Assembly (NCBI RefSeq): GCF_026210795.1
Contig: NC_089432.1
Coordinates: forward strand, 3,286,001-3,350,000
Length of the DNA stretch: 64,000 bases
Direction: 5' to 3'
Source of the DNA: Rhizophagus irregularis
Lineage: Eukaryota; Glomeromycota; Glomeromycetes; Glomerales; Glomeraceae
Shown here: one piece after another, positions 1-64,000 of the stretch
Layout: each line of letters opens with the position of its first letter
Numbering within the stretch: the first letter of the stretch is position 1
Translations under genes and position numbers: made by a program
Notes under the pieces: model-generated
What the model was told of the DNA's origin: nothing
The model's database searches: none
The model's input: the letters and a program-made list of their open reading frames with translations, nothing else

Positions 1-2
1 TT

Positions 3-223
3 TTTCATGGTAACGTTTATGATTTTGCTTTTGTTATCGGCGTAGATGGTAAAGAAACTCTTTTTTATTGTCCTATTTTTGGAAATTTGGGACGCCCTGT
101 CAATGATAAATCTTTATTTGTTTTTTTTCAAAATATTTTTTTTTATTTTATTTTATTTTTTATTTTTTTTATTTTTTATTTTTGTTACAGTTCATTGAAA
201 TACCAATTGCGTTTGTCGATTAA
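3..223 (+). CDS. 3' end of an unrecognised gene (partial)
   Basis: The reading frame beginning at base 3 is open and looks coding (FHGNVYDFAFVIGVDGKETL and onward) up to about base 119. A T-rich stretch with a plausible intron follows: a GT at 120 and a TTACAG acceptor ending at 190. Reading on from 191 in the same phase gives a short end, FIEIPIAFVD, and a TAA at 221-223. Without splicing the frame runs to 275 through low-complexity Phe/Lys sequence, which looks like intron translation. I do not recognise the family and the upstream part lies outside the window. The GTTTTT donor is not a good consensus, so the intron is tentative. Confidence 0.4.
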
Positions 224-1685
224 AAAAAAAAAACCATTATTTAAGATTTTAGGAAATTTCCCGCGCTTTATTTAAAGTTGTGCGGATCATCAGCTTCTAC
301 TTGGAATAGTAGATTTGCAAGTGTCACCGTTTCACAAAGGTGTTACCGTTTCACAGAATGATGTGTTACAGTTACATAAGTTTCACAAGAAGGGGCTGCA
401 AGATTGCATTTGTTTCTAAAGGGGCAAAAACAAAAATGCTAAATTTGGCGTTATCTTTGACCTTGTGACCTTGGGCTGAAATCGTGTGACATTAGTGTTA
501 CATATCGTTGCATATTACATGATTTCGTGCAACATCAATAATCAATCATAATGATCCCATATTGGTAAATTTCATATGAAATTTTCCCTTTTAGGAAACT
601 TTGGCTGGATATTGACGATTATTTACCGTTTGTGTTATTTGTTTATGCTTTTTGTTGGGGTTTGTGAGACACTTGTTTTACATTTTTGTAATTGTCCAGC
701 ATTTTCAATCGCAGCTTTTTTTTATAAATCATTTTTTTACACACAATAAATATTTTTTTTTTTTTTTTTTCATAAAAAGGGTTTGAAATGATTTTCTAAA
801 GTATAAATAGGGTGAGTGAACGGCTTTATATTAGTTTTTTCGTTTTTTTTTCTTTTTCATCCGACTAAAAAATCAGCCGTGTTTCACAAGAAAAAAAAAA
901 CTGGATTTATATAAAAAGCTATAAATACAAAAAAGCCGGCAAATAAACCGGTAACTAAACCGGGTCTTTTTTTTTTTTTTTTTTTTTATATTCTTTGTCA
1001 TTTTTGTAAATAATTGGCGTTCTTTTTATATTGATCCAATATTTTGGCGCCACAAAAAAAAAAAAAAAATTTATTATATATATATTTTTTTTTATGCTGC
1101 GGGTTATAATCCGTTTAAAGGATCAAAAAAAAAAATCATTTTTTTTTTTTTTTTTAAATAAAATCTAATTTTTTTTTGAAAAAAATTTTCTTTTTTTTGA
1201 TTTTTTTTTTATATTTTAGTGATTTGTACGAAAATTTTTTTTTTTTGTAAATAGTTTATCTAGAAAAAAAAAGGGCGAATCAAAAAAAGGGGAATTACAA
1301 AAAAGGTATATATAAAGTAATTGATCATCCTAATGACTCATTTTAGCTAAAGTTTGTGGAACAGTGACGATCAAATGTGATGTTTTAATTTTATAATATT
1401 GTTAATGTGATTTCATTTTAACAATCACAATTAAAGTGGATGACGTGTACCTTCTCAATCATTAATCAATATATATATATATCAATATATCAAATTATCA
1501 ATTTTTTATTTTCTTTCTCACACATTTTTTCCTTTTTCAATCAATCAATTAGGTTTTTTTTTTTGAACGGTTAAAGGAACAATACTCAAAAATCATAGCA
1601 AAAAAAAAAGAATCATCGTTGTACATATTTCATTAAAACAAAACAAAAGAATTTAATTGATTAATAATATACAATTCGGACAAAA
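224..1685. other. Intergenic / 5' region of the PIAS gene
   Basis: I see no gene here. The stretch is dominated by T and A homopolymers. Two TATA-like strings precede the downstream gene: gtataaatagg near 802 and ggtatatataaag near 1305. A CT/TC-rich stretch at 1500-1560 just upstream of the ATG could be a leader. All are AT-rich motifs with high background probability here. Confidence 0.4.
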
Positions 1686-4600
1686 ATGCATAATTACGTT
1701 ACATCTCCGGAACAAAACGCGCAACAACATGGATCATCGAATCAAGCTAGTATTAATAATATACTACAAAGACCTAGTACTACTACTAGAACGATGCCAC
1801 ATGAATTTACGTTGGATCAAGGAAATCAATCAGCAAAGAGACGAAAGAGTGGTGGTAGTACTTATGTGAATCCTCCTTCTCATCAATCCGATCAAGCTTA
1901 TATGCAACAAGGACCGTATCATTTCATTCAACCTTCATCATCACTTTATTTTAGTCCAATAACAAGTATAAATCCACCAATAACGGTGCGAAATAATAGT
2001 AGTATTTTACGACCTCAACCATTAACATTTGCCGATGCTTTAGTATGTATTAAATTTATTTTTTTAAATTTCTTGTTAAAAAATTTTTTTTTTTTAAAGA
2101 TAACAAATAAAAATGACAAAAACTATTTCGTTTGCGATAAAATCAGAGTCAGAGATCACAATCCCATACAATTTCAAATAATAACATTTTTAATAATTCT
2201 GATAAGCCACAGGCGTTGCAATCCTCCAATCAGGTTATTTCAAATCAAAATAATCATCATGGTAAAGATTTGATTTATTTTTTTTTTTGAAATGTTTATT
2301 TTATTTTATTTTATTTTTTTCTTTAATGATTTTTATTACTCGCAATTGTTGATATTTTAATTTTTTATACAGTTCCCGTTTCAAGTCAAATTATACCACA
2401 ACAAATAGGCTTTCAAAACCAGATACAAATTAGTAATAATAATACTCAACAACAAATATCACAACAACAAATGTTACAACAACAGCACGGAAACAATCAA
2501 GGTCAAATGCAACAAATTTCTTTAGAAATATTGAGGCCTTCAACATCCGGTCAGATTACTTTGTATCCAATACCACAGATTCAGCAACCTCTTCATACAT
2601 CAATAATGGATAATCCAATGTACAATAGTGATAACATATCTACGCCTAATATTTCATCAACACAAGATTCAATACAACATATCTATCAACGATTAGAGAG
2701 TTTAAAGGTAGATTTAGACAATAAAGATTATTTTCAATCTAATTGTGATGAACTTTATAATTATTTGCAAGATGGAAATGTATATAATTCATATCAAGAA
2801 CTGTTGGTTCAGTGTTTAAGGGTACGTATTTGTATATATAATATAAATGAATCAATTAAACTCGTTTCTAATTCTTTATATATATATTATTAGTGTGTAA
2901 AAAATAGAGCCTCGTATGGTTTTGAGGCAGCATCAAAAGTTTTTCAGAGTGCTATGATTAATATCGGCAGATTTAATCTAAACAATCAAAGTTTGTGTCT
3001 TAAATATTTTATTTATTTTGGCGTCATTGAAAATAAAAAATAAAAAATATCAGATATTAATATAATATATATATATATATATATATTTTTCTTAAAAAAG
3101 GTCATATTAAAAGATGGAACAATGAGGTCAAACCTGGTAGCTCTCAACGTTCTAGCACAAGGAATCTTTTAAGACAACAACAACAACAACAGCAACAGCA
3201 ACAGCAAATAGTGTTACTACAACAACAACAACAGCAAATAAGCGTTCCTGTAAGCCAACCAAGAATTGAACAACGACCCTCTACAGATATTGAAAAAGCG
3301 AATGCAAATTGGATTTCCAGAATAATCGATCGAGCTTGGGGTCATGTTATGCTTCCTTATGAATCGCAAATGATCAATCAACATCAATCTCAACAAGAAT
3401 TTATAAATTCCTTTTATGTCCCTCACGAAAAGTTCGAAAGGATATGGAGGTTAGTAAATTACTCAATGTTTCTGTGTTTTTGTTGAGTTTACAGAAGTAA
3501 TTTATATTTCTAACTCTCTCTCTCTTTTTTTTTTTAAAAAAAAAGACCAGAAACTCCTTTCCCGCCAGTTCACGTACATCCAAATAAATTACCAATTAGT
3601 TACAGGTTAATATCACGTAAACCCAGTAATCTTGATGAAGATAACAAGTGCGATTGGCCTCCAGAGGAAGCAACTTTTAAAATACATATCAATGATTCGG
3701 AAATTAAATTGAGCAGAGTATGATTTCATAATAAATTATACTTTGAAAAAAATATTTTATTGAATATTTAAATTAAAATCGGTTCTTTTTTTTTTTTTTT
3801 TTTCTTCTTCTCGATAGAAACAACGAATTCCTATCAAGCAAAACCAGTATTCGTTCGTTGGAGTTGATAAACCGGTCGATATTGTCCAATACTTGGTTGC
3901 AGGAGTCAATAGGATTAAAATCACCCAGTGTATGTGTGAACCATGTCGACAGCAATTAAGTGTAAGTCATTTTAACGTTTCCTTCCTTATTACTAGTTCA
4001 TTCATAAGAGAATAACAATAATAATCTTCATCCTTTTTTATAGGAACATATACTGTCGATAGAAATTTTGGCGAAAGAAACGGAAGAAATAGTGTTGCGT
4101 AATGCACGTAGTCAAACACTTACCATAGAACATGGAACGGAAATTGGTAAATTATTGAAAAATCTTTTTTATCCTTGTATGATTTATTATTTAATAATTT
4201 CTTAATATTTAAAAAAAAATTTTTTTTTTTTTACCCTTTAATCAGTTAAACGATTAATTTCTGGTCCAAGTTCCTCAAATCAACAAAATCAACCAACGAG
4301 TCCAGCTTCATCGATTGGAACAGGTCAGAACAATGTTGCTATGTTAATTGATGATGATTGTGACATAACGGTTAATAAAATGAAAGTTAGTTTACGTTGT
4401 CCATTAAGTTTATTAAGAATTTCCGAACCTGCGAAAGGACAAAATTGTCGTCACATAGGTGTAAGTAAAAAAAGATTCATAAAACTCGTCATTTAAATTA
4501 GAACGTAAAAATATATATATTTTATATGTTTATTTATTTATTTATTTGTTTTTATCATTTAGTGCTTTGATTTGCAAACTTACGTTGACGTGAATAAGAA

Positions 4601-5781
4601 AAATTGCAAATGGAGATGTCCCGAGTGCAAGTATGTTTAAATTCTTTTCAATAATTATTTATAATTTTGGATTACATGATATATGTATGTATATATTAAA
4701 TATTAAATTATTTAATAAATTTAGTGATAGAGTAACGTCGGAGACATTACGAATTGATGAATATTTCAAAAGTTTATTAAGACAGATACCAGGGTAAGTT
4801 ATAATCCAAAATCACGTTGATCGAAAAGAGATTTATTTTATATAATTAATCTTTTTTTTTTTTCGTTCCCTTTAAAAAATTAGAAATGTTAATACTGTTG
4901 AGATGGATTCTAGTGGAAAATGGACAGTTGTAGGACAAGATGAAGGTGACGGCGGAGATACAACTGACGATGATGATGTTATGCAAATTGATGCGAATTC
5001 CAAGAGATCATCACTTCCTTCAACATCGTCAAAGTCAGATAAAGCTTCTGCTGCTATAATAATATTAGACGATGATGATGAACCGGAACCTCAGACATCT
5101 AACAATAATCAACAAGTTCCTTTATTGCAGAGCAATGTACAACCATTAACAACATTACAATCGTTTGTTCAACCGCAAAGACCAAAAGCTATGAGACAAT
5201 CATCAACACCAGGTGTGCCGTATATGCAACATAGACCAAATATTCAAACGAATGATCAATTACAATCATCTATACTTATACAATCGCCTCCTCCTTCTGC
5301 AAATATGATATCGACTACTACTATTATGCAGTCTCCACCTGATACCACTATGTATATGGATCCGACGCGGACCAATAACAACAACATTAGAAAGAGAAAG
5401 CCTAGAAAGTCTCGACGTAAAGAGTTGGAGGTGATTCCACAAGAAAAAGGTAATTCCACTACAAAGGATGATAATAATAATGATAATGATAATGACAAAT
5501 CTAGTAGCGGTAGGTCAAATAATAATTGGTCATATGTGATGGGTATAACACCATCTCAACAAAATTATAATCCATTATCACAAGACATTGTTTCACAACC
5601 AGCTACGCAAGTGGCTAGTCCAATATCTCCCGTCAGTGTAACCAATCCTAATTATTCCCATCCTATACAGGACGAAGAAGAAGAAGGAGAATGGTTAACT
5701 GAAGATGAACAAGAGGAGGTAGTTTTGGACTCGTCGAGCGCTGCTAGAAATTCAATACATATAAATAATAGAATTGGGTGA
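1686..5781 (+). CDS. PIAS/Siz-type SUMO E3 ligase (SP-RING zinc finger)
   Basis: I resolve 12 exons whose phases all agree: 1686-2042, ~2147-2261, 2373-2821, 2894-2990, 3101-3449, 3546-3717, 3818-3961, 4044-4146, 4246-4460, 4563-4630, 4725-4793 and 4884-5781, giving about 1011 residues. The N-terminal half is Gln/Asn/Ser-rich with polyQ runs (exons 3 and 5). Residues ~440-600 (exons 5-8) resemble a PINIT domain. The SP-RING spans exons 9-11: RCPLSLLRI, then NCRHIGCFD and WRCPECN, giving C-x-H...C-x2-C ligands near 663, 665, 686 and 689 with Siz/PIAS spacing. It is followed by IDEYFKSLL and GKW, as in PIAS proteins. The last exon is an acidic disordered tail containing DDDD and IIILDDDDE, a plausible SUMO-interacting motif. 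The expected role is SUMO transfer by Ubc9 to nuclear substrates. The start is the first ATG giving the Q/N-rich frame; exon 2's 5' edge may be 2147 or 2153. Confidence 0.9.
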
Positions 5782-5945
5782 GAGAAGATTTAAACTAAAT
5801 AGAAAAAAAAAAGGATTTTAATTGCTTAAAAGTAATATTTGTTTTGTTTTCGGTATGGGATAATTGTAAACCTATAATTCAACAAGAAAAGAATAAAATT
5901 TAATATCATGAGGTCTAATTAATTAATTGCCTCAAATTTTATTAT
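5516..5945 (+). repeat. Donor copy of a segment duplicated into the kinase gene at 19.5 kb
   Basis: The end of the PIAS last exon and its 3' UTR are closely repeated at 19460-19875. Shared landmarks, in order, are the codons for NWSYVMGITPS, TQVASPISPVSV, DEEEEGEWLTEDEQEE and LDSSSA, then non-coding ggattttaattgcttaaaag, aagaataaaatttaatatca and attgcctcaaattttattat. Because the match crosses the stop codon, this is a DNA-level duplication and not convergent protein sequence. The UTR includes an AATAAA-like poly(A) signal near 5891. Confidence 0.9.
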
Positions 5946-8900
5946 ATTCTACTTACCGCTAAGACTTTTTGTGTATATTATTTTTAGAAAATTCTTAGTT
6001 TAAATAGAAAACTCATATATATATATATATACAATAATGTATGTAATTTGCATTATAATAATTTATTTTTTTATTTTTTTATTATTATTATTTTGTAAAT
6101 AATTAAAATAATTGAATATTTTTGCAGTAAATAAAGAAATTTGATAAATCCATTACATCTATACAATCATATAGTACATTATATTAACGTGTTTAATTTT
6201 TCTTAAATTCTTTGAAGGCCATTTAAACGAAATTAACGATTTTATATCAAATTTTTTTTTTTATTTGTATAAATAAAGAAAAAGCGAAAAAAATTCACGA
6301 TCAATAATGAAGCTTTTGATCACGATATCCGATTGTGATCGTGCAAACCATGACTTTGAACAATTGAAAGATAGTTTTATGTAATAATAATTATTAATGT
6401 CAATATCGTCAGCCACAAAATGCATCACAGCCTTTCTTTCTGTGATCCAATCTTTTTTCTCGTGTATTTTTTTTGTAGGAAAAAATTCTCATATAAACGT
6501 GACTTTTAAATACTGTATAACATCATTATTATTCACGCGATTTTAAAAAATCAACCAATCATCACTCACCAGGAATAAAAAATTTCATTTTGTCTAACTA
6601 ATAGTATTATTTAAAGCTTTCTCGTATAAATTTGAAATAATATCTTTATGATGTATATGATTTGAATCTTCGAATTTTTTTTTAAAATGATTATTGTATA
6701 TCAAAAATAGTTTAACACGATCTGCGGGATGTTTTTCTTTTTTTTCCAATTGTCTGGTGATTAGTGTGCAAGTATTGCAACATTACAGATCTTATCAACT
6801 TATAGAAATCATTTTTGCGCACAGAACTTTAAACCTATATAAGTTCAACCTATAAATACTAATTTAAAAAAAGTATCCTTTTGCCAAGAATTTTTTGTAC
6901 GATCACGTAGATCAGTAATAAACCTTATTTTTTTTTTTTATCAATCGTAACACACACTATAATTTATGCCAATTTATGCAATTTATTTCCAAAAATGGTT
7001 TCTTTTGGATACGGGTAACTATCGGGTAACTATCGATTAAAAAAAATTATAGTAACTATAATAGTTATTACATTTGAAATTTTTTTTAAACCGAATATCC
7101 CAAATTTTTTTGTATTTTTTAATATTTTATTTTTTTTTATTTGAATTTTTTTACATTTTGAAATTTTTTAATATTTTAAAATTTTTTTAACATTTTGAGT
7201 TTTTTAATATTTTTGAATTTTTTTTAAATTTGGAATTTTTTTGAATTTTTTAACATTTGGAATTTTTTTTAATATTTGAATTTTTAATTTTTTTTTTTTA
7301 TAAATTTACCCAGTTTACCAGTTACCCTGCGGGTAAAAAAAAATACTACATAATTAGTTCACTATAATTTATTTATTTTTTTTTTCGTGTTTTTAATAAT
7401 ATCGTTACTGCATTGTAACAGGTAATATAAATCATGATAGATTTTTTAACTAATTAGTACGCACCACATTCGTACACAGATGTGAACGATTTTTTTAAAG
7501 TTCAACGGATAAACATTTATTAAACGCCATTAAAACAAACTTTTGTCCAATGAAAATCATTATTTTTGACAAATTACAAATTTTTTTTTTCTTTTTTAAC
7601 GAAAAAGTTTGGTCTGGTGACTCTGTGAAGAGGTAAAAAAAAAAAAAATTTACAATTAAAATTTTTATATTACAAAAGATGTAGAAAAAAAAAGAGGGAC
7701 CAATTATTTTATTTTTGTATTCAAAGAAATAAAAAAAAATTCAATTATGATTGGATATATCAACAAATCAAATAAATTAATTATGGTTGGATATTTTATT
7801 TAGTTTATTTTTTTAGTTTATCGAAAGGAAACTATTGGTGTGTTTGATAAAAAAAAATCATAAATAATATTTATTTTATAATATAATGTTTCAATATATA
7901 AATTTGAACTTTAAATTGTTAATAATCATCGGACCAATTTTTACTTAAACTATTACAAAGTACAAACTAACAAAAATGTAAATATTTAAAATTCACTATT
8001 TTAGGAAATTCCCTTTATTTGCTTTATGTTGATTTCATTTAATTAACTTTATCAAAAATTAGGTTCATCTAATACAATTCTAACTTCACTTGATTCTGGA
8101 AAAAATTTTGAGAAATTTTCGGGGTTCGACGATTAATACGAAGGAAAAAGTGATGGGTATTGTTCCAATCTTGGCAGATTAACAAAGCTTTTATTCTGCA
8201 AGTCAGTTTTGAGCAAACCGGGTAGTATTCGAGTATACCATTATGGTGAAACGTATCTTTGAAAGAATTCATCCAAAGATCCAAGTATTATTAAGCCATA
8301 AAATATCATTTGAGAATCTATTTGTATCCTACCTGTATCATTGCACGAGAAATATTAGTATTGTGATTAACAGTAGAACAAGAAAGATTAAACGATGATT
8401 ACGAAGACTAAATAATTATTACTAAATTATCATCTGATGTTGTAAGCACTGTAATCTATTGGATTATCATTATTTCAAACGCAAACTAATACTATAAATA
8501 ATATTTTGAGAATAATTTTGTAAGATTTACTTTTGTTGATTGTCAAAATAATTATAAAAAAAAGTGAATCCTTTTACAAATGTGTTAAATTGTGTTCTGA
8601 AACATGTTTCAATAATCCACGTTCGTTTATTTATTGGGTGGAATAAAATATTGGTCAAAGATCCATTAAAATAAGTTTCAGTTAATGCGACAAATAGGAA
8701 TTAATACTATTATTAATATAAAAATTAAATAGGATTAACTCACTGTACCATATCAGATATACTCACATCGAAATGTAAGATTCCTAATTTAATATGTCTA
8801 ATATACTGTATGAAAAGCTTCATACTAAAACTAATTAAGCTATATTTATTCTTCACATATACTAAGTCGTATCATGTGATATTTATAGTTTATTTAATCA

Positions 8901-9803
8901 CGTGTTAATTACTGCGCAAAAAAGAATTTAAGAATTAATTACATGATTATTATTATGTAGTAAAAATAGTATAAACTATAAATATTATTTGGTTTGATCA
9001 ACAAATACCTTCATATCTTTCCTTTACCGTTTTTTATCTCGCTTTTTATATTGACATACTTTTTTAGCGTCGTTAAATGATACATGAAATATAAACCGTG
9101 TTCAACTCGATAAAATCTCAGTACAAGTGATGAAACGAATTGATAGGAAGAAATGGAGGACCCTTCTCTATAAAAATTTTTATCCGAATATTTCCATTAT
9201 TTCTCCGTAGCGTTTGTAAAAATTCCGTGAAAATGATACATTCACGGATATCCGTGTTAGAGAGGAAATATAAACACGGATCAACATTTTTTACAGTGGC
9301 TTTGGTAAAAATAGGGCTTACATTTACAAGTTTGAAATCTGGTTTGATAATTTTGCCAGAAAAGTTAAGATTCATTTAAATTTGTTTGTTTTCTATTCGT
9401 TAGGGTTCATAACTTAATTTGATTAGTTAATAGATTAGATAAGAGTGTAGAATTGGAATTAATATAAACTTGGAGTTAGTGTAGATTTAGAGTTAGGAAT
9501 TTTTGCGGAATTTTAACGCTAAAAACAGTTTATTTATTTTTATCAGAAACGTAAATAAAATTTATTTAACATGTTTCTCATATTCTCATAAACCGGATTA
9601 AAGATTGAAAGAGCCAAATCTGGATTTCCATTGTTCCTGTAGAAAGTTTCAGATTTGCTTTTATCTTTTCACAAACGAATTACGAATTAATAATCTGCGG
9701 ACATGCCCTTATTTCTAAAAAGCAAATACCGAACACGTTTCTTTGCAATGGTCATCGTTAAATTTATGTTTTCGTTTCTATAGTATTCTAGCAATAACAG
9801 ATT
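5946..9803. other. Intergenic, no gene seen
   Basis: No convincing coding sequence was found. At 7005-7340 there is a T-rich low-complexity stretch (repeated ttttttaatattttgaattt) bounded by gggtaact-like ends, possibly a decayed TIR element. Around 9170-9290 a tccgtgaa...ttcacgga hairpin resembles part of the dispersed repeat at 14953. The overlapping ORFs on both strands at 9118-9379 look like chance readings of that repeat. Confidence 0.4.
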
Positions 9804-10509
9804 TAGGGATTGGAATCAATTCCCATAATTAGAATTTTCTCAAATTTCGATTCTAAAATTCGATTTTCGATTTCGATTAATCGTTTCTAATCGATTGTGC
9901 ATCATTAAATTTGTGGCAGTAAAATTTCCAATATCACAAATTTAAAATTTTATGATTTTGTATTTAAAATAAACGTTTTTATCAGTGATCGGCAGTAACT
10001 CTGGCCAAGCTTATAATTCCGGTCGGAATTAAAACTTTAGTGTAACACAATGTCACGTGATTTATAATTTCGTAATTCGGGCCGGCACTATAGTTTCGAT
10101 TTCTGTTTTCAATTTAGTGCGATGAAAGCTAGCACTCCTATAAAAAATATGATTATCAAAAATTTGTAAATACCCATTATTTTTTCTAAAAAATCATTTA
10201 GTAAATAGTTGATAACCTGTGAATACCAGTGAAAAATCTTATTTTTTCGAGTAAATTTACTTATTAAAAACTGTTATTGTAACACAAAGTTAAAAACTTA
10301 CTTATAAGTAAACTACCCAAATAATTGGAATTTTCCATAATTTCCCCCGGTAATCATAGGTAATCAACCATTTAGAAAAATCACGGGTATTCACAAATTT
10401 TTAATTTTTAGGGGTGTTACGCTATGATCACACCAAATTGAAAACAGCGATAATCGACTGATCGGATTTTCGATTAATTTGATTTTGGCAGAATCGATCC
10501 CAATCCCTA
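9804..10509. mobile_element. hAT-like non-autonomous TIR element, 8-bp TSD
   Basis: The element starts TAGGGATTGGAATC and ends with the inverted GATCCCAATCCCTA. It is flanked on both sides by the exact 8-bp duplication AACAGATT (9796-9803 and 10510-10517). An 8-bp target duplication with TAGGG-type ends is typical of hAT elements. The 706-bp interior is AT-rich with many tcgatt/aatcga motifs and no transposase. Its left end closely matches the right end of the element inside the kinase gene at 54170-54610, so they belong to one family. Confidence 0.88.
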
Positions 10510-10517
10510 AACAGATT

Positions 10518-12886
10518 CTTCTTTAATTCGAAATCCGAAAAATGAATCGGAAAGTTAAGGCTAATACTGAATGCAAGAAAACATATTTTTACTTGGTCCC
10601 TCTCTGTATCCTTTATAAACGTTTGTTTTCTATGTAAAGGTTTAAACGTCCCAAATGCAGTTTCTAGACAAGGAAAAAGTAGGTGAGATTTCATTTTTTT
10701 TTTACACTCTGCTATTGATGGCGTAAAAAGTCGAAAAAATTTCACGAGTTTGTAACAAAAACGTCGGAATCAATGAATTTCTTTAAACAATGGAATTTTA
10801 TGGTACAAGCGTTCAATAACATATTATTAAATTTGGACAGATCACAACTCTGGGCACAACATCAATATTGTATATAAAAATAAACTATTGATATATGTCA
10901 ATATTGTACGCAAATAGCAAATAAACTATTAATATCAACATTGTACGATAATGAAAATATCGGTCAAATAAAATCAGCATGATCCTATATATAGAACCGT
11001 GCGATAATATTTTGCATCAATGCTCCGATTATTAATTGGATTTTTGAATTAATTTTATCAAAACGTAAAGTGAAATGTTTAGTAACTTATGGACCGTTAT
11101 GAAGTCCAATCTTTTAAACCCGGAGTTCTTTGGAAGAGAACGATTCCTTACAGGAGCCTGGAAGCTTAATTTCCTTTAAAACTAGATTCTTAGGCTTTAA
11201 TCCAAAAATGCAATGTTCTTTTCAGTCAATGAGCATAAAACATCTAGGTTGAGATGAATATAATACCAGTTAAATAATCTGAGTTATGTCTCATTCGGAA
11301 ACATTTTCGTTTGTTTTATTGAAAAGCTCGACTAAGATTCCAAGTTTCAAAGTGAGAAGGATTCTCACTGACTATAAGATAAATTTACAAATTTTAGAAC
11401 GCAAGATTAATTAGTGAAAAGTATCAGTCAGTAAAGGTTTAATGACTTAATAGAAGAATTTCTTCTGTATAACTCGAAACTGAATCATAAACCGATGTTT
11501 TTAACGAGTTTAAGTTCGATAAATGAACTAAAACTATTTAGAATGGCCATCATAAATATGATTTTTATGAAGCAGATGCTTCGAGATTAATTTAATAACT
11601 AAAATCTAGATTATTTCTACAGAATGGTAACTTAACAATTTGGCAGAATTCATAAACTAAATATTTTAATTTACCATAATGCTTATCACTAAACAAATCA
11701 ATAGCTGAATTTCCAACTTCACGTTTAAGTAGTTCAATAAATTCTTTATCAATGAAAATACTACAAAAGTCTCCAGCTCATTCAGTAATTCCAATTTCCA
11801 CTTAATTGAATTTTTTCTACTAATTCACGTGTTGCTAAATCCACTGTATCATCGCCGCAGTCAACGATCATAAAAATTGCTTGAATATTGTTACGCAGTA
11901 AAATATCACACAGTTATCACGTGGTATAATCGGACCCGTGATGTTGATCAATGTCGCAAATGTCGAATATGTTCGACACTTCGATATGTTCGATATGTAG
12001 AATATGTAGCATTTATCGAATATATAGCATTTATCAAATATATATCATCTATCGGATTTATTAGATAATTTTTTTTAGAAAAATTTGTTATAAAAAGACA
12101 GCGTAAATGCGCTTTGGAAAATAATAACTACAATTAGAATATAATAAAAATTAACGAACAGTCCTTACAAACATTTAATAAAGTTTATTTTTTTTATATA
12201 CACTTTATTTTTCGTGTTGCTATTTCTTATACATTTTTTTTGTATTCATTGTCTATATTTGTTTAGCTTAATCCATTACTTGCGACTGATCGTATAGGCT
12301 AGTATTTGGAGAGCTATACCATATTCGCATTTGATCGGATTTTACGTTGGATTTACATTGAATTAATAAAATTAGTATAAGATTGACGCCGATCCTGTTA
12401 ATTTCCGACCCTATTAATCCTTCTGCTTACATTTAATTTGCCGCTTATTTTTAAGCATACAAAGAACTGACATATAACAATATTTAGAAAACTTTATAAA
12501 ACTTAGATTTACAGAACTTTGAAGTAGTGTTCTCTTAAGCTACTATACATACAGCAAATTGCTACGGCTTCTACTATATTAATATTTCTTCATATTAACA
12601 TATTTAATATTTATTATCATAAAATCATGAGCATAAACAAATTAAACATACGTTCAGTTGTAAATTGCAATCTTTCAGAACGAAAATGAATAAAAATTTG
12701 CATGAATATTAAAATAATATTTGAATTATTTATTAATATGTTAATAATTACAAATAAAGCACGATTTTTTTTAAAAAAATCTCACATTATTTCAATAGTA
12801 AAATTCATTTTTTTTGTAAAATAACTATTCCTCAAATTTAGAAAGATTTCCAAAACTTTCTTGTTAGGTTATTTATTGCCTAAGTA
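10518..12886. other. Intergenic with a possible LTR-retrotransposon relic
   Basis: I see no supported gene. From about 11888 (TGTTACG) to 12480 (TAACA) the sequence has LTR-like ends and an internal block, aatccttctgcttac through aagaactgac (about 12416-12470), which recurs near 35243-35300. No matching 5-bp target duplication was found, so this is only a suggestion. The ORF at 11877-12068 is a low-complexity Tyr/Ile reading of short repeats. Confidence 0.3.
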
Positions 12887-13242
12887 ATCTAAAAAATAGA
12901 TTAAATGGTAAAAAAATATGTTAGAAGACTCGAGTACTCTAAGTAAGCTTTGTAGAAAAGACAGATTCAAGCCCCCATGCCTACTATCAACTGACATTAA
13001 CGATATATCGTGAGTGATCAAACTCGTGCAGAGGTACTGTCACATTGATAATAAGACATGAGACCCACCACCAAAGGGAAGGGCCCCACATACAGAAGTC
13101 TGCGACATAGCTTGAGATATTATTATTTTTCCATTATTTTTCTCATTAAGGTAACCAGACGTCTAGAAGAGGAGGATAACCAAAGCACTCTAGGTGCACA
13201 ACTCCCTTATACATCCCAGCTTAGTCATTTCCACTTACCAAA
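12887..13242. repeat. Direct repeat, copy 1 (~356 bp)
   Basis: This is the first of two nearly identical copies about 450 bp apart. Shared text includes tagaagactcgagtactc, agattcaagcccccatgcct, aacgatatatcgtgagtgat and gagacccaccaccaaaggga. Copies differ by a few substitutions and a 3-bp indel in a tta run near 13120. It is less AT-rich than its surroundings. I do not recognise it. The ORFs within are short and unlike known proteins. Confidence 0.95.
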
Positions 13243-13336
13243 TTAGTAAAAAATCAATAAATTATCACTGCTAATTTCCGTTGATCAAATATAAATTTCC
13301 AAGATTTGAAGGTTAAAGCTTTATGTAAATCATGGA

Positions 13337-13696
13337 ATCTAAAAAATAGAATATACGGTAAAAAATATGTTAGAAGACTCGAGTACTCGATAAGTAAGCT
13401 TTGTAGAAAAGACAGATTCAAGCCCCCATGCCTACTATCAACTGACATTAACGATATATCGTGAGTGATCAAACTCGTGCAGAGGTACTGCCACATTGAT
13501 AATAAGACATGAGACCCACCACCAAAGGGAAGGGCCCCACATACAGAAGTCTGCGACATAGCTTGAGATATTATTATTATTTTTCCATTATTTTTCTCAT
13601 TAAGGTAACCAGACTTCTAGAAGAGGAGGATAACCAAAGCACTCTAGGTGCACAACTCCCTTATACATCCCAGCTTAGTCATTTCCACTTACCAAA
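13337..13696. repeat. Direct repeat, copy 2 (~360 bp)
   Basis: This is the second copy of the repeat beginning at 12887, in the same orientation, ending at ttccacttaccaaa. Only about 95 bp of unrelated AT-rich DNA separates the copies, so a local tandem duplication with later divergence of the spacer is likely. The minus-strand ORF across this copy (13254-13559) is not recognisable and has no counterpart in copy 1. Confidence 0.95.
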
Positions 13697-14952
13697 ATAA
13701 TAAAAAGTCCAAGAATATTTATTTTCATTGTTTGATGTTAAGTAAAAGTCTTCCAAGGCTTTTTTTACAAAAATGAATAAGAATAAAAATCTTGTATATA
13801 AAATATAAGTTTGAGAAAGTTATAATAAATATTAAAAGGAAAAAAAATTTGGAGACGGAGAGAAAAGAAAAAGTGACTTTATTTCTCATGGGAAAAATCA
13901 TTAAAATATATACTGTAAGTCATTGTGATTATATGATGTAAAATTGTTTACGCGTTATAATCAATTAATCATTACGCGCATTACACAAATGTTGATCACG
14001 TTGGTTAATATTAGTTAAGTCATTCCGGAATTATGAATAAAAAAAAAATTTTGGAGGACGTAGTGGCGCAGTAGGTCACGTTACACTCTTTTCGTGTAAG
14101 TTTATTGGCTGGATTTTTTTACTTGTATTAATAAAGAATTCTTAAGATACAAAGTGTAAAAAAAGTGGAATCTGAAAAAATACTAGATAGGAAAATGAGT
14201 TTGTTAATCCGGAAATGACGCTCTTATGGTAGAAGTTGTGAAGACTAAATTTGTGACTTCCAAATAGTCTGTCGGTCTCTGTCCGTTGCCTTTCAACATA
14301 CGTTAAGTACTGACATTTTAGTTATGTTTTTGAGATTTTAAAATTCTTCGCATTGAAAACAAAATTTCAAATTAATTTTCAGACTAAAACGCAGGAACAA
14401 GTATTGATACGAAATACAATCCATAAATCAGCCTATGATCATGTTATAATTGCTTTTTTTTTGGTACCTTTTTGACGTCGGTCAGAGACAAAAAGTGGAG
14501 GTTTACTACATGAATCTCATTCAATATTCGAAAGAATACCAGTTCGGGATGTGCTTTTAAGAAATCATAGAATGAAATGAATAATTTTAAGCGTGGCTAT
14601 AAACAACTTGTTCTCCTTGACTTATGTTCTGGTAATCACCTGTATTCTCGCATACGGGGATACAAAAATAGGGAATAAGTAGAACTCGTTCTGTGTGCAG
14701 TTGTGGTAAAAATTTTTCTTACAGATCAGGCGATGACACTTTTTTGGAGAACATGGAACCTTAAATACAAGAATTCACGTACTGTACATTTTCCGTTTGA
14801 GATTTTAAAGTTGTATTCAGAAAAATGAGATCCTGAAAGATGAAACTTTAACAGTCATGAAATGTGTCACTGTCAAATGTTTTCTATTCGCGTTATAAAC
14901 TATGTTTAGAAGCCAAGGAAGATCCTTTTAATCCGACTAAAAAAATTTTATC
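13697..14952. other. Intergenic; weak tRNA-like box A
   Basis: No gene is seen. At 14062-14085 the string gtagtggcgcagtaggtcac matches the A-box pattern of tRNA-type pol III promoters, but no convincing B box follows, so a decayed tRNA-derived SINE head is possible and unproven. Confidence 0.25.
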
Positions 14953-15140
14953 TGTAATTTCTATAAAAACTTCGTAAAAATGAGCCTTTCAAGGATCCAT
15001 TCACGGAAATGTGGATAATTCAAACATGATATATAAATCATATAAGGTTATTAATTCCGGAAATATGAGCCTTTTACGGAAAAAGATGGAATATAAAAAC
15101 GAATTGACTTTTTTACAAGGAGAGATATTCCGATACCCTT
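14953..15140 (+). repeat. Dispersed repeat, copy A
   Basis: The sequence includes gtaaaaatgagcctttcaag, ggatccattcacggaaatgt, aaggttattaattccggaa and ttacggaaaaagatggaata. A copy lies inverted at 36795-36960 and a right-end fragment at 39285-39350. There is no coding content. It behaves like a small MITE-type repeat, but I could not define its termini or target duplication. Confidence 0.75.
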
Positions 15141-17573
15141 ATATTTAATGAACACAAAATTATATGGACTTATTAGACTCTCATGATCACACTATAAAAT
15201 CAGGTCAATCAGCCATGAGTTTATTTATATTCTATTTAATGATTTTAATGGCTTGGTTTTTTGTATGAAAAATTAATTATATTAATTATTTGTCATGTAA
15301 ATGATATCTCAATTATGTATTGAAAATTCAACAAAATTTTACTGAATTATCAAAATATTCAAAAATATTTTGAAATAAATTTTTAATAATTATTCTTTTC
15401 AAAAATTTATTAATATATATCAGTATATCAAATATCAAGTCAGGCTAATGATTTGCGTGGATTACGTAACCTGAGGCCTTTTGTTATATTTAAGAAATTA
15501 AGGAGTGCTTATTTTCGTAACATCAAACGAACTTTGAAATAATAGTACATATTTTGGGTCTAAACACAATTTCTTGTTGCTTCAGCATATGAAAGCCTTA
15601 TTGCAGGCAATGTTGTACCTTTCATTAAAATTCTAAAAACCTTTTTATTGACAAGGTCACAAATGTCTTTATCTTCAACAGATGAGCCTGTACTTCAGGT
15701 AATTGTGGAAAATTTTCTGCCACTAAAATATTGTGTTCCAGAACTTGCATTGGTAATAAATGGTAAAAAGCCAAAAGGATCAGGTATTCCCAGACGCAAC
15801 AATTGATAGCACGAGTCACTGTTATTTTTTAATGATGTTAACAGAAAAAATCCTAAAGAAACTTCAACATGCCAAATATTGGAAGTAAAGAGGGGGAAGT
15901 GGTTTCATGGGACTTGTATTACTTAAATACTTAAAAAATGCTCTAATGAAACAAATGAAAAAAAGCTGTAGTCTTACAGTGCCCTTGCAAGTGTTGTTCA
16001 AATAAAAAATGAAAGAAGGACATAAGTAACAAACATAGTAAGTATAATATGCTCCGTATACTGCAGATATGGGGAGAGCATCCAGTCACATTACTATGAG
16101 TTTCTCATGCTAATTCTGGAAGAGGAATCATACTAAAGTCTGGAGTCCAAAAAAAGAAAAAAAATAAGCATAATGAAAGGAGAATATAGCTCCTGCTGTT
16201 GGTAAATTCTCGTTTTTTTCAATAAAATTTTTTGTTATTTTTTAATGTATACTAACAAATTACATCATCAAAGTAGAGTTTTGATAAAATGAAAGTTCTT
16301 GATTTGTGATGCTCTCATTCGACCACTCAATACTGTCTTAAACAAGTGGATTAACTTATATCTCTCATTCATGTCTTTTTACAAAGAAAGAAATTTCCTC
16401 ATTTGCTGAATTTATTCATGATGAACATGGCAGTAATCTAGCAAAATACATTTCCTGTCTACTTATTGACATGTTTGAAAAGCAGATCTTAAATGACGCA
16501 TCAGAGGATAGGATACATTGGAGAATAGATAGTTTGATCAGGATCCTGCTCCAGATGTTGCGCAAGAGTCTTATAATTGTACAAAAATATAAAATTACAG
16601 TCGTTACACTCGGTTTATTACTCTTCTTTACGATCTTTGTATAAAATTTTTTTTCTTTTTTTTTCTTTGCGATATGTTTGGTAATTAATGATTAATATGG
16701 ACCATCATATAACTTCAACAATATAAGAGAATGATATGAAAGCTAATTAAAATCTTAAGATGATTAGTTAAAGAATTTAGAGAAGATGCTCAAAAAAAAT
16801 AAAAATATTAATTGTGGCGAAAAGTAAATTTTGCCAAAAATTTGGAATATCACATGATTAGCGCAGTAAATTCAGCCCACACACACTACGATGAGTTTGG
16901 CCAGCATTAGTTTTGGTTATCGTCGTTATCGTAACAAAATTATGAATTTTGAAAATCAAAAAAGAATTTTTTTTTTTTGTAGCTACAGTAAGTGTTAAAG
17001 AACATTTTTGTTCGCCATTTTTGCTAAATTAAAAGAAACCACAAAATTCTCTAAGAGTTCTTAATATTCGACATCATACGAATAATGACAATTTACAATA
17101 TAACATTGTTATTGCGAAATACATCTTCATCTTCAATCGAATAACATACTCAGATACAGTATTACGGTGTGGTAGATCGACATCTTGTTTCAAAAATTAA
17201 AAATCATTATTTATGGAACAAAATCATTTGATAATATTTTTAACTAAAAATATTTTATATTTATTAACCATAAAATCATCATCCCCTTTTTAATCAATAT
17301 TCAATTTAATTGATGGATGGAAATTTTTTAATCTGAAACTTGAAAATTTTTGGAAAGAAGTGAGAAGAAAATCTTTAGAATTTTTTTTCAAAAATAACAT
17401 TTATTTACATTTATCTTAAATCAAATTATATTTTTAAATATTCTAGATGTAGGGATACTTTTGATAAATTAAAATATTCTTATTTTTCATCTTATAACAA
17501 TACATTTAAAAACTCCAATATGTTGTTGGTATGATTGTGGAAGAGATCATTTGTTCAATTTTATTCAATAACA
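15141..17573. other. Intergenic, no gene seen
   Basis: Only short open frames occur (for example 15625-15819 minus), without codon structure, introns or recognisable motifs. Nothing I can support. Confidence 0.4.
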
Positions 17574-17687
17574 CCATGTCCCAAACCTTACCAATCGGCC
17601 TAAATTAGGAGATCATTGTTGGTACAGTCTTAAGGCATTATTAGATTGGGCCAATAATTTAGGCCGATGGTAAGGTTTGGGACATGG
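17574..17687. mobile_element. Small palindromic (MITE-like) element
   Basis: A 114-bp unit starts ccatgtcccaaaccttacca and ends with its inverse, about 32 bp at each end differing by one extra base, around a ~45-bp loop. This long terminal inverted repeat would form a strong hairpin. I did not find a convincing target-site duplication, so the superfamily is undetermined. It lies ~315 bp upstream of the kinase at 18003. Confidence 0.8.
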
Positions 17688-18002
17688 TCAACAACAACAT
17701 CCTCCCTTTAATAAAAAAATTTTTTTCACTTTCTTTAACCTAATTTTCATGTAGTATATATTTTAATAGTACTCTCTCAAAAATTTCATAATGACGTCAT
17801 TGTTTTATATATTACGCAATTACTGCGTTACTGACTTTTTTTGTTTGATAATACCAAATACCAAAATCACGCTGTACTACATCGGAGAAAAAAAAAATTT
17901 ATATAATAAGCACACACAATAAAACTAACAATTTTTACTTTTCATTTTTTTTTTTAACTTTCTGTTAACTTATTATTATTCAATACGTTCGATAATATCA
18001 AA
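17688..18002 (+). other. 5' flank of the kinase gene at 18003
   Basis: AT-rich upstream region. A CT/T-rich tract (ttttcatttttttttttaac) ends about 50 bp before the ATG. I see no distinctive promoter element. Confidence 0.3.
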
Positions 18003-19668
18003 ATGCAAGATACTGAAAATACAAATGAATGGGTTAATTGGATTGAAGAAGCAGTTGATAAAGAACATTTAAAATTTTATAAATATGAAGAATTTAATAA
18101 GATTCAATGTATTGGTACTGGAAGTTTTGGAAACGTATATCGTGCAAATTGGAAAAATTCAGAAAAACTATTTGCGTTAAAATCTTTTTTTAGTCTTAAT
18201 AACATCACCATGAAAGAAATAGTTCGTGAGGTATTTTAATGTATAATACATTTTTTTCTATCTATGAAATTTTATCTAATACCTATCTTTATTTCAAATA
18301 TTTTTATTTTTTATTCAGTTAAAAATTCAACGCCAAGTTGATTTTCATGATAACATTATTCGTTACTATGGAATAACAAAACTTGAGTCAGGTATTATTA
18401 ACATCACCTTGTATAAATATAATACGCAAAATTTTACAAAAGTTCATTTTAATTATTTCTTTTATTCATTAGAAAATCATAATAATTATGGATTAGTAAT
18501 GGAATACGCTGACGACGGTACTCTTCGAAGTTATTTAAAGGAAAATTTTAACAAACTTACTTGGGATGATAAATATAATATGGCATACCAGTTATCTTGT
18601 GCCGTATCATGCTTACATAACGAAAGAATAGTACATCGTGACTTGGTAATTTATTTATTATTTAATCATTAATAGTAATGTATTTTGTATTATTAATTTA
18701 AAAAAAATTGTTTATACATGTTTCTTTAATAGCACTCCTGTAATATACTAGTCCGTAATAACACAATCAAATTAGCAGATTTTGGATTATCTCAAAGAAT
18801 TGGAGCATCATCCAATTTTCAATCTAAATTATTTGGTGTGGTTCCTTATGTCGATCCAAAAAGCTTTAGTAGACGAAAAAATAATAATAATCAATCAACA
18901 CAAATGTACTTATTAAATGAAAAAAGTGATATTTATAGTATAGGCGTATTATTTTGGGAAATATCTAGTGGTCAACCTCCTTTTTATGTTGAGGATGAAC
19001 ATTATGATGTTGGTTTAGTTGTGGAAATTTCACAAGGTCTTAGAGAAATTGTTGTTCCTGACACTCCTGAAGAATATGTTAAAATTTATACTAGTGAGTA
19101 AAATTTAAAAATTTAAATTCTACATTTTTATAATTTAAAATATTATTTTAATTAAATCTTAAATTACATTTATTTCTTAGAATGTTGGGATGGGGAACCA
19201 GATAATCGTCCAACTATATATCAAGTAGTTGATTGGTTAAATGCAATAATTACAAAATCAGATGTAATAATAGAAAATCATCAAATGTCAAATGAACAAG
19301 AACTTAATGAGACTTCTTTAAGTACTAATAATTCAGAATTACAAGGTCAACTTATTCAAAATTTTGATAAAATGATTATTAAAGAAATTGGTCCTATGGC
19401 AATATCAAGTAAACAAGAAAATCATTCAACTGAAAAAGATTTTAACATTATGGTTGATGATAATTGGTCATATGTGATGGGTATAACACCATCAACAGCT
19501 ACGCAAGTGGCTAGCCCAATATCTCCCGTCAGTGTGATCAATCCTAATTATTCCTATCCTATACAAGACGAAGAAGAAGAAGGTGAATGGTTAACTGAAG
19601 ATGAACAAGAGGAGACTCCCGTCAGTGTGATCAATACTAATTATTCCCATCCTATACAGGACGAATAA
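18003..19668 (+). CDS. Protein kinase with captured PIAS C-terminal tail
   Basis: Five exons with consistent phase (18003-18230, 18319-18391, 18473-18645, 18733-19093, 19181-19668) encode 440 residues. The N-terminus EWVNWIEEAV precedes the kinase fold: glycine loop GTGSFGNVY, FALKSF lysine, HRDLHSCNIL catalytic loop, LADFGLS, then YVDPK in the APE position and CWDGEPDNRPT near the C-lobe end. All key catalytic residues are present, so an active Ser/Thr or Tyr-like kinase is expected. Paralogues in this window continue into Sel1 repeats. Here residues ~370 onward are instead acidic sequence copied from the PIAS gene (NWSYVMGITPS, PISPVSVINPNYS, DEEEEGEWLTEDEQEE), with a tandem partial repeat. 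A GAA-to-TAA change in the second unit creates the stop at 19666; the frame would otherwise run 29 more codons to 19755. Confidence 0.85.
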
Positions 19669-19875
19669 GAAGAAGGTGAATGGTTAACTGAAGATGAACA
19701 AGAGGAGATAGTTTTAGACTCGTCAAGCGCTGATATAAAAAAAGAAGGATTTTAATTGCTTAAAAGTAATATTATTTTTTTTTCGGTATGGCTATAATTA
19801 ACAAGAAAAAGAATAAAATTTAATATCATGAGATCTTAATTAATTAATTGCCTCAAATTTTATTATATTCATACT
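19460..19875 (+). repeat. Recipient copy of the PIAS tail and 3' UTR
   Basis: This matches 5516-5945 through the coding tail and past the stop into the UTR. Relative to the source, about 45 bp (the part encoding QQNYNPLSQDIVSQP) is missing. A ~91-bp unit (beginning ctcccgtcagtgtgatcaat) is tandemly duplicated at ~19525-19615 and ~19616-19706. The shared AATAAA-type region and attgcctcaaattttattat suggest the kinase now uses the PIAS 3' end. Confidence 0.9.
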
Positions 19876-21957
19876 CCTTTAATTCTTCTTTCATCGGTCT
19901 TTCTGTTTCCTGATATATTACTTTCAACGATTGCCCCATAACTATAAATTTTTGTCTGTCTAAAATTTTTCTTCTTTACTATCTTCTATCACGCGATTAT
20001 TTGTCTCTTTTTTATTTACTTGTCTAAAGTCTAAACTCATTAATTATCTGTACCACCTCATCATAAATCGTATTTTCATCTAACTTCTTTGTTTATTCAT
20101 TATGGATGTTTTGGTGTAATAAGAAAAAAAAAATTTTAACTATTGTAGTAAAAAAAAAACCGGGTAATCTCAGTCTGTTACACAAGAGCGCGATCGAATA
20201 TATTTTATGCCTCGTATAATAGGATAGCATGTTTAAGGAGCGCGGATTAACACGTTGCTTTATTATCTTTTGTAATATGTAGATTAATTAAAACAATCTA
20301 TTCTTATTCACGCGCTTCATAAGAGTTTTAAAAAAAAAATTCACGGATATTGATGTTATAATAATAAGGTTATTATGCATGTAAGTACGTACAATTAATA
20401 TCCGATCTCTGAAATAATTTTTGCGCATTAAAAAAATCCTGTGCGTTTTGTTTCGTCAATAATCTTTTTTTTCATTATTATTGATATTATTTCATTTTCT
20501 TATTATTATTGATATTATTTCATTTTTCTAAATTACTCTAAATTTATGACGTTATGTCCAATCATTTTCCGATCATTTTCAAAAAAGAATATAATTTTAA
20601 CGAAAAAAAATTTTTACAAGTACAGTATATGATTGATTATTACTTTGTATCATAAACTTAATGTTCACTATAAAAGATTTTAAATATATATTATATCACA
20701 ATCGGATTTATATATTTTAGAGATAAATTTTCATATATTTCTTAGATAAAAAGTTTTATATAATCGTTTATATAATAATAAATAATTATAGACACAAAAA
20801 CAATTAAGCAATGGCCCGATCTTAAATATGTCCATTCAACCTTTTCTTTTTCTGTTTCAAAATACTAAAACGCCAACAGAGTCAAAAATTTTTAATAATT
20901 CGTTTATATACTAATAATAAACGATTTTAACGCATCCATTCACGTCTTTTATTGTAAAATATACGTAAAAAAACAATATCTATACGTAATTTTGTGCAAT
21001 GTTAAATATTTAAATACGTCGGTTTTGTATCTTTTTTTTATCTCCTACGCATATTATTGTTATATCCTCTTTAACATATGTTATACAAACGAAAATACCT
21101 TCTCAAAGAAGAAAGAAGATAAAGAATCGTAAGGCATTTTCGACTTAACATACTTATTAATAATGGAAGCACATTGAGGTTTGTCGCGAACCTTCAATTT
21201 TTCAACGGATTTTCTTTTTATTAACTCCAAAAAATTATAACTAATGAAAAAAATGAATAAATTTGGCAAGTAATTAATCAGAATTTTTTTGTTTATAATA
21301 TAGTAATATAAATTGGAATACTATATCATTGTTTAATGGATGGAATAGAAAATTCAGGGCAATTTTATAGATAATAATAAATATAGTCTTCATTTGTTTA
21401 ATGAAAATAAATTAAAAATGGTAAGTCCTTTTCTAAGTTTCATCTATATAATAACTAAAATTATCTGCTCGTTTCAAGATATGATCGTGTATTTCTGCAT
21501 TTCAGGATATGATATCATTAATTCGTCATAATAAATTTCCTTTAAATAATTCTACCTTTGTTAAAATCTTAACAAAGGTCACAATCTATTTGACTTGGGG
21601 TAATATCAAGTCTCACCCATGGTGAGGAATAATTTTACCCTTTTTTATAATTACAAATTGATTTTTTTTTTTTAATCTCTAATAACCAAAAAACAATAAT
21701 TTTTTTTGTCTCGAAAAAAAATAAAAAAAAATCTCATCTGTTTTTTTTAAAAAAAAAAAAATTTTTTTGGTTATTATCCATGGTTGGAGAATAATAAGAA
21801 AGAAGGAGATAAAGGAAAAAAAATAACGAATAAAGAAAAATAAAAAGTACACTTAATTATTAAATGTCCTGAGAGATTTATTAGCTGTTAGAATTACTTT
21901 TTAATTCTCTCGAAATTTAATATCTTTTTTAGACTAATCATTAAGATTAATAAATTA
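19876..21957. other. Intergenic, no gene seen
   Basis: AT-rich sequence. A ~33-bp unit containing ttattattgatattatttca occurs twice in tandem at about 20465-20527. At 21600-21790 an A/T-rich imperfect inverted repeat with ccatgg cores occurs. The ORF at 21081-21269 minus is not recognisable. Confidence 0.4.
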
Positions 21958-22290
21958 TGCTTGTAATTCTAGTTCAGGCGATTCACCATATTCTTTTCGC
22001 CTCCCTTCTAATGCTGCTAATGCGTCTTCATCTATTGGTGTAGATGGTGTAGATGGACCATTAGATGGTCTCTTTGATCTTTGACCATTTGAACTCCTTC
22101 TCTTTACATACCGTCGAGTACTTTTCACGTGGTTGAAGATTTAACCAGCCGGAAGGTATTGGTAGTCTTGAGAAACTTACTCTATTATTAGATAATGGTG
22201 AAGAGAAGTAAGCTGCATCTTGATGATGAGCTAGGAGTTCCAAGGGTTCCTATTGATACTGCAGCTTCGACTACTGCATAAGCTTAACCT
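21958..22290 (-). pseudogene. Coding relic in several frames, unknown family
   Basis: Reading the minus strand gives clearly non-random protein in three successive frames: a Ser/Thr-rich start (EAAVSIGTLGTPSSSS), then DAAYFSSPLSNNRVSF to QPREKYST, then RSSNGQRSKRPSNGPSTPS leading to RRKEYGESPELELQA and a TAA at about 21961-21963. The frame changes could be lost introns or indels, but no upstream exons were found, so I call it a gene fragment. I do not recognise the family. Confidence 0.45.
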
Positions 22291-25200
22291 AATTTATGAT
22301 TTCTCAGGCAATTATTATATTTCTTTCTTTATTAGGTTACCTAATTATAAAAATTTGTTAATCGTTTGATCATCTCTAAATTTATAGTAGACAATTAATT
22401 AAAAGCGTAATTAAATGAAATAAAGTAGTTGTTTATTTCGTCAAAGAATTCAATTAAATCTTTTTTTTTTTTTTTTTTTTTAATGATTTATATATGCTTT
22501 ATTGATATGTAGTTTATATACCATACAAACAAATTATCATAAGCTATAAATTCAATTTAATCTAAATCATAAAAAATAAAATATTTAATTTGCAACTTCA
22601 GGATAATCTAAAAAAATATAAATTATTGCGGTACAATATCAGATATGTCTACTATTTTCATTTTTTTTTCTTAGAATATTACCCGCCTCCGGTTAAATCA
22701 ATATAGTTTTTTTGAATTTTTAAATTTAAGGAAAAAAGCACTAAGTTTCATATAGTTATTAAAAAGAGTACATTTTCTCACTCTTTGACCCACTAACTTG
22801 AGTTCATCATATAACTTTTATTATTCAAACGAATGGCGCAGTAAAATTAATAAACTGGACGTTTTATAAAGGAAGATTTATAATTACTTTAGCTTATACT
22901 CTACTTTCGCTAAAATTTGACCAAAGTTATATTATTCTTAATTTAAGATTACGCGTAACTATAAATAATTTTTCCATTTTCCATTTTCGATTTTTTTTTC
23001 TGTCACTTTCAAGAAATCTTGAGGGAAGAACTATTACATTCATGTTTACTCATTGTTATTGACATTTTTAATAGAACTTTTATTATTTCGAAACAACCAT
23101 TTTATGAGGCTTTTCCATATATTTCAATTAATTTTTCATGAGTAATAAATAAATTAATCAAATGTGTATTTGGTGATATTAATTATAAACAATTATTTAA
23201 TATTTTCGAATATTCTGTATTGAAAAAAAAATCATTTTCATTTTCAACTCTAAAGTACTTCTAAAGTGTAATATTATATTCTGTCCTGAATGTCGAATTT
23301 TGATTAGGTAATATTAAACCTGAAAATTCATTATTTAATTGTCTAAGGAAAGTTAAAATATACTGTAAGTACTATAATTCTCAAAAAAAAAAAAAAAATT
23401 TGGGAGTAATAAAATTTGTAACGTCAGAAAGATGATGATTTATTTATACAATAGAATTAAAAATTTGTCTTTATAATTTTATAGTGAATAAGATGTTAAT
23501 GATAATAATTAAGAGAAGCTAATTTACCAAAAACTTCAAATCTTTCTTTACTAAATTTAATTATATAAGTAGTCGATTGAAATAATAAAACTACTTTTAA
23601 ATATTTTAATAATCTTTTATATCTGCAGTTTTTTTGTACTATAAGTAATTTTTTCTATTTTGGTATTTATAAGGAATAATAATAATTGTATAAGGAATAA
23701 AAATGATGGTTAGATCATTTACTTACATACTGTATTTCACAATATTGAGTCCATATTACCATTAAATGGGAAAGAAAAATGTTAATAAAAATGCTAACGA
23801 ATAACGATAATGTATATTATTCCTTTAAACAAAAATGGAGTGATTAAAAATTTAATAATTTTCATTTGATTTATTATTATATTTTCATATGGAGATTAGC
23901 TATCAAATTATTTGGATGAAGACATACTATCATGAATCATGTTGTAACATTCTATAAACTTTACACATCAATAAATTTTACGCATGGTCAATATAATAAT
24001 GATCATTAAATTTATTTATATAATATAATAATAGTGTTGACATATCAGACAACAACAAGATGAACTTCAAGTTTATAATTGTAAACCTGTTAATTCTAAA
24101 GTGCAGATTATCCTTAAGTTACAACCCATATATATAAAAGTTGAAACAAATGAAATTGTGTTTGGGAATTATTAAATAAGTAATATAAAAAAGTAGAATA
24201 CCTAAAACTCGAGTTAAGGAATTAATTGAATAGATGGGATGTATACAGTGAAATTTGATATAATGGAACCATCCATTCCATTAGTAAATTTGTCAAAAAT
24301 CCATTATATCAAGAATCCTTGTTGTATTAAAGGTAAATTAATTATAGACTCTAATTCTGATATATCAAGATTTTACTTATCAGTATATCAAATTTTATTG
24401 TGTACAACACAACAAATTTTTAATGCAATTAAGTAATTTCTCAATAATGTAATACTTATTATACATACCTTAAAAATGAAGGAGATTTAAATAATAATTA
24501 TTTTGGAAAAGCCACAACATAGTATTTATCTTAGTTCTGTTTTAAAGATAAAAATGTTATTGCTTTAACAGAAATAAGTGAGGTTTTATACAATCACTAC
24601 AAAGACTACAAAAGATATAATTGTTGATACAAAGTTACAAATTGAAATTTTGCAAAACCACTGGTAGTTCATTAGCAGGAAAACTCTTTGAAATGTTGGT
24701 TCATGATATGATATATAAAGGTTAAGTAGTTGCACCATTCTTGAAGTTGAAAATTTTGAGTCTGTTATTAGTGCTATCTATTATGCCTTGTAATAACATT
24801 AATTATTAATATTATATAACAATAGTAGAAATACATAAGGCATTTGATGATGTTCTAAACATTATTAACAGACTTAAATTTTGGTATGGATATATGAAAT
24901 TCTTTACTTATGGCACCACTAAATATGGAAAGTTGCATTGATAGTATGCTTTTTTCTTAAAACTGAAAAGCTTGCAATACATTTTGATTGCCATAAATTG
25001 GCCAGAATTCAATATCAGCCATTGAAATGAGTATAAAAAATTTTATATTATTTATTTTACTTTTATACATCGGAATGGTTTTATATACTTATATTATCAT
25101 TTTGATAATTTATGTTTAATAATTGGAAAGCTAAAAAAAAGATTTATTTAAATTACAAACTAAGAAATTTGTAAAATAATTACTACTCTAGCCTTAGTGT

Positions 25201-25415
25201 TTAAATAATTCTACCAAAAAAAAAGAGAATACATATATGAATAAAATATAAAAAAAAGGAATTATTTAAATTACAAATTAAGAATCTTGTAAAATATTTT
25301 ACTAGTACTCTAGCCTTAGTGTTTAAATAAATCTAAACAACAATTTCTGTTAAATGCATAACATCAAATACACTTAAAAAAAACTATAAATTCTTATAAA
25401 AACACAAATAATTGG
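22291..25415. other. Intergenic; tandem ~110-bp duplication near the right end
   Basis: No supported gene. The sequence at 25136-25222 is repeated at 25254-25345 (shared actctagccttagtgtttaa and attatttaaattacaaa). This lies just 3' of the minus-strand kinase and may be part of its 3' flank. The small ORF at 24239-24436 is unrecognised. Confidence 0.4.
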
Positions 25416-26757
25416 TTATTTTTTATCTGGTTTAATATCTAAATAAATAAATAAATAAAATTAATTCACATAAATAATTTGCAAAATTAATATACTATAT
25501 TACATACCTAATGACTTCAAATTAAATATACAATCATCCAAATCTTTACTTACTAGCATTTCGTTCACTTTTACATTAGCTTGTGAATCTTCACTTTCAA
25601 GAATTTCATTCACTTTTCCACTAGTAGATGATTGACTTAAATAATAAGCTTGTAAATTTCTACTTTCAAGAATTTCATTCAATTCTTTACTAGTAAAATC
25701 AAGTAAGCGACTTGTATAATATGCCTGTGAATGAGATATAGTAGCAAGGTTATTGTTATGCCCAATTGGTGCGTTTATAAATTCCATAATATTGTATTTT
25801 AATTCTTCATTAATATCTTCAACATTATATGGAGGAGCAATCCAATTTTCAATAATATTTAACACTTCTTTAGAAGATGGCCTTTTTAATGGATTTTCAT
25901 CCCAACACTTTTTCATCAATTCTACATAATGCTGTGGAGTATTTTCAATAATTTCAGGACGTTCACCTTCACAAATACTTAAACTAAGTTGAATATCATG
26001 TGCTTTATTATTATATGGTGGTATTCCAGATGTAAATTCCCACATAATCATAGAAAAACTATATATATCACTAGCTGGAGTATAGGAATTTCCTCTTAAA
26101 ATTTCAGGTGCCATAAATGGTATAACACCATAAATATCATATTTTTTCAAAAATGATTTTACAGGTTTACATAATCCTAAATCACTAATATAAATTTTAC
26201 CCTTATTATGATTTAAAATATTACCATCATGAAAATCACAATGAATAAGCTCTTGTTTATGTATATCATTAAGTCCAGAAATAATTTCAAATAACATATA
26301 TAATTTTTGATTCCAATCACTTTTGATTATTTTTGATAAGTTTCCTCTTAAATTACCTTCATTTGCATAATCCATTACCACCATATATTTCAAAGTATCT
26401 GGATCTTTTGTAAATCCATAAAAATAGATAATATAATATGAACTTAAACAACTTCCATGATATTTCCACTATAAATAATAATAATGATATATTAATATAA
26501 ATAAATATTAATTTAAATAAAAAAATAAATAATATATTATCATACTTCATTTAAAAATTCATTTAAATTTTCACTTAGATTATTATGAAGTTTAAGAATT
26601 ACTTCATTATCTTTATTATCATAAAACCAAGTAGCTTTGTATATTGTACCAAATCTTCCTTTATCAAGATACTCAACATTTTTAAATTTATCATAAGGAA
26701 TCCATTTTAATTTTTTTTCAAAAATAAAATTATCCATAATTGTATTTCCACTTTTTC
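25416..26757 (-). CDS. Protein kinase with Ser/Leu-rich tail; kinase end of the array gene
   Basis: On the minus strand, exon 26546-26757 joins 25508-26468 at a GTATGA...ATAG intron in phase. The ATG at 26735-26737 (MDNFIFEKKL) is a possible start, but the frame is open upstream (GKSGNTI) back to an AG at 26758-26759, so the true N-terminus may lie beyond the intron array. Kinase landmarks: glycine loop LDKGRFGTIY, VILKLHNN lysine, HCDFHDGNIL (Cys for the HRD Arg), ISDLGLCKP (DLG instead of DFG), PFMAPEIL, SDIYSFSMIMWEF and CWDENPLKRPS. The tail carries repeats of the type LNEILESRNLQAYY. The stop is either TAA at 25500-25502, or, after a further GTATGT...TTTAG intron, TAA at 25416-25418 ending DIKPDKK. 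HCD and DLG variants retain the catalytic and metal-binding Asp, so activity is still plausible. Confidence 0.85.
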
Positions 26758-28917
26758 CTAATCTATAAATTTAAATAATCAAAATTATTATTAAAGTTTA
26801 TATTAAAATCACATTAAAATTTAATCAACATTTACCCTAAAATTTAAACAGAAATTTAATATAATGTATATCTTAGTTATATACAATAATAACCTATATT
26901 TTAAAACTTACCAACTAAAGTAACAAAAATTTATATGAAAAGATTCAATTAATAATTATTTATAAAGTATATAACAATAGAAATAACAAATAACTTACAA
27001 GCTGTATTATCAAATTTTTAAATAAAGAATTTAGTTAGTTTAAATTATATACAAATATTATATAAATAAGTAATAGTAGAACTAAATAAATAACTTACAC
27101 CCTATAAATATTATTAAATAATTTTTTAAATAAAGAATTAGTTAGTTTAAATTATATGTAAATATTGTATAAATAAGTAATAATAGAATTAAATAAATAA
27201 CTTACTTCCTATATTATTAAACAATAATTTTTTAAAAATAAAGAATTTATTAGTTAGTTTAAATTATATGTATATATTATATAAATAGTAATAATAGATT
27301 AAATAAATAACTTACTCCCTATTTTTTAAATAAAAAATTTAGTTAGATTGAATTATATGTAAATATTATAACAATAAGTAATAATAGATTAAATAAATAA
27401 CTTAAAACTTACAATCTATTTAAATAAATAATTTAGGTAGTTTAAATTATATGTAAGTATTATATAAATATATAGTAATAGAATTAAATAAATAACTTAT
27501 AGTCTACCAACTAAAAAAATTACAAAATGATTTTTTTGTAAATATTATATAAATAAGTAATAATACTATAGAATTAAATAAATAACTTATAACTTACAAT
27601 CTATTTAAATTAAGGATTTAGTTAGTTTAAATTATATGTAAATATTATATAAATAATTAATAATAGAATTAAATAAATAACTTATAGCCTACCACCTAAA
27701 AAAATTACAAAATAATTTTTTAAGTAAAGAATTCAGTTAGTTTAGTTTAAATTATGTGTAAATATTATATATATAAATAAGTGATAATACTGTAGAATTA
27801 AATAATTAACTTATAACTTACAATCTATTTAAATTAAGAATTTAGTTAGTTTAAATTATATGTAAATATTATATAAATAAATAATATTAGAATTAAATAA
27901 ACAATTTATAACTTACAAACTAAAGAAATTACAAAATAATTTTTTAAAAAAAGAATTTAATTAGTTTAAACAATATGTAAATATTATATAAATAAATCAT
28001 AATAGAATTGAATAAATAACTTATAACTTACTAACTATAATTTTTTAATTAATGTTTTAGTTAGTTAAAATTATATGTAAATATTATAATAGAATTAAAT
28101 AAGTAACTTACAATCTATTAAATAAAAGAAATTAGTTAGTTTAAATTATATACAAATATTATATAAATAAGTAATAATAGAATTAAATAAATAACTTACT
28201 TCCTATATTATTAAATAATTTTTTTTAAATAAAGAATTTAGTTAGTTTAAAATATATGCTAAATATTATTTAAATAAGTAATATTTAAATAAGTAATAAT
28301 AGATTAAATAAATAACTTATAACTTACCAACTAAAAGAAATTACAAAATAATTTTTTAAATAAAGAATTTAGTTAGCTTAAATTATATAAATATTATATA
28401 AGTAAGTAATAATAGAATTAAATAAATAACATACCATCTATAAAATAATTTTTGAATAAAGAATTTAGTTAATTCAAATTATATTAAATTATATAAATAA
28501 GTAATAAAATAACTTATAACTTACAATCTATTTAAATAAAGAATTTAGTAAGTTAAAATTATATGCAAATATTATATAAATGAGTAATACTAGATTTATG
28601 ACTTACGATCTATTTAATAAAGAATTCAGTTAGTTTAAATTATATATAAATAAGTAATAATAGATTAAATAATAACCTATAACTTACCAACTAAAGTAAA
28701 TTACAAAATAATTAATTTAATTTAATAGATTAAATTATATGTAAATATTATATAAATAAGTAAAAATAGAATTAAATAAAATAACTTTTAACTTACCAAC
28801 TAAAAGAGATCACAAAATAATATTTTTAAATAAAAAATTTAGTTAGTTTAAATTATATGTAAATATTATATAACTAAGTAATAATAAGGAAATAATAATT
28901 TTATGCAGGTGTGTTGC

Positions 28918-29028
28918 AACGCACCCCCTTTTTGGAAATTATTAAATAGTAAATTTGCTGATCATAACGTAATCATAGATGATTGACAAATTTACTATTT
29001 AAAAATTTCCAAAAAGGGGGGGTGCGTT
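28918..29028. mobile_element. MITE-like palindromic insertion in the array
   Basis: A 111-bp unit has ends aacgcacccccttttt and the inverse aaaaagggggggtgcgtt. The inverted repeats continue to about 38 bp each (through tggaaatt and aatagtaaattt) around a ~35-bp centre. It interrupts one unit between micro-exon triplets near 28793 and 29065. Its target duplication is unclear because the flanks are repetitive. Confidence 0.75.
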
Positions 29029-32000
29029 CAAATTTTAAACCTTTAAATAAATAACTTATAACTTACGATCTATTTAAAAATAAAGAATTTAATTAGTTTA
29101 AATTATATGTAAATATTATATAAATAAGTAATAATAAGAATTAAATAAATAACTTACTCCCTATATTATTAAATAATTTTTTAAATAAAGAATTTAGTTA
29201 GTTTAAATTATATGTAAATATTATATAAATAAGTAACAATAGAATTATACTTACTCCCTATATTATTAAATAGTTTTTTAAATAAAGAATTTGGTTAGTT
29301 TAAATGATAGAATTAAATAAATAACCTATAACTTACCAACTAAAAGAATTACAAAATAATTTTTTAAATAAAGAAATTAATTAGTTTAAATTATATATAA
29401 ATATTGTATAAATAGAATTAAATAAATAACTTACCAACTATAAAATAATTTTTAAATAAAGAAATTAATTAGTTTAAATTATATATAGATATTGTATAAA
29501 TAGAATTAAATAAATAACTTACACTCTATATTATCTAATAATTTTTTAAATAAAGAATTTAGTTAGTTTAAATTCTATGTAAATATTATATATTATAATT
29601 AAATAAATAACTTATAACTTACCAACTAAGGAAATTACAAAATAATTTTTAAATAAAGAATTTAATTTATGTAAATATTATATAAATAAGTAATAATAGA
29701 ATTAAATACTAAATAATTTATAACTTACGATCTATTAAATAAATAAAAAAATTAGTTAGTTTAAATTATATGCAAATATTATATAAATAAATAATAATAG
29801 AATTAAATAAATAACTTACTCCCTATATTATTAAATAATTTTTTAAATAAAGAATTTAGTTAGTTTAAATTATACGTAAATATCATTTAAATAAGTAATA
29901 ATAGAATTAAATGAATAACCCACTCCCTATATTATTAAATAATTTTTTACATAAAGAATTTAGTTAGTTTTTAAATTATATGCAAATATTATATAAATAA
30001 GTAATAATAGAATTAAATAAATAACTTATAACTTACAATCTATTTAAATAAAGAATTAAGTTAGTTTAAATTATACATAAATATTATATAAATGTACTAA
30101 TAGAATTAAATAAATAACTTATAACTTACGTAAAGAATTTAATTAGTTCAAATTATATGTAAATATTGTATGAATAAGTAATAATAGAATTTAAATAAAT
30201 AACTTATAACTTACCAACTAAAAAAAATTACAAAATAATTTTTTGGATAAAGAATTTAATTAGTTTAAATTATATGTAAAAATTGTATAAATAAGTAATA
30301 ATTAAATAAATATCTTATAATTTACCAACTAAAAGAAATAACAATATAATTTTTTTAAGTAAAGAATTTAGTTAGTTTAAATTATATGCAAATATTATAT
30401 AAATAAGTAATAATAGAATTAATAATGAAATAACTTACTCCCTATATTATTAAATAATTTTTTGAATAAAGAATTTAGTTAGTTTAAATTATAAGCAACA
30501 ATAAAATTAAATAAATAACTTACTCCCTATATTATTAAATAATTTTTTAAATAAAGAATTTAGTTAGTTTAAATTATATAAATATTAAATAAATATGCAA
30601 TAATAGAATTAATAAATAACTTACTCCCTATTATTAAATAATTTTCAAATAAAGAATTTAGTTAGTTTAAATTATATGTAAATATTATAACAATAAGTAA
30701 TAATAGATTAATAGAATTAAATAAATAGCTTATAACTCACCAACTAAAAGAAATTACAAAATAATGTTTTAAATAAATAATTTAGTTATTTTAAATTGTA
30801 TGTAAATATTATACAAATAAGTAATAATAGAATTAAATAAATAACTTATAACTTACCAACTAAAAGAAATTACAAAATAATTTTTTAAATAAAAAATTTT
30901 GTTAGCTTAAATTATATGTAAATATTATATAAATAAGTAATAATAGAATTAAATAAATAACTTACTTCCTATATTATTTAATAATATTTTACATAAAGAA
31001 TATAATTAGTTTAAATTATATGTAAATATTATAACAATAAGTAATAGTAGAATTAAATGAATAACTTATAACCTACCAACTAAAAGAAATTACAAAATAG
31101 TTTTTTTAAATGAAGAATTTAATTAGTTAAAATTATATGTAAATATCAAATAAATAAGTGATATATAAATAAGTAATAATAGAATTAAATAAATAACTTA
31201 TAACTTACTATCTATTTAAAAAAAAATTTAGTTAGTTGAAATTATATGTAAATATTATATAATTAAGTAATAATAGAGTTAAATAAATAACCTACCCCCT
31301 ACATTATTAAATAATTTTTCAAATAAAAAATTTAGTTTAAATTATATGTAAATATTATATAAATAAATAACTTATGACTTACAATCTATTTAAGTAAAGA
31401 ATTTAGTTAGGTTAAATTATATGTAAATATTAAATAAATAAGTGATATATAAATAAGTAACAATAGAATTAAATAAATAAATAACTTACGATCTATTTAA
31501 TTAAGAATTTAATGTTTTATAAATAAGTAATAATAGAATTAAATAAATAACTTACTCCCTGTATTTTTAATAATTTTTTAAATAAAGAATTTAGTTAGTT
31601 TAAATTATAAGCAACAGCAACAATAAATTAAATAAATAACTTACTCCCTATATTATTAAGTAATTTTTTAAATGAAGAATTTAGTTAGTTTAAATTATAT
31701 GTAAATATGTAATAATAGAATTAATAAATAACTTACTCCCTATATTATTAAATAATTTTTTAAATAAAGAATTTAGTTAGATTAAATTATATGTAAGTAT
31801 TTTATAAATAAATAATAATAGAATTAAATAAATAACTTATAGCCTACCGACTAAAAAAATTACAAAATAATTTTTTAAACAGAGAATTTACTTAGTTTAA
31901 ATTATATGCAAATTTTATACAAATAAGTAATAATAGAATTAAATAAATAACTTATAACTTACAATCTATTTAAAAAAGAATTTAGTAGTTAGTTGAAATT

Positions 32001-32692
32001 ATATGTAAATATTATATAATTAAGTAATAATAGAGTTAAATAAATAACCTACCCCCTACATTATTAAATAATTTTTCAAGTAAAAAATTTAGTTTAAATT
32101 ATATGTAAATATTATATAATAAATAACTTATGACTTACAATCTATTTAAGTAAAGAATTTAATTAGGTTAAATTATATGTAAATATTAAATAAATAAGTG
32201 ATATATAAATAAGTAATAATAGAATTAAATAAATAAATAACTTACGATCTACTATTTAATAAAGAATTTAATTAGTCTAAATTATATGTAAATGTTATAT
32301 AAATAAGTAATAATAGAATTAAATAAATAACTTACTCCCTATATTTTTAATAATTTTTTAAATAAAGAATTTAGTTTAAATTATAAATAACAGCAACAAT
32401 AAAATTAAATAAATAACTTACTCCCTATATTATTAAGTAATTTATTAAATGAAGAATTTACTTAGTTTAAATTATATGCAAATTTTATACAAATAAGTAA
32501 TAATAGAATTAAATAAAAAAACTTATAACTTACCAACTAAAAAAATTACAAAATAATATTTTAAAATGAATTTAATTAGTTTAAATTATTTTCAAATATC
32601 ATATAAATAAGTAATAATATAATTGAATAAATAACTTATAACTTATGATCTATTTAAATAAAGAACTTAGTTTAAATTATATGTAAATATTA

Positions 32693-32999
32693 GGCCACAC
32701 AAATTCGAATTTTCGGTTCACTTCACCCGGCCGGGTCACTTTTTCAAATTTCAATAAAAAAAAGTTTATATATAAAAAATTTATCATGTGATCAGAACGT
32801 AATTTTATTGGCGGGTAAGTTTATCACGCGGCTGAGAACTTCTAGAGCGAAAATAAATTCCTCCCTTTTAAAAGTCAACCAATCAAATGTCACGATTTTA
32901 TATATAAACTTTTTTTACTAATAAACAATAAACCCTGGGTCCCCGGGTCGATTTTAAATTTCAATGTTACGTGAACTGAAAAATTGAATTTGTGTGGCC
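32693..32999. mobile_element. PIF/Harbinger-like MITE with TTA target duplication
   Basis: This 307-bp element begins GGCCACACAAATTCGAA and ends with the inverse TTGAATTTGTGTGGCC, giving a ~28-bp terminal inverted repeat. The array unit it interrupts allows an exact reading of the duplication: TTA at 32690-32692 and again at 33000-33002. A 3-bp TWA duplication and GG-starting TIRs are typical of PIF/Harbinger MITEs; the superfamily call is inference. It is more GC-rich than the array and contains no ORF. Confidence 0.85.
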
Positions 33000-34499
33000 T
33001 TATATAAATAAGTAATAATAGAATTAAATAAATAACTTACTCCCTATGTTAGTAAATAATTTTTAAATAAAGAATTTAGTTAGTTTAATTATGTAAATAT
33101 TAAATAAATAAGTAATAATAGAAATTAATTATTTCTTACGATCTATTTAAATAAAGAATTTGGCTAGTTTAAATTATATGTAATTATATAAATAATTAAA
33201 TATAGAATTAAATAAATAGTAACTTACTCTCTATATTATTAAATAATTTTTAAATAAAGAATTTGGTCAGTTTAAATTATATATAAATATTATATAAATA
33301 GGTAAACAAGTAATAATAGAGTTAAGTAAGTGGCTTACTCCCTATATTATTAAATAATTTTTTAAATATATAAAGAAATTAGTTAGTTTAAATTATATGT
33401 AAATATTATAACAATAAGTAATAATAGAATTAAATAAATAACTTATAACTTACAATCTATTTAAAATTTAGTTAGTTTAAATTATATGTAAATATTATAT
33501 AAATAAAGTAATAACAGAATTAGATAAATAACTTATAACTTACAAACTAAAAAAAAATTACAAAATAATTTTTTAAATAAAGAATTTAGTTAGTTTAAAT
33601 TATATGTAAAATATTATATAAATAAGTAATAATAGAATTAAATAAATACTTCCTATATTATTAAATAATTTTTAAAATAAAGAATTTAGTTAGTTTAAAA
33701 TATATATAAATATTATATAAATAAGTAATAATAGAATTAAATAACTTACTTCCTATATTATTAAATAATTTTTTAAATAAAGAATTTAGTTAGTTTAAAA
33801 TATATGTAAATATATATTATAACAATAAGTACTGGTAATAGAATTAAATAAATAACTATAACTTACCAACTAAAAGAAATTACAAAATAATTTTTTAAAT
33901 AAAGAATTTTGTTAGCTTAAATTATATAAATAATAGAAATATATACATCTATAACTTACACCCTAGTATTATTATTAATTAATTATTAGTTAAATATAAA
34001 TATAATACAAAAGTATTTACTGTAATTAAATGTATCACTTACAATCTAGTTATTTAAATTAAGAATATAATTAGTTGAATTATTTAAAATATTAAAATAT
34101 TAACAAACAGATATAATATTGTAACTTACCATCTGTAATACAATTAATTATTAAATAGTTAATTAAATAAAGAATTCAGTTATTATTATATTATGTAAAA
34201 TAAATAAAACAAAGTAAAGAATTAAAGATTTTTTAAATAACCAATAACTTACCGACTATAGTATTATTATATTAATCATTAAATAAATTATTTAGTTACA
34301 TGAAATATAAAAAAATGATAAGTAATTCCATTATTATTCAATTATAAGATAACTTATTAACTTACGAGCTAAATTATTTAATATTATTTTTGTATATATA
34401 GTTAGTTTAATTTGTTATTATGTAAGGTATAAATAATTATAGTTAGTATTTAAATGTATTTACAAATAAAAATTTAATATTTTAGCATGTTTAATATAC

Positions 34500-34725
34500 C
34501 TTTAGATTCCTTGATACTTCTTTCTTCAAATTCTTCAGGGTCACTTTCTTTGAATTCCTCAGAGCTACTTCCTTTAAATTCTTCAGTACTACTTCCTTTA
34601 AATTCAATATTACCAGAAACTAGTTTTATTATATTATAAATTTGTTTAAAAATATTAGAATTCTAATTGTATTAAATGTTTATATTATACATATGATTAT
34701 TACCTTTATCATTACTGAGAACCAT
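34500..34725 (-). CDS. N-terminal exons upstream of the intron array (tentative)
   Basis: On the minus strand an ATG at 34723-34725 begins MVLSNDK (34704-34725). A GTAATA...ACTAG intron (34620-34703) follows, then exon 34500-34619, which continues in frame as VSGNIEFKGSSTEEFKGSSS and on through acidic EEFKESDPEEFEE repeats to SIKESK. It ends one base into a codon before a GTATAT donor. The downstream kinase block, entered at the AG at 26758-26759, needs exactly this phase to read GKSGNTIMDNF. The 3-nt spacers of the intervening array preserve phase whether included or skipped. The four degenerate EEF repeats suggest real coding sequence of unknown function. Alternatively this is a small separate gene. 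Confidence 0.55.
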
Positions 34726-37154
34726 TACTATATAATTATATTAAAATTCTCTCTGACTGGAAAATGTAATATAATTTTTTTTATTATTATTAAATGCTTT
34801 TATTATATGGTATATATGGTAATAATATTATTGCAAAATGCATGCGCAAAAGCATTGATTATAAGTACAAACTTTGCACATTTGGAATAAATTGTCCATA
34901 TGATTGATGATCTTGTCAATTTTGTAGAACAATGTAGATCTATATCACCAATGTCACGTCTGCTGACATAGCATGTAGATCATGTATAGCTGAAATGTTT
35001 TATTTATTATGTTTATTTTATTAATTGTAGTTATTATATTAGACATATTTATTGTTAATTATTTTTGCTATATCAAAATATGTAATATATTTATTATAAA
35101 TAAAGCTCTGCTTTATTACAGATCCAGAGAGTGTTCGTAAGTGTTCATTCTTGGTTTGTATATAATCCCTTATTCATGTCTGATTTGTTGCACTCTATTC
35201 ACGTCTACTTGGATTGGTTTGTATAGTTTTTCTTGATATTAAATCCTTCTGCTTACCATTTGCAAATTATTGTTTACCCTGTAAGCCCTAAAGAACTGAC
35301 TTCAGTTAACGATAACTGGAATATATGTCAATCATGAATCATCAAGCCTCATTGTTGCAAAGCAAAAATCATAAAGCAAAGAAATTTCTTAACACATAAT
35401 ATAACTTAGAGTAGCAAAGATTTTGAATATCACTTTTTTAATTTTTTTGTTAAAACTAACTTGGAAATTATCAGTTATGTGACTTATATCCAAAGTGGTG
35501 ATAATACAGAGTAAACCTTCACATCATTACTATAATTTTTTAAAATTATATAATATCATGTTTCATAAAGCATTCAGAAAATGCACAATTTCATTTCACA
35601 AAATGCATCATTTGCTAATTTGACTATGGGAATTTACACTAAATTTATATTGATTTGATCACAGAATTTACATAATTTGAGTAATACAATGAATTTACTG
35701 CTTAAATTACATTTTAAATAATAATACTTATTAAATTATTAAATAATTATTTTGAATTACAGTTATCCGTAAAATTGTAGATTATTAATGAGTGCGAAGT
35801 AAAGGAGATATAAGTATTTTAGCCACGGTTTACTATATTGTGTCAGGATTTAGAATGTTGTGATGATTCAAATTAAGACAATTAATTGATTAGGTACTTC
35901 AAAAATTGGTTGATCAATTAATTTAATCTCAAATAGATTTAGTTAGATTGACTTCATAAAAAATACTGTAAAAAAAAATTTTGTTTATTGTTTTACAATT
36001 TTTTTTAAAAAAAATAATTGGCTATAGGAATGTTGAAAATGTTGAAGAATCTTTATCTGGGTCATCAAAGCTTGCATCTTCCACTAAAATTTCTAAAAGG
36101 TTATCATTCTTGGAATCAACAGCTAGTAGTCAACAACAGAAAATGAAAATTTTTTTCGTTAAAAGAAATTCAAAAATATATTAATATGTTCACTTGCTGC
36201 TAATAAGGTAATATTCTAATTACATAATTGAAACGTTCTCATATAGTAAACTAATGAATTTTTAATTTAGAAAAAATAAATTAATATTTTTTTTTTTGTT
36301 ATCTTACAATATTTAAGCAAATGTCATGTGATAGTATGCTAAAAATTATAAATGTGGATTTTAAGGGCGGAACTATGACGAGTTAAAACTGTTAAAATAG
36401 ATATAAGTAAATAAAATAAATAAACGCAAAATCGATCAATTAACCATTTAATCTTATTTATATGAATATCAATCGATTATACTTCTAGTCCTATAATCGA
36501 TAATGATACCAGCATGATGTTTGGCGCTTATAAACATTATACGCTGAATGTTTACGCTTATCAGTATTTTTAAATTTAGTAAGAATTTTAAACCAAAAAT
36601 TAGATATATGAGGAGTTTTTATCATAAAATTGTTTTGTTTGTCCAGAGCAATAAATTGTTTATTTAACACGTGGCAAGATTGAATAAGTACTTTTTCTAT
36701 CGAGATCATTGTGTTGAAAGAACATCGCACTCATTAGCGTTACTCAGCAGTTCAAACTACTGAGTAATCGTCACTTTTTTAAGGGAAAATTTTACTAAAC
36801 TTTTTATATTCCATCTCTTTTCCGTAAAAGGCCTATATTCCGGAATTAATAACCTTATATTACGGAATTTATCGAATTATTTACATTTTCCGTGAATGGA
36901 TCCACGAAAGACTCATTTTTACGGAGTTTTACAGAAATTTTTATAGGGATAAAGAAAGGTGTCAGAGATTTTTCTCAAAAAAATAATTAATTTTCTCAAT
37001 AACTATTATATTTTTTTATTTTCTTTAAAAGGTATAATAGTTTTAAATGTTTAATTAGCATTCATTATAATTAATTTAATATTATAAATATTATAAATTT
37101 AATATTACATAATAAATAATTTAATTTACATAGTAAATTGTTACTAATTCTATT
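34726..37154. other. Intergenic with fragments of dispersed repeats
   Basis: Upstream of the array gene is a TATA-like ccatatataccatataataa near 34803-34822. No supported gene follows. The ORF at 35981-36184 has a plausible Ser-rich stretch (SGSSKLASSTKISKRLS) but no family I can name. At 36480-36555 a block (ataatcgataatgatacca ... ttatacgctgaatgttt) recurs at 52915-52985, and more weakly near 48740, in the flanks of the other kinase copies. Confidence 0.4.
36795..36960 (-). repeat. Dispersed repeat, copy B (inverted)
   Basis: This is the inverse of the repeat at 14953-15140. Shared strings, read on the minus strand, include ggttattaattccggaata, ggccttttacggaaaagaga and ggatccattcacggaaaatg. 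It lies 5' to the decayed kinase-Sel1 copy's 3' end. Confidence 0.75.
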
Positions 37155-39163
37155 ATTTTATAAGTTCTTCTAATCTATTTTGATCTTTTCGATATTCTTG
37201 TTTAGCTGATTTTTCATACCAGTAAATTGCTGTATATAGATCTTTTTAACTCCGTCTCCTTTTTCATATTTCAAAGCAAGATTATATTGTGCTGCCTTTT
37301 ATCCTAAATTTGCAGCTTCCCGATACAATTAAGCTGCCTTTTGCTTATCAATATTAATTCCAATTCCACTACCATAACAATATCCGTATGTAGTGATTCC
37401 TTTTAAATACCCTTATTCAGCTGATCTTTTACATAATTCAAAAGCTTTTCGGTAATCTTTATTATCACCTCCTCTAATATATAAAAGACCAAGATTATGC
37501 ATAGCCATCAAATGTCCATTATTTGCAGCTTTTTCATAAAAATACACAGCCATTTTTAAAATTTTATTAACAATTTTACCAGTTTCATAAAACCAACCTA
37601 AATTAAATTGTCCCATTGCACAATCTTTTTTAGCTACTTTTTTATAATGTAATAATGCCTGCATTTCATTCTTTGGAGTTCCAATTCCAGATTGATATCA
37701 TTTTCCAACAAAATATTGTACTAATATTTGATTCTCTTCTGATACACTCTTAAATAAATTAAAAGCTTTTTCTTCATCTTTTATTGTTCCAATTCCATAA
37801 TAATTAAAATATCCAAGTAAGAAGATTAATTCTAAAGTATTTTGATTATTTGATAACCAATTATAAATTTGAGTGTTGAAATAATCACCTTGTTCTACTA
37901 CACCCCAATCTTTTCCTTTATTTTCTTCCTTAAAAATTAGATCAACTTATTCATTAATCATAATATTAAAATTTTTTTCAAATGGAATATTTTGATTAAT
38001 TTGTTCTTTTGTGATTATCCAATCTCTTTCACTTGTATTAATATTATTGTAATTAGAATTTTGAAACTTTGAAATAAATAACATTTTTAATCTATTAACA
38101 ACTTCATGTACAGTTGGTCGTTTACTCGGTTCATTATTCCAACATTCTAATAATTAAAGAAATGTATTTGATTAAAATGAAGTGACTTAATAAGTAAAAC
38201 AAACAATGCGTTAAATCATATTTACCAGTATACAGAGTGGAATAATCGCTAGGAGTATCAGGAATAATTTCTTCTCTTCGGCCTTGTGAAATGTTATAGA
38301 TTAAACCAATCTTATTTATCTCTTCATGAAATGGTGGTTTCCCACTTGATATTTCCCAAAGTAAAACGCCAATACTATCGATCCTTTTTGATAATCCAAA
38401 ATCTGCCAGTTTGATGGAGTTCCGATGAACCAATACATTACAGGAATGCTATTATAATGAATAAATAAAATTTAATTAATGTAATTTATAAAATATTTTA
38501 TTAATTTATTAAAAAAAAATTACCAAGTCTCGGTGAACAATTTCTGGAACAAGCTAATTGATAAGTAAATTGAATTTATATTCCAACTAAGTCTCTTGAA
38601 GTTTTTGTTTAAATAGTCACGAAGAGATCCACCATCGGCGTATTCCATTATCAATAAATAATTTTTTGTTTGTTCAATTTTATTTTCTAATGAAAAGAAT
38701 AATCACTTTATTTAAAAAAAAATTTATAAGTAAATTTATATTTAGTTATTGATATTTAAATATTTACAAATACCTGATTCAAGTTTTGTAATTCCACAAA
38801 AGCGATTAATATTATCATTAAAATCTATTTCTCGTTAAAGCTTAAACTAAAAATAAAGAAATTAAAAACCTAATAAATATAAAAATAGTACACAAAGTAA
38901 TTATTTAATATATAATCGAATTTTTTTTTAATTACCTCATTAATAATTTCTTTTAAAGTAATACTGTTAAAATTAAAAAAAGATTTCAATGCAAAATAAT
39001 AATGATCATGATTTTTCCAATTTGCACAAAAAACCTTTCCAAAAGATCCAGTTCCAATCTCTTGAATATTTTTAAAATTTCAAATTCATAATATTTAATG
39101 TTTTCTATTGATAGCATCTTCAATCCAATAAATCGATTTATCAATATTTTCATTATTTTGCAT
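37155..39163 (-). pseudogene. Decayed kinase-Sel1 gene copy
   Basis: The minus strand matches the intact gene at 45868-48145 from MQNNENID through the Sel1 repeats, but is broken throughout. Exon 1 has a 2-base loss after the RKH codons and a further 1-base loss. The alpha-C/beta-4 and catalytic-loop exons carry deletions; the codons around VLCLHEKG before the HRD are missing. The fourth exon jumps from [11 protein letters not shown] straight to SIGVLLWEI, removing about 35 codons of activation segment and the YIDPK site. The Sel1 section keeps motifs such as GYFNYYGIGTIKD and AMHNLGLLYIRGG but has several in-frame stops (near 37330 and 37412). It cannot make the full protein. Confidence 0.9.
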
Positions 39164-39883
39164 TTTTGTTATTATTGTTTATTATTAACAGAAATTGTCA
39201 ATGGAGTAAAAACAATAAAAATTTTTTTATGGAAAAAGTTCTAATTTATAGATTTATGTAAATCATACATATAGACTTGTATACGCCTTTTACGGAAAAG
39301 AGATGGAATATAAAAACAGATCGACTTTTTTACGGGGTATATAAAATACCTTTATTGCTTTTTTAACTAAATATAGCTTATTAACAAATCTTTAGTTTAT
39401 TTATTAAAAAGATTTTTTATATCACGATAATTTCCCAAAATTCCAACATTTTTTAATTTGACTATTTTGTTAGCAGTTAAATTTATAGGACCGTTTGAAT
39501 TAATTTAGGTAGAACTTTTGAGCCAAGAAGTTGTCCAAAGTTGTCCAAAGAATTTTTATATCTAAATTACCAAATTAATTTTTTTTTTTATCAGATAAAC
39601 TCATCTACCTAAAGGCGAAAATAAAAAAAAAACAAAGTAAAAATAAAATTAATCTGGATCACTTGTAATATAAAATCCAAAATATCTTTACCAAAATATA
39701 TATTGTGTAGTAAACCTTGTGCTCTCGTAAAAAGGCTATTATAAATTTATCCATTTTTTTGTAATACCTAATTTTTTTTTTAATAAAGATTATTTCTATT
39801 ATCCTATATAATATTTGTTTCTTTAAAAACTGTTTGTAATAAGAACACTCCAAAAAATAAATGTTCTTCCTTTTTCATGATAC
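39164..39883. other. Intergenic; duplicated kinase-gene flank
   Basis: The fragment at 39285-39350 (cgccttttacggaaaagaga, tcgacttttttacggg) is the right end of the dispersed repeat at 14953. The block at 39420-39560 (ttaggtagaacttttgagcc, aagttgtccaaag) recurs near 48420-48500 and 52690-52800, so flanking DNA was duplicated along with the kinase genes. The ORF at 39659-39853 is not recognisable. Confidence 0.5.
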
Positions 39884-40576
39884 TGTCACGGGATGTTTTT
39901 TTATTTTTATTTATATTTATAGTTTATTTTATATATAGTTTATATAGTTTCTTTTATATAGTTTATTTTTTTTTTTTGCTTATTTAACATATAGATAGAG
40001 ATCGAAGGCTTAGAGGTGGGTGGCTTAAGATAGAAGTGGCTTAACTGTCTGATCAGCAAATTTGACTGGAAGGCAAAATTGGCCGGATGGAGAATTTGTT
40101 CGATAGAGATTGGAGGCTTAGAGGTGGGTGGCTAAGATAGAACTGGCTTAAACTGGACAAATCGTTTGATCAGCGGAAGGCAAAATTGGAATTTGTTAGA
40201 TAGGCGAATTTATACCGAATTTTGAACGATATGCAGTATATAGGACCGATTTGTGAAGGGTTTAAAAATTGTGTGGTTTTGTTTTATAAAGAGATAAATA
40301 TACGAATATTACAGAGCGCAGTAATATTGTATTTTATTTGAGTATAAATAAACCCCGCCGAATTGTTTTCAATCTCATTTTATCACATTGATTATTGTCA
40401 TTTTTTGGCCTGTCGCCATATTTTGTTTTCTTATTGTTATACACTTTATTACTTATTGTTCAATATTTATGCACACATATTCGATTTATCTCACCACTTG
40501 CTATTCAACGTCATATTACCTTATCGATTGTTAACCGATCCTTATTTATTTTCCTGTCACTACCTAACCACTGACA
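39884..40576 (+). mobile_element. LTR of a Ty3-like retrotransposon (solo or truncated)
   Basis: The sequence starts TGTCACGGG and ends about CACTGACA. It resembles 51955-52584 in order: TGTCACGGGA start, repeated tatagtttattttatat, gaatattacag..gcgc..gtaatattgt, an aataaa-containing ataaa(ga)acccc/gtcga block, and a CTGT(T/C)ACTACC end. An internal ~90-bp stretch (gattggaggcttagaggtgg) is partially duplicated. No target duplication was found. A hAT-like element is inserted 16 bp past its end. Confidence 0.65.
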
Positions 40577-40592
40577 ATCGTCTGATAACAAT

Positions 40593-40964
40593 TAGGGATG
40601 GCAACGGTCACGGTCATTAACCGGTTATGACCAGTCATGACCGTGACCGATATTGGTCATTGACTGACCAGTCTGACCGACCGGTTAACCGACTGTTTGA
40701 CCAACTGTTTAACCGATCCTGAAAATGTTTGCGAAATGTAATTTAATAAAAAAATGTTTTGCAAACGTTTTTTTAATTATTTTAATAGAAAACGTTGCGA
40801 AAATGTTTTTATTAAGTATTTCAAACGTTTTTTATTAAATTACGTTTCGCAAACATTTTCAGGATCGGTTAAACGGTCGGTCAAACGGTCGGTCGGTCGG
40901 TCAAAAGTTCTTGACCGGTTATGACCGACCGATGACCGACCATGACCGACCGTTGCCATCCCTA
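40593..40964. mobile_element. hAT-like MITE with GGTCGGTC repeats, 8-bp TSD
   Basis: Perfect terminal inverted repeats (TAGGGATGGCAACGGTC and its inverse) are flanked by the exact 8-bp duplication ATAACAAT (40585-40592 and 40965-40972), diagnostic of hAT-type transposition. The subterminal parts are GC-richer and packed with gaccgac/ggtcggtc and ggttaac repeats. The middle is aaacgtttt/attaaa repeats that also form the middle of the larger element at 56945-57623. There is no transposase. Length 372 bp. Confidence 0.92.
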
Positions 40965-40972
40965 ATAACAAT

Positions 40973-41619
40973 ACCAAAACGGTTGAAAACCACTTTTAAT
41001 TAAATAATCGACTATCACTATTTAATTTAAAACTATTTAATTTTTTTCATCTCATCTTTAAAAGAACTATTAATAGTTTAAATATTTCATTATATAATAT
41101 ATTTATAACCTTATTAATAAATTTTAAGATATTCATTTATTTTTGTGACAAGTACAATGATTAAATGTTTCCTTTTTTCAATTACTTAGTAGACATTTCC
41201 AATCTTTATACAGTTTATAAGAACTTTTTTTCGTTGTTCGATTGTAGGTATTTCTTCGAATAATCATTTTGTTCAAGTCATGCAAAACATATTAAAATAC
41301 AAAGAAGTTTGTAAAATATTTTCATAATTCCTAATATGTTCAAATGTTATATTCCAAACTACTTCCTAATTTCCTATATTTATCTATATTTATTATTTCA
41401 TCTTAAATTTAAAAATTTTTCAAAATATATATTATTCGTATATGATGTAATAAATTTTCGTAAATTTCTTTCAATAATTATATTATTCCATCGTGGTACA
41501 TATCGAATTAAAGATATATTCTCACAATTAATATCTATTTGAAATTTTGGTTTAATATTTTTTTATATTAAATTTGTAATTAATTCATGTATGATATTTC
41601 CTTAAAAATTTGACGAATT
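40973..41619. other. Intergenic, no gene seen
   Basis: AT-rich sequence before the retroposed element. The ORF at 41336-41542 is a low-complexity Phe/Ile/Tyr reading. Confidence 0.4.
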
Positions 41620-41636
41620 GTATGTTTTGATATATA

Positions 41637-41668
<32 letters not shown>

Positions 41669-41913
41669 AACTGTAGTGCATCTTTATTAAGAATTATGTC
41701 TATTGACTTCCTAAATTACAAGATACGTAGAGCCAACATGTTTATACACCATGTCAACCCTATAACAGAGTATTCCGAACTATACTACTAAAATGCATTA
41801 CAGAAAAATAATAAAATAAATACAATACCTGATAAAAATAAAATATACTAAAACTAACAGACTATTCAATTTTTGAAACCTAACTATTGAATTCTAATTT
41901 TTAAAGTGTAGGA

Positions 41914-42023
41914 TTAAAAGTGAAATGCGTAATAGCGTCCAGGTCTGCCCTGTGCAGCTTCGAAAAGATGAGTCCCAACGGTCTCACACCCAAACAGTTT
42001 ATTCCACCAAATCCCCCTTATAC
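41914..42023 (-). CDS. Short coding-like segment in the retroposed element (tentative exon)
   Basis: Behind an intron-like acceptor (TTTTTTGTAG at 42024-42033) the minus strand reads IRGIWWNKLFGCETVGTH and continues LFEAAQGRPGRYYAFHF to a TAA at 41914-41916. Its base composition and residues look coding. It might be a retained last exon of ORF3's gene, or the eroded C-terminus of a further ORF. I do not recognise the family. Confidence 0.35.
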
Positions 42024-42184
42024 CTACAAAAAATAAAAGTTAGTATTCTAAACTACATTGAATGAGTCGGAATAAAATATATTTTTGTTGTTAAATTTTG
42101 TTATCAGAATCTTTTTAACGTGAATCACGTGACTTTGATTAAAAATATAATTCATTTCTCCTCATAAATCTTTTCCTTCGCTCT

Positions 42185-42834
42185 TCACTTCTTGTTGTTC
42201 TTCTTCTTCGTCTTTTTCCTTCCGCTGGTCTTCTTTGATGGTGATGTCTTCAGTTCTAGTTTTTCTTCTTCTGCTGCTTCTTCCTCGTTTTCTTCGTCTT
42301 CTTCTTTGTATTGGATCGTGGAAGTGGATGGAATCAGCTCTTGTTGCCTTTTTTCTAAGTAAAATGCCTTAAAAGCCTTGTTCCTCTCCTCTTCATCCTC
42401 TATGTAACTCCATTTACTCGGCGATTCTAATATTGGTCTTTTTTCGCCGATCTTCTTTTCATCTTGGTAGCGATTTTCGTTCTCCAATCTTTGTTTAAAA
42501 TTATCATTTAGGGTAGTATATTCTTGAAATATTTTCGATTTTTCCACTAAACTTATAATCTTTTGTTCTAAACGGAAAAAATTGTTTTTTTCCAAGGCCC
42601 AATTCTTTGCTTCGTCCCAGTTTTTTATCTCATGCTCCTTGCGTAGTTCGTCTACGGCCTCGACGTTAATTTTTTCCCATTCCATTTCGTTGGACGTTTG
42701 ATTGAAGATATCTTTCACTTCCTTCAATTTATCCACCAAACTTCCATCGTGGGTTGATTCTTGATACTGAACATATTTGATTTTGTTCAATGTTCTGTAA
42801 TCTTTTATGATTTCAACCACTTCTTCAGGCGCTA
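42185..42834 (-). CDS. ORF3 of the retroposed element, acidic then Lys-rich
   Basis: The open frame encodes about 211 residues from VEIIKDYRTLNKIKYVQYQ to a charged end. Its middle is helical and rich in Glu and Lys. The C-terminus has an acidic block (EEDEENEEEAAEEE) followed by a Lys-rich, NLS-like block (SGRKKTKKKNNKK). No ATG opens it: the frame begins after a TAA just inside the end of ORF2, with GTG at 42818-42820 the first start-like codon. The opening PEEVVEIIKDYR mirrors DENEVVEMIKNWR near the end of ORF2, so ORF2 and ORF3 may once have been one protein now split by a one-base shift. The function is unknown. Confidence 0.55.
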
Positions 42835-42846
42835 CGTTGTCTTTCT

Positions 42847-43623
42847 TCAGTTGTTACCCTTTTTCTCCGAAGTGTCATTGTGATCTGGAGTATTCTCTTC
42901 TCCTACTCTCCAATTTTTGATCATCTCAACAACTTCATTTTCGTCTGGCGTCTTGCTTATCCTTAGTGGCTTATCCGCTTTTGATGGATGTAGTAAGCTT
43001 TCTTTTCGCGAAGCGAAGTTCCCTAATTCTCTGTAAATTCTCTCCGGTGGTGTTATAGGTGTCTTCGGTTCACTGGCCAGCCGTAGAGGTAATCTTATTT
43101 TATTATCTGTAGCTATGACCTTATCCTGATCTATCTTCTCTTGCGGTTTCTTCATCCTTGTCTTATCATCACCATCTTTGTATATCGTCTTTTTGTTTCT
43201 CACTAGCCAAACTCTATTGATATCTCCTTCTGTGCATGAATCCTCCACTGCTTCTTCCATTTCTTTGAGGTTCTTGAAATATCCAATCACTTTCCAATTT
43301 TTCGTGATTTTGATAATTTTGATGAACGCCGTCTTGGAAGTTTGTTGCAGTTTCTTCGTAAAATCGTATGTATTTCCCTTCTTTATGGATTCCATTTCCT
43401 CGTTAGTTAGGTCTCTCACAGTCTGCCATTGATCCCGCTCCTGTCGTCCTTTCAAGCCTAGTTTCGCGTCGTACCATCTGATGAAATTTTTGCTAATACA
43501 AATACTGAAATATCCATTCAAGAACGTTTTTTCGAAATTTTTGTTCAATGCGATTTTTGCCTTCACGGTTTTGTATTTATATTGACCTCGAATTTGCAGT
43601 CTATATACCGTTCCTATCTTCAT
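42847..43623 (-). CDS. ORF2 of the retroposed element, unknown
   Basis: The minus-strand ORF of 258 residues starts MKIGTVYRLQIRGQYKYKTV, 11 bases after the ORF1 stop. Residues 1-130 alternate beta-like and helical segments (TAFIKIIKITKNWKVIGYF then KNLKEMEEAVED), which is compatible with, but does not prove, an RRM-like or LINE ORF1-type nucleic-acid-binding fold. Residues 150-258 are charged and Pro-rich, probably disordered, ending in DENEVVEMIKNWR and a Lys/Asn tail. I cannot name the family. A putative shared transcript with ORF1 and ORF3 would make it an RNA with three ORFs, unusual for a fungal nuclear gene. Confidence 0.65.
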   Translation of the reverse strand: MKIGTVYRLQIRGQYKYKTVKAKIALNKNFEKTFLNGYFSICISKNFIRWYDAKLGLKGRQERDQWQTVRDLTNEEMESIKKGNTYDFTKKLQQTSKTAFIKIIKITKNWKVIGYFKNLKEMEEAVEDSCTEGDINRVWLVRNKKTIYKDGDDKTRMKKPQEKIDQDKVIATDNKIRLPLRLASEPKTPITPPERIYRELGNFASRKESLLHPSKADKPLRISKTPDENEVVEMIKNWRVGEENTPDHNDTSEKKGNN

Positions 43624-43634
43624 CAGATTTGTTC

Positions 43635-44255
43635 TTACGTCATCCTCGCTCCAGTATTTTGGTATATCGTAGAAAATATGTCACGTGCCTCCTTGGCCTG
43701 CTGATCATTACTGGTATTTTCGGGTAAAACTGGTATCTCTAGGATTTCTTCCCGTTTTCTCCTATTTGATGTCGATCTGCCTTTATTGGATTTCTTCGGC
43801 CGATTGATTTCTTTGTTGATATCAGTCTTAACCTTTTTTAGCTCTGATCTCGTTTTCTCTACTTCTTGTGAAATTTTCCTTATTTGCTCATTTTTCTGCG
43901 ATATTATTCGTTCCTGTGTTTTCTCCAACTTGCCTTTCTTATCCATCATGTGATCTTTCCTCCGCAGTTCTTCTCGCAGCTTTGAATTTTCCCATGAGAG
44001 TCTTTTTATTTCGTCTGTATAGACATTGAAAGACATTGCTGAACACTTTAAAACTATTTCTTGTATAGTCTCTTTTCTGCGTACAGTGTCGTTCCGTATT
44101 GACTCCAGGAAGTTCTGTTCTGTTTTGCTGAGGTTAAAGTCTCTTCGTGCTCTTTCTTGGCCTTTTACCGTTATTCTTGAGTCTACACTAGAAAAATTTT
44201 TTGTTTCTTTTAGAAACCTATATCTATATTCTGTAAATTTGTATGCTGACTCCAT
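43635..44255 (-). CDS. ORF1 of the retroposed element, coiled-coil protein
   Basis: The minus-strand ORF of 206 residues starts MESAYKFTEYRYRFLKETK, about 105 bases from the 5' end of the element. Residues ~80-155 form a strong predicted coiled coil (RLSWENSKLREELRRKDHMM, then KNEQIRKISQEVEKTRSELK). A basic stretch follows (NRPKKSNKGRSTSNRRKREE). Coiled coil plus basic region is what LINE ORF1-type chaperones often show, but no specific family is recognised. Confidence 0.65.
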   Translation of the reverse strand: MESAYKFTEYRYRFLKETKNFSSVDSRITVKGQERARRDFNLSKTEQNFLESIRNDTVRRKETIQEIVLKCSAMSFNVYTDEIKRLSWENSKLREELRRKDHMMDKKGKLEKTQERIISQKNEQIRKISQEVEKTRSELKKVKTDINKEINRPKKSNKGRSTSNRRKREEILEIPVLPENTSNDQQAKEARDIFSTIYQNTGARMT

Positions 44256-44483
44256 TTTTGAGGTTTTTTATTTGGGTTTTATTAATAAAAATACTCGTAA
44301 AAGACGTTTTTCTTTCCGCTAAAAATTTGGGCAGAATGATCGTCAGAAAGAGTTCTTGTCGTATGTTTTGATATATAATTATATCGGTCAAAAACAATTG
44401 ATTATCAGTAAATAGTAGTTATATTACATAACTAATTAATAAAGCAATTAAAAATGTATATTATTTTTGACGCAATAAATATA

Positions 44484-44658
44484 GGCTATACTAATTTTCG
44501 CCCTAGATTCCCATTGGATCCGATTTGGAATTAGCTCGGATTTCATGTGACCGGATGATTACAAATGATTACAAATCAAAAAATTCCAGATGTTGATCAA
44601 TCGAACCCGGTTCATCAGCCAGAAATCAATGGAACAAGAGGCCAAAATAAGTATAGCC
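44484..44658. mobile_element. 175-bp TIR element with 10-bp target duplication
   Basis: The ends are GGCTATACTAATTTTCGCC and the inverse of GGCTATACTTATTTTGGCC. The 10-bp sequence AATAAATATA lies directly on both sides (44474-44483 and 44659-44668). A 9-11 bp duplication is typical of Mutator-like elements, though the AT-rich target makes part of the match less surprising. There is no coding content. Confidence 0.8.
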
Positions 44659-44751
44659 AATAAATATAACATTTTTCATATTTTCGTATTTTTTCATATT
44701 AAAAAAATTATTATTTTTTTATATTTTTCTCAAATTTACGAGTATCATTTG

Positions 44752-45412
44752 CTAAAAAAAATATTTGTTACATCCGGAATAATTTATTGAATTACTTCTT
44801 CTTTTACTACCTTTAGAATCTAAACTATATTGTCTATCTGTAGTGTCCACAAAAAATGATAGATCCGCTTCTAATAAAATCGTACAAATATTTTCAGATT
44901 GATATCTTAAAAATATGTCTCCGATTTTTGACATCCAGTACATCATAGTACATCATGTTAAATACTGTTAATACTATATAGTTTTCTTCAATGTCATTAA
45001 CAGGTATAAAATGTTCTATGAAACATTTTTTATTTTCTAAGGTTTTTATAGGCCTTCCATATATAACTATATTATTATTATTTTCAATAATCATAGCTCC
45101 CACTATTTTGATCCAAGTCGGTTGACAGAAGTAATATACATGTCCTTTCAAATTATTATAATTTTGAAAGATGAATTCGGATACTTGAATAATTAAATTG
45201 TAACTTTTAATCGTTTCACTTTTAATTATCTTAGAAAAGTCTGCATATTTCCTTTGATTTAATTCTTTTAAACTTAAAATAAATTTTTGATCCAAAGATC
45301 TGATCTATAAATTGTCGTATAGGTCTTGATTTACTAATTATTTCTAAAATATCTTCTTTTATTTGCAATTTCTTAAAATTTAAAATTATATTGTCACAAT
45401 AAAATAATGTTA
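44752..45412 (-). pseudogene. Broken gene of unknown family, 10-bp duplication frameshift
   Basis: On the minus strand, behind a TTTTATTTTAG acceptor (~45413), the sequence reads coding-like (YCDNIILNFKKLQIKEDILE to SRPIRQFID). It shifts frame near 45300 and continues as SLKELNQRKYADFSKIIKSE through QPTWIKIVGAMIIENNNNIV to VFNMMYYDVLDV. At 44931-44952 the 10 bases atgatgtact occur twice in tandem. Removing one copy restores a frame into MMYWMSKIGDIFLRYQSEN, then LLEADLSFFVDTTDRQYSL and a TAG at 44752-44754. The gene is therefore disrupted at least twice. The family is not recognised. Confidence 0.7.
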
Positions 45413-45867
45413 TCTAAAATAAAATATTTTTTGTACAAATTATATATTTTCCGGTAAACTATGTAAAGGATTATCTTCTAGATTAAAAGTTCAACAGTCG
45501 AATACGAGTGATTTTTCCTAAAATTCCGATTAGTTGAATATCTTTTAAATTATATATTGTAAATTACTTAATTAATTCATTCATTTACTAAATTTATCTT
45601 TATTTTCCAAATATTTTGGTAAACTGTTGCAAAAAGAAATTTTTTTGCTGATCTGCTTGTGTAATAATACTGCTGAGGGGGAACCTTCCGGCTTCCGTAT
45701 GAAACTAATGGATTTCCTGCATAATTTGTTACACAAAATATTAATTTATACGAATCAATAAATAGAAAATTATTTTTTTTTTCTTTTTTTGACTTTTTAC
45801 CGTTAACATTTTTTATTGATTTTAACCACATCTTATACTAAAATTAAAAAATAATAACAAAAAAAAA
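45413..45867. other. 5' flank of the kinase-Sel1 gene
   Basis: No gene is seen. The ORF at 45577-45831 minus overlaps the probable promoter and is not recognisable. A T-rich tract lies 30-100 bp before the ATG. Confidence 0.3.
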
Positions 45868-48145
45868 ATGCAAAATAACGAAAATATTGATGAATGGATT
45901 AATTGGATTGAAGAATCTATTAATAAAAAACATATCAAATATTATGAATTTGAAAATTTTAAAAATATTCAAGAAATTGGTTCCGGTACATTCGGAAAAG
46001 TTTTTCGTACAAATTGGAAAAATTTTGATCATTATTTAACGTTGAAATCTTTTTTTAATCTTAACAATATTATTTTAAAAGAAATTATTAATGAGGTAAT
46101 AATTTATAAAAAATTCGGTGTATTTTTTTTTTATTTTAAATTTTTTTTTTCCTAATTATTGTTCGTTTATCATTTAAAAGATCGAACTTCAACGAAATTT
46201 AGATTTTCATAATAATATTATTCGCTTTTATGGAATTACAAAACATGAATCAAATACTGGTAAGAATATCATAAAAGAATTTCATAATGATTGTAACAAT
46301 CAAAAGTTGAATGAAATAATTTTTTTTTTTTTATTATGCAATAATTAATAATAATTATTTTTATTAGAAAATATATTAAATCCAACAAAAGATTATTTGT
46401 TAGTAATGGAATACGCCGACAGTGGTACGCTTCGTGACTATCTAAAGAATAATTTCCATAGACTTACTTGGGATAACAAATACAATTTGGCATCCCAATT
46501 GGCTTGTTCTGTACTATGTTTACATGAAAAAGGAATTGTTCACCGGGACTTGGTATTTTATTTTTCAATATTAATAATATATATTGATTTTAACAATTAT
46601 AATTAATTCATTCTTAATTATTATAATAGCATTCTTGTAACGTGTTAGTTCATCAGGATTCCATTAAGTTGGCGGACTTTGGATTATCAAAAAGGATTGA
46701 TGAAACGTCTAAATCACAATCAAAATTACTTGGAATGATTCCCTATATTGATCCAAAAATATTAATGGATAACAATTTAAAATCAAATGAGAAAAGTGAT
46801 ATATACAGTATCGGAGTTTTGTTATGGGAAATATCGAGTGGGAAACCACCATTCCATGAAGAGAAATATGATTTTAATTTAATGTATAAAATTTCACAGG
46901 GTCGAAGGGAAATAATTGTTCCAAATACTCCTAATGATTATTCCAATCTTTATACTGGTAAATATACGTACTGTTTGTTTTATTTATTGAAATCATTATT
47001 TAATCAAATACATTTCTGTACTAATTCTAGAATGTTGGAATAATGAACCAAGTAAACGACCAACCATACATGAGGTTGTTAATAGATTAAAAGTGTTTAT
47101 TTCAAATTCAAATAGTATGAAGCAGAATGATATATCTGATCAAAATAATTCTATACCAAATGAAAATACAACTCCAAATAGTAGAGATTCATTACATGAA
47201 GAATTATCTCAAATGATCCAAAATTTTAGTAATATAAATACAAATGAAATAGATGGGATGTTTACGAATGATCAAATTAAAAAAAATCTTTCATCTGAAA
47301 AAAATTTAAGCATTATAACTAATGAAATAGTTGATCTTATTTTTAAGGAGGTTAATAAAGGAATTGAAAAAGTAGAACAACATGTTCTTGATTATCTTAA
47401 TAATTATAAAATAAAATCAGAAGAGATTTATAATTGGTTATTATTAAATAATCAAAATAATACAGAATCCATATTTTTGTTTGGATATTTTAATTACTAT
47501 GGAATTGGAACAATTAAAGACAAAGAGAAAGCATTTAGTTTATTTATTAGTGCATCAGAATTGAATCATATATTGGCACAATATTTTGTTGGAATATGTT
47601 ATGAATTTGGAAATGGAGTTACAAAAAGTAAAAGGCTGAGATTTGAATATTATGAAAAAGTAGCTAATAAAGATTATGCTATGGGACAATTTATGTTAGG
47701 TGGATTTTATGAGAGTGTTAAAAATGATCTAAAAATGGCCGCATATTGGTATGAAAAAGCTACGAATAATGGACATTTGGCAGCCACGCATAATCTTGGC
47801 CTCTTATATAAAAATGGAGATGGTGTCGATAAAAATCTTAAAAAAGCTTTTGAATTATTTAAAAAATCGGCTGAAGGAGGAAATTCAAGTGGAATAACAA
47901 TGTTAGGAAGATGCTATTGTAGTGGGATTGGAGTTAGTATTGATGAACAAAAGGCAGCCGAATTATATAAAAAAGCAGCAAATTTGGGACGTATGATAGC
48001 TCAATATAATCTTGCTGTAATGTATGAAAAAGGAAATGGGGTTGAAAAGGATTTAGATGAAGCGATTTTTTGGTATAAACAATCTGCAAAACAAGGAGAT
48101 ATAGATGCTCAAAATAGATTGAAAGAACTTAAGAAAAAAAATTAG
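45868..48145 (+). CDS. Protein kinase with Sel1-like repeats (intact)
   Basis: Five exons with matching phases (45868-46095, 46181-46259, 46368-46552, 46630-46957, 47031-48145) encode 644 residues. The kinase domain occupies ~residues 20-290: GSGTFGKVF glycine loop, LTLKSF lysine, HNNIIRFYGI, LLVMEYADSGTLRDYL, HRDLHSCNVL catalytic loop, [35 protein letters not shown] and [12 protein letters not shown] linker with a short helical segment follows, then about seven Sel1-like repeats from ~residue 415 (FGYFNYYGIGTIKDKEKAFS, LGLLYKNGDGVDKNLKKAF, LGRCYCSGIGVSIDEQKAA, LAVMYEKGNGVEKDLDEA). Sel1 repeats build a superhelical protein-binding scaffold, so a signalling kinase that docks partners is likely. 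All catalytic residues are present. It is the best-preserved member of the local family and the reference for the broken copies. Confidence 0.92.
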
Positions 48146-50343
48146 ATAAAATTTACTATGTAAATTAATTAAAAAAAAATAAAAAAAAGCAATATAATTA
48201 TTTATATAATAATAAATTTATAATAGTATTAAATTGAGTATAATGAATGAGTATTCTTGTTAACATTTAAAAATATTGTGCTTTTTAAAAAAAAAAATAA
48301 TAAATGATAAAGTTATAAATATTAATTATTTTTGAGAAAAATTCCGACATGTTTCTTTATAAAATTTAATCCTTCATTGCTTTTTAACTAAATAGCTGAA
48401 CACCTAATGTATGAACAATAATATTTCTCAATATTCCAATTTTTTTACTTTGACACTATAAGACCGTTTTAATTAATTGAGGTAGATCTTTTGGGTCAAA
48501 CATGGCTGAGAATTTGCTGTATTTAAAGTGTAAAATCTCATTGTTTTTTCCATTTGTTGATTTCAGATATCCCTAAAAAAAATCCATTTAGTGAAGGTGG
48601 CATAGTGCAACAGTTAATAATATACTAAATGTAAAATTTTATCTTCTCATTTCTTTTAATATTGTTTTCATTGTGTAAAGGAGATTTTATCGATTAAATT
48701 TGAAGATAAAACTTACTGTAAGATATGAAGTCCTATAACAAAAGCCATTTGATATTTGACGCTTATAAACTTTATACTGCGGTATTTTTTGACTGAAAAT
48801 TTTGATGATCGTATCTTTTTTTCAAAATTTTCTCTTGCAAAAAGAAGAATAAAAGGTATTAATTTTTTAAGATAATTTTTTTTACAAAAAAGAAAGTGAT
48901 AAATCAAAAATAGAAATTGATTTTTAATTTTTTTAATAAAAACTGAGCCGATTTTTTTACAAAAAGAAAAAATGATACAGTGCGTTAAGAAGTTAATATA
49001 TTTCTTTTAACTAGTGATACTAATTAAATAAAATTTTTTTATTTTATAGAATGAATCTAAAACTATAATATACTATATAAAAAATTTGGCGTGATTGGAA
49101 ATGATAACAATTGATGGTTGGCTTTGACTTTTTTTAAAATTACCTATCTTATTATATTGTCCAGGACAGGACAAGGCAGAAGGACAAAGCATGATAGGAC
49201 AGGACAGGACAAAACTCTTAAACCACAATTTTGTGATTTAGAGCTGCCTGAAGTACTTTTATGTCTTAAACATTCAAATTGTAGGTTTTTGGAATTTAAA
49301 TTTGATGGTCATTTACTAAATTTAAAAAAAAAAAATTTTTCAATCACAATTTGACAAAAAAAACTTTTAATTTATTAAAGTTTGGTTTTATAAATTAAAT
49401 TAATTTTTTTGAATCGAATGGTGGCGGTTTTATCTTTCTATGATCATGGGATTTGACAAAATGTTAAAGTTCAGCATTTTACAGTGCTTTGTTTAATGTT
49501 TTTCCGAATAACTCGGCAACCATTGATCGTAGAAACTAGAAAGATGCAACATAGCTTTTAGCTAAACAAACAAAAAAGGATTTTTTTTTATTAAAACATG
49601 TCGCACTTGACATTTTTTAATAAAAAAAAAGTTATTTATCAAAATGCGTCACAACTGACATTTTTTTAACTAAAAAATCTAAAAAAAGTTTTTTTTAAGA
49701 AAAAGTCATTTTTAGTAATGAAAAAAAAAACTTAGTGTTATTATAAAAAAGTCAAGTGCGACTTTTTTTAACTAAACAAACAAAAAAAGGTTTTTTTTTA
49801 TTAATATCAGATATCCAACTCCCCATGAAAAAGAGCACTTGTTTATATAAACTTTACTGATCAACAGAAATTTTTTATTATATAAAATATAATAGATAAA
49901 TATAGTAGCCAAATTTAGGCCAAAACAAAATTTTTATATGTAAAAATTTTGATAAAATTGATGACCTAACTATGGATGAAAAAATCTTAAATTGTACGCA
50001 ATATAGTTGATAATAAAATAATCATTCAAGTTATTTATTAAAAATGTCAAAATGTTTAAATCTTATGTTTCTCAAATCAGTATTAAGAATATTTTAGAAT
50101 ACTTTAGAATTCGAAAATTTATTAGTAAATTGCTACCCTTATATATATATTTCTGAGTCCTATAATAATTATTCTTCACAGTGATGTAATTTTTTTTATA
50201 ACTCTTAATCTTGAAGTTAAATTTTTTATAATAACAAATAATAAAAAAAGAAATATGATAATATAAAATCAATGTATTGTTTTAATTTATAGTAAATATA
50301 TTGCATTCGAAAAGGTTGAGAAAATTATACATTTTTATTTTTT
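48146..50343. other. Intergenic; duplicated flank and simple repeats
   Basis: The block 48350-48560 is also found at 52650-52860, so the DNA beside the kinase copies was duplicated. At 49163-49215 there are iterations of ggacaggac. A ~35-bp direct repeat (ctaaacaaacaaaaaagg followed by a T tract) occurs at about 49562-49598 and 49772-49803, enclosing gtcgcacttgac in inverted orientation at 49601 and 49752. No gene is seen. Confidence 0.4.
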
Positions 50344-51825
50344 CTACTTTTTAATTACCTGAAATACTTCATAATTCCCTACAGTAAAATTAAAAGTTGG
50401 AATACCTATATTAGGATAGCAAGTAGCATTATTATCGTTATTTTTCCAATTGTCATTACCATAACATAGGAAATAACCCATATGTGGACCTCGGGTATTA
50501 TAACAAAACATAGCCTCATTTGGTCTTTTAACATAACCTAATTTTGCAGTAGAGATATTATTTCCATCTGTAAAGTTAAATAGAAAACTATCTGCCGTAT
50601 ATTTAGGTCCATATCCATTCCAATCCAGTGGATTATATCCTCCAATTAATTGTGTTGAACCTTGGATTTTTGCTATCCAAATAGTAGCTCCTTTATTATC
50701 ACAATTTCTATGAAATGACTCAGCATTAAATCCATCCCGACCTGAATGATATAACAATTTGAAATCATAAGGAATAATTTTGTTATTGTAATATGAAGAA
50801 TCTTTTCTATCAATCCAAGAAGCTAAATGTGGTTTGATTGAATTATGGTTGAATCAAGTTTAATTTTTAAATTTGGTTTTCTTGATGGGGCTACATTAGT
50901 TTTAGGTTTTGTTTCAGGAACAATGTGAAATTCCAAAAGATCATGAATTAAGTCTTGTGGTAAAATATCTTTATAATTGTAAACTTTATAAAAGAAATCT
51001 GTAGGTTTAATATCATAAAATCTAATTAGTGGAATAAACTTGTGTAATGATCTCTCAATTCTTGTCATATCATCTTTGTTCCATTTTGTTGGATCATTTT
51101 CCATATTTTGTTGAGCAAAACACCATTTCAATAAACTTTCCCAAATCTCAATTTCGTCCATGTTTAAATCTTCCCTTTTTAACAATAATTCTAATAAAGG
51201 TGCTTTTAAATTAACAAATTTATTAGAATTAAATAAAATTCTAGGTTCTTTACAGATTTTTTCAAGACAAAAATTCCATAAATCTATGAATGTTTCATGT
51301 TGATAGACAGTTTCAAGAATACCAGTTGGATTTTGATGCAAAAATTCAGTTTGATGTTTAATCAAATATTCTTGAATATGAGAAATTAATTGTTGAATAT
51401 TTAATTCATCCACAGCTATCAACAATTTCAATACATCTGGTCCTTGTAAATTTTTCAATTCAATATTTCCACTGTAAATAAACCTAAAAATTATGGGATA
51501 GCGAAAACATTCATTAATTTTATATAAAAATATGGAATGTCAAAACCATTATAATAAATAATATTTAATACCTAAGAATGATGTCAAATAAATGAGGCGA
51601 AATATTTGGTTTTCTTAAAATAAATTTTCCATCTTTTTTTTCAGCCCATTCATTAGAAAAAGCCGTGCGAAAATATTTTGACCTAATGCATAAAATATTT
51701 GAATGAGCATGGATTTCTTTAACATTTAGTTCATCTCCTGCATAAATAATAACATCATATCCTATTTCAGTTTCAAAAAGTTTTTCATAATCATTTGATA
51801 ATTCTTCTAAAAATTTTGAAGACAT
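50344..51825 (-). pseudogene. BTB-BACK-TLDc domain gene with one frameshift
   Basis: Exon 1 (51572-51825) encodes a BTB/POZ domain (MSSKFLEELSNDYEKLF, DVIIYAGD, IHAHSNILCIRSKYFRTAF). A GTATTA...TTTTTAG intron (51484-51571) joins in phase to exon 2, giving ILRFIYSGNIELKNLQG. A BACK-like helical region follows (LLIAVDELNIQQLISHIQEY, WESLLKWCFAQQ). From about 50845 a TLDc domain begins (HLASWIDRKDSSYYNN, YHSGRDGFNAESFHRNCDNK, TIWIAKIQGS) and runs to VFQVIKK and TAG at 50344. The BTB-BACK frame stops at 50823 (IIQSNHI), and the TLDc frame is offset by one base around 50838-50845, consistent with a one-base loss. BTB proteins can act as Cul3 adaptors. The break is either genuine pseudogenisation or an assembly error; the rest is well preserved. 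Confidence 0.85.
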
Positions 51826-51954
51826 TGTTAAGAAAAGTGTGTATTTTAGAGAGAAAAAATTTGTTAACCTATTTGAAAATAAAATTAACCTTATATATTA
51901 ATTTTATGATGATCCATGTATCAACTGCGTGTGTAACAGTTTTCTTGTAGCTGA
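51826..51954. other. 5' flank of the BTB gene
   Basis: Short AT-rich divergent region between the BTB gene start and the LTR at 51955; the LTR therefore sits about 130 bp from the BTB start codon. Confidence 0.3.
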
Positions 51955-52584
51955 TGTCACGGGAATTTTAGGTATGGGAATTTATATATATATATATATA
52001 TTATTTTAATTATTTTATATAAGTTTATTTTATATAGTTTATTTTATAGTATAACGTGGCGTATGGCTTAGTGAGAACCAATTATGGCTGTGATAGACGA
52101 TTCGTACAATGGACGATTTGGCCGGAAGATGAGTCGTACTTTGGACGATTCGGACAACGGGCGAGTTGGCCAAAGAACTAATCACCCAAATTTCAAGCAA
52201 TATTTAAGGGAAGTGTTTCCGCTGGGGTTTCAAGTGCAGTGGTTCTTCGGTTATTAACACTTAGATAGAACCTTGGGAATATTACAGTGCGCCGGCAGAG
52301 GCGGTAATATTGTGGAATTCTTTGTATTTGTTAATAAAGAACCCGTCGATTGTCTTTAATTTTTATAAACTTCGTTATTGTTTTATTGTCAATTATTTCC
52401 GAATTCCGATTGTTACACATTTGATAAAAATACATTGTTTATCAGTTATCTGTTATAGTTTTATTGCTAATTATTGACGAACTCTCAATTTCCTTACGAT
52501 TTATTGCCGATTGTCGTCTATTGTTGATTGAATCCTATAAGTTAACCCTCATATATTTCTGTTACTACCCTTCCGACCCGCACA
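51955..52584 (+). mobile_element. 5' LTR with primer-binding site of a Ty3-like element
   Basis: The LTR starts TGTCACGGGAATTTT and ends GACCCGCACA (TGT...ACA ends), ~630 bp, and is related to 39884-40576. It contains a (ta)n tract at 51983-52004, gaatattacagtgcgccgg and an aataaagaacccgtcga poly(A)-type block. Three bases after the LTR comes TGGTGGTAACACTG (52588-52601), starting with TGG as a tRNA-primed binding site should. No gag or pol follows: the element was truncated soon after, because duplicated kinase flank begins by ~52650. Confidence 0.75.
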
Positions 52585-52601
52585 AATTGGTGGTAACACT
52601 G

Positions 52602-53835
52602 ATTAACACCTTTATATCTCAATAATCACATTTTCTTAATATAATAATGCGAAGATTAAACCCTAATGTGTAAGTAATAATATTTCTCAAACTCCAATTT
52701 TTTACTTTGACTATTTTATTAGCGGCTAATTCTATAGGACCGTCTAAATTAATTGAGGTGGATCTTTGGGTCAAAAGCAGTTGTCCAAAAATATGCTTGA
52801 GAATTTGCCGTATCTAAAGTTAAATCTCATTGTTTCTTCCATTTATTGAATCTTTATCTTAAGTTCAATATTTAATTGATAAAAATTCTTTACACAATAA
52901 TAGGAAAGTGAAGTCTTATAATCGATAATGATACCAACAGTAGAGCGTTTGTAAGCACTATACGCTGAATGTTTGCGCTCATTAAATCGCTTAAAAAGAA
53001 TCAGATATGTATCTTTTCCAGGAGTATTATTAAACAAAACATTCTATTTTCACATCTAAGAAATGAAAATTTGATTTTTAATTTTTTTAATAAAAACTGA
53101 CCCGAATTTTTTTCTTTGATAAAATGATACAGTGTGAGTTGCGGTTAGTATATTTCTTTAAATTTCTTGTAACCTTGTTAACTTGTGATTCAAATTAAAT
53201 TAATTTTTTTTATTTTATAGAATGAATCTTGAGAAATTCCATGTTAAATTATAACGATTGATGATCGGCATTATGATTCTAAAATACATCAGCAGTAAGC
53301 TAAATAATCTCAATTTTTGCATTTTATATTATAATATCTATGTCATCAAATTTGAATTACTTGTCAATTTTGGACTAATTAAAATTTATGATAATTTTTT
53401 TTTAAATTTTAAAAATATGCATAATCACCGAGATATTCAATTTTTTCTAACCACAATTTTTTTCTTAACACACCGTAATCAATGGTCAATTTTTTTTTTA
53501 TTACAAAAGATAAATTAAAAATGGCAAGTGATTTCCTTTTCTAACAAAAAATAATTTAAAGAAGGTAGTTTCATCTATACTAACAATATCTGAAAGTTTC
53601 TTCGTCCTTTGGAATTTAGACTAAAATGCAAAATCTAGTCCATAAATACTTCAATTTTAAAATGCAATTAAGTTTTAATATGCTGCTGTTGATCGACAAT
53701 TAATTTATGTTTACCACACTGTTTGTTACACAAGTGATTTGCCCAAATCTATAAATAGACTTTTTTTGACTTCGTTAAAAATTTTATTGCTTTTCTCCAT
53801 TTACTATTTCTATTAAAAAAAAAATAATAACAAAA
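52602..53835. other. Intergenic; duplicated flank of the kinase copy
   Basis: The region 52650-53220 is a diverged copy of sequence near 48340-49060 (shared atatttctcaa, ttactttgac, attaattgaggt, gagaatttgc). The ORFs here (52843-53037 minus, 53258-53518) look like chance readings. The region 53640-53830 corresponds to the flank upstream of the intact paralogue. Confidence 0.4.
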
Positions 53836-56511
53836 ATGCAAAATAACGAAAATATTGATGAATGGCTTAATTGGATTGAAGAAGCTATTAATAAAAAACA
53901 TATTAAATATTACGAATTTGAAAATTTTAAAAATATTCAAGAAATTGGTTCTGGAACATCCGGAAAGGTTTTTCGTGCAAATTGGAAAAGTTTTGATCAT
54001 TATTTAGCGTTGAAATCTTTTTATAATCTTAACAAAATTACCTTAAAAGAAATTGTTAATGAGGTAATTTATGCTTATTATAAAAATTCGATTGCACACA
54101 ATATTTTATTTTTACGTACTCTCTTTATATTCATTCTTATTAATTTTTTTCTCTCAATTTTTCTCTAATTAGGGATCAGAAAAGATTCGATTAAAATCGA
54201 AACTATCGAAAATCGATAAGAATCGATTTTAAATCGAATCTCGAATAAAAATCGAATCTACTTATTGTGGCGCAGTTTCGTTAATTTGACCATAAATTAT
54301 TATTTGTTCATAATAGTTAATTTTGGCCAAATTCATAATTCCGCCCGCGAATCACGTGACGGAACACAAACTTCCTAAAAAGGAAATTTTATCTCCCTAT
54401 AAAATTCAAGTTGCTATCGCACAAGGTTGTACAAATTTCCAAAAAAGGAAATTTATTCGTCGATCACTGTAATTTTTGTAATCACGTGATATGTGTTTAA
54501 ACACACCTATTATAAATTGTATAAAAAAAAATCGGTATTTGCGAAACGATTAATCGCGATTAATCGATTTTAGAATCGATTCTAATAATGGGAATCGATT
54601 CCAATCCCTAAGTCAGGTAATAATAAGAATATCATTAAAAAAATTTAATAACGATTGTAACAGTCAAATTGAATGAAATGATTTTTTTTTTATTCAATAA
54701 TTAATAATATTGATAATAATTATTTTTATTAGAAAATATATTTAATCCAACAAAAGATTATTTGTTAGTAATGGAATACGCTGACAGTGGTACGCTTCGT
54801 GACTATCTCAAGAATAACTTTCATAGACTTACTTGGGATAATAAATACAATTTGGCATCCCAATTGGCTTGTTCCGTACGATGTCTACATGAAGAAGGAA
54901 TTGTTCACAGAGATTTGGTATTTTATTTTTCAATATTAAGAAAAAATATATTGATTTCAACAATTATAATTTATTTATTCTTATTTGTATATTATAATAG
55001 CACTCTTGTAACGTGTTAGTTCACCAGGATTCCATTAAGTTAGCGGACTTTGGTTTATCAAAAAGAATTGATGAAGCATCTAAATCACAATCAAAATTAC
55101 TTGGTATGGTTCCTTATATCGATCCAAAAGTATTGATGGATAACAATTTAAGGTCAAATAAAAAGAGTGATATATACAGTATTGGCGTTTTGTTATGGGA
55201 AATATCAAGTGGGAAACCACCATTCCGTGAAGAGAAGTATGATTTTAGTCTAATGTATAAAATTTCACAAGGTCGAAGGGAAACAACTGTTCCCAATACT
55301 CCTAATGATTATTCTAGTCTTTATTCTGGTAAATATGATTCCAATGTATTGTTTGGTTCACTTATTAAAAATCATTATGTTAATTAAATACATTTTTTTA
55401 ATTATTAGAATGTTGGAATAATGAACCAAGTGAACGACCAACTATACATGAAGTTGTTAACAGATTAAAAGTATTTATTTCAAATTCAAATAACGTAACA
55501 ATTTATCAGCAGCATGATATATCCGATCAACCTCATCCTATACCAAATACTCCAAATAGTATAAGAAATTCATTACATGGAGAACTATTCCAAACGATCC
55601 AAGATTTCACTAATATGAATACAAATGAAATGGATAATATAACATCGATAAATAAACAAATTAATGAAAATTTTCCATCTGAAAAGAATTTAGGTATTAT
55701 CATTATTGGAATAGTTGATCTCATTTTTAAGAAGGTTAATAAAAGGACTAAAAAAGTAAAGCAACGTGTTCTTGATTATCTTAATAATTATAATATAAAT
55801 TCAAAAGAAATTTATAATTGGGTATTAAATAATCAAAATACTTCAGAATCCATCTTTTTGCTCGGATATTTCAATTACTATAGTATTGGAACAACCGAAG
55901 ATAAAGAGAAAGCATTTAATTTATTTATTAATGCATCAGAAGAAAATCATATATTAGCACAATATTTTGTTGGACAATGTTATGAATTTGGAAATGGAAT
56001 TACCGAAAATGAAACATTAGCATTTGAATATTATGAAAAAGCAGCTAATAAAGATTATGCAAGTGGACAATTTAAATTAGGTTGGTTTTATGATAATGGA
56101 ATAAGTGTTAAAAAAGATTTAAAAATGGCTGCATACTGGTATGAAAAAGCTGCGAATAATAGACATTTGACAGCCATGTATAATCTTGGCCATTTATATA
56201 AAAATGGAGATGGTGTAGATAAAGATCATCAAAAAGCTTTTGAATTATTCAAAAAATCAGCTGAAGGAGGATATTCAAGCGGAATAACAATGTTAGGACG
56301 ATGCTATAGTAGCGGAATTGGAGTTAATATTGATAAGAAAAAGGCAGTTAAATTATATCAGAAGGCTGCAAATTTAGGAGAAAATAATCTTGCTTTGAAG
56401 TATGAAAAAGGAGACGGAGTTAAAAAAGATTTAGATAAAGCAACTTATTGGTATGAACATTGGTATAAACATTCTGCTAAACAAGGATATCAAAAGCTCA
56501 AAATAGTTTAA
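53836..56511 (+). pseudogene. Kinase-Sel1 gene copy lacking exon 2 at a hAT-like insertion
   Basis: This is a close paralogue of 45868-48145: exon 1 53836-54063 (GSGTSGKVF, LALKSF), then exons corresponding to 3 (54733-54917), 4 (55001-55328) and 5 (55409-56511). Exon 2, which in every paralogue encodes the rest of helix C and HNNIIR-YGI, is absent. In its place lies the element at 54170-54610, and the surviving sequence resumes with only gtcaggt, apparently the very end of exon 2 and its donor. Joining exon 1 to exon 3 shifts the frame, because exon 2 is 3n+1 long. The rest is well preserved ([19 protein letters not shown], about seven Sel1 repeats), so loss is probably recent. The last Sel1 codons are also frameshifted: the protein ends YQKLKIV where paralogues read AQNRLKEL. 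Confidence 0.85.
54170..54610. mobile_element. hAT-like element replacing kinase exon 2
   Basis: The 441-bp unit has TAGGGATC at the left and the inverse of TAGGGATTGGAATCGATTCC at the right. The right end matches the left end of 9804-10509, and both interiors share tcgattaatcg-type repeats and a cacgtga motif. Unlike the others it has no 8-bp target duplication (tctctaat before, agtcaggt after), consistent with a deletion of about 100 bp of host DNA at one end, which took exon 2. Confidence 0.8.
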
Positions 56512-56944
56512 TAGATTTAAGAAAAATTAGAAATAATTTATGTAAAATTAGTTAATAAATATTTTATTTATAATAATTTATAAATTGTACCATTACATAG
56601 GAAAATAGACATAAATTAAATTATATAATGAATGAGTATTCTTGTTAAATGTGGTGTCTTTCAAAATGAATATCCTCAAATCATGTTCCTTCTTTAATGA
56701 CCCCTGAAATCTTTGTATAACGAATGATTAATGAACATGCATATTGCGACGAATGCAACGATTGTGACGTACTTTAAAGGTTTCTGTTTTCCTAGTTTAT
56801 TTATTAATTGAAAAATAATCAAGCTAATTAATTTTAATTGAAAGTAGTAAAGAAATGATTTTTCAATTATTAACGATAAAATTTTTGACCTTTATTAAAT
56901 ATTGCCAATTGTAGGAAGGAAAATAGAGTTTCCAAAATAAATAT
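56512..56944. other. Intergenic, 3' flank of the kinase copy
   Basis: Contains AATAAA-like sequence near 56552 and no gene. Confidence 0.35.
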
Positions 56945-57623
56945 TAGGGTTGGATCGGTCCTAGCAAAGACCGGTCCTGCGTCGGTCTTGGGACCGGTCT
57001 TCACGGTCTTTGGTCCGAGATCTGAGGACCGGTCCGGACCGGGGACCGATCCCATATTATTAATATCCAATAAAAATGAGTCAATTTTTGTGCTCATCTA
57101 CTTCTAGGGCACGGTTTTTGCCAAAACCGATTGTCAGTTCAGTTTTTAACGTTTTCGCAATGTTTTTTATTAAAAAAAACGTGCGAAACTTTTTTTTCGT
57201 GAAATTATTAATAAAAAACGTAAAATAATTAAAAAAACGTATGAAAACGTTTTTTTTATTAAATTGCTTAATAAAAACATTGCAAAACGTAAATTACTTA
57301 ATAAAAATGTTTTCGCAACGTTGTTTGTTAAAATAATTAAAAACGTTTGCAAAAAACGTTTTTTTTTATGAACTTATTAATAAAAAACGTTTTCGCAACG
57401 TTTTCTATTAAAATAATTAAAAAACGTTGTGAAACGTTTTTTATTTGTTAAATTACATATTAAAAAACATTTCGCAACGTTCTTTAATGTTTTAGCATAA
57501 TTTAGAGGTCTAAAAATCATTTCTTTAAATTTAAATCGGTCCGGTCCTGGTCCGGTCCGGTCCAGGTTGAAAGACCGGTCTTTTTGGAACCGGACCGGAC
57601 TGGACTGGACTGATCCAACCCTA
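56945..57623. mobile_element. hAT-like element with GGTCCGGACC repeats, 8-bp TSD
   Basis: The termini TAGGGTTGGATCGGTCC and the inverse of TAGGGTTGGATCAGTCC are flanked by an exact ATAAATAT duplication (56937-56944 and 57624-57631). Both subterminal regions are dense in ggtccgg/ccggacc palindromes; the interior consists of iterated aaaaacgtttt/ttaataaaaa motifs shared with 40593-40964. No transposase is present. The two elements are non-autonomous relatives with different subterminal motifs. Confidence 0.92.
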
Positions 57624-57740
57624 ATAAATATCCATATATTTCAAACGTACTTTACTTTCCATGTTGCACCATCTTTAATTTTTTTTTTTGTATTTTATTT
57701 TTTTTTAAAAAAAAACTTGGTTAAATTTAACAAGGTAATT

Positions 57741-58123
57741 ATGGAAAGCCGTCCTTGACAAAAGGTTGATGTCCAAACATCATGAAATATAATATTTAGA
57801 CATCATGATGGTATGTCTAGACATCATGTTTGATATATGTAGGATGATGTTTGTACATTATTTAACATGATGTGAAAGACATCAACCAACATGATGTCTA
57901 GACATCATGCTGATCAAATTACCAAATATAATATATTTATGAGTTACACAAAATAAAATTTACTATATTTGGTAACATGATGTCTAAGACATCATGTCGG
58001 TTGATGCTTGAGCATCATGTTGAATGATGTACAAACATTATTCTACATATATCAAACATGATGTCTAGACATTATCCAACATGATGTCTGGATATCAACC
58101 TTTTGTCAAGGACGGCTTTCCAT
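57741..58123. mobile_element. TIR element made of CATGATGTCTAGACATCATG palindromes
   Basis: The ends ATGGAAAGCCGTCCTTGACA and its inverse extend to ~34 bp with one mismatch, flanked by an exact 8-bp duplication AGGTAATT (57733-57740 and 58124-58131). The interior is itself largely palindromic, with many copies of gatgtctagacatcatg and variants, so the whole element could fold into a long hairpin. No coding content. The 8-bp duplication would suit a hAT origin, but the termini are not TAGGG-type. Confidence 0.92.
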
Positions 58124-58565
58124 AGGTAATTTCATTGTAACTATAACAAATGTGTTTTTGTATTACGTGAGTATCACTAGAAATTTTGATGGCTTATTCA
58201 TATATTAGTTTACAAAATTTACTGTGATTGAATTTCGATTTTTTATAAAAATAGATTTAGTATAATTATTCTTTTTTTTATAACTATTAGTATTATTCTT
58301 ATAATTCTGCAAAGTATGGTTCTTAATTTATATTGTGATTATTTTGATATTGGTTTAATTTAGAAGTATATAGTCCTTCGTTACACTTCATAAAAAATAA
58401 ACTAATAATTTACTAAATATACTATTTAGTGCACCCGGCTTTAATTCGAAATTCACTAGAAAAAAAGTCATTAAAATAAAAATATATTATTTTACATAAA
58501 TAATCAGCTTTAATTAATATCCATTTTATTTATTTATTTATTTATTTTTGTTAGATGGAATTTTA
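58124..58565. other. Intergenic between transposons
   Basis: AT-rich, with a tttatttatttattta run at 58528-58546. No gene. Confidence 0.35.
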
Positions 58566-59454
58566 CAGTAGGCGATCAAAAGTATACGGACACTTTTCAA
58601 AATGAAAAAATTTATATACATAATAATAAAATTAAAATAAAAAAATTAAGTTAAACATATTCATTATGTCTTTATTTATTAAACTTTATTAAACTAGATA
58701 AAAATTTATTGATAAATTTCATTTTCATTTGTGCCTTAATTCTATGAGATATGTAATTGATTGACATTTAAAATATACCAGAGAAATATATTTTATGCAT
58801 TTTTTTTTAATATACTTTTCAAGTATTTTATCAAGAAATTTAATATAACATGCAAACATAATGTAAATAATAAAATTTTGCATAAGTTTATTAGTCAATG
58901 TAAGGTTATCAAGTAAAATTTTACATGAGTTTACAGAATTTGCAAAATTCATATAAATTTAAGATTTATTAAGAATATTTCAGTATCTAGTGATTGGATT
59001 TTTATGATCTTAGATTTATTAGATCCGCCTCATTGAGTTTATTCGAATGATAATAAAATAACAATTGTAAAATCAATATTTAGTACACAATTATATTTTA
59101 ATTATTTAGAATTATTCTATAGTATATTTTGATTCAATGATCAGATTTTCACGATGTTTAGCTCATTAGATTCGTCTCATCGAGACGATTCAAATGATAC
59201 TAAAATCATATTGATTAGAACGATATTGATTAAGTTACATCATTTTCAAATTTTGTAAACCGCATAATAAAATTAAAATAATTTATGCCATAGATAGTTT
59301 CATATTTCTAAAAAATTCTGAAAAATATAAAGCATAAAAATTTGTTTATTATGATTACAAATATTAGATTATAAATTATTTATATTACATTAATACATAA
59401 TTTTTTGCATAATTTGGTAAAACAAAGTGTCCTTATACTTTTGATCACCTACTG
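58566..59454. mobile_element. Tc1/mariner-type non-autonomous element
   Basis: The ends CAGTAGGCGATCAAAAGTAT and the inverse of CAGTAGGTGATCAAAAGTAT, continuing into cggacacttt and aggacacttt, are flanked by TA dinucleotides (58564-58565 and 59455-59456). CAGT ends with a CAAAAGTAT..GGACAC core and TA duplication are characteristic of Tc1/mariner. The 889-bp interior has no transposase frame, only a 75-residue minus-strand ORF I do not recognise. It also contains two diverged copies of a ~100-bp block (tgattggatttttatgatct at 58990 and ttcaatgatcagattttcac at 59132). Confidence 0.9.
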
Positions 59455-59456
59455 TA

Positions 59457-61365
59457 CATTGACTTTCATGCATTTTTCATAATGTTAAATTCTGATAGTT
59501 CTTTAAAGTTCTCTATGTAACTCTAATCCCTGTTATGATGTTTTCAACATCATGCAATGTTGTAAATTTTATTTATTAGCATCTATAATACCTTGCAATT
59601 GAATAAATAAAATTCTGAAAATTTTATATTTTTTGTCAAAAAAAAGAATTATTTTATTTATTTTTTCTTTTAAAATACTGTCACCTAGAAAAATTACATT
59701 ACAAATTATTATTCAAACCTTTAAAGCATGATATATACATGCTTCTGTAAATTTATTTATTGAAATTTGTATGTAATAACTTCTATAAATGAGAATATAC
59801 ATTCAAAAATCAGTTAGTATTATGGCTTTGTAATATAATTATTAATTAAACATTAGAAAATTCCTTAACAAAGAAATGTAATATATATGGTTCATACCAT
59901 TAATAATGACTAAAGGCACTTGATTATTAATTGTGCCACTCAATTATGAGAAATATTTCTTTTTATATTGCATATCATAAGTCATCAATGACACTTTCTC
60001 TATAATAAACAGAAATACTTGTAAAATAAATCATAAATTTGTATGTGACTTTGGATTAAATTTTTCTTTAAAGTTATAAGAATAAGTATTTTTAGATAAT
60101 AATTGTAATAGACATAAAACTTTTGAGAAGAGCAAAGATATGGAAATATAATTTATGGTTCATTAATTTATATGATAAATATTGAGCCCTCCTTGTAATG
60201 CTACCATTATTATTTTAACTTTTAAAAAAAAGAAAAAAAAATTGGGAAATTCGGGAAGGTAAAATTTGAATCTAAGGGCAAGAGCAAAGATTGTGACTAT
60301 GTTTTTCAATTTAATTTTTAAAAAAAATTGGAATGAAGCGAGAAGAATGTTGAAAAGCCCTATATTTATAATAAATTTTTTATTATTTCTTTTTTAACGC
60401 AAATTAAGTAATGATTGTTTTATAATTTTGGAACACCTTGATTTCATTATAAACTATTCAAAACCTAATTTAGTTATATATATGTACTAAACTGAAAAAA
60501 AAAGAAAAAAATATATGCAGTTATGTTGAATTTGTATAATGTGTACAAGAACTTGTATTATGGTATGTTTAGAATAGTTTGGGTAGTATTACAACATTCA
60601 AAATTACACGTGATAAATAACAGGATGACAACTAACATTTTATGACAGTGACGTCTCCCTGAACCTTAATAATATTATTATCTTATCTTTTGTGATGTAA
60701 ATTTGGAATCTTAGAATGAAAAAGATTGTTTTACATCAATTCGTTGATAAAAAAATCAAAAAATCAAAAAAGATAGCAAGAAAATTTTATATGATAGGTT
60801 TGCTTTTCTTGAGAATAAAATATAATAAATGTTATCTCTTAGGTGACAACAATAAAGTGAATAGCTACTTTCATATAGATTAATTAAAACATTATTATAG
60901 TTCTTATTTTATTGTATTTAAAAATAAAGGTATTGCTAAACATCACCGGTGGTGATAGTTCTGGTCGAAAATACATAACAGATAAGGAAATATAGAAAAT
61001 TATTATTTTTTTTTTTGCTAAGATTATAAGCCAATTTATTAGAGTATAAAAGTAAACAGTATTGATGCAAAAAAAAATACAAATTAAAAAGTACTAGTTC
61101 CCCTATTACCACCCAGATAGACGAACCCAACAAATATAGAAAATTATCTTATGACGCTTTATCTTATGAAATAATGAAATAATGAATATCACTTTAAAGA
61201 TGATCGGCATCAAAATCATGTGTGACAAATTTACTGCGCCTGAATAAATATTCTTAATCATATGATCAACTGTTACCTTTATGCATAATTACGTTTTCGG
61301 TCATACCTATCATAAAAAAAAAGTTTTCGATTTTCTTCGCTCAAAAAAAAAGGAAAAGAATTCAA
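59457..61365. other. Intergenic, no gene seen
   Basis: AT-rich sequence without supported ORFs. The short palindrome catcaccggtggtgat occurs at 60940-60955. The ~100 bp before the kinase ATG is A-rich. Confidence 0.4.
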
Positions 61366-63317
61366 ATGTCTGACAATACTGGATTTAAGTCTATTGCTGA
61401 ATCAAATGAGTGGGTTAAATGGATTAACGAAGCCGTTGCCGCCAAAGATTACATTAAATCTTATGAACGCAAACACTTTAGTGATATTCAAGAAATTGAT
61501 TCTGGAAGTTATGGAAAAGTCTACCGTGCAAGTTGGAAAAATTCTCAAGGATATTTAGCACTGAAATCTTTTTATGACCTCAACAATACAATAGCCAAGG
61601 AAATTATTCATGAGGTAATTGAGTATAATGCATATTACATATTTATACTTAATTTGACTCTTACATTTTAATTTTTTATGATTTAGTTTAAACTTCAGCA
61701 TCAAGTTAATTTTCATAATAATATTATTCGTTTTTGTGGTATTATTATCTCATATGAGGGTATTATAAAATTAAATAACAATGTCTGAAAAAACATATAA
61801 GTTTTGAAACTAAATACAGTATAATTTCTATTAGAAGAAAATCAAGTTGATAATTCAAAGTATTTGTTGGTGATTGAATATGCTGATAGTGGTACTCTTC
61901 GAAGCTATTTGAAGCAACATTTTGAAAATCTCACTTGGACTGATAAATTTGAATTGGCACTCCAGTTATCTTCTGCTGTATTATGCTTACATGATCAAGG
62001 AATCGCACACCGTGATTTGGTAATTTATTTTATACTGTACTACAATTATATTTGTCAAATGTATGATAATTACTCATTCATTTTATTTTTAATGTACCGT
62101 ACTTGAAATAATAGCATTCTAATAATGTATTAATTCATCAAAGTGTCATTAAGTTAACCGATTTTGGACTGTCAAAGCGAATCGAAGAATCATCAAATAT
62201 TCAACCAAAATTACATGAAAAGGTCACGTATATTGATCCAAAAATATTTAATCAAGTGCAAATCTATTCATTGAATAAAAAGAGTGATATATACAGTATT
62301 GGCATACTCTTTTGGGAAATATCTAGTGGCCGACCTCCTTTTTGTAATGAACCTTGTGATGATAATAATTTGGCTATAAGAATTCTACATGGTCTTAGAG
62401 AAGCACCTATTTCTGATACACCTGAGGATTATATAAAACTTTATACTGGTAAATATAAATCTCAATTCAATTTTTAATACTGTTTAATTAATTTAAATTT
62501 AAATTTTATTTTATACCATTTAGATTGTTGGAATAGTGAACCGGATAATCGTCCAACTATTAATCAGGTTGCTGATAAATTAAAGGCAATTAGTACAAAA
62601 AATAATAATTGTAATATTAATGCGGATGTCCAGTTATTAGGTGAACAACCGTTTAAGCTTAAATCGAATGTTATTGAGGTTCCTAAAAATATTAAATATT
62701 CACCATTTGAAAATTTATCACAAGTTATCCAAAATTTTGGCAAGATAAACATAGAAGAAATGGAACCTACAACATATATCGTACCTGTTAATATTATAGT
62801 TGATGAAATAATAAATATTCTTAATAAATTAGAAGAAGTAGAAGAAAAACAGGAAATTCTTAATTATCTTAATAATTATAATATAACTTCACAAGAAATT
62901 TATTATTGGTTATTAAATAATCAAGATAATTCCAATTCTGTTCTTCTGCTTGGTGTATTTTATTATTTAGGAATTTGGATTGATGTTAATAAACAAAAAG
63001 CATTTGAATTATACCAAAAAGCAGCAAATTTAAGTAATAGCATAGCTCAATATAATCTTGCTTTTATGTATGATAAAGGAGATTATGTTAACCAAGATAG
63101 AGAAAAAGCCTTTGAATTATTTAAAAAATCATCCGAGGGCGAATATCCAGAAAGTATATGCATGTTAGGATATTATTACCAATATGGTATTGAAACCGAT
63201 TTGGATAGTAAAAAGGCATTTGAATTATATCAAAAAGCTGCAAATTTAGGAAATATTATAGCTAAATATAATCTCGCTTTTATGTATAAAAACGGAGAAA
63301 ATTATTGGACAAGTTAG
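61366..63317 (+). CDS. Protein kinase with short Sel1 repeat tail
   Basis: Five exons with the same intron positions as the paralogues (61366-61614, 61687-61759, 61835-62019, 62115-62448, 62524-63317) encode 544 residues. Kinase landmarks: DSGSYGKVY (first loop Gly replaced by Asp), LALKSF, HNNIIRFCGI, LLVIEYADSGTLRSYL, HRDLHSNNVL, LTDFGLSKR, TYIDPK, SDIYSIGILFWEISSGRPPF and CWNSEPDNRPT. Compared with the other copies the segment before YIDPK is diverged (PKLHEKVTYIDPK). The C-terminus has about three Sel1 repeats (LGVFYYLGIWIDVNKQKAF, LAFMYDKGDYVNQDREKAF, LGYYYQYGIETDLDSKKAF) and ends abruptly inside a fourth (LAFMYKNGENYWTS), suggesting truncation. Likely functional as a kinase. Confidence 0.88.
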
Positions 63318-63757
63318 ACGATTCGTAACGTTAACCAATATAAATACAACACCGTACAATATCCATAAAGTATTGCATGTCCGGTTGATAAAAAAGCATC
63401 TGTTATTATTGTTATTATTATATTTACTTTATGGGAAATTAGCAAATTAAAGTATCAAACTCAATGTAATAATATAAAACCAATAGATTAATTTTATAAG
63501 TCGTGGCTTAAAGAATTTTAAAGATTTAATTAATTGATAAGGATTTGGGTCAATACACAATTTACAAGTGGGGAGTGTCTTTGTTTCGGAAATCATAGTG
63601 ACAACTCAGACGATTAAATTAATTATAAGAGTTTATAGATTAATTTATTTTGTGAATATAAAGCTATATAAAACTAATAATTTACAAATTTTTAATATAT
63701 ATTATGTACGAAATACAATTATATAATTTACAAATAATTATACAAAGAAATGTTTAA
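63318..63757. other. Convergent intergenic region
   Basis: This is the 3' flank between the plus-strand kinase and the minus-strand Sel1 gene. It contains an (att)n run at ~63405-63425 and no gene. Confidence 0.35.
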
Positions 63758-64000
63758 CTAAATTATCTTACAATCATCATGTCTAGTTTTTGAAAGCTGA
63801 CATAATTTATAATAAGCTTCTTTATGTCCTTGGTCAGCAGATTTTTTATACCAATATGCTGCTTTATCATAATCTTTTGCAGTTCCATATCCATTTTTGT
63901 ACATAAAAGCAAGATTATATTGAGCCTGACTATCACCTAATTCCGCTGTTTTTTGATATAATCCGAACGCTTTACGCTTATTAATTTTGGTTCCTATTCC
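63758..64000 (-). CDS. Sel1-repeat protein, C-terminal part (partial)
   Basis: On the minus strand the frame is open from the window edge: GIGTKINKRKAFGLYQKTAE, then DSQAQYNLAFMYKNGYGTAK and KAAYWYKKSADQGHKEAYYK, ending LSKTRHDDCKII and TAG at 63758-63760. These are two Sel1-like repeats and the C-terminal cap, matching the tail of the kinase-Sel1 genes. The rest, probably including a kinase domain, lies beyond the window. It converges on the gene ending at 63317 and may be what that gene's truncated tail was separated from. Confidence 0.85.
   Translation of the reverse strand, partial: GIGTKINKRKAFGLYQKTAELGDSQAQYNLAFMYKNGYGTAKDYDKAAYWYKKSADQGHKEAYYKLCQLSKTRHDDCKII

Follow-up and report, generated by a model that had tools for sequence, protein, structure and literature searches.

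Tandem arrays of candidate single-codon exons ahead of kinase exons in Rhizophagus irregularis

Among the gene classes built from runs of very short exons are the micro-exon genes (MEGs) of Schistosoma mansoni, whose exons, mostly multiples of three in length, are hard to annotate automatically (PMC10526429) and whose variability is high (PMC10399815). MEG exons measure 6–81 bp (3–81 in the abstract) and mostly 15 bp, number 10–20 per gene, are separated by introns of 0.1 to almost 5 kb and encode secreted proteins (PMC10526429). The aphid bicycle genes evolve fast, average about 17 exons and carry many small internal ones, of phase 2 in nearly every case, and the megacycle gene has more than 100 microexons (PMC9168663). 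Exons of 3 nt or 1 nt have also been reported singly, as in Drosophila homothorax (a 3-bp micro-exon), Arabidopsis APC11 and Fusarium CYP621A (PMC7392893, PMC12940212, PMC4674806). These are lone tiny exons in ordinary genes, whereas the genes considered here would hold arrays of them. Recursive-splicing ratchet points, at which an acceptor adjoins a donor, leave no exon. In fungal incompatibility genes with WD40-type repeats, finally, the units evolve in concert while diversifying selection acts on a small number of hypervariable codons.

A 64,000-nt stretch of the Rhizophagus irregularis genome (the window) holds an array that invites comparison with these systems. Like MEGs, the Rhizophagus arrays are runs of short exons with lengths in multiples of three; unlike the 6–81-bp, mostly 15-bp exons and long introns of MEGs, the putative exons are exactly 3 nt long, stand up to 85 in a row, alternate with similar tandem introns of about 96 nt and lie ahead of ordinary exons that encode a kinase domain. 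The arrays recall ratchet points in that an acceptor adjoins a donor and removal would be stepwise, but 3 nt rather than zero would be retained, and the order of the units matters for the frame. In the WD40-type incompatibility genes the repeat itself is coding, whereas here the homogenised part is intronic and only the variable codons would be exonic. Bicycle and megacycle genes likewise hold numerous small internal exons that share a phase, but exons 1 and 2 and the depletion of stop codons place the arrays in phase 1, not phase 2, and the available part of PMC9168663 describes neither 3-nt tandem units nor a kinase. The matches listed by full-text searches of openly licensed papers gave no account of arrays of 3-nt exons or of Rhizophagus microexons. 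Gene families in which dozens of successive residues each occupy their own 3-nt exon with a small intron would, as we read these sequences, constitute an architecture for which we found no description. If confirmed, they would also include the longest runs of minimal exons known to us, the longest array (L035) having 85 consecutive 3-nt exons.

On the minus strand of the window, 69 AG-NNN-GT junctions lie between 34368 and 26914. They derive from the pattern AG-NNN-GT[AG][AGT], which matched 73 times between 34700 and 26501, after removal of three matches inside a coding exon (34595–34547) and one (29253) that overlapped a better match. An earlier note on this DNA had counted about 70 junctions, all with a 3-nt spacer and none with a stop triplet; the number, the spacing and the absence of stops (0/69) stand, while the regularity is incomplete, given that two inverted-repeat insertions interrupt introns and one acceptor near 30133, where there is a 178-nt step, appears from reading of the sequence to be deleted. 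The array ends named in that note, 34499 and 26758, need little correction: 34499 immediately follows exon 2, and the last exon ahead of the kinase is a single nucleotide at 26836 (Table 1). Among 59 GTAAG words in the array stretch, 58 begin exactly 3 nt past the nearest TAG or CAG and one at 88 nt. Array introns are about 96 nt long (median 96) with GTAAGT donors and TAG acceptors, and branch-like CTRAY sites occur in 724/929 introns vs 204/929 after shuffling. Two members of the window's exon chain were discarded, the 5-nt exon TTCAC (32975–32971) as an artefact of the 32693–32999 insertion and the exon GGG at 28927 as an artefact of the 28924–29020 hairpin.

Table 1. Features of the candidate kinase gene in the window.
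Feature	Position	Strand	Remark
Exon 1 with start codon, ATG GTT CTC AGT AAT GAT AAA G (MVLSNDK)	34704..34725	-	Ends in phase 1 before GTAA; similar exon in paralogs
Exon 2, 120 nt, VSGNIEFKGSSTEEFKGSSSEEFKESDPEEFEERSIKESK, internal 24-nt repeats	34500..34619	-	Phase 1 in and out
3-nt exon CTC, first	34366..34368	-	Conserved 5' edge
3-nt exon TCG, edge	34253..34255	-	TTG or TTA in many paralogs
3-nt exon ATG, edge	34130..34132	-	
3-nt exon ATT, edge	34043..34045	-	
3-nt exon GGT, edge	33960..33962	-	
Amplified array interior	27099..33869	-	Most of the 69 3-nt exons (TTG, GGA, ATT, ATC, GAA, others); ~100-nt units
Insertion with terminal inverted repeats (GGCCACACAAATTC)	~32693..32999, arms 32676-33016	-	In one array intron
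Hairpin insertion, 42-nt arms	28924..29020	-	In one array intron
3-nt exon CTT	26999..27001	-	Conserved 3' edge
3-nt exon TTG, final	26912..26914	-	Conserved 3' edge
1-nt exon G	26836..26836	-	Flanked by TTTTAG and GTAAAT; mostly A in paralogs; shifts phase 1 to phase 2
First kinase exon, A then TTA GGA AAA AGT GGA..., LGKSGNTIMDNF...KWIPYDKF...GRFGTIYKATW	26546..26762	-	
Second kinase exon, through stop codon	25500..26468	-	PF07714, E=1.3e-42 across both kinase exons

Similar introns recur at many loci of the same genome, and the window together with 33 paralogous arrays forms a kinase family of 34 loci that share one gene model: a start exon, an exon 2 in phase 1, the 3-nt array, a 1-nt exon and a kinase exon. 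Exon 1 with its ATG was located in 16/26 loci by a pattern that itself imposes phase 1; its versions in paralogs read MAHSNDK, MGQSNGK, MGQCISK or MAQSNNE, and by eye such N-termini (e.g. MAQSNNE, MGQCISK) do not resemble signal peptides. Past the array, the context of the 1-nt exon is found at 33/34 loci, and a kinase-like exon follows 33 of the 34 arrays examined, the piece carrying L002 ending 42 nt beyond its array. A strict motif set recognised this exon in 21/34 loci and a looser set in 33/34, a first pattern having recognised none; in L006, L014, L015 and L018 the looser motifs matched a later kinase exon. Kinase identity is by motif except in the window and L006, where the domain (PF07714/PF00069) scores 146.3 and 114.5 bits against a curated cut-off of 23.1, and L006 assembles into an open protein of 435 aa with a kinase domain at E=6.6e-33; peptides predicted from its array of 47 3-nt exons include IYEEASFWK. 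Wherever it was measured (28/28 loci), the first kinase exon starts in phase 2. Exact copies of the 3' edge CTT-TTG-A number 61 vs none in the control, and the edge residues [LF]-x-[DN]-W-[WFY], each with its codon split over two exons, are complete in 10/18 loci. Among eight loci added later, the terminal 1-nt exon is A or G, as predicted, in six (A in four by script, and A in L037 and L038 by eye), the exceptions being C in L040 (script) and T in L041 (by eye). L041 also carries one degenerate AG/GTAAG outside its core.

The 3-nt spacing extends well beyond the window. Genome-wide, triple junctions with a 3-nt spacer occur 1376+1356 = 2732 times vs 1+23 = 24 for the reversed pattern used as control; the corresponding counts are 1+1 vs 38+26 for a 2-nt spacer and 43+13 = 56 vs 8+12 for a 4-nt spacer, and all but one of the 4-nt matches listed resemble, by eye, an 84-bp satellite or Sel1-like coding repeats. 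An exon-chain search that permitted exons of 0–15 nt without length preference returned 3 nt for 734/768 core exons in 18 kinase-family loci plus FAM2 and for 413/425 in the eight later loci, with no zero-length exon among them; the core was delimited by the outermost runs of three such exons and is biased to that length at its ends only. An earlier, uncropped run gave 717/861 vs 11/576 in reversed and complementary controls. The 34 kinase-family loci thus hold 1336 3-nt exons (923 + 413), with some exceptions to that length. Arrays unrelated in sequence (FAM2, L024, L025) obey the same rule; FAM2 introns are unrelated to those of the kinase family, and such unrelated arrays precede a coiled-coil-like ORF and a Sel1-repeat ORF.

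A second line of evidence comes from the reading frame. Exon 2 ends in phase 1 and the kinase exon needs phase 2, and the intervening exons close the frame (1+3n+1=2). With every exon retained, exon 2 and the kinase exon would stand 142 nt apart in the L006 transcript (47x3+1) and 256 nt apart in that of L035 (85x3+1). With the array read in phase 1, each codon straddles a junction, taking one base from the end of an exon and two from the start of its successor. Across both sets of loci these junction codons include 2 stops in 1251 vs about 39 expected when exon order is shuffled. The tests covered the window and 33 of the 41 retrieved pieces, leaving aside FAM2 (L001, L007, L008), its relative L033, and L022, L023, L024 and L025. 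In the first set, phase 1 has 2/858 stops vs 27.8 (sd 4.0) expected, none of 20000 shuffles being as low, and 2 vs 22.8 (sd 4.1) when only distinct transitions are counted; phase 2 has 107 vs 104.3 and so is not depleted. For eight arrays still unread, the test was declared beforehand, and phase 1 gave 0/393 vs 11.1 (sd 2.7; 0/20000 shuffles), phase 2 giving 66 vs 57.2. The two remaining in-frame stops, one each in L021 and L030, were kept in the count. Few exons are themselves stop triplets (2/923 in the first set, 0/413 in the later one), a scarcity that phase 1 does not demand; our guess is a competing-donor effect, AG plus TRA making GTRAGT. A phase-0 reading, although open, was rejected, since the flanking exons fix phase 1, and its null is poor with so few exon types (2 stops vs 28.4 by column composition).

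These frame data bear on three other accounts of the array. The earlier note had weighed a gene in which 3-nt exons follow one another by the dozen against one giant intron with many recursive-splice-like sites. Such an intron would be removed whole or by recursive splicing that leaves nothing, its units being ratchet-like sites or relics. Tandem repeats do occur within introns, and the juxtaposed AG and GT resemble recursive splice sites; nevertheless, a direct splice from exon 2 to the kinase exon in the window produces a stop at the second codon past the junction (ESKD*), the retained spacer is 3 nt and not 0 nt, and spacers that never met in mRNA would have no reason to show order-dependent stop depletion in phase 1. 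We consider the giant intron very improbable. Still harder to credit is an array confined to the 5' UTR with translation beginning in the kinase exon: the window does have an ATG (MDNF) near the start of that exon, yet it is replaced in L003 (GTGGAT) and L004 (ATAGAT), exon 1 supplies an ATG in the loci counted above, and UTR exons would not avoid phase-1 stops. Frequent skipping, by which one gene would yield many peptide variants, deserves more attention, as skipping of any 3-nt exon preserves the frame and the 1-nt exon suffices to bring back phase 2; random skipping would also select against stops between exons that are not adjacent. The stop depletion, however, holds between neighbours in genomic order, which requires that the majority of products join the majority of neighbouring exons, and we regard widespread skipping as rather unlikely. 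Frame closure, in-frame stop depletion, the conserved 1-nt exon and the paralogs together favour the multi-exon gene of the earlier note, and we infer from these sequence patterns that the array very probably comprises single-codon exons, tandemly amplified, mostly included, spliced and translated as a hypervariable segment before the kinase domain.

Comparison of units points to constraint on the putative splice sites. Between each unit and its nearest relative, 3/1085 GT bases and 1/1095 AG bases differ vs 2.8% of the intron body. The parser takes GT or GC donors only and is blind to lost ones, so lost sites were counted apart: 18 introns of 141–300 nt, insertions included, stand beside 853 units, whereas at the intron-body rate about 10.7% of units would be expected to lose one of the four GT/AG bases. 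Nearest-unit tests were used here; a body-anchored test was dropped, as it mixed two unit types and had near-identical anchors. The earlier suspicion that GT is kept beyond what a neutral minisatellite allows is borne out, and aligning the units adds that the spacers are the fastest-changing bases. A neutral or satellite-like repeat that happens to hold GT and AG would suit tandem arrays that are numerous and undergo duplication and turnover. It does not fit this position-specific constraint, nor edge units that keep AG-NNN-GTAAG in diverged introns, nor the 3-nt rule in sequence-unrelated arrays, nor stops depleted in one frame only, nor the downstream 1-nt exon context and kinase exon; we give it next to no credence.

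Where the flanks are near-identical between units, variability is about ten times higher in the three bases of the exon than in those flanks. Since unit pairs are pseudo-replicated, one unit being nearest to several, clusters were counted instead: they show, for the first set, 64 extra alleles over 225 exon sites vs 153 over 6000 flank sites and, for the eight later arrays, 20 over 108 vs 50 over 2880. The raw pair counts, pseudo-replicated and taken without a neutral expectation, are 91 nonsynonymous and 8 synonymous changes. In the later arrays the lowest variability falls on exon position 2 at flank identities of 95% and 97.5%, with a tie in the identical class. The simplest and probable cause of the fast exon changes is diversifying selection acting on the peptide they encode, rather than a mutator.

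The gene could work as follows. The array would be part of a protein kinase gene whose pre-mRNA is spliced about 70 times in succession by ordinary intron definition, every step adding one 3-nt exon, until the final 1-nt exon shifts the frame for correct reading of the kinase exon. Tandem duplication and deletion would alter unit number and maintain similar introns, the exon bases meanwhile changing very rapidly. The predicted product has a short N-terminal piece (a MGQSN-like start and exon 2), some 15–85 hypervariable residues and the kinase domain; plausibly, the variable segment would sense and the kinase would signal. A broader proposal, which we hold tentatively and at somewhat less than even confidence, is a codon-by-codon diversity system shared by kinase, coiled-coil-like, Sel1-repeat and other families of this arbuscular mycorrhizal fungus, with homogenised introns and exon bases changed far faster by strong diversifying selection or an exon-aimed process. 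If true, it would place a hypervariable recognition segment before a signalling domain, for instance in self/non-self or partner recognition. Confirmation of the single-codon exons would mean that the spliceosome can build a protein segment codon by codon and that splicing can act as a substrate for hypervariability: duplication would add or remove units with no harm to the frame, the intron supplying the homology and leaving the codon exposed. Such arrays would also be a natural system in which to study how introns are defined, in what order they are removed and how accurately.

Invasion of an ordinary exon by mobile, introner-like introns that cut it into codons would explain why near-identical introns, as recent copies, surround exons that were always distinct codons, and would explain the exons of 6, 9 and 12 nt that also occur in L021 and L022. 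Array length and content nevertheless differ between paralogs with 94–99% identical 3' flanks: in four such pairs (L026–L032, with 16–38 three-nt exons per array) the contents are not shared and cannot be aligned by eye, and no particular peptide therefore seems conserved. Exon strings moreover contain block duplications (CTG CAT ATG ATC ATC stands twice in L027), as tandem duplication predicts. We find invasion improbable and retain tandem amplification of single-codon exons. Spliced retrocopies were sought in a single genome search with the FAM2 protein and none was found; its match on C20 and further matches on C1 reflect coiled-coil-like paralogy instead.

Because 3-nt exons are hard for read aligners, the annotation of the R. 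irregularis genome may miss or mis-join many kinase genes, as these loci suggest. Nanopore and Illumina RNA reads have been described for R. irregularis DAOM197198 (PMC10234402). Some copies may themselves be decaying, carry assembly errors or skip odd exons, given the in-frame stops, the frame-breaking exons of 1, 2 or 4 nt in L009, L011, L013, L019 and L026, and a kinase exon interrupted near its start in L005. Odd chain exons of 5–15 nt appear at some further loci. L023 is also kinase-like, and its 23 exons are free of stops in every phase.

The earlier note had credited the tandem array on the minus strand of the window (see the table) with about 70 junctions carrying a 3-nt spacer, and the count agrees: 69 AG-NNN-GT junctions are present (73 matches to a simple pattern minus four unrelated or overlapping ones), and 58 of the 59 GTAAG words in the stretch lie exactly 3 nt from the nearest TAG or CAG. 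Two inverted-repeat insertions sit within its introns with the junctions staying intact, so that the array introns tolerate transposon-like insertions; two window exons called by the exon-chain search fall inside these insertions and were rejected as artefacts. With reading frames nearby that look kinase-like and Sel1/kinase-like, the array gene has others of its kind around it.

Coordinates of arrays and associated features (window positions unless a contig is named)
Feature	Position	Strand	Description
Repeat array, ~100-nt units	34368 to 26914	minus	GTAAGT ... CTAAC/CTAAT ... TAG, three bases, next GTAAGT
Inverted-repeat insertion	32693-32999		terminal GGCCACACAAATTC
Inverted-repeat insertion	28924-29020		hairpin, 42-nt arms
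Rejected exon	28927		GGG
Rejected exon	32975		TTCAC
Reading frame	17958-19668	plus	kinase-like (by eye)
Reading frame	37413-38448	minus	Sel1/kinase-like (by eye)
Satellite, 84 bp (example)	C2:1042832-1043514		AG-4 nt-GTAAG per unit
FAM2 array	C1, about 1723675-1731434		unrelated sequence; acceptors mostly ACCAG
L022	C13:247000-251800		gene-like chain; 23/27 exons 3, 6, 9, 12 or 15 nt; introns unrelated

Exon lengths were taken from a dynamic-programming chain across all donors and acceptors, which permitted exons of 0-15 nt and preferred none. Within array cores, each delimited by its outermost runs of three 3-nt exons, 734 of 768 exons were 3 nt long in 18 kinase-family loci and FAM2, an array family unrelated to them, as were 413 of 425 in eight further loci; an earlier uncropped run gave 717 of 861, as against 11 of 576 in reversed and complementary controls, where 12 nt was commonest. 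Locus L035 runs through 85 consecutive 3-nt exons without a gap. Donors in 26 loci are GTAAGT in 851 of 949 cases and GCAAGT in 12, the median intron is 96 nt (introns of up to 140 nt), and a CTRAY branch-like motif occurs in 724 of 929 introns versus 204 of 929 after shuffling. In L013, GC-AG introns (TTG followed by GCAAGT) recur, amplified along with the array, and account for most units first thought missing there. Six-nucleotide exons, still a multiple of three, occur in two kinase-family arrays, making up 8 of 67 core exons in L021 and appearing twice, by eye as ATTCTT, in L038. A segment repeated at chain exons 28-29, 45-46 and 62-63 of L040 holds G-rich pieces of 8-9 nt (e.g. GGGGAGGGG) between acceptor- and donor-like sites, and is perhaps an insertion amplified along with the array.

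The architecture recurs throughout the genome (146.7 Mb, 32 contigs). By our own grouping of the matches listed, the window repeat is present at no fewer than about 20 other places, and three successive AG-NNN-GTAAG junctions, with any intron sequence between them, gave 2732 matches versus 24 for the reversed pattern. Triple junctions with 2-nt spacers gave 2 matches versus 64 in the control, those with 4-nt spacers 56 versus 20, and two junctions with 6-nt spacers 48 versus 97. All but one of the 4-nt rows listed were, by eye, Sel1-like coding repeats or an 84-bp satellite that occurs as near-identical copies at many loci on several contigs; a few 6-nt matches fall within true arrays, on contigs C21 and C24 and in L022. 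Roughly 200 arrays may exist, a proportion rather than a count, scaled from the first ~100 triples among the matches listed, which we grouped into 8 arrays.

Comparison of the window with its paralogs yielded the gene anatomy. The start codon lies in exon 1, which ends in AAA G before GTAA; candidates for this exon in 16 of 26 loci came from a pattern that itself imposes phase 1 (one base carried over the junction), and the paralog comparison provides the unforced view. Exon 2, with phase 1 at both of its ends, is followed by edge exons CT[CT], TT[AG], ATG, ATT and GGT, with variants, then the amplified interior, and then CTT, TTG, a 1-nt exon (A in most paralogs, G in the window) and the kinase exon; the CTT-TTG-A edge has 61 exact matches versus 0 in the control. 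The kinase exons of the window match PF07714 (E=1.3e-42). Since the kinase exon requires two bases ahead of it, and 1 + 3n + 1 = 2 modulo 3, the frame closes; omission of the 1-nt exon would throw the kinase out of frame. The context of this exon, [CTG]AG-N-GTAA, and a kinase-like exon each lie downstream of the array in 33 of 34 kinase-family loci, the sole exception to both being L002, a piece that stops 42 nt past its array, and the first kinase exon begins in phase 2 in 28 of the 28 loci where this was measured. The earlier note had left open either one giant intron or a gene with dozens of 3-nt exons. The former is not supported, for exon 2 spliced straight to the kinase exon meets a stop at the second codon; the closed frame, together with the depletion of stops across junctions described next, argues for the latter. 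The kinase exon of L005 is interrupted near its start, and in L009, L011, L013, L019 and L026 the frame is broken by exons of 1, 2 or 4 nt; copies of this latter kind may be decaying or carrying assembly errors.

In phase 1, the first base of every codon lies in one exon and the remaining two in the next, about 100 nt apart in the DNA. Exon order was shuffled within each locus, which keeps content and destroys only neighbour relations. Across 26 loci, 2 stops (in L021 and L030) were found among 858 phase-1 junction codons versus 27.8 (sd 4.0) expected, with 0 of 20000 shuffles as low, some nine of these loci being weightless because no exon order could produce a stop; the other junction frame, phase 2, had 107 versus 104.3. 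Counting each transition kind once per locus, which allows for block duplication, left 2 versus 22.8 in phase 1 and 86 versus 79.5 in phase 2. In a test declared beforehand on eight unread arrays under the same chain rules, phase-1 stops numbered 0 of 393 versus 11.1 (sd 2.7; 0 of 20000 shuffles), and phase-2 stops 66 versus 57.2. It is difficult to account for such depletion without supposing that adjacent 3-nt exons are joined in mRNA and translated. Stop triplets are also rare as exons themselves in kinase-family arrays (2 of 923; 0 of 413), though phase 1 permits them; at such exons AG followed by TRA would yield GTRAGT, a competing donor.

Comparing nearest units within an array, we found differences at 2.8% of intron-body bases versus 3 of 1085 at GT and 1 of 1095 at AG, in line with the earlier suggestion that GT is kept beyond what a neutral minisatellite would allow, and at 22%, 11.5% and 23% for exon positions 1, 2 and 3. 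With partners chosen solely on their flanks, 183 pairs identical at 80 flanking bases differed at these three exon positions in 35, 8 and 40 cases. Counting by cluster, which avoids pseudo-replication of unit pairs, 59 identical-flank clusters (242 units) held 41 extra alleles at 177 exon sites, flanks having 0 of 4720 by construction; the second set held 9 at 93 exon sites. At 97.5% flank identity, extra alleles numbered 64 at 225 exon sites versus 153 at 6000 flank sites in the first set, and 20 at 108 versus 50 at 2880 in the second. Of the three positions, variation was lowest at position 2, which phase 1 makes the last base of the codon, in the first set and for the most part in the second, and 91 of 99 classified exon changes were nonsynonymous, a raw count from pseudo-replicated pairs with no neutral expectation beside it. 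At the sequence level, exons of the kinase family are hypervariable, and the same is suggested for L024; FAM2 had no clear exon excess (extra alleles per site 0, 0.25 and 0.125 versus 0.12 in flanks, at 90% identity). The pattern fits diversifying selection; conversion limited to the introns, or some process targeting the exons, could also have produced it.

That the array is spliced we infer from one genome. Most likely each intron would be recognised across itself (intron definition); in the presumed order, its removal would make the 3-nt exon part of a long upstream exon, whereupon the next donor would be used, so that the two sides of a tiny exon would never have to be bound simultaneously. 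Because any subset of 3-nt exons could be skipped without loss of frame, alternative inclusion is possible. The variable segment ahead of the kinase could serve recognition; one account reports 2,533 kinase genes in the R. irregularis DAOM197198 genome (PMC10234402).

Arrays also occur outside the kinase family. In FAM2, all but one of the 69 core exons measure 3 nt, and stops in phases 0, 1 and 2 number 3, 5 and 0, phase 2 alone being open, where the shuffle expectation of just 0.75 makes zero stops weak by itself. Its peptide reads MDERLWEELEESLKGLLPPTIPPPPPLPGRLP..., with the start codon divided between two exons. As we read the sequence, a 26-nt exon comes next and closes the frame with a 931-aa ORF of coiled-coil-like appearance, the start of which had no Pfam match. 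Further arrays are carried by L025, upstream of a Sel1-repeat ORF, and L024, which has 31 consecutive 3-nt exons with phases 0 and 1 open, two downstream ORF pieces without a Pfam match, and a phase-0 read-out terminating in the hydrophobic stretch LLLLLFLFWIISIISLL. As these unrelated arrays obey it too, the multiple-of-three rule extends beyond any single repeat family, and L022 is possibly a less extreme relative of the 3-nt-exon architecture.
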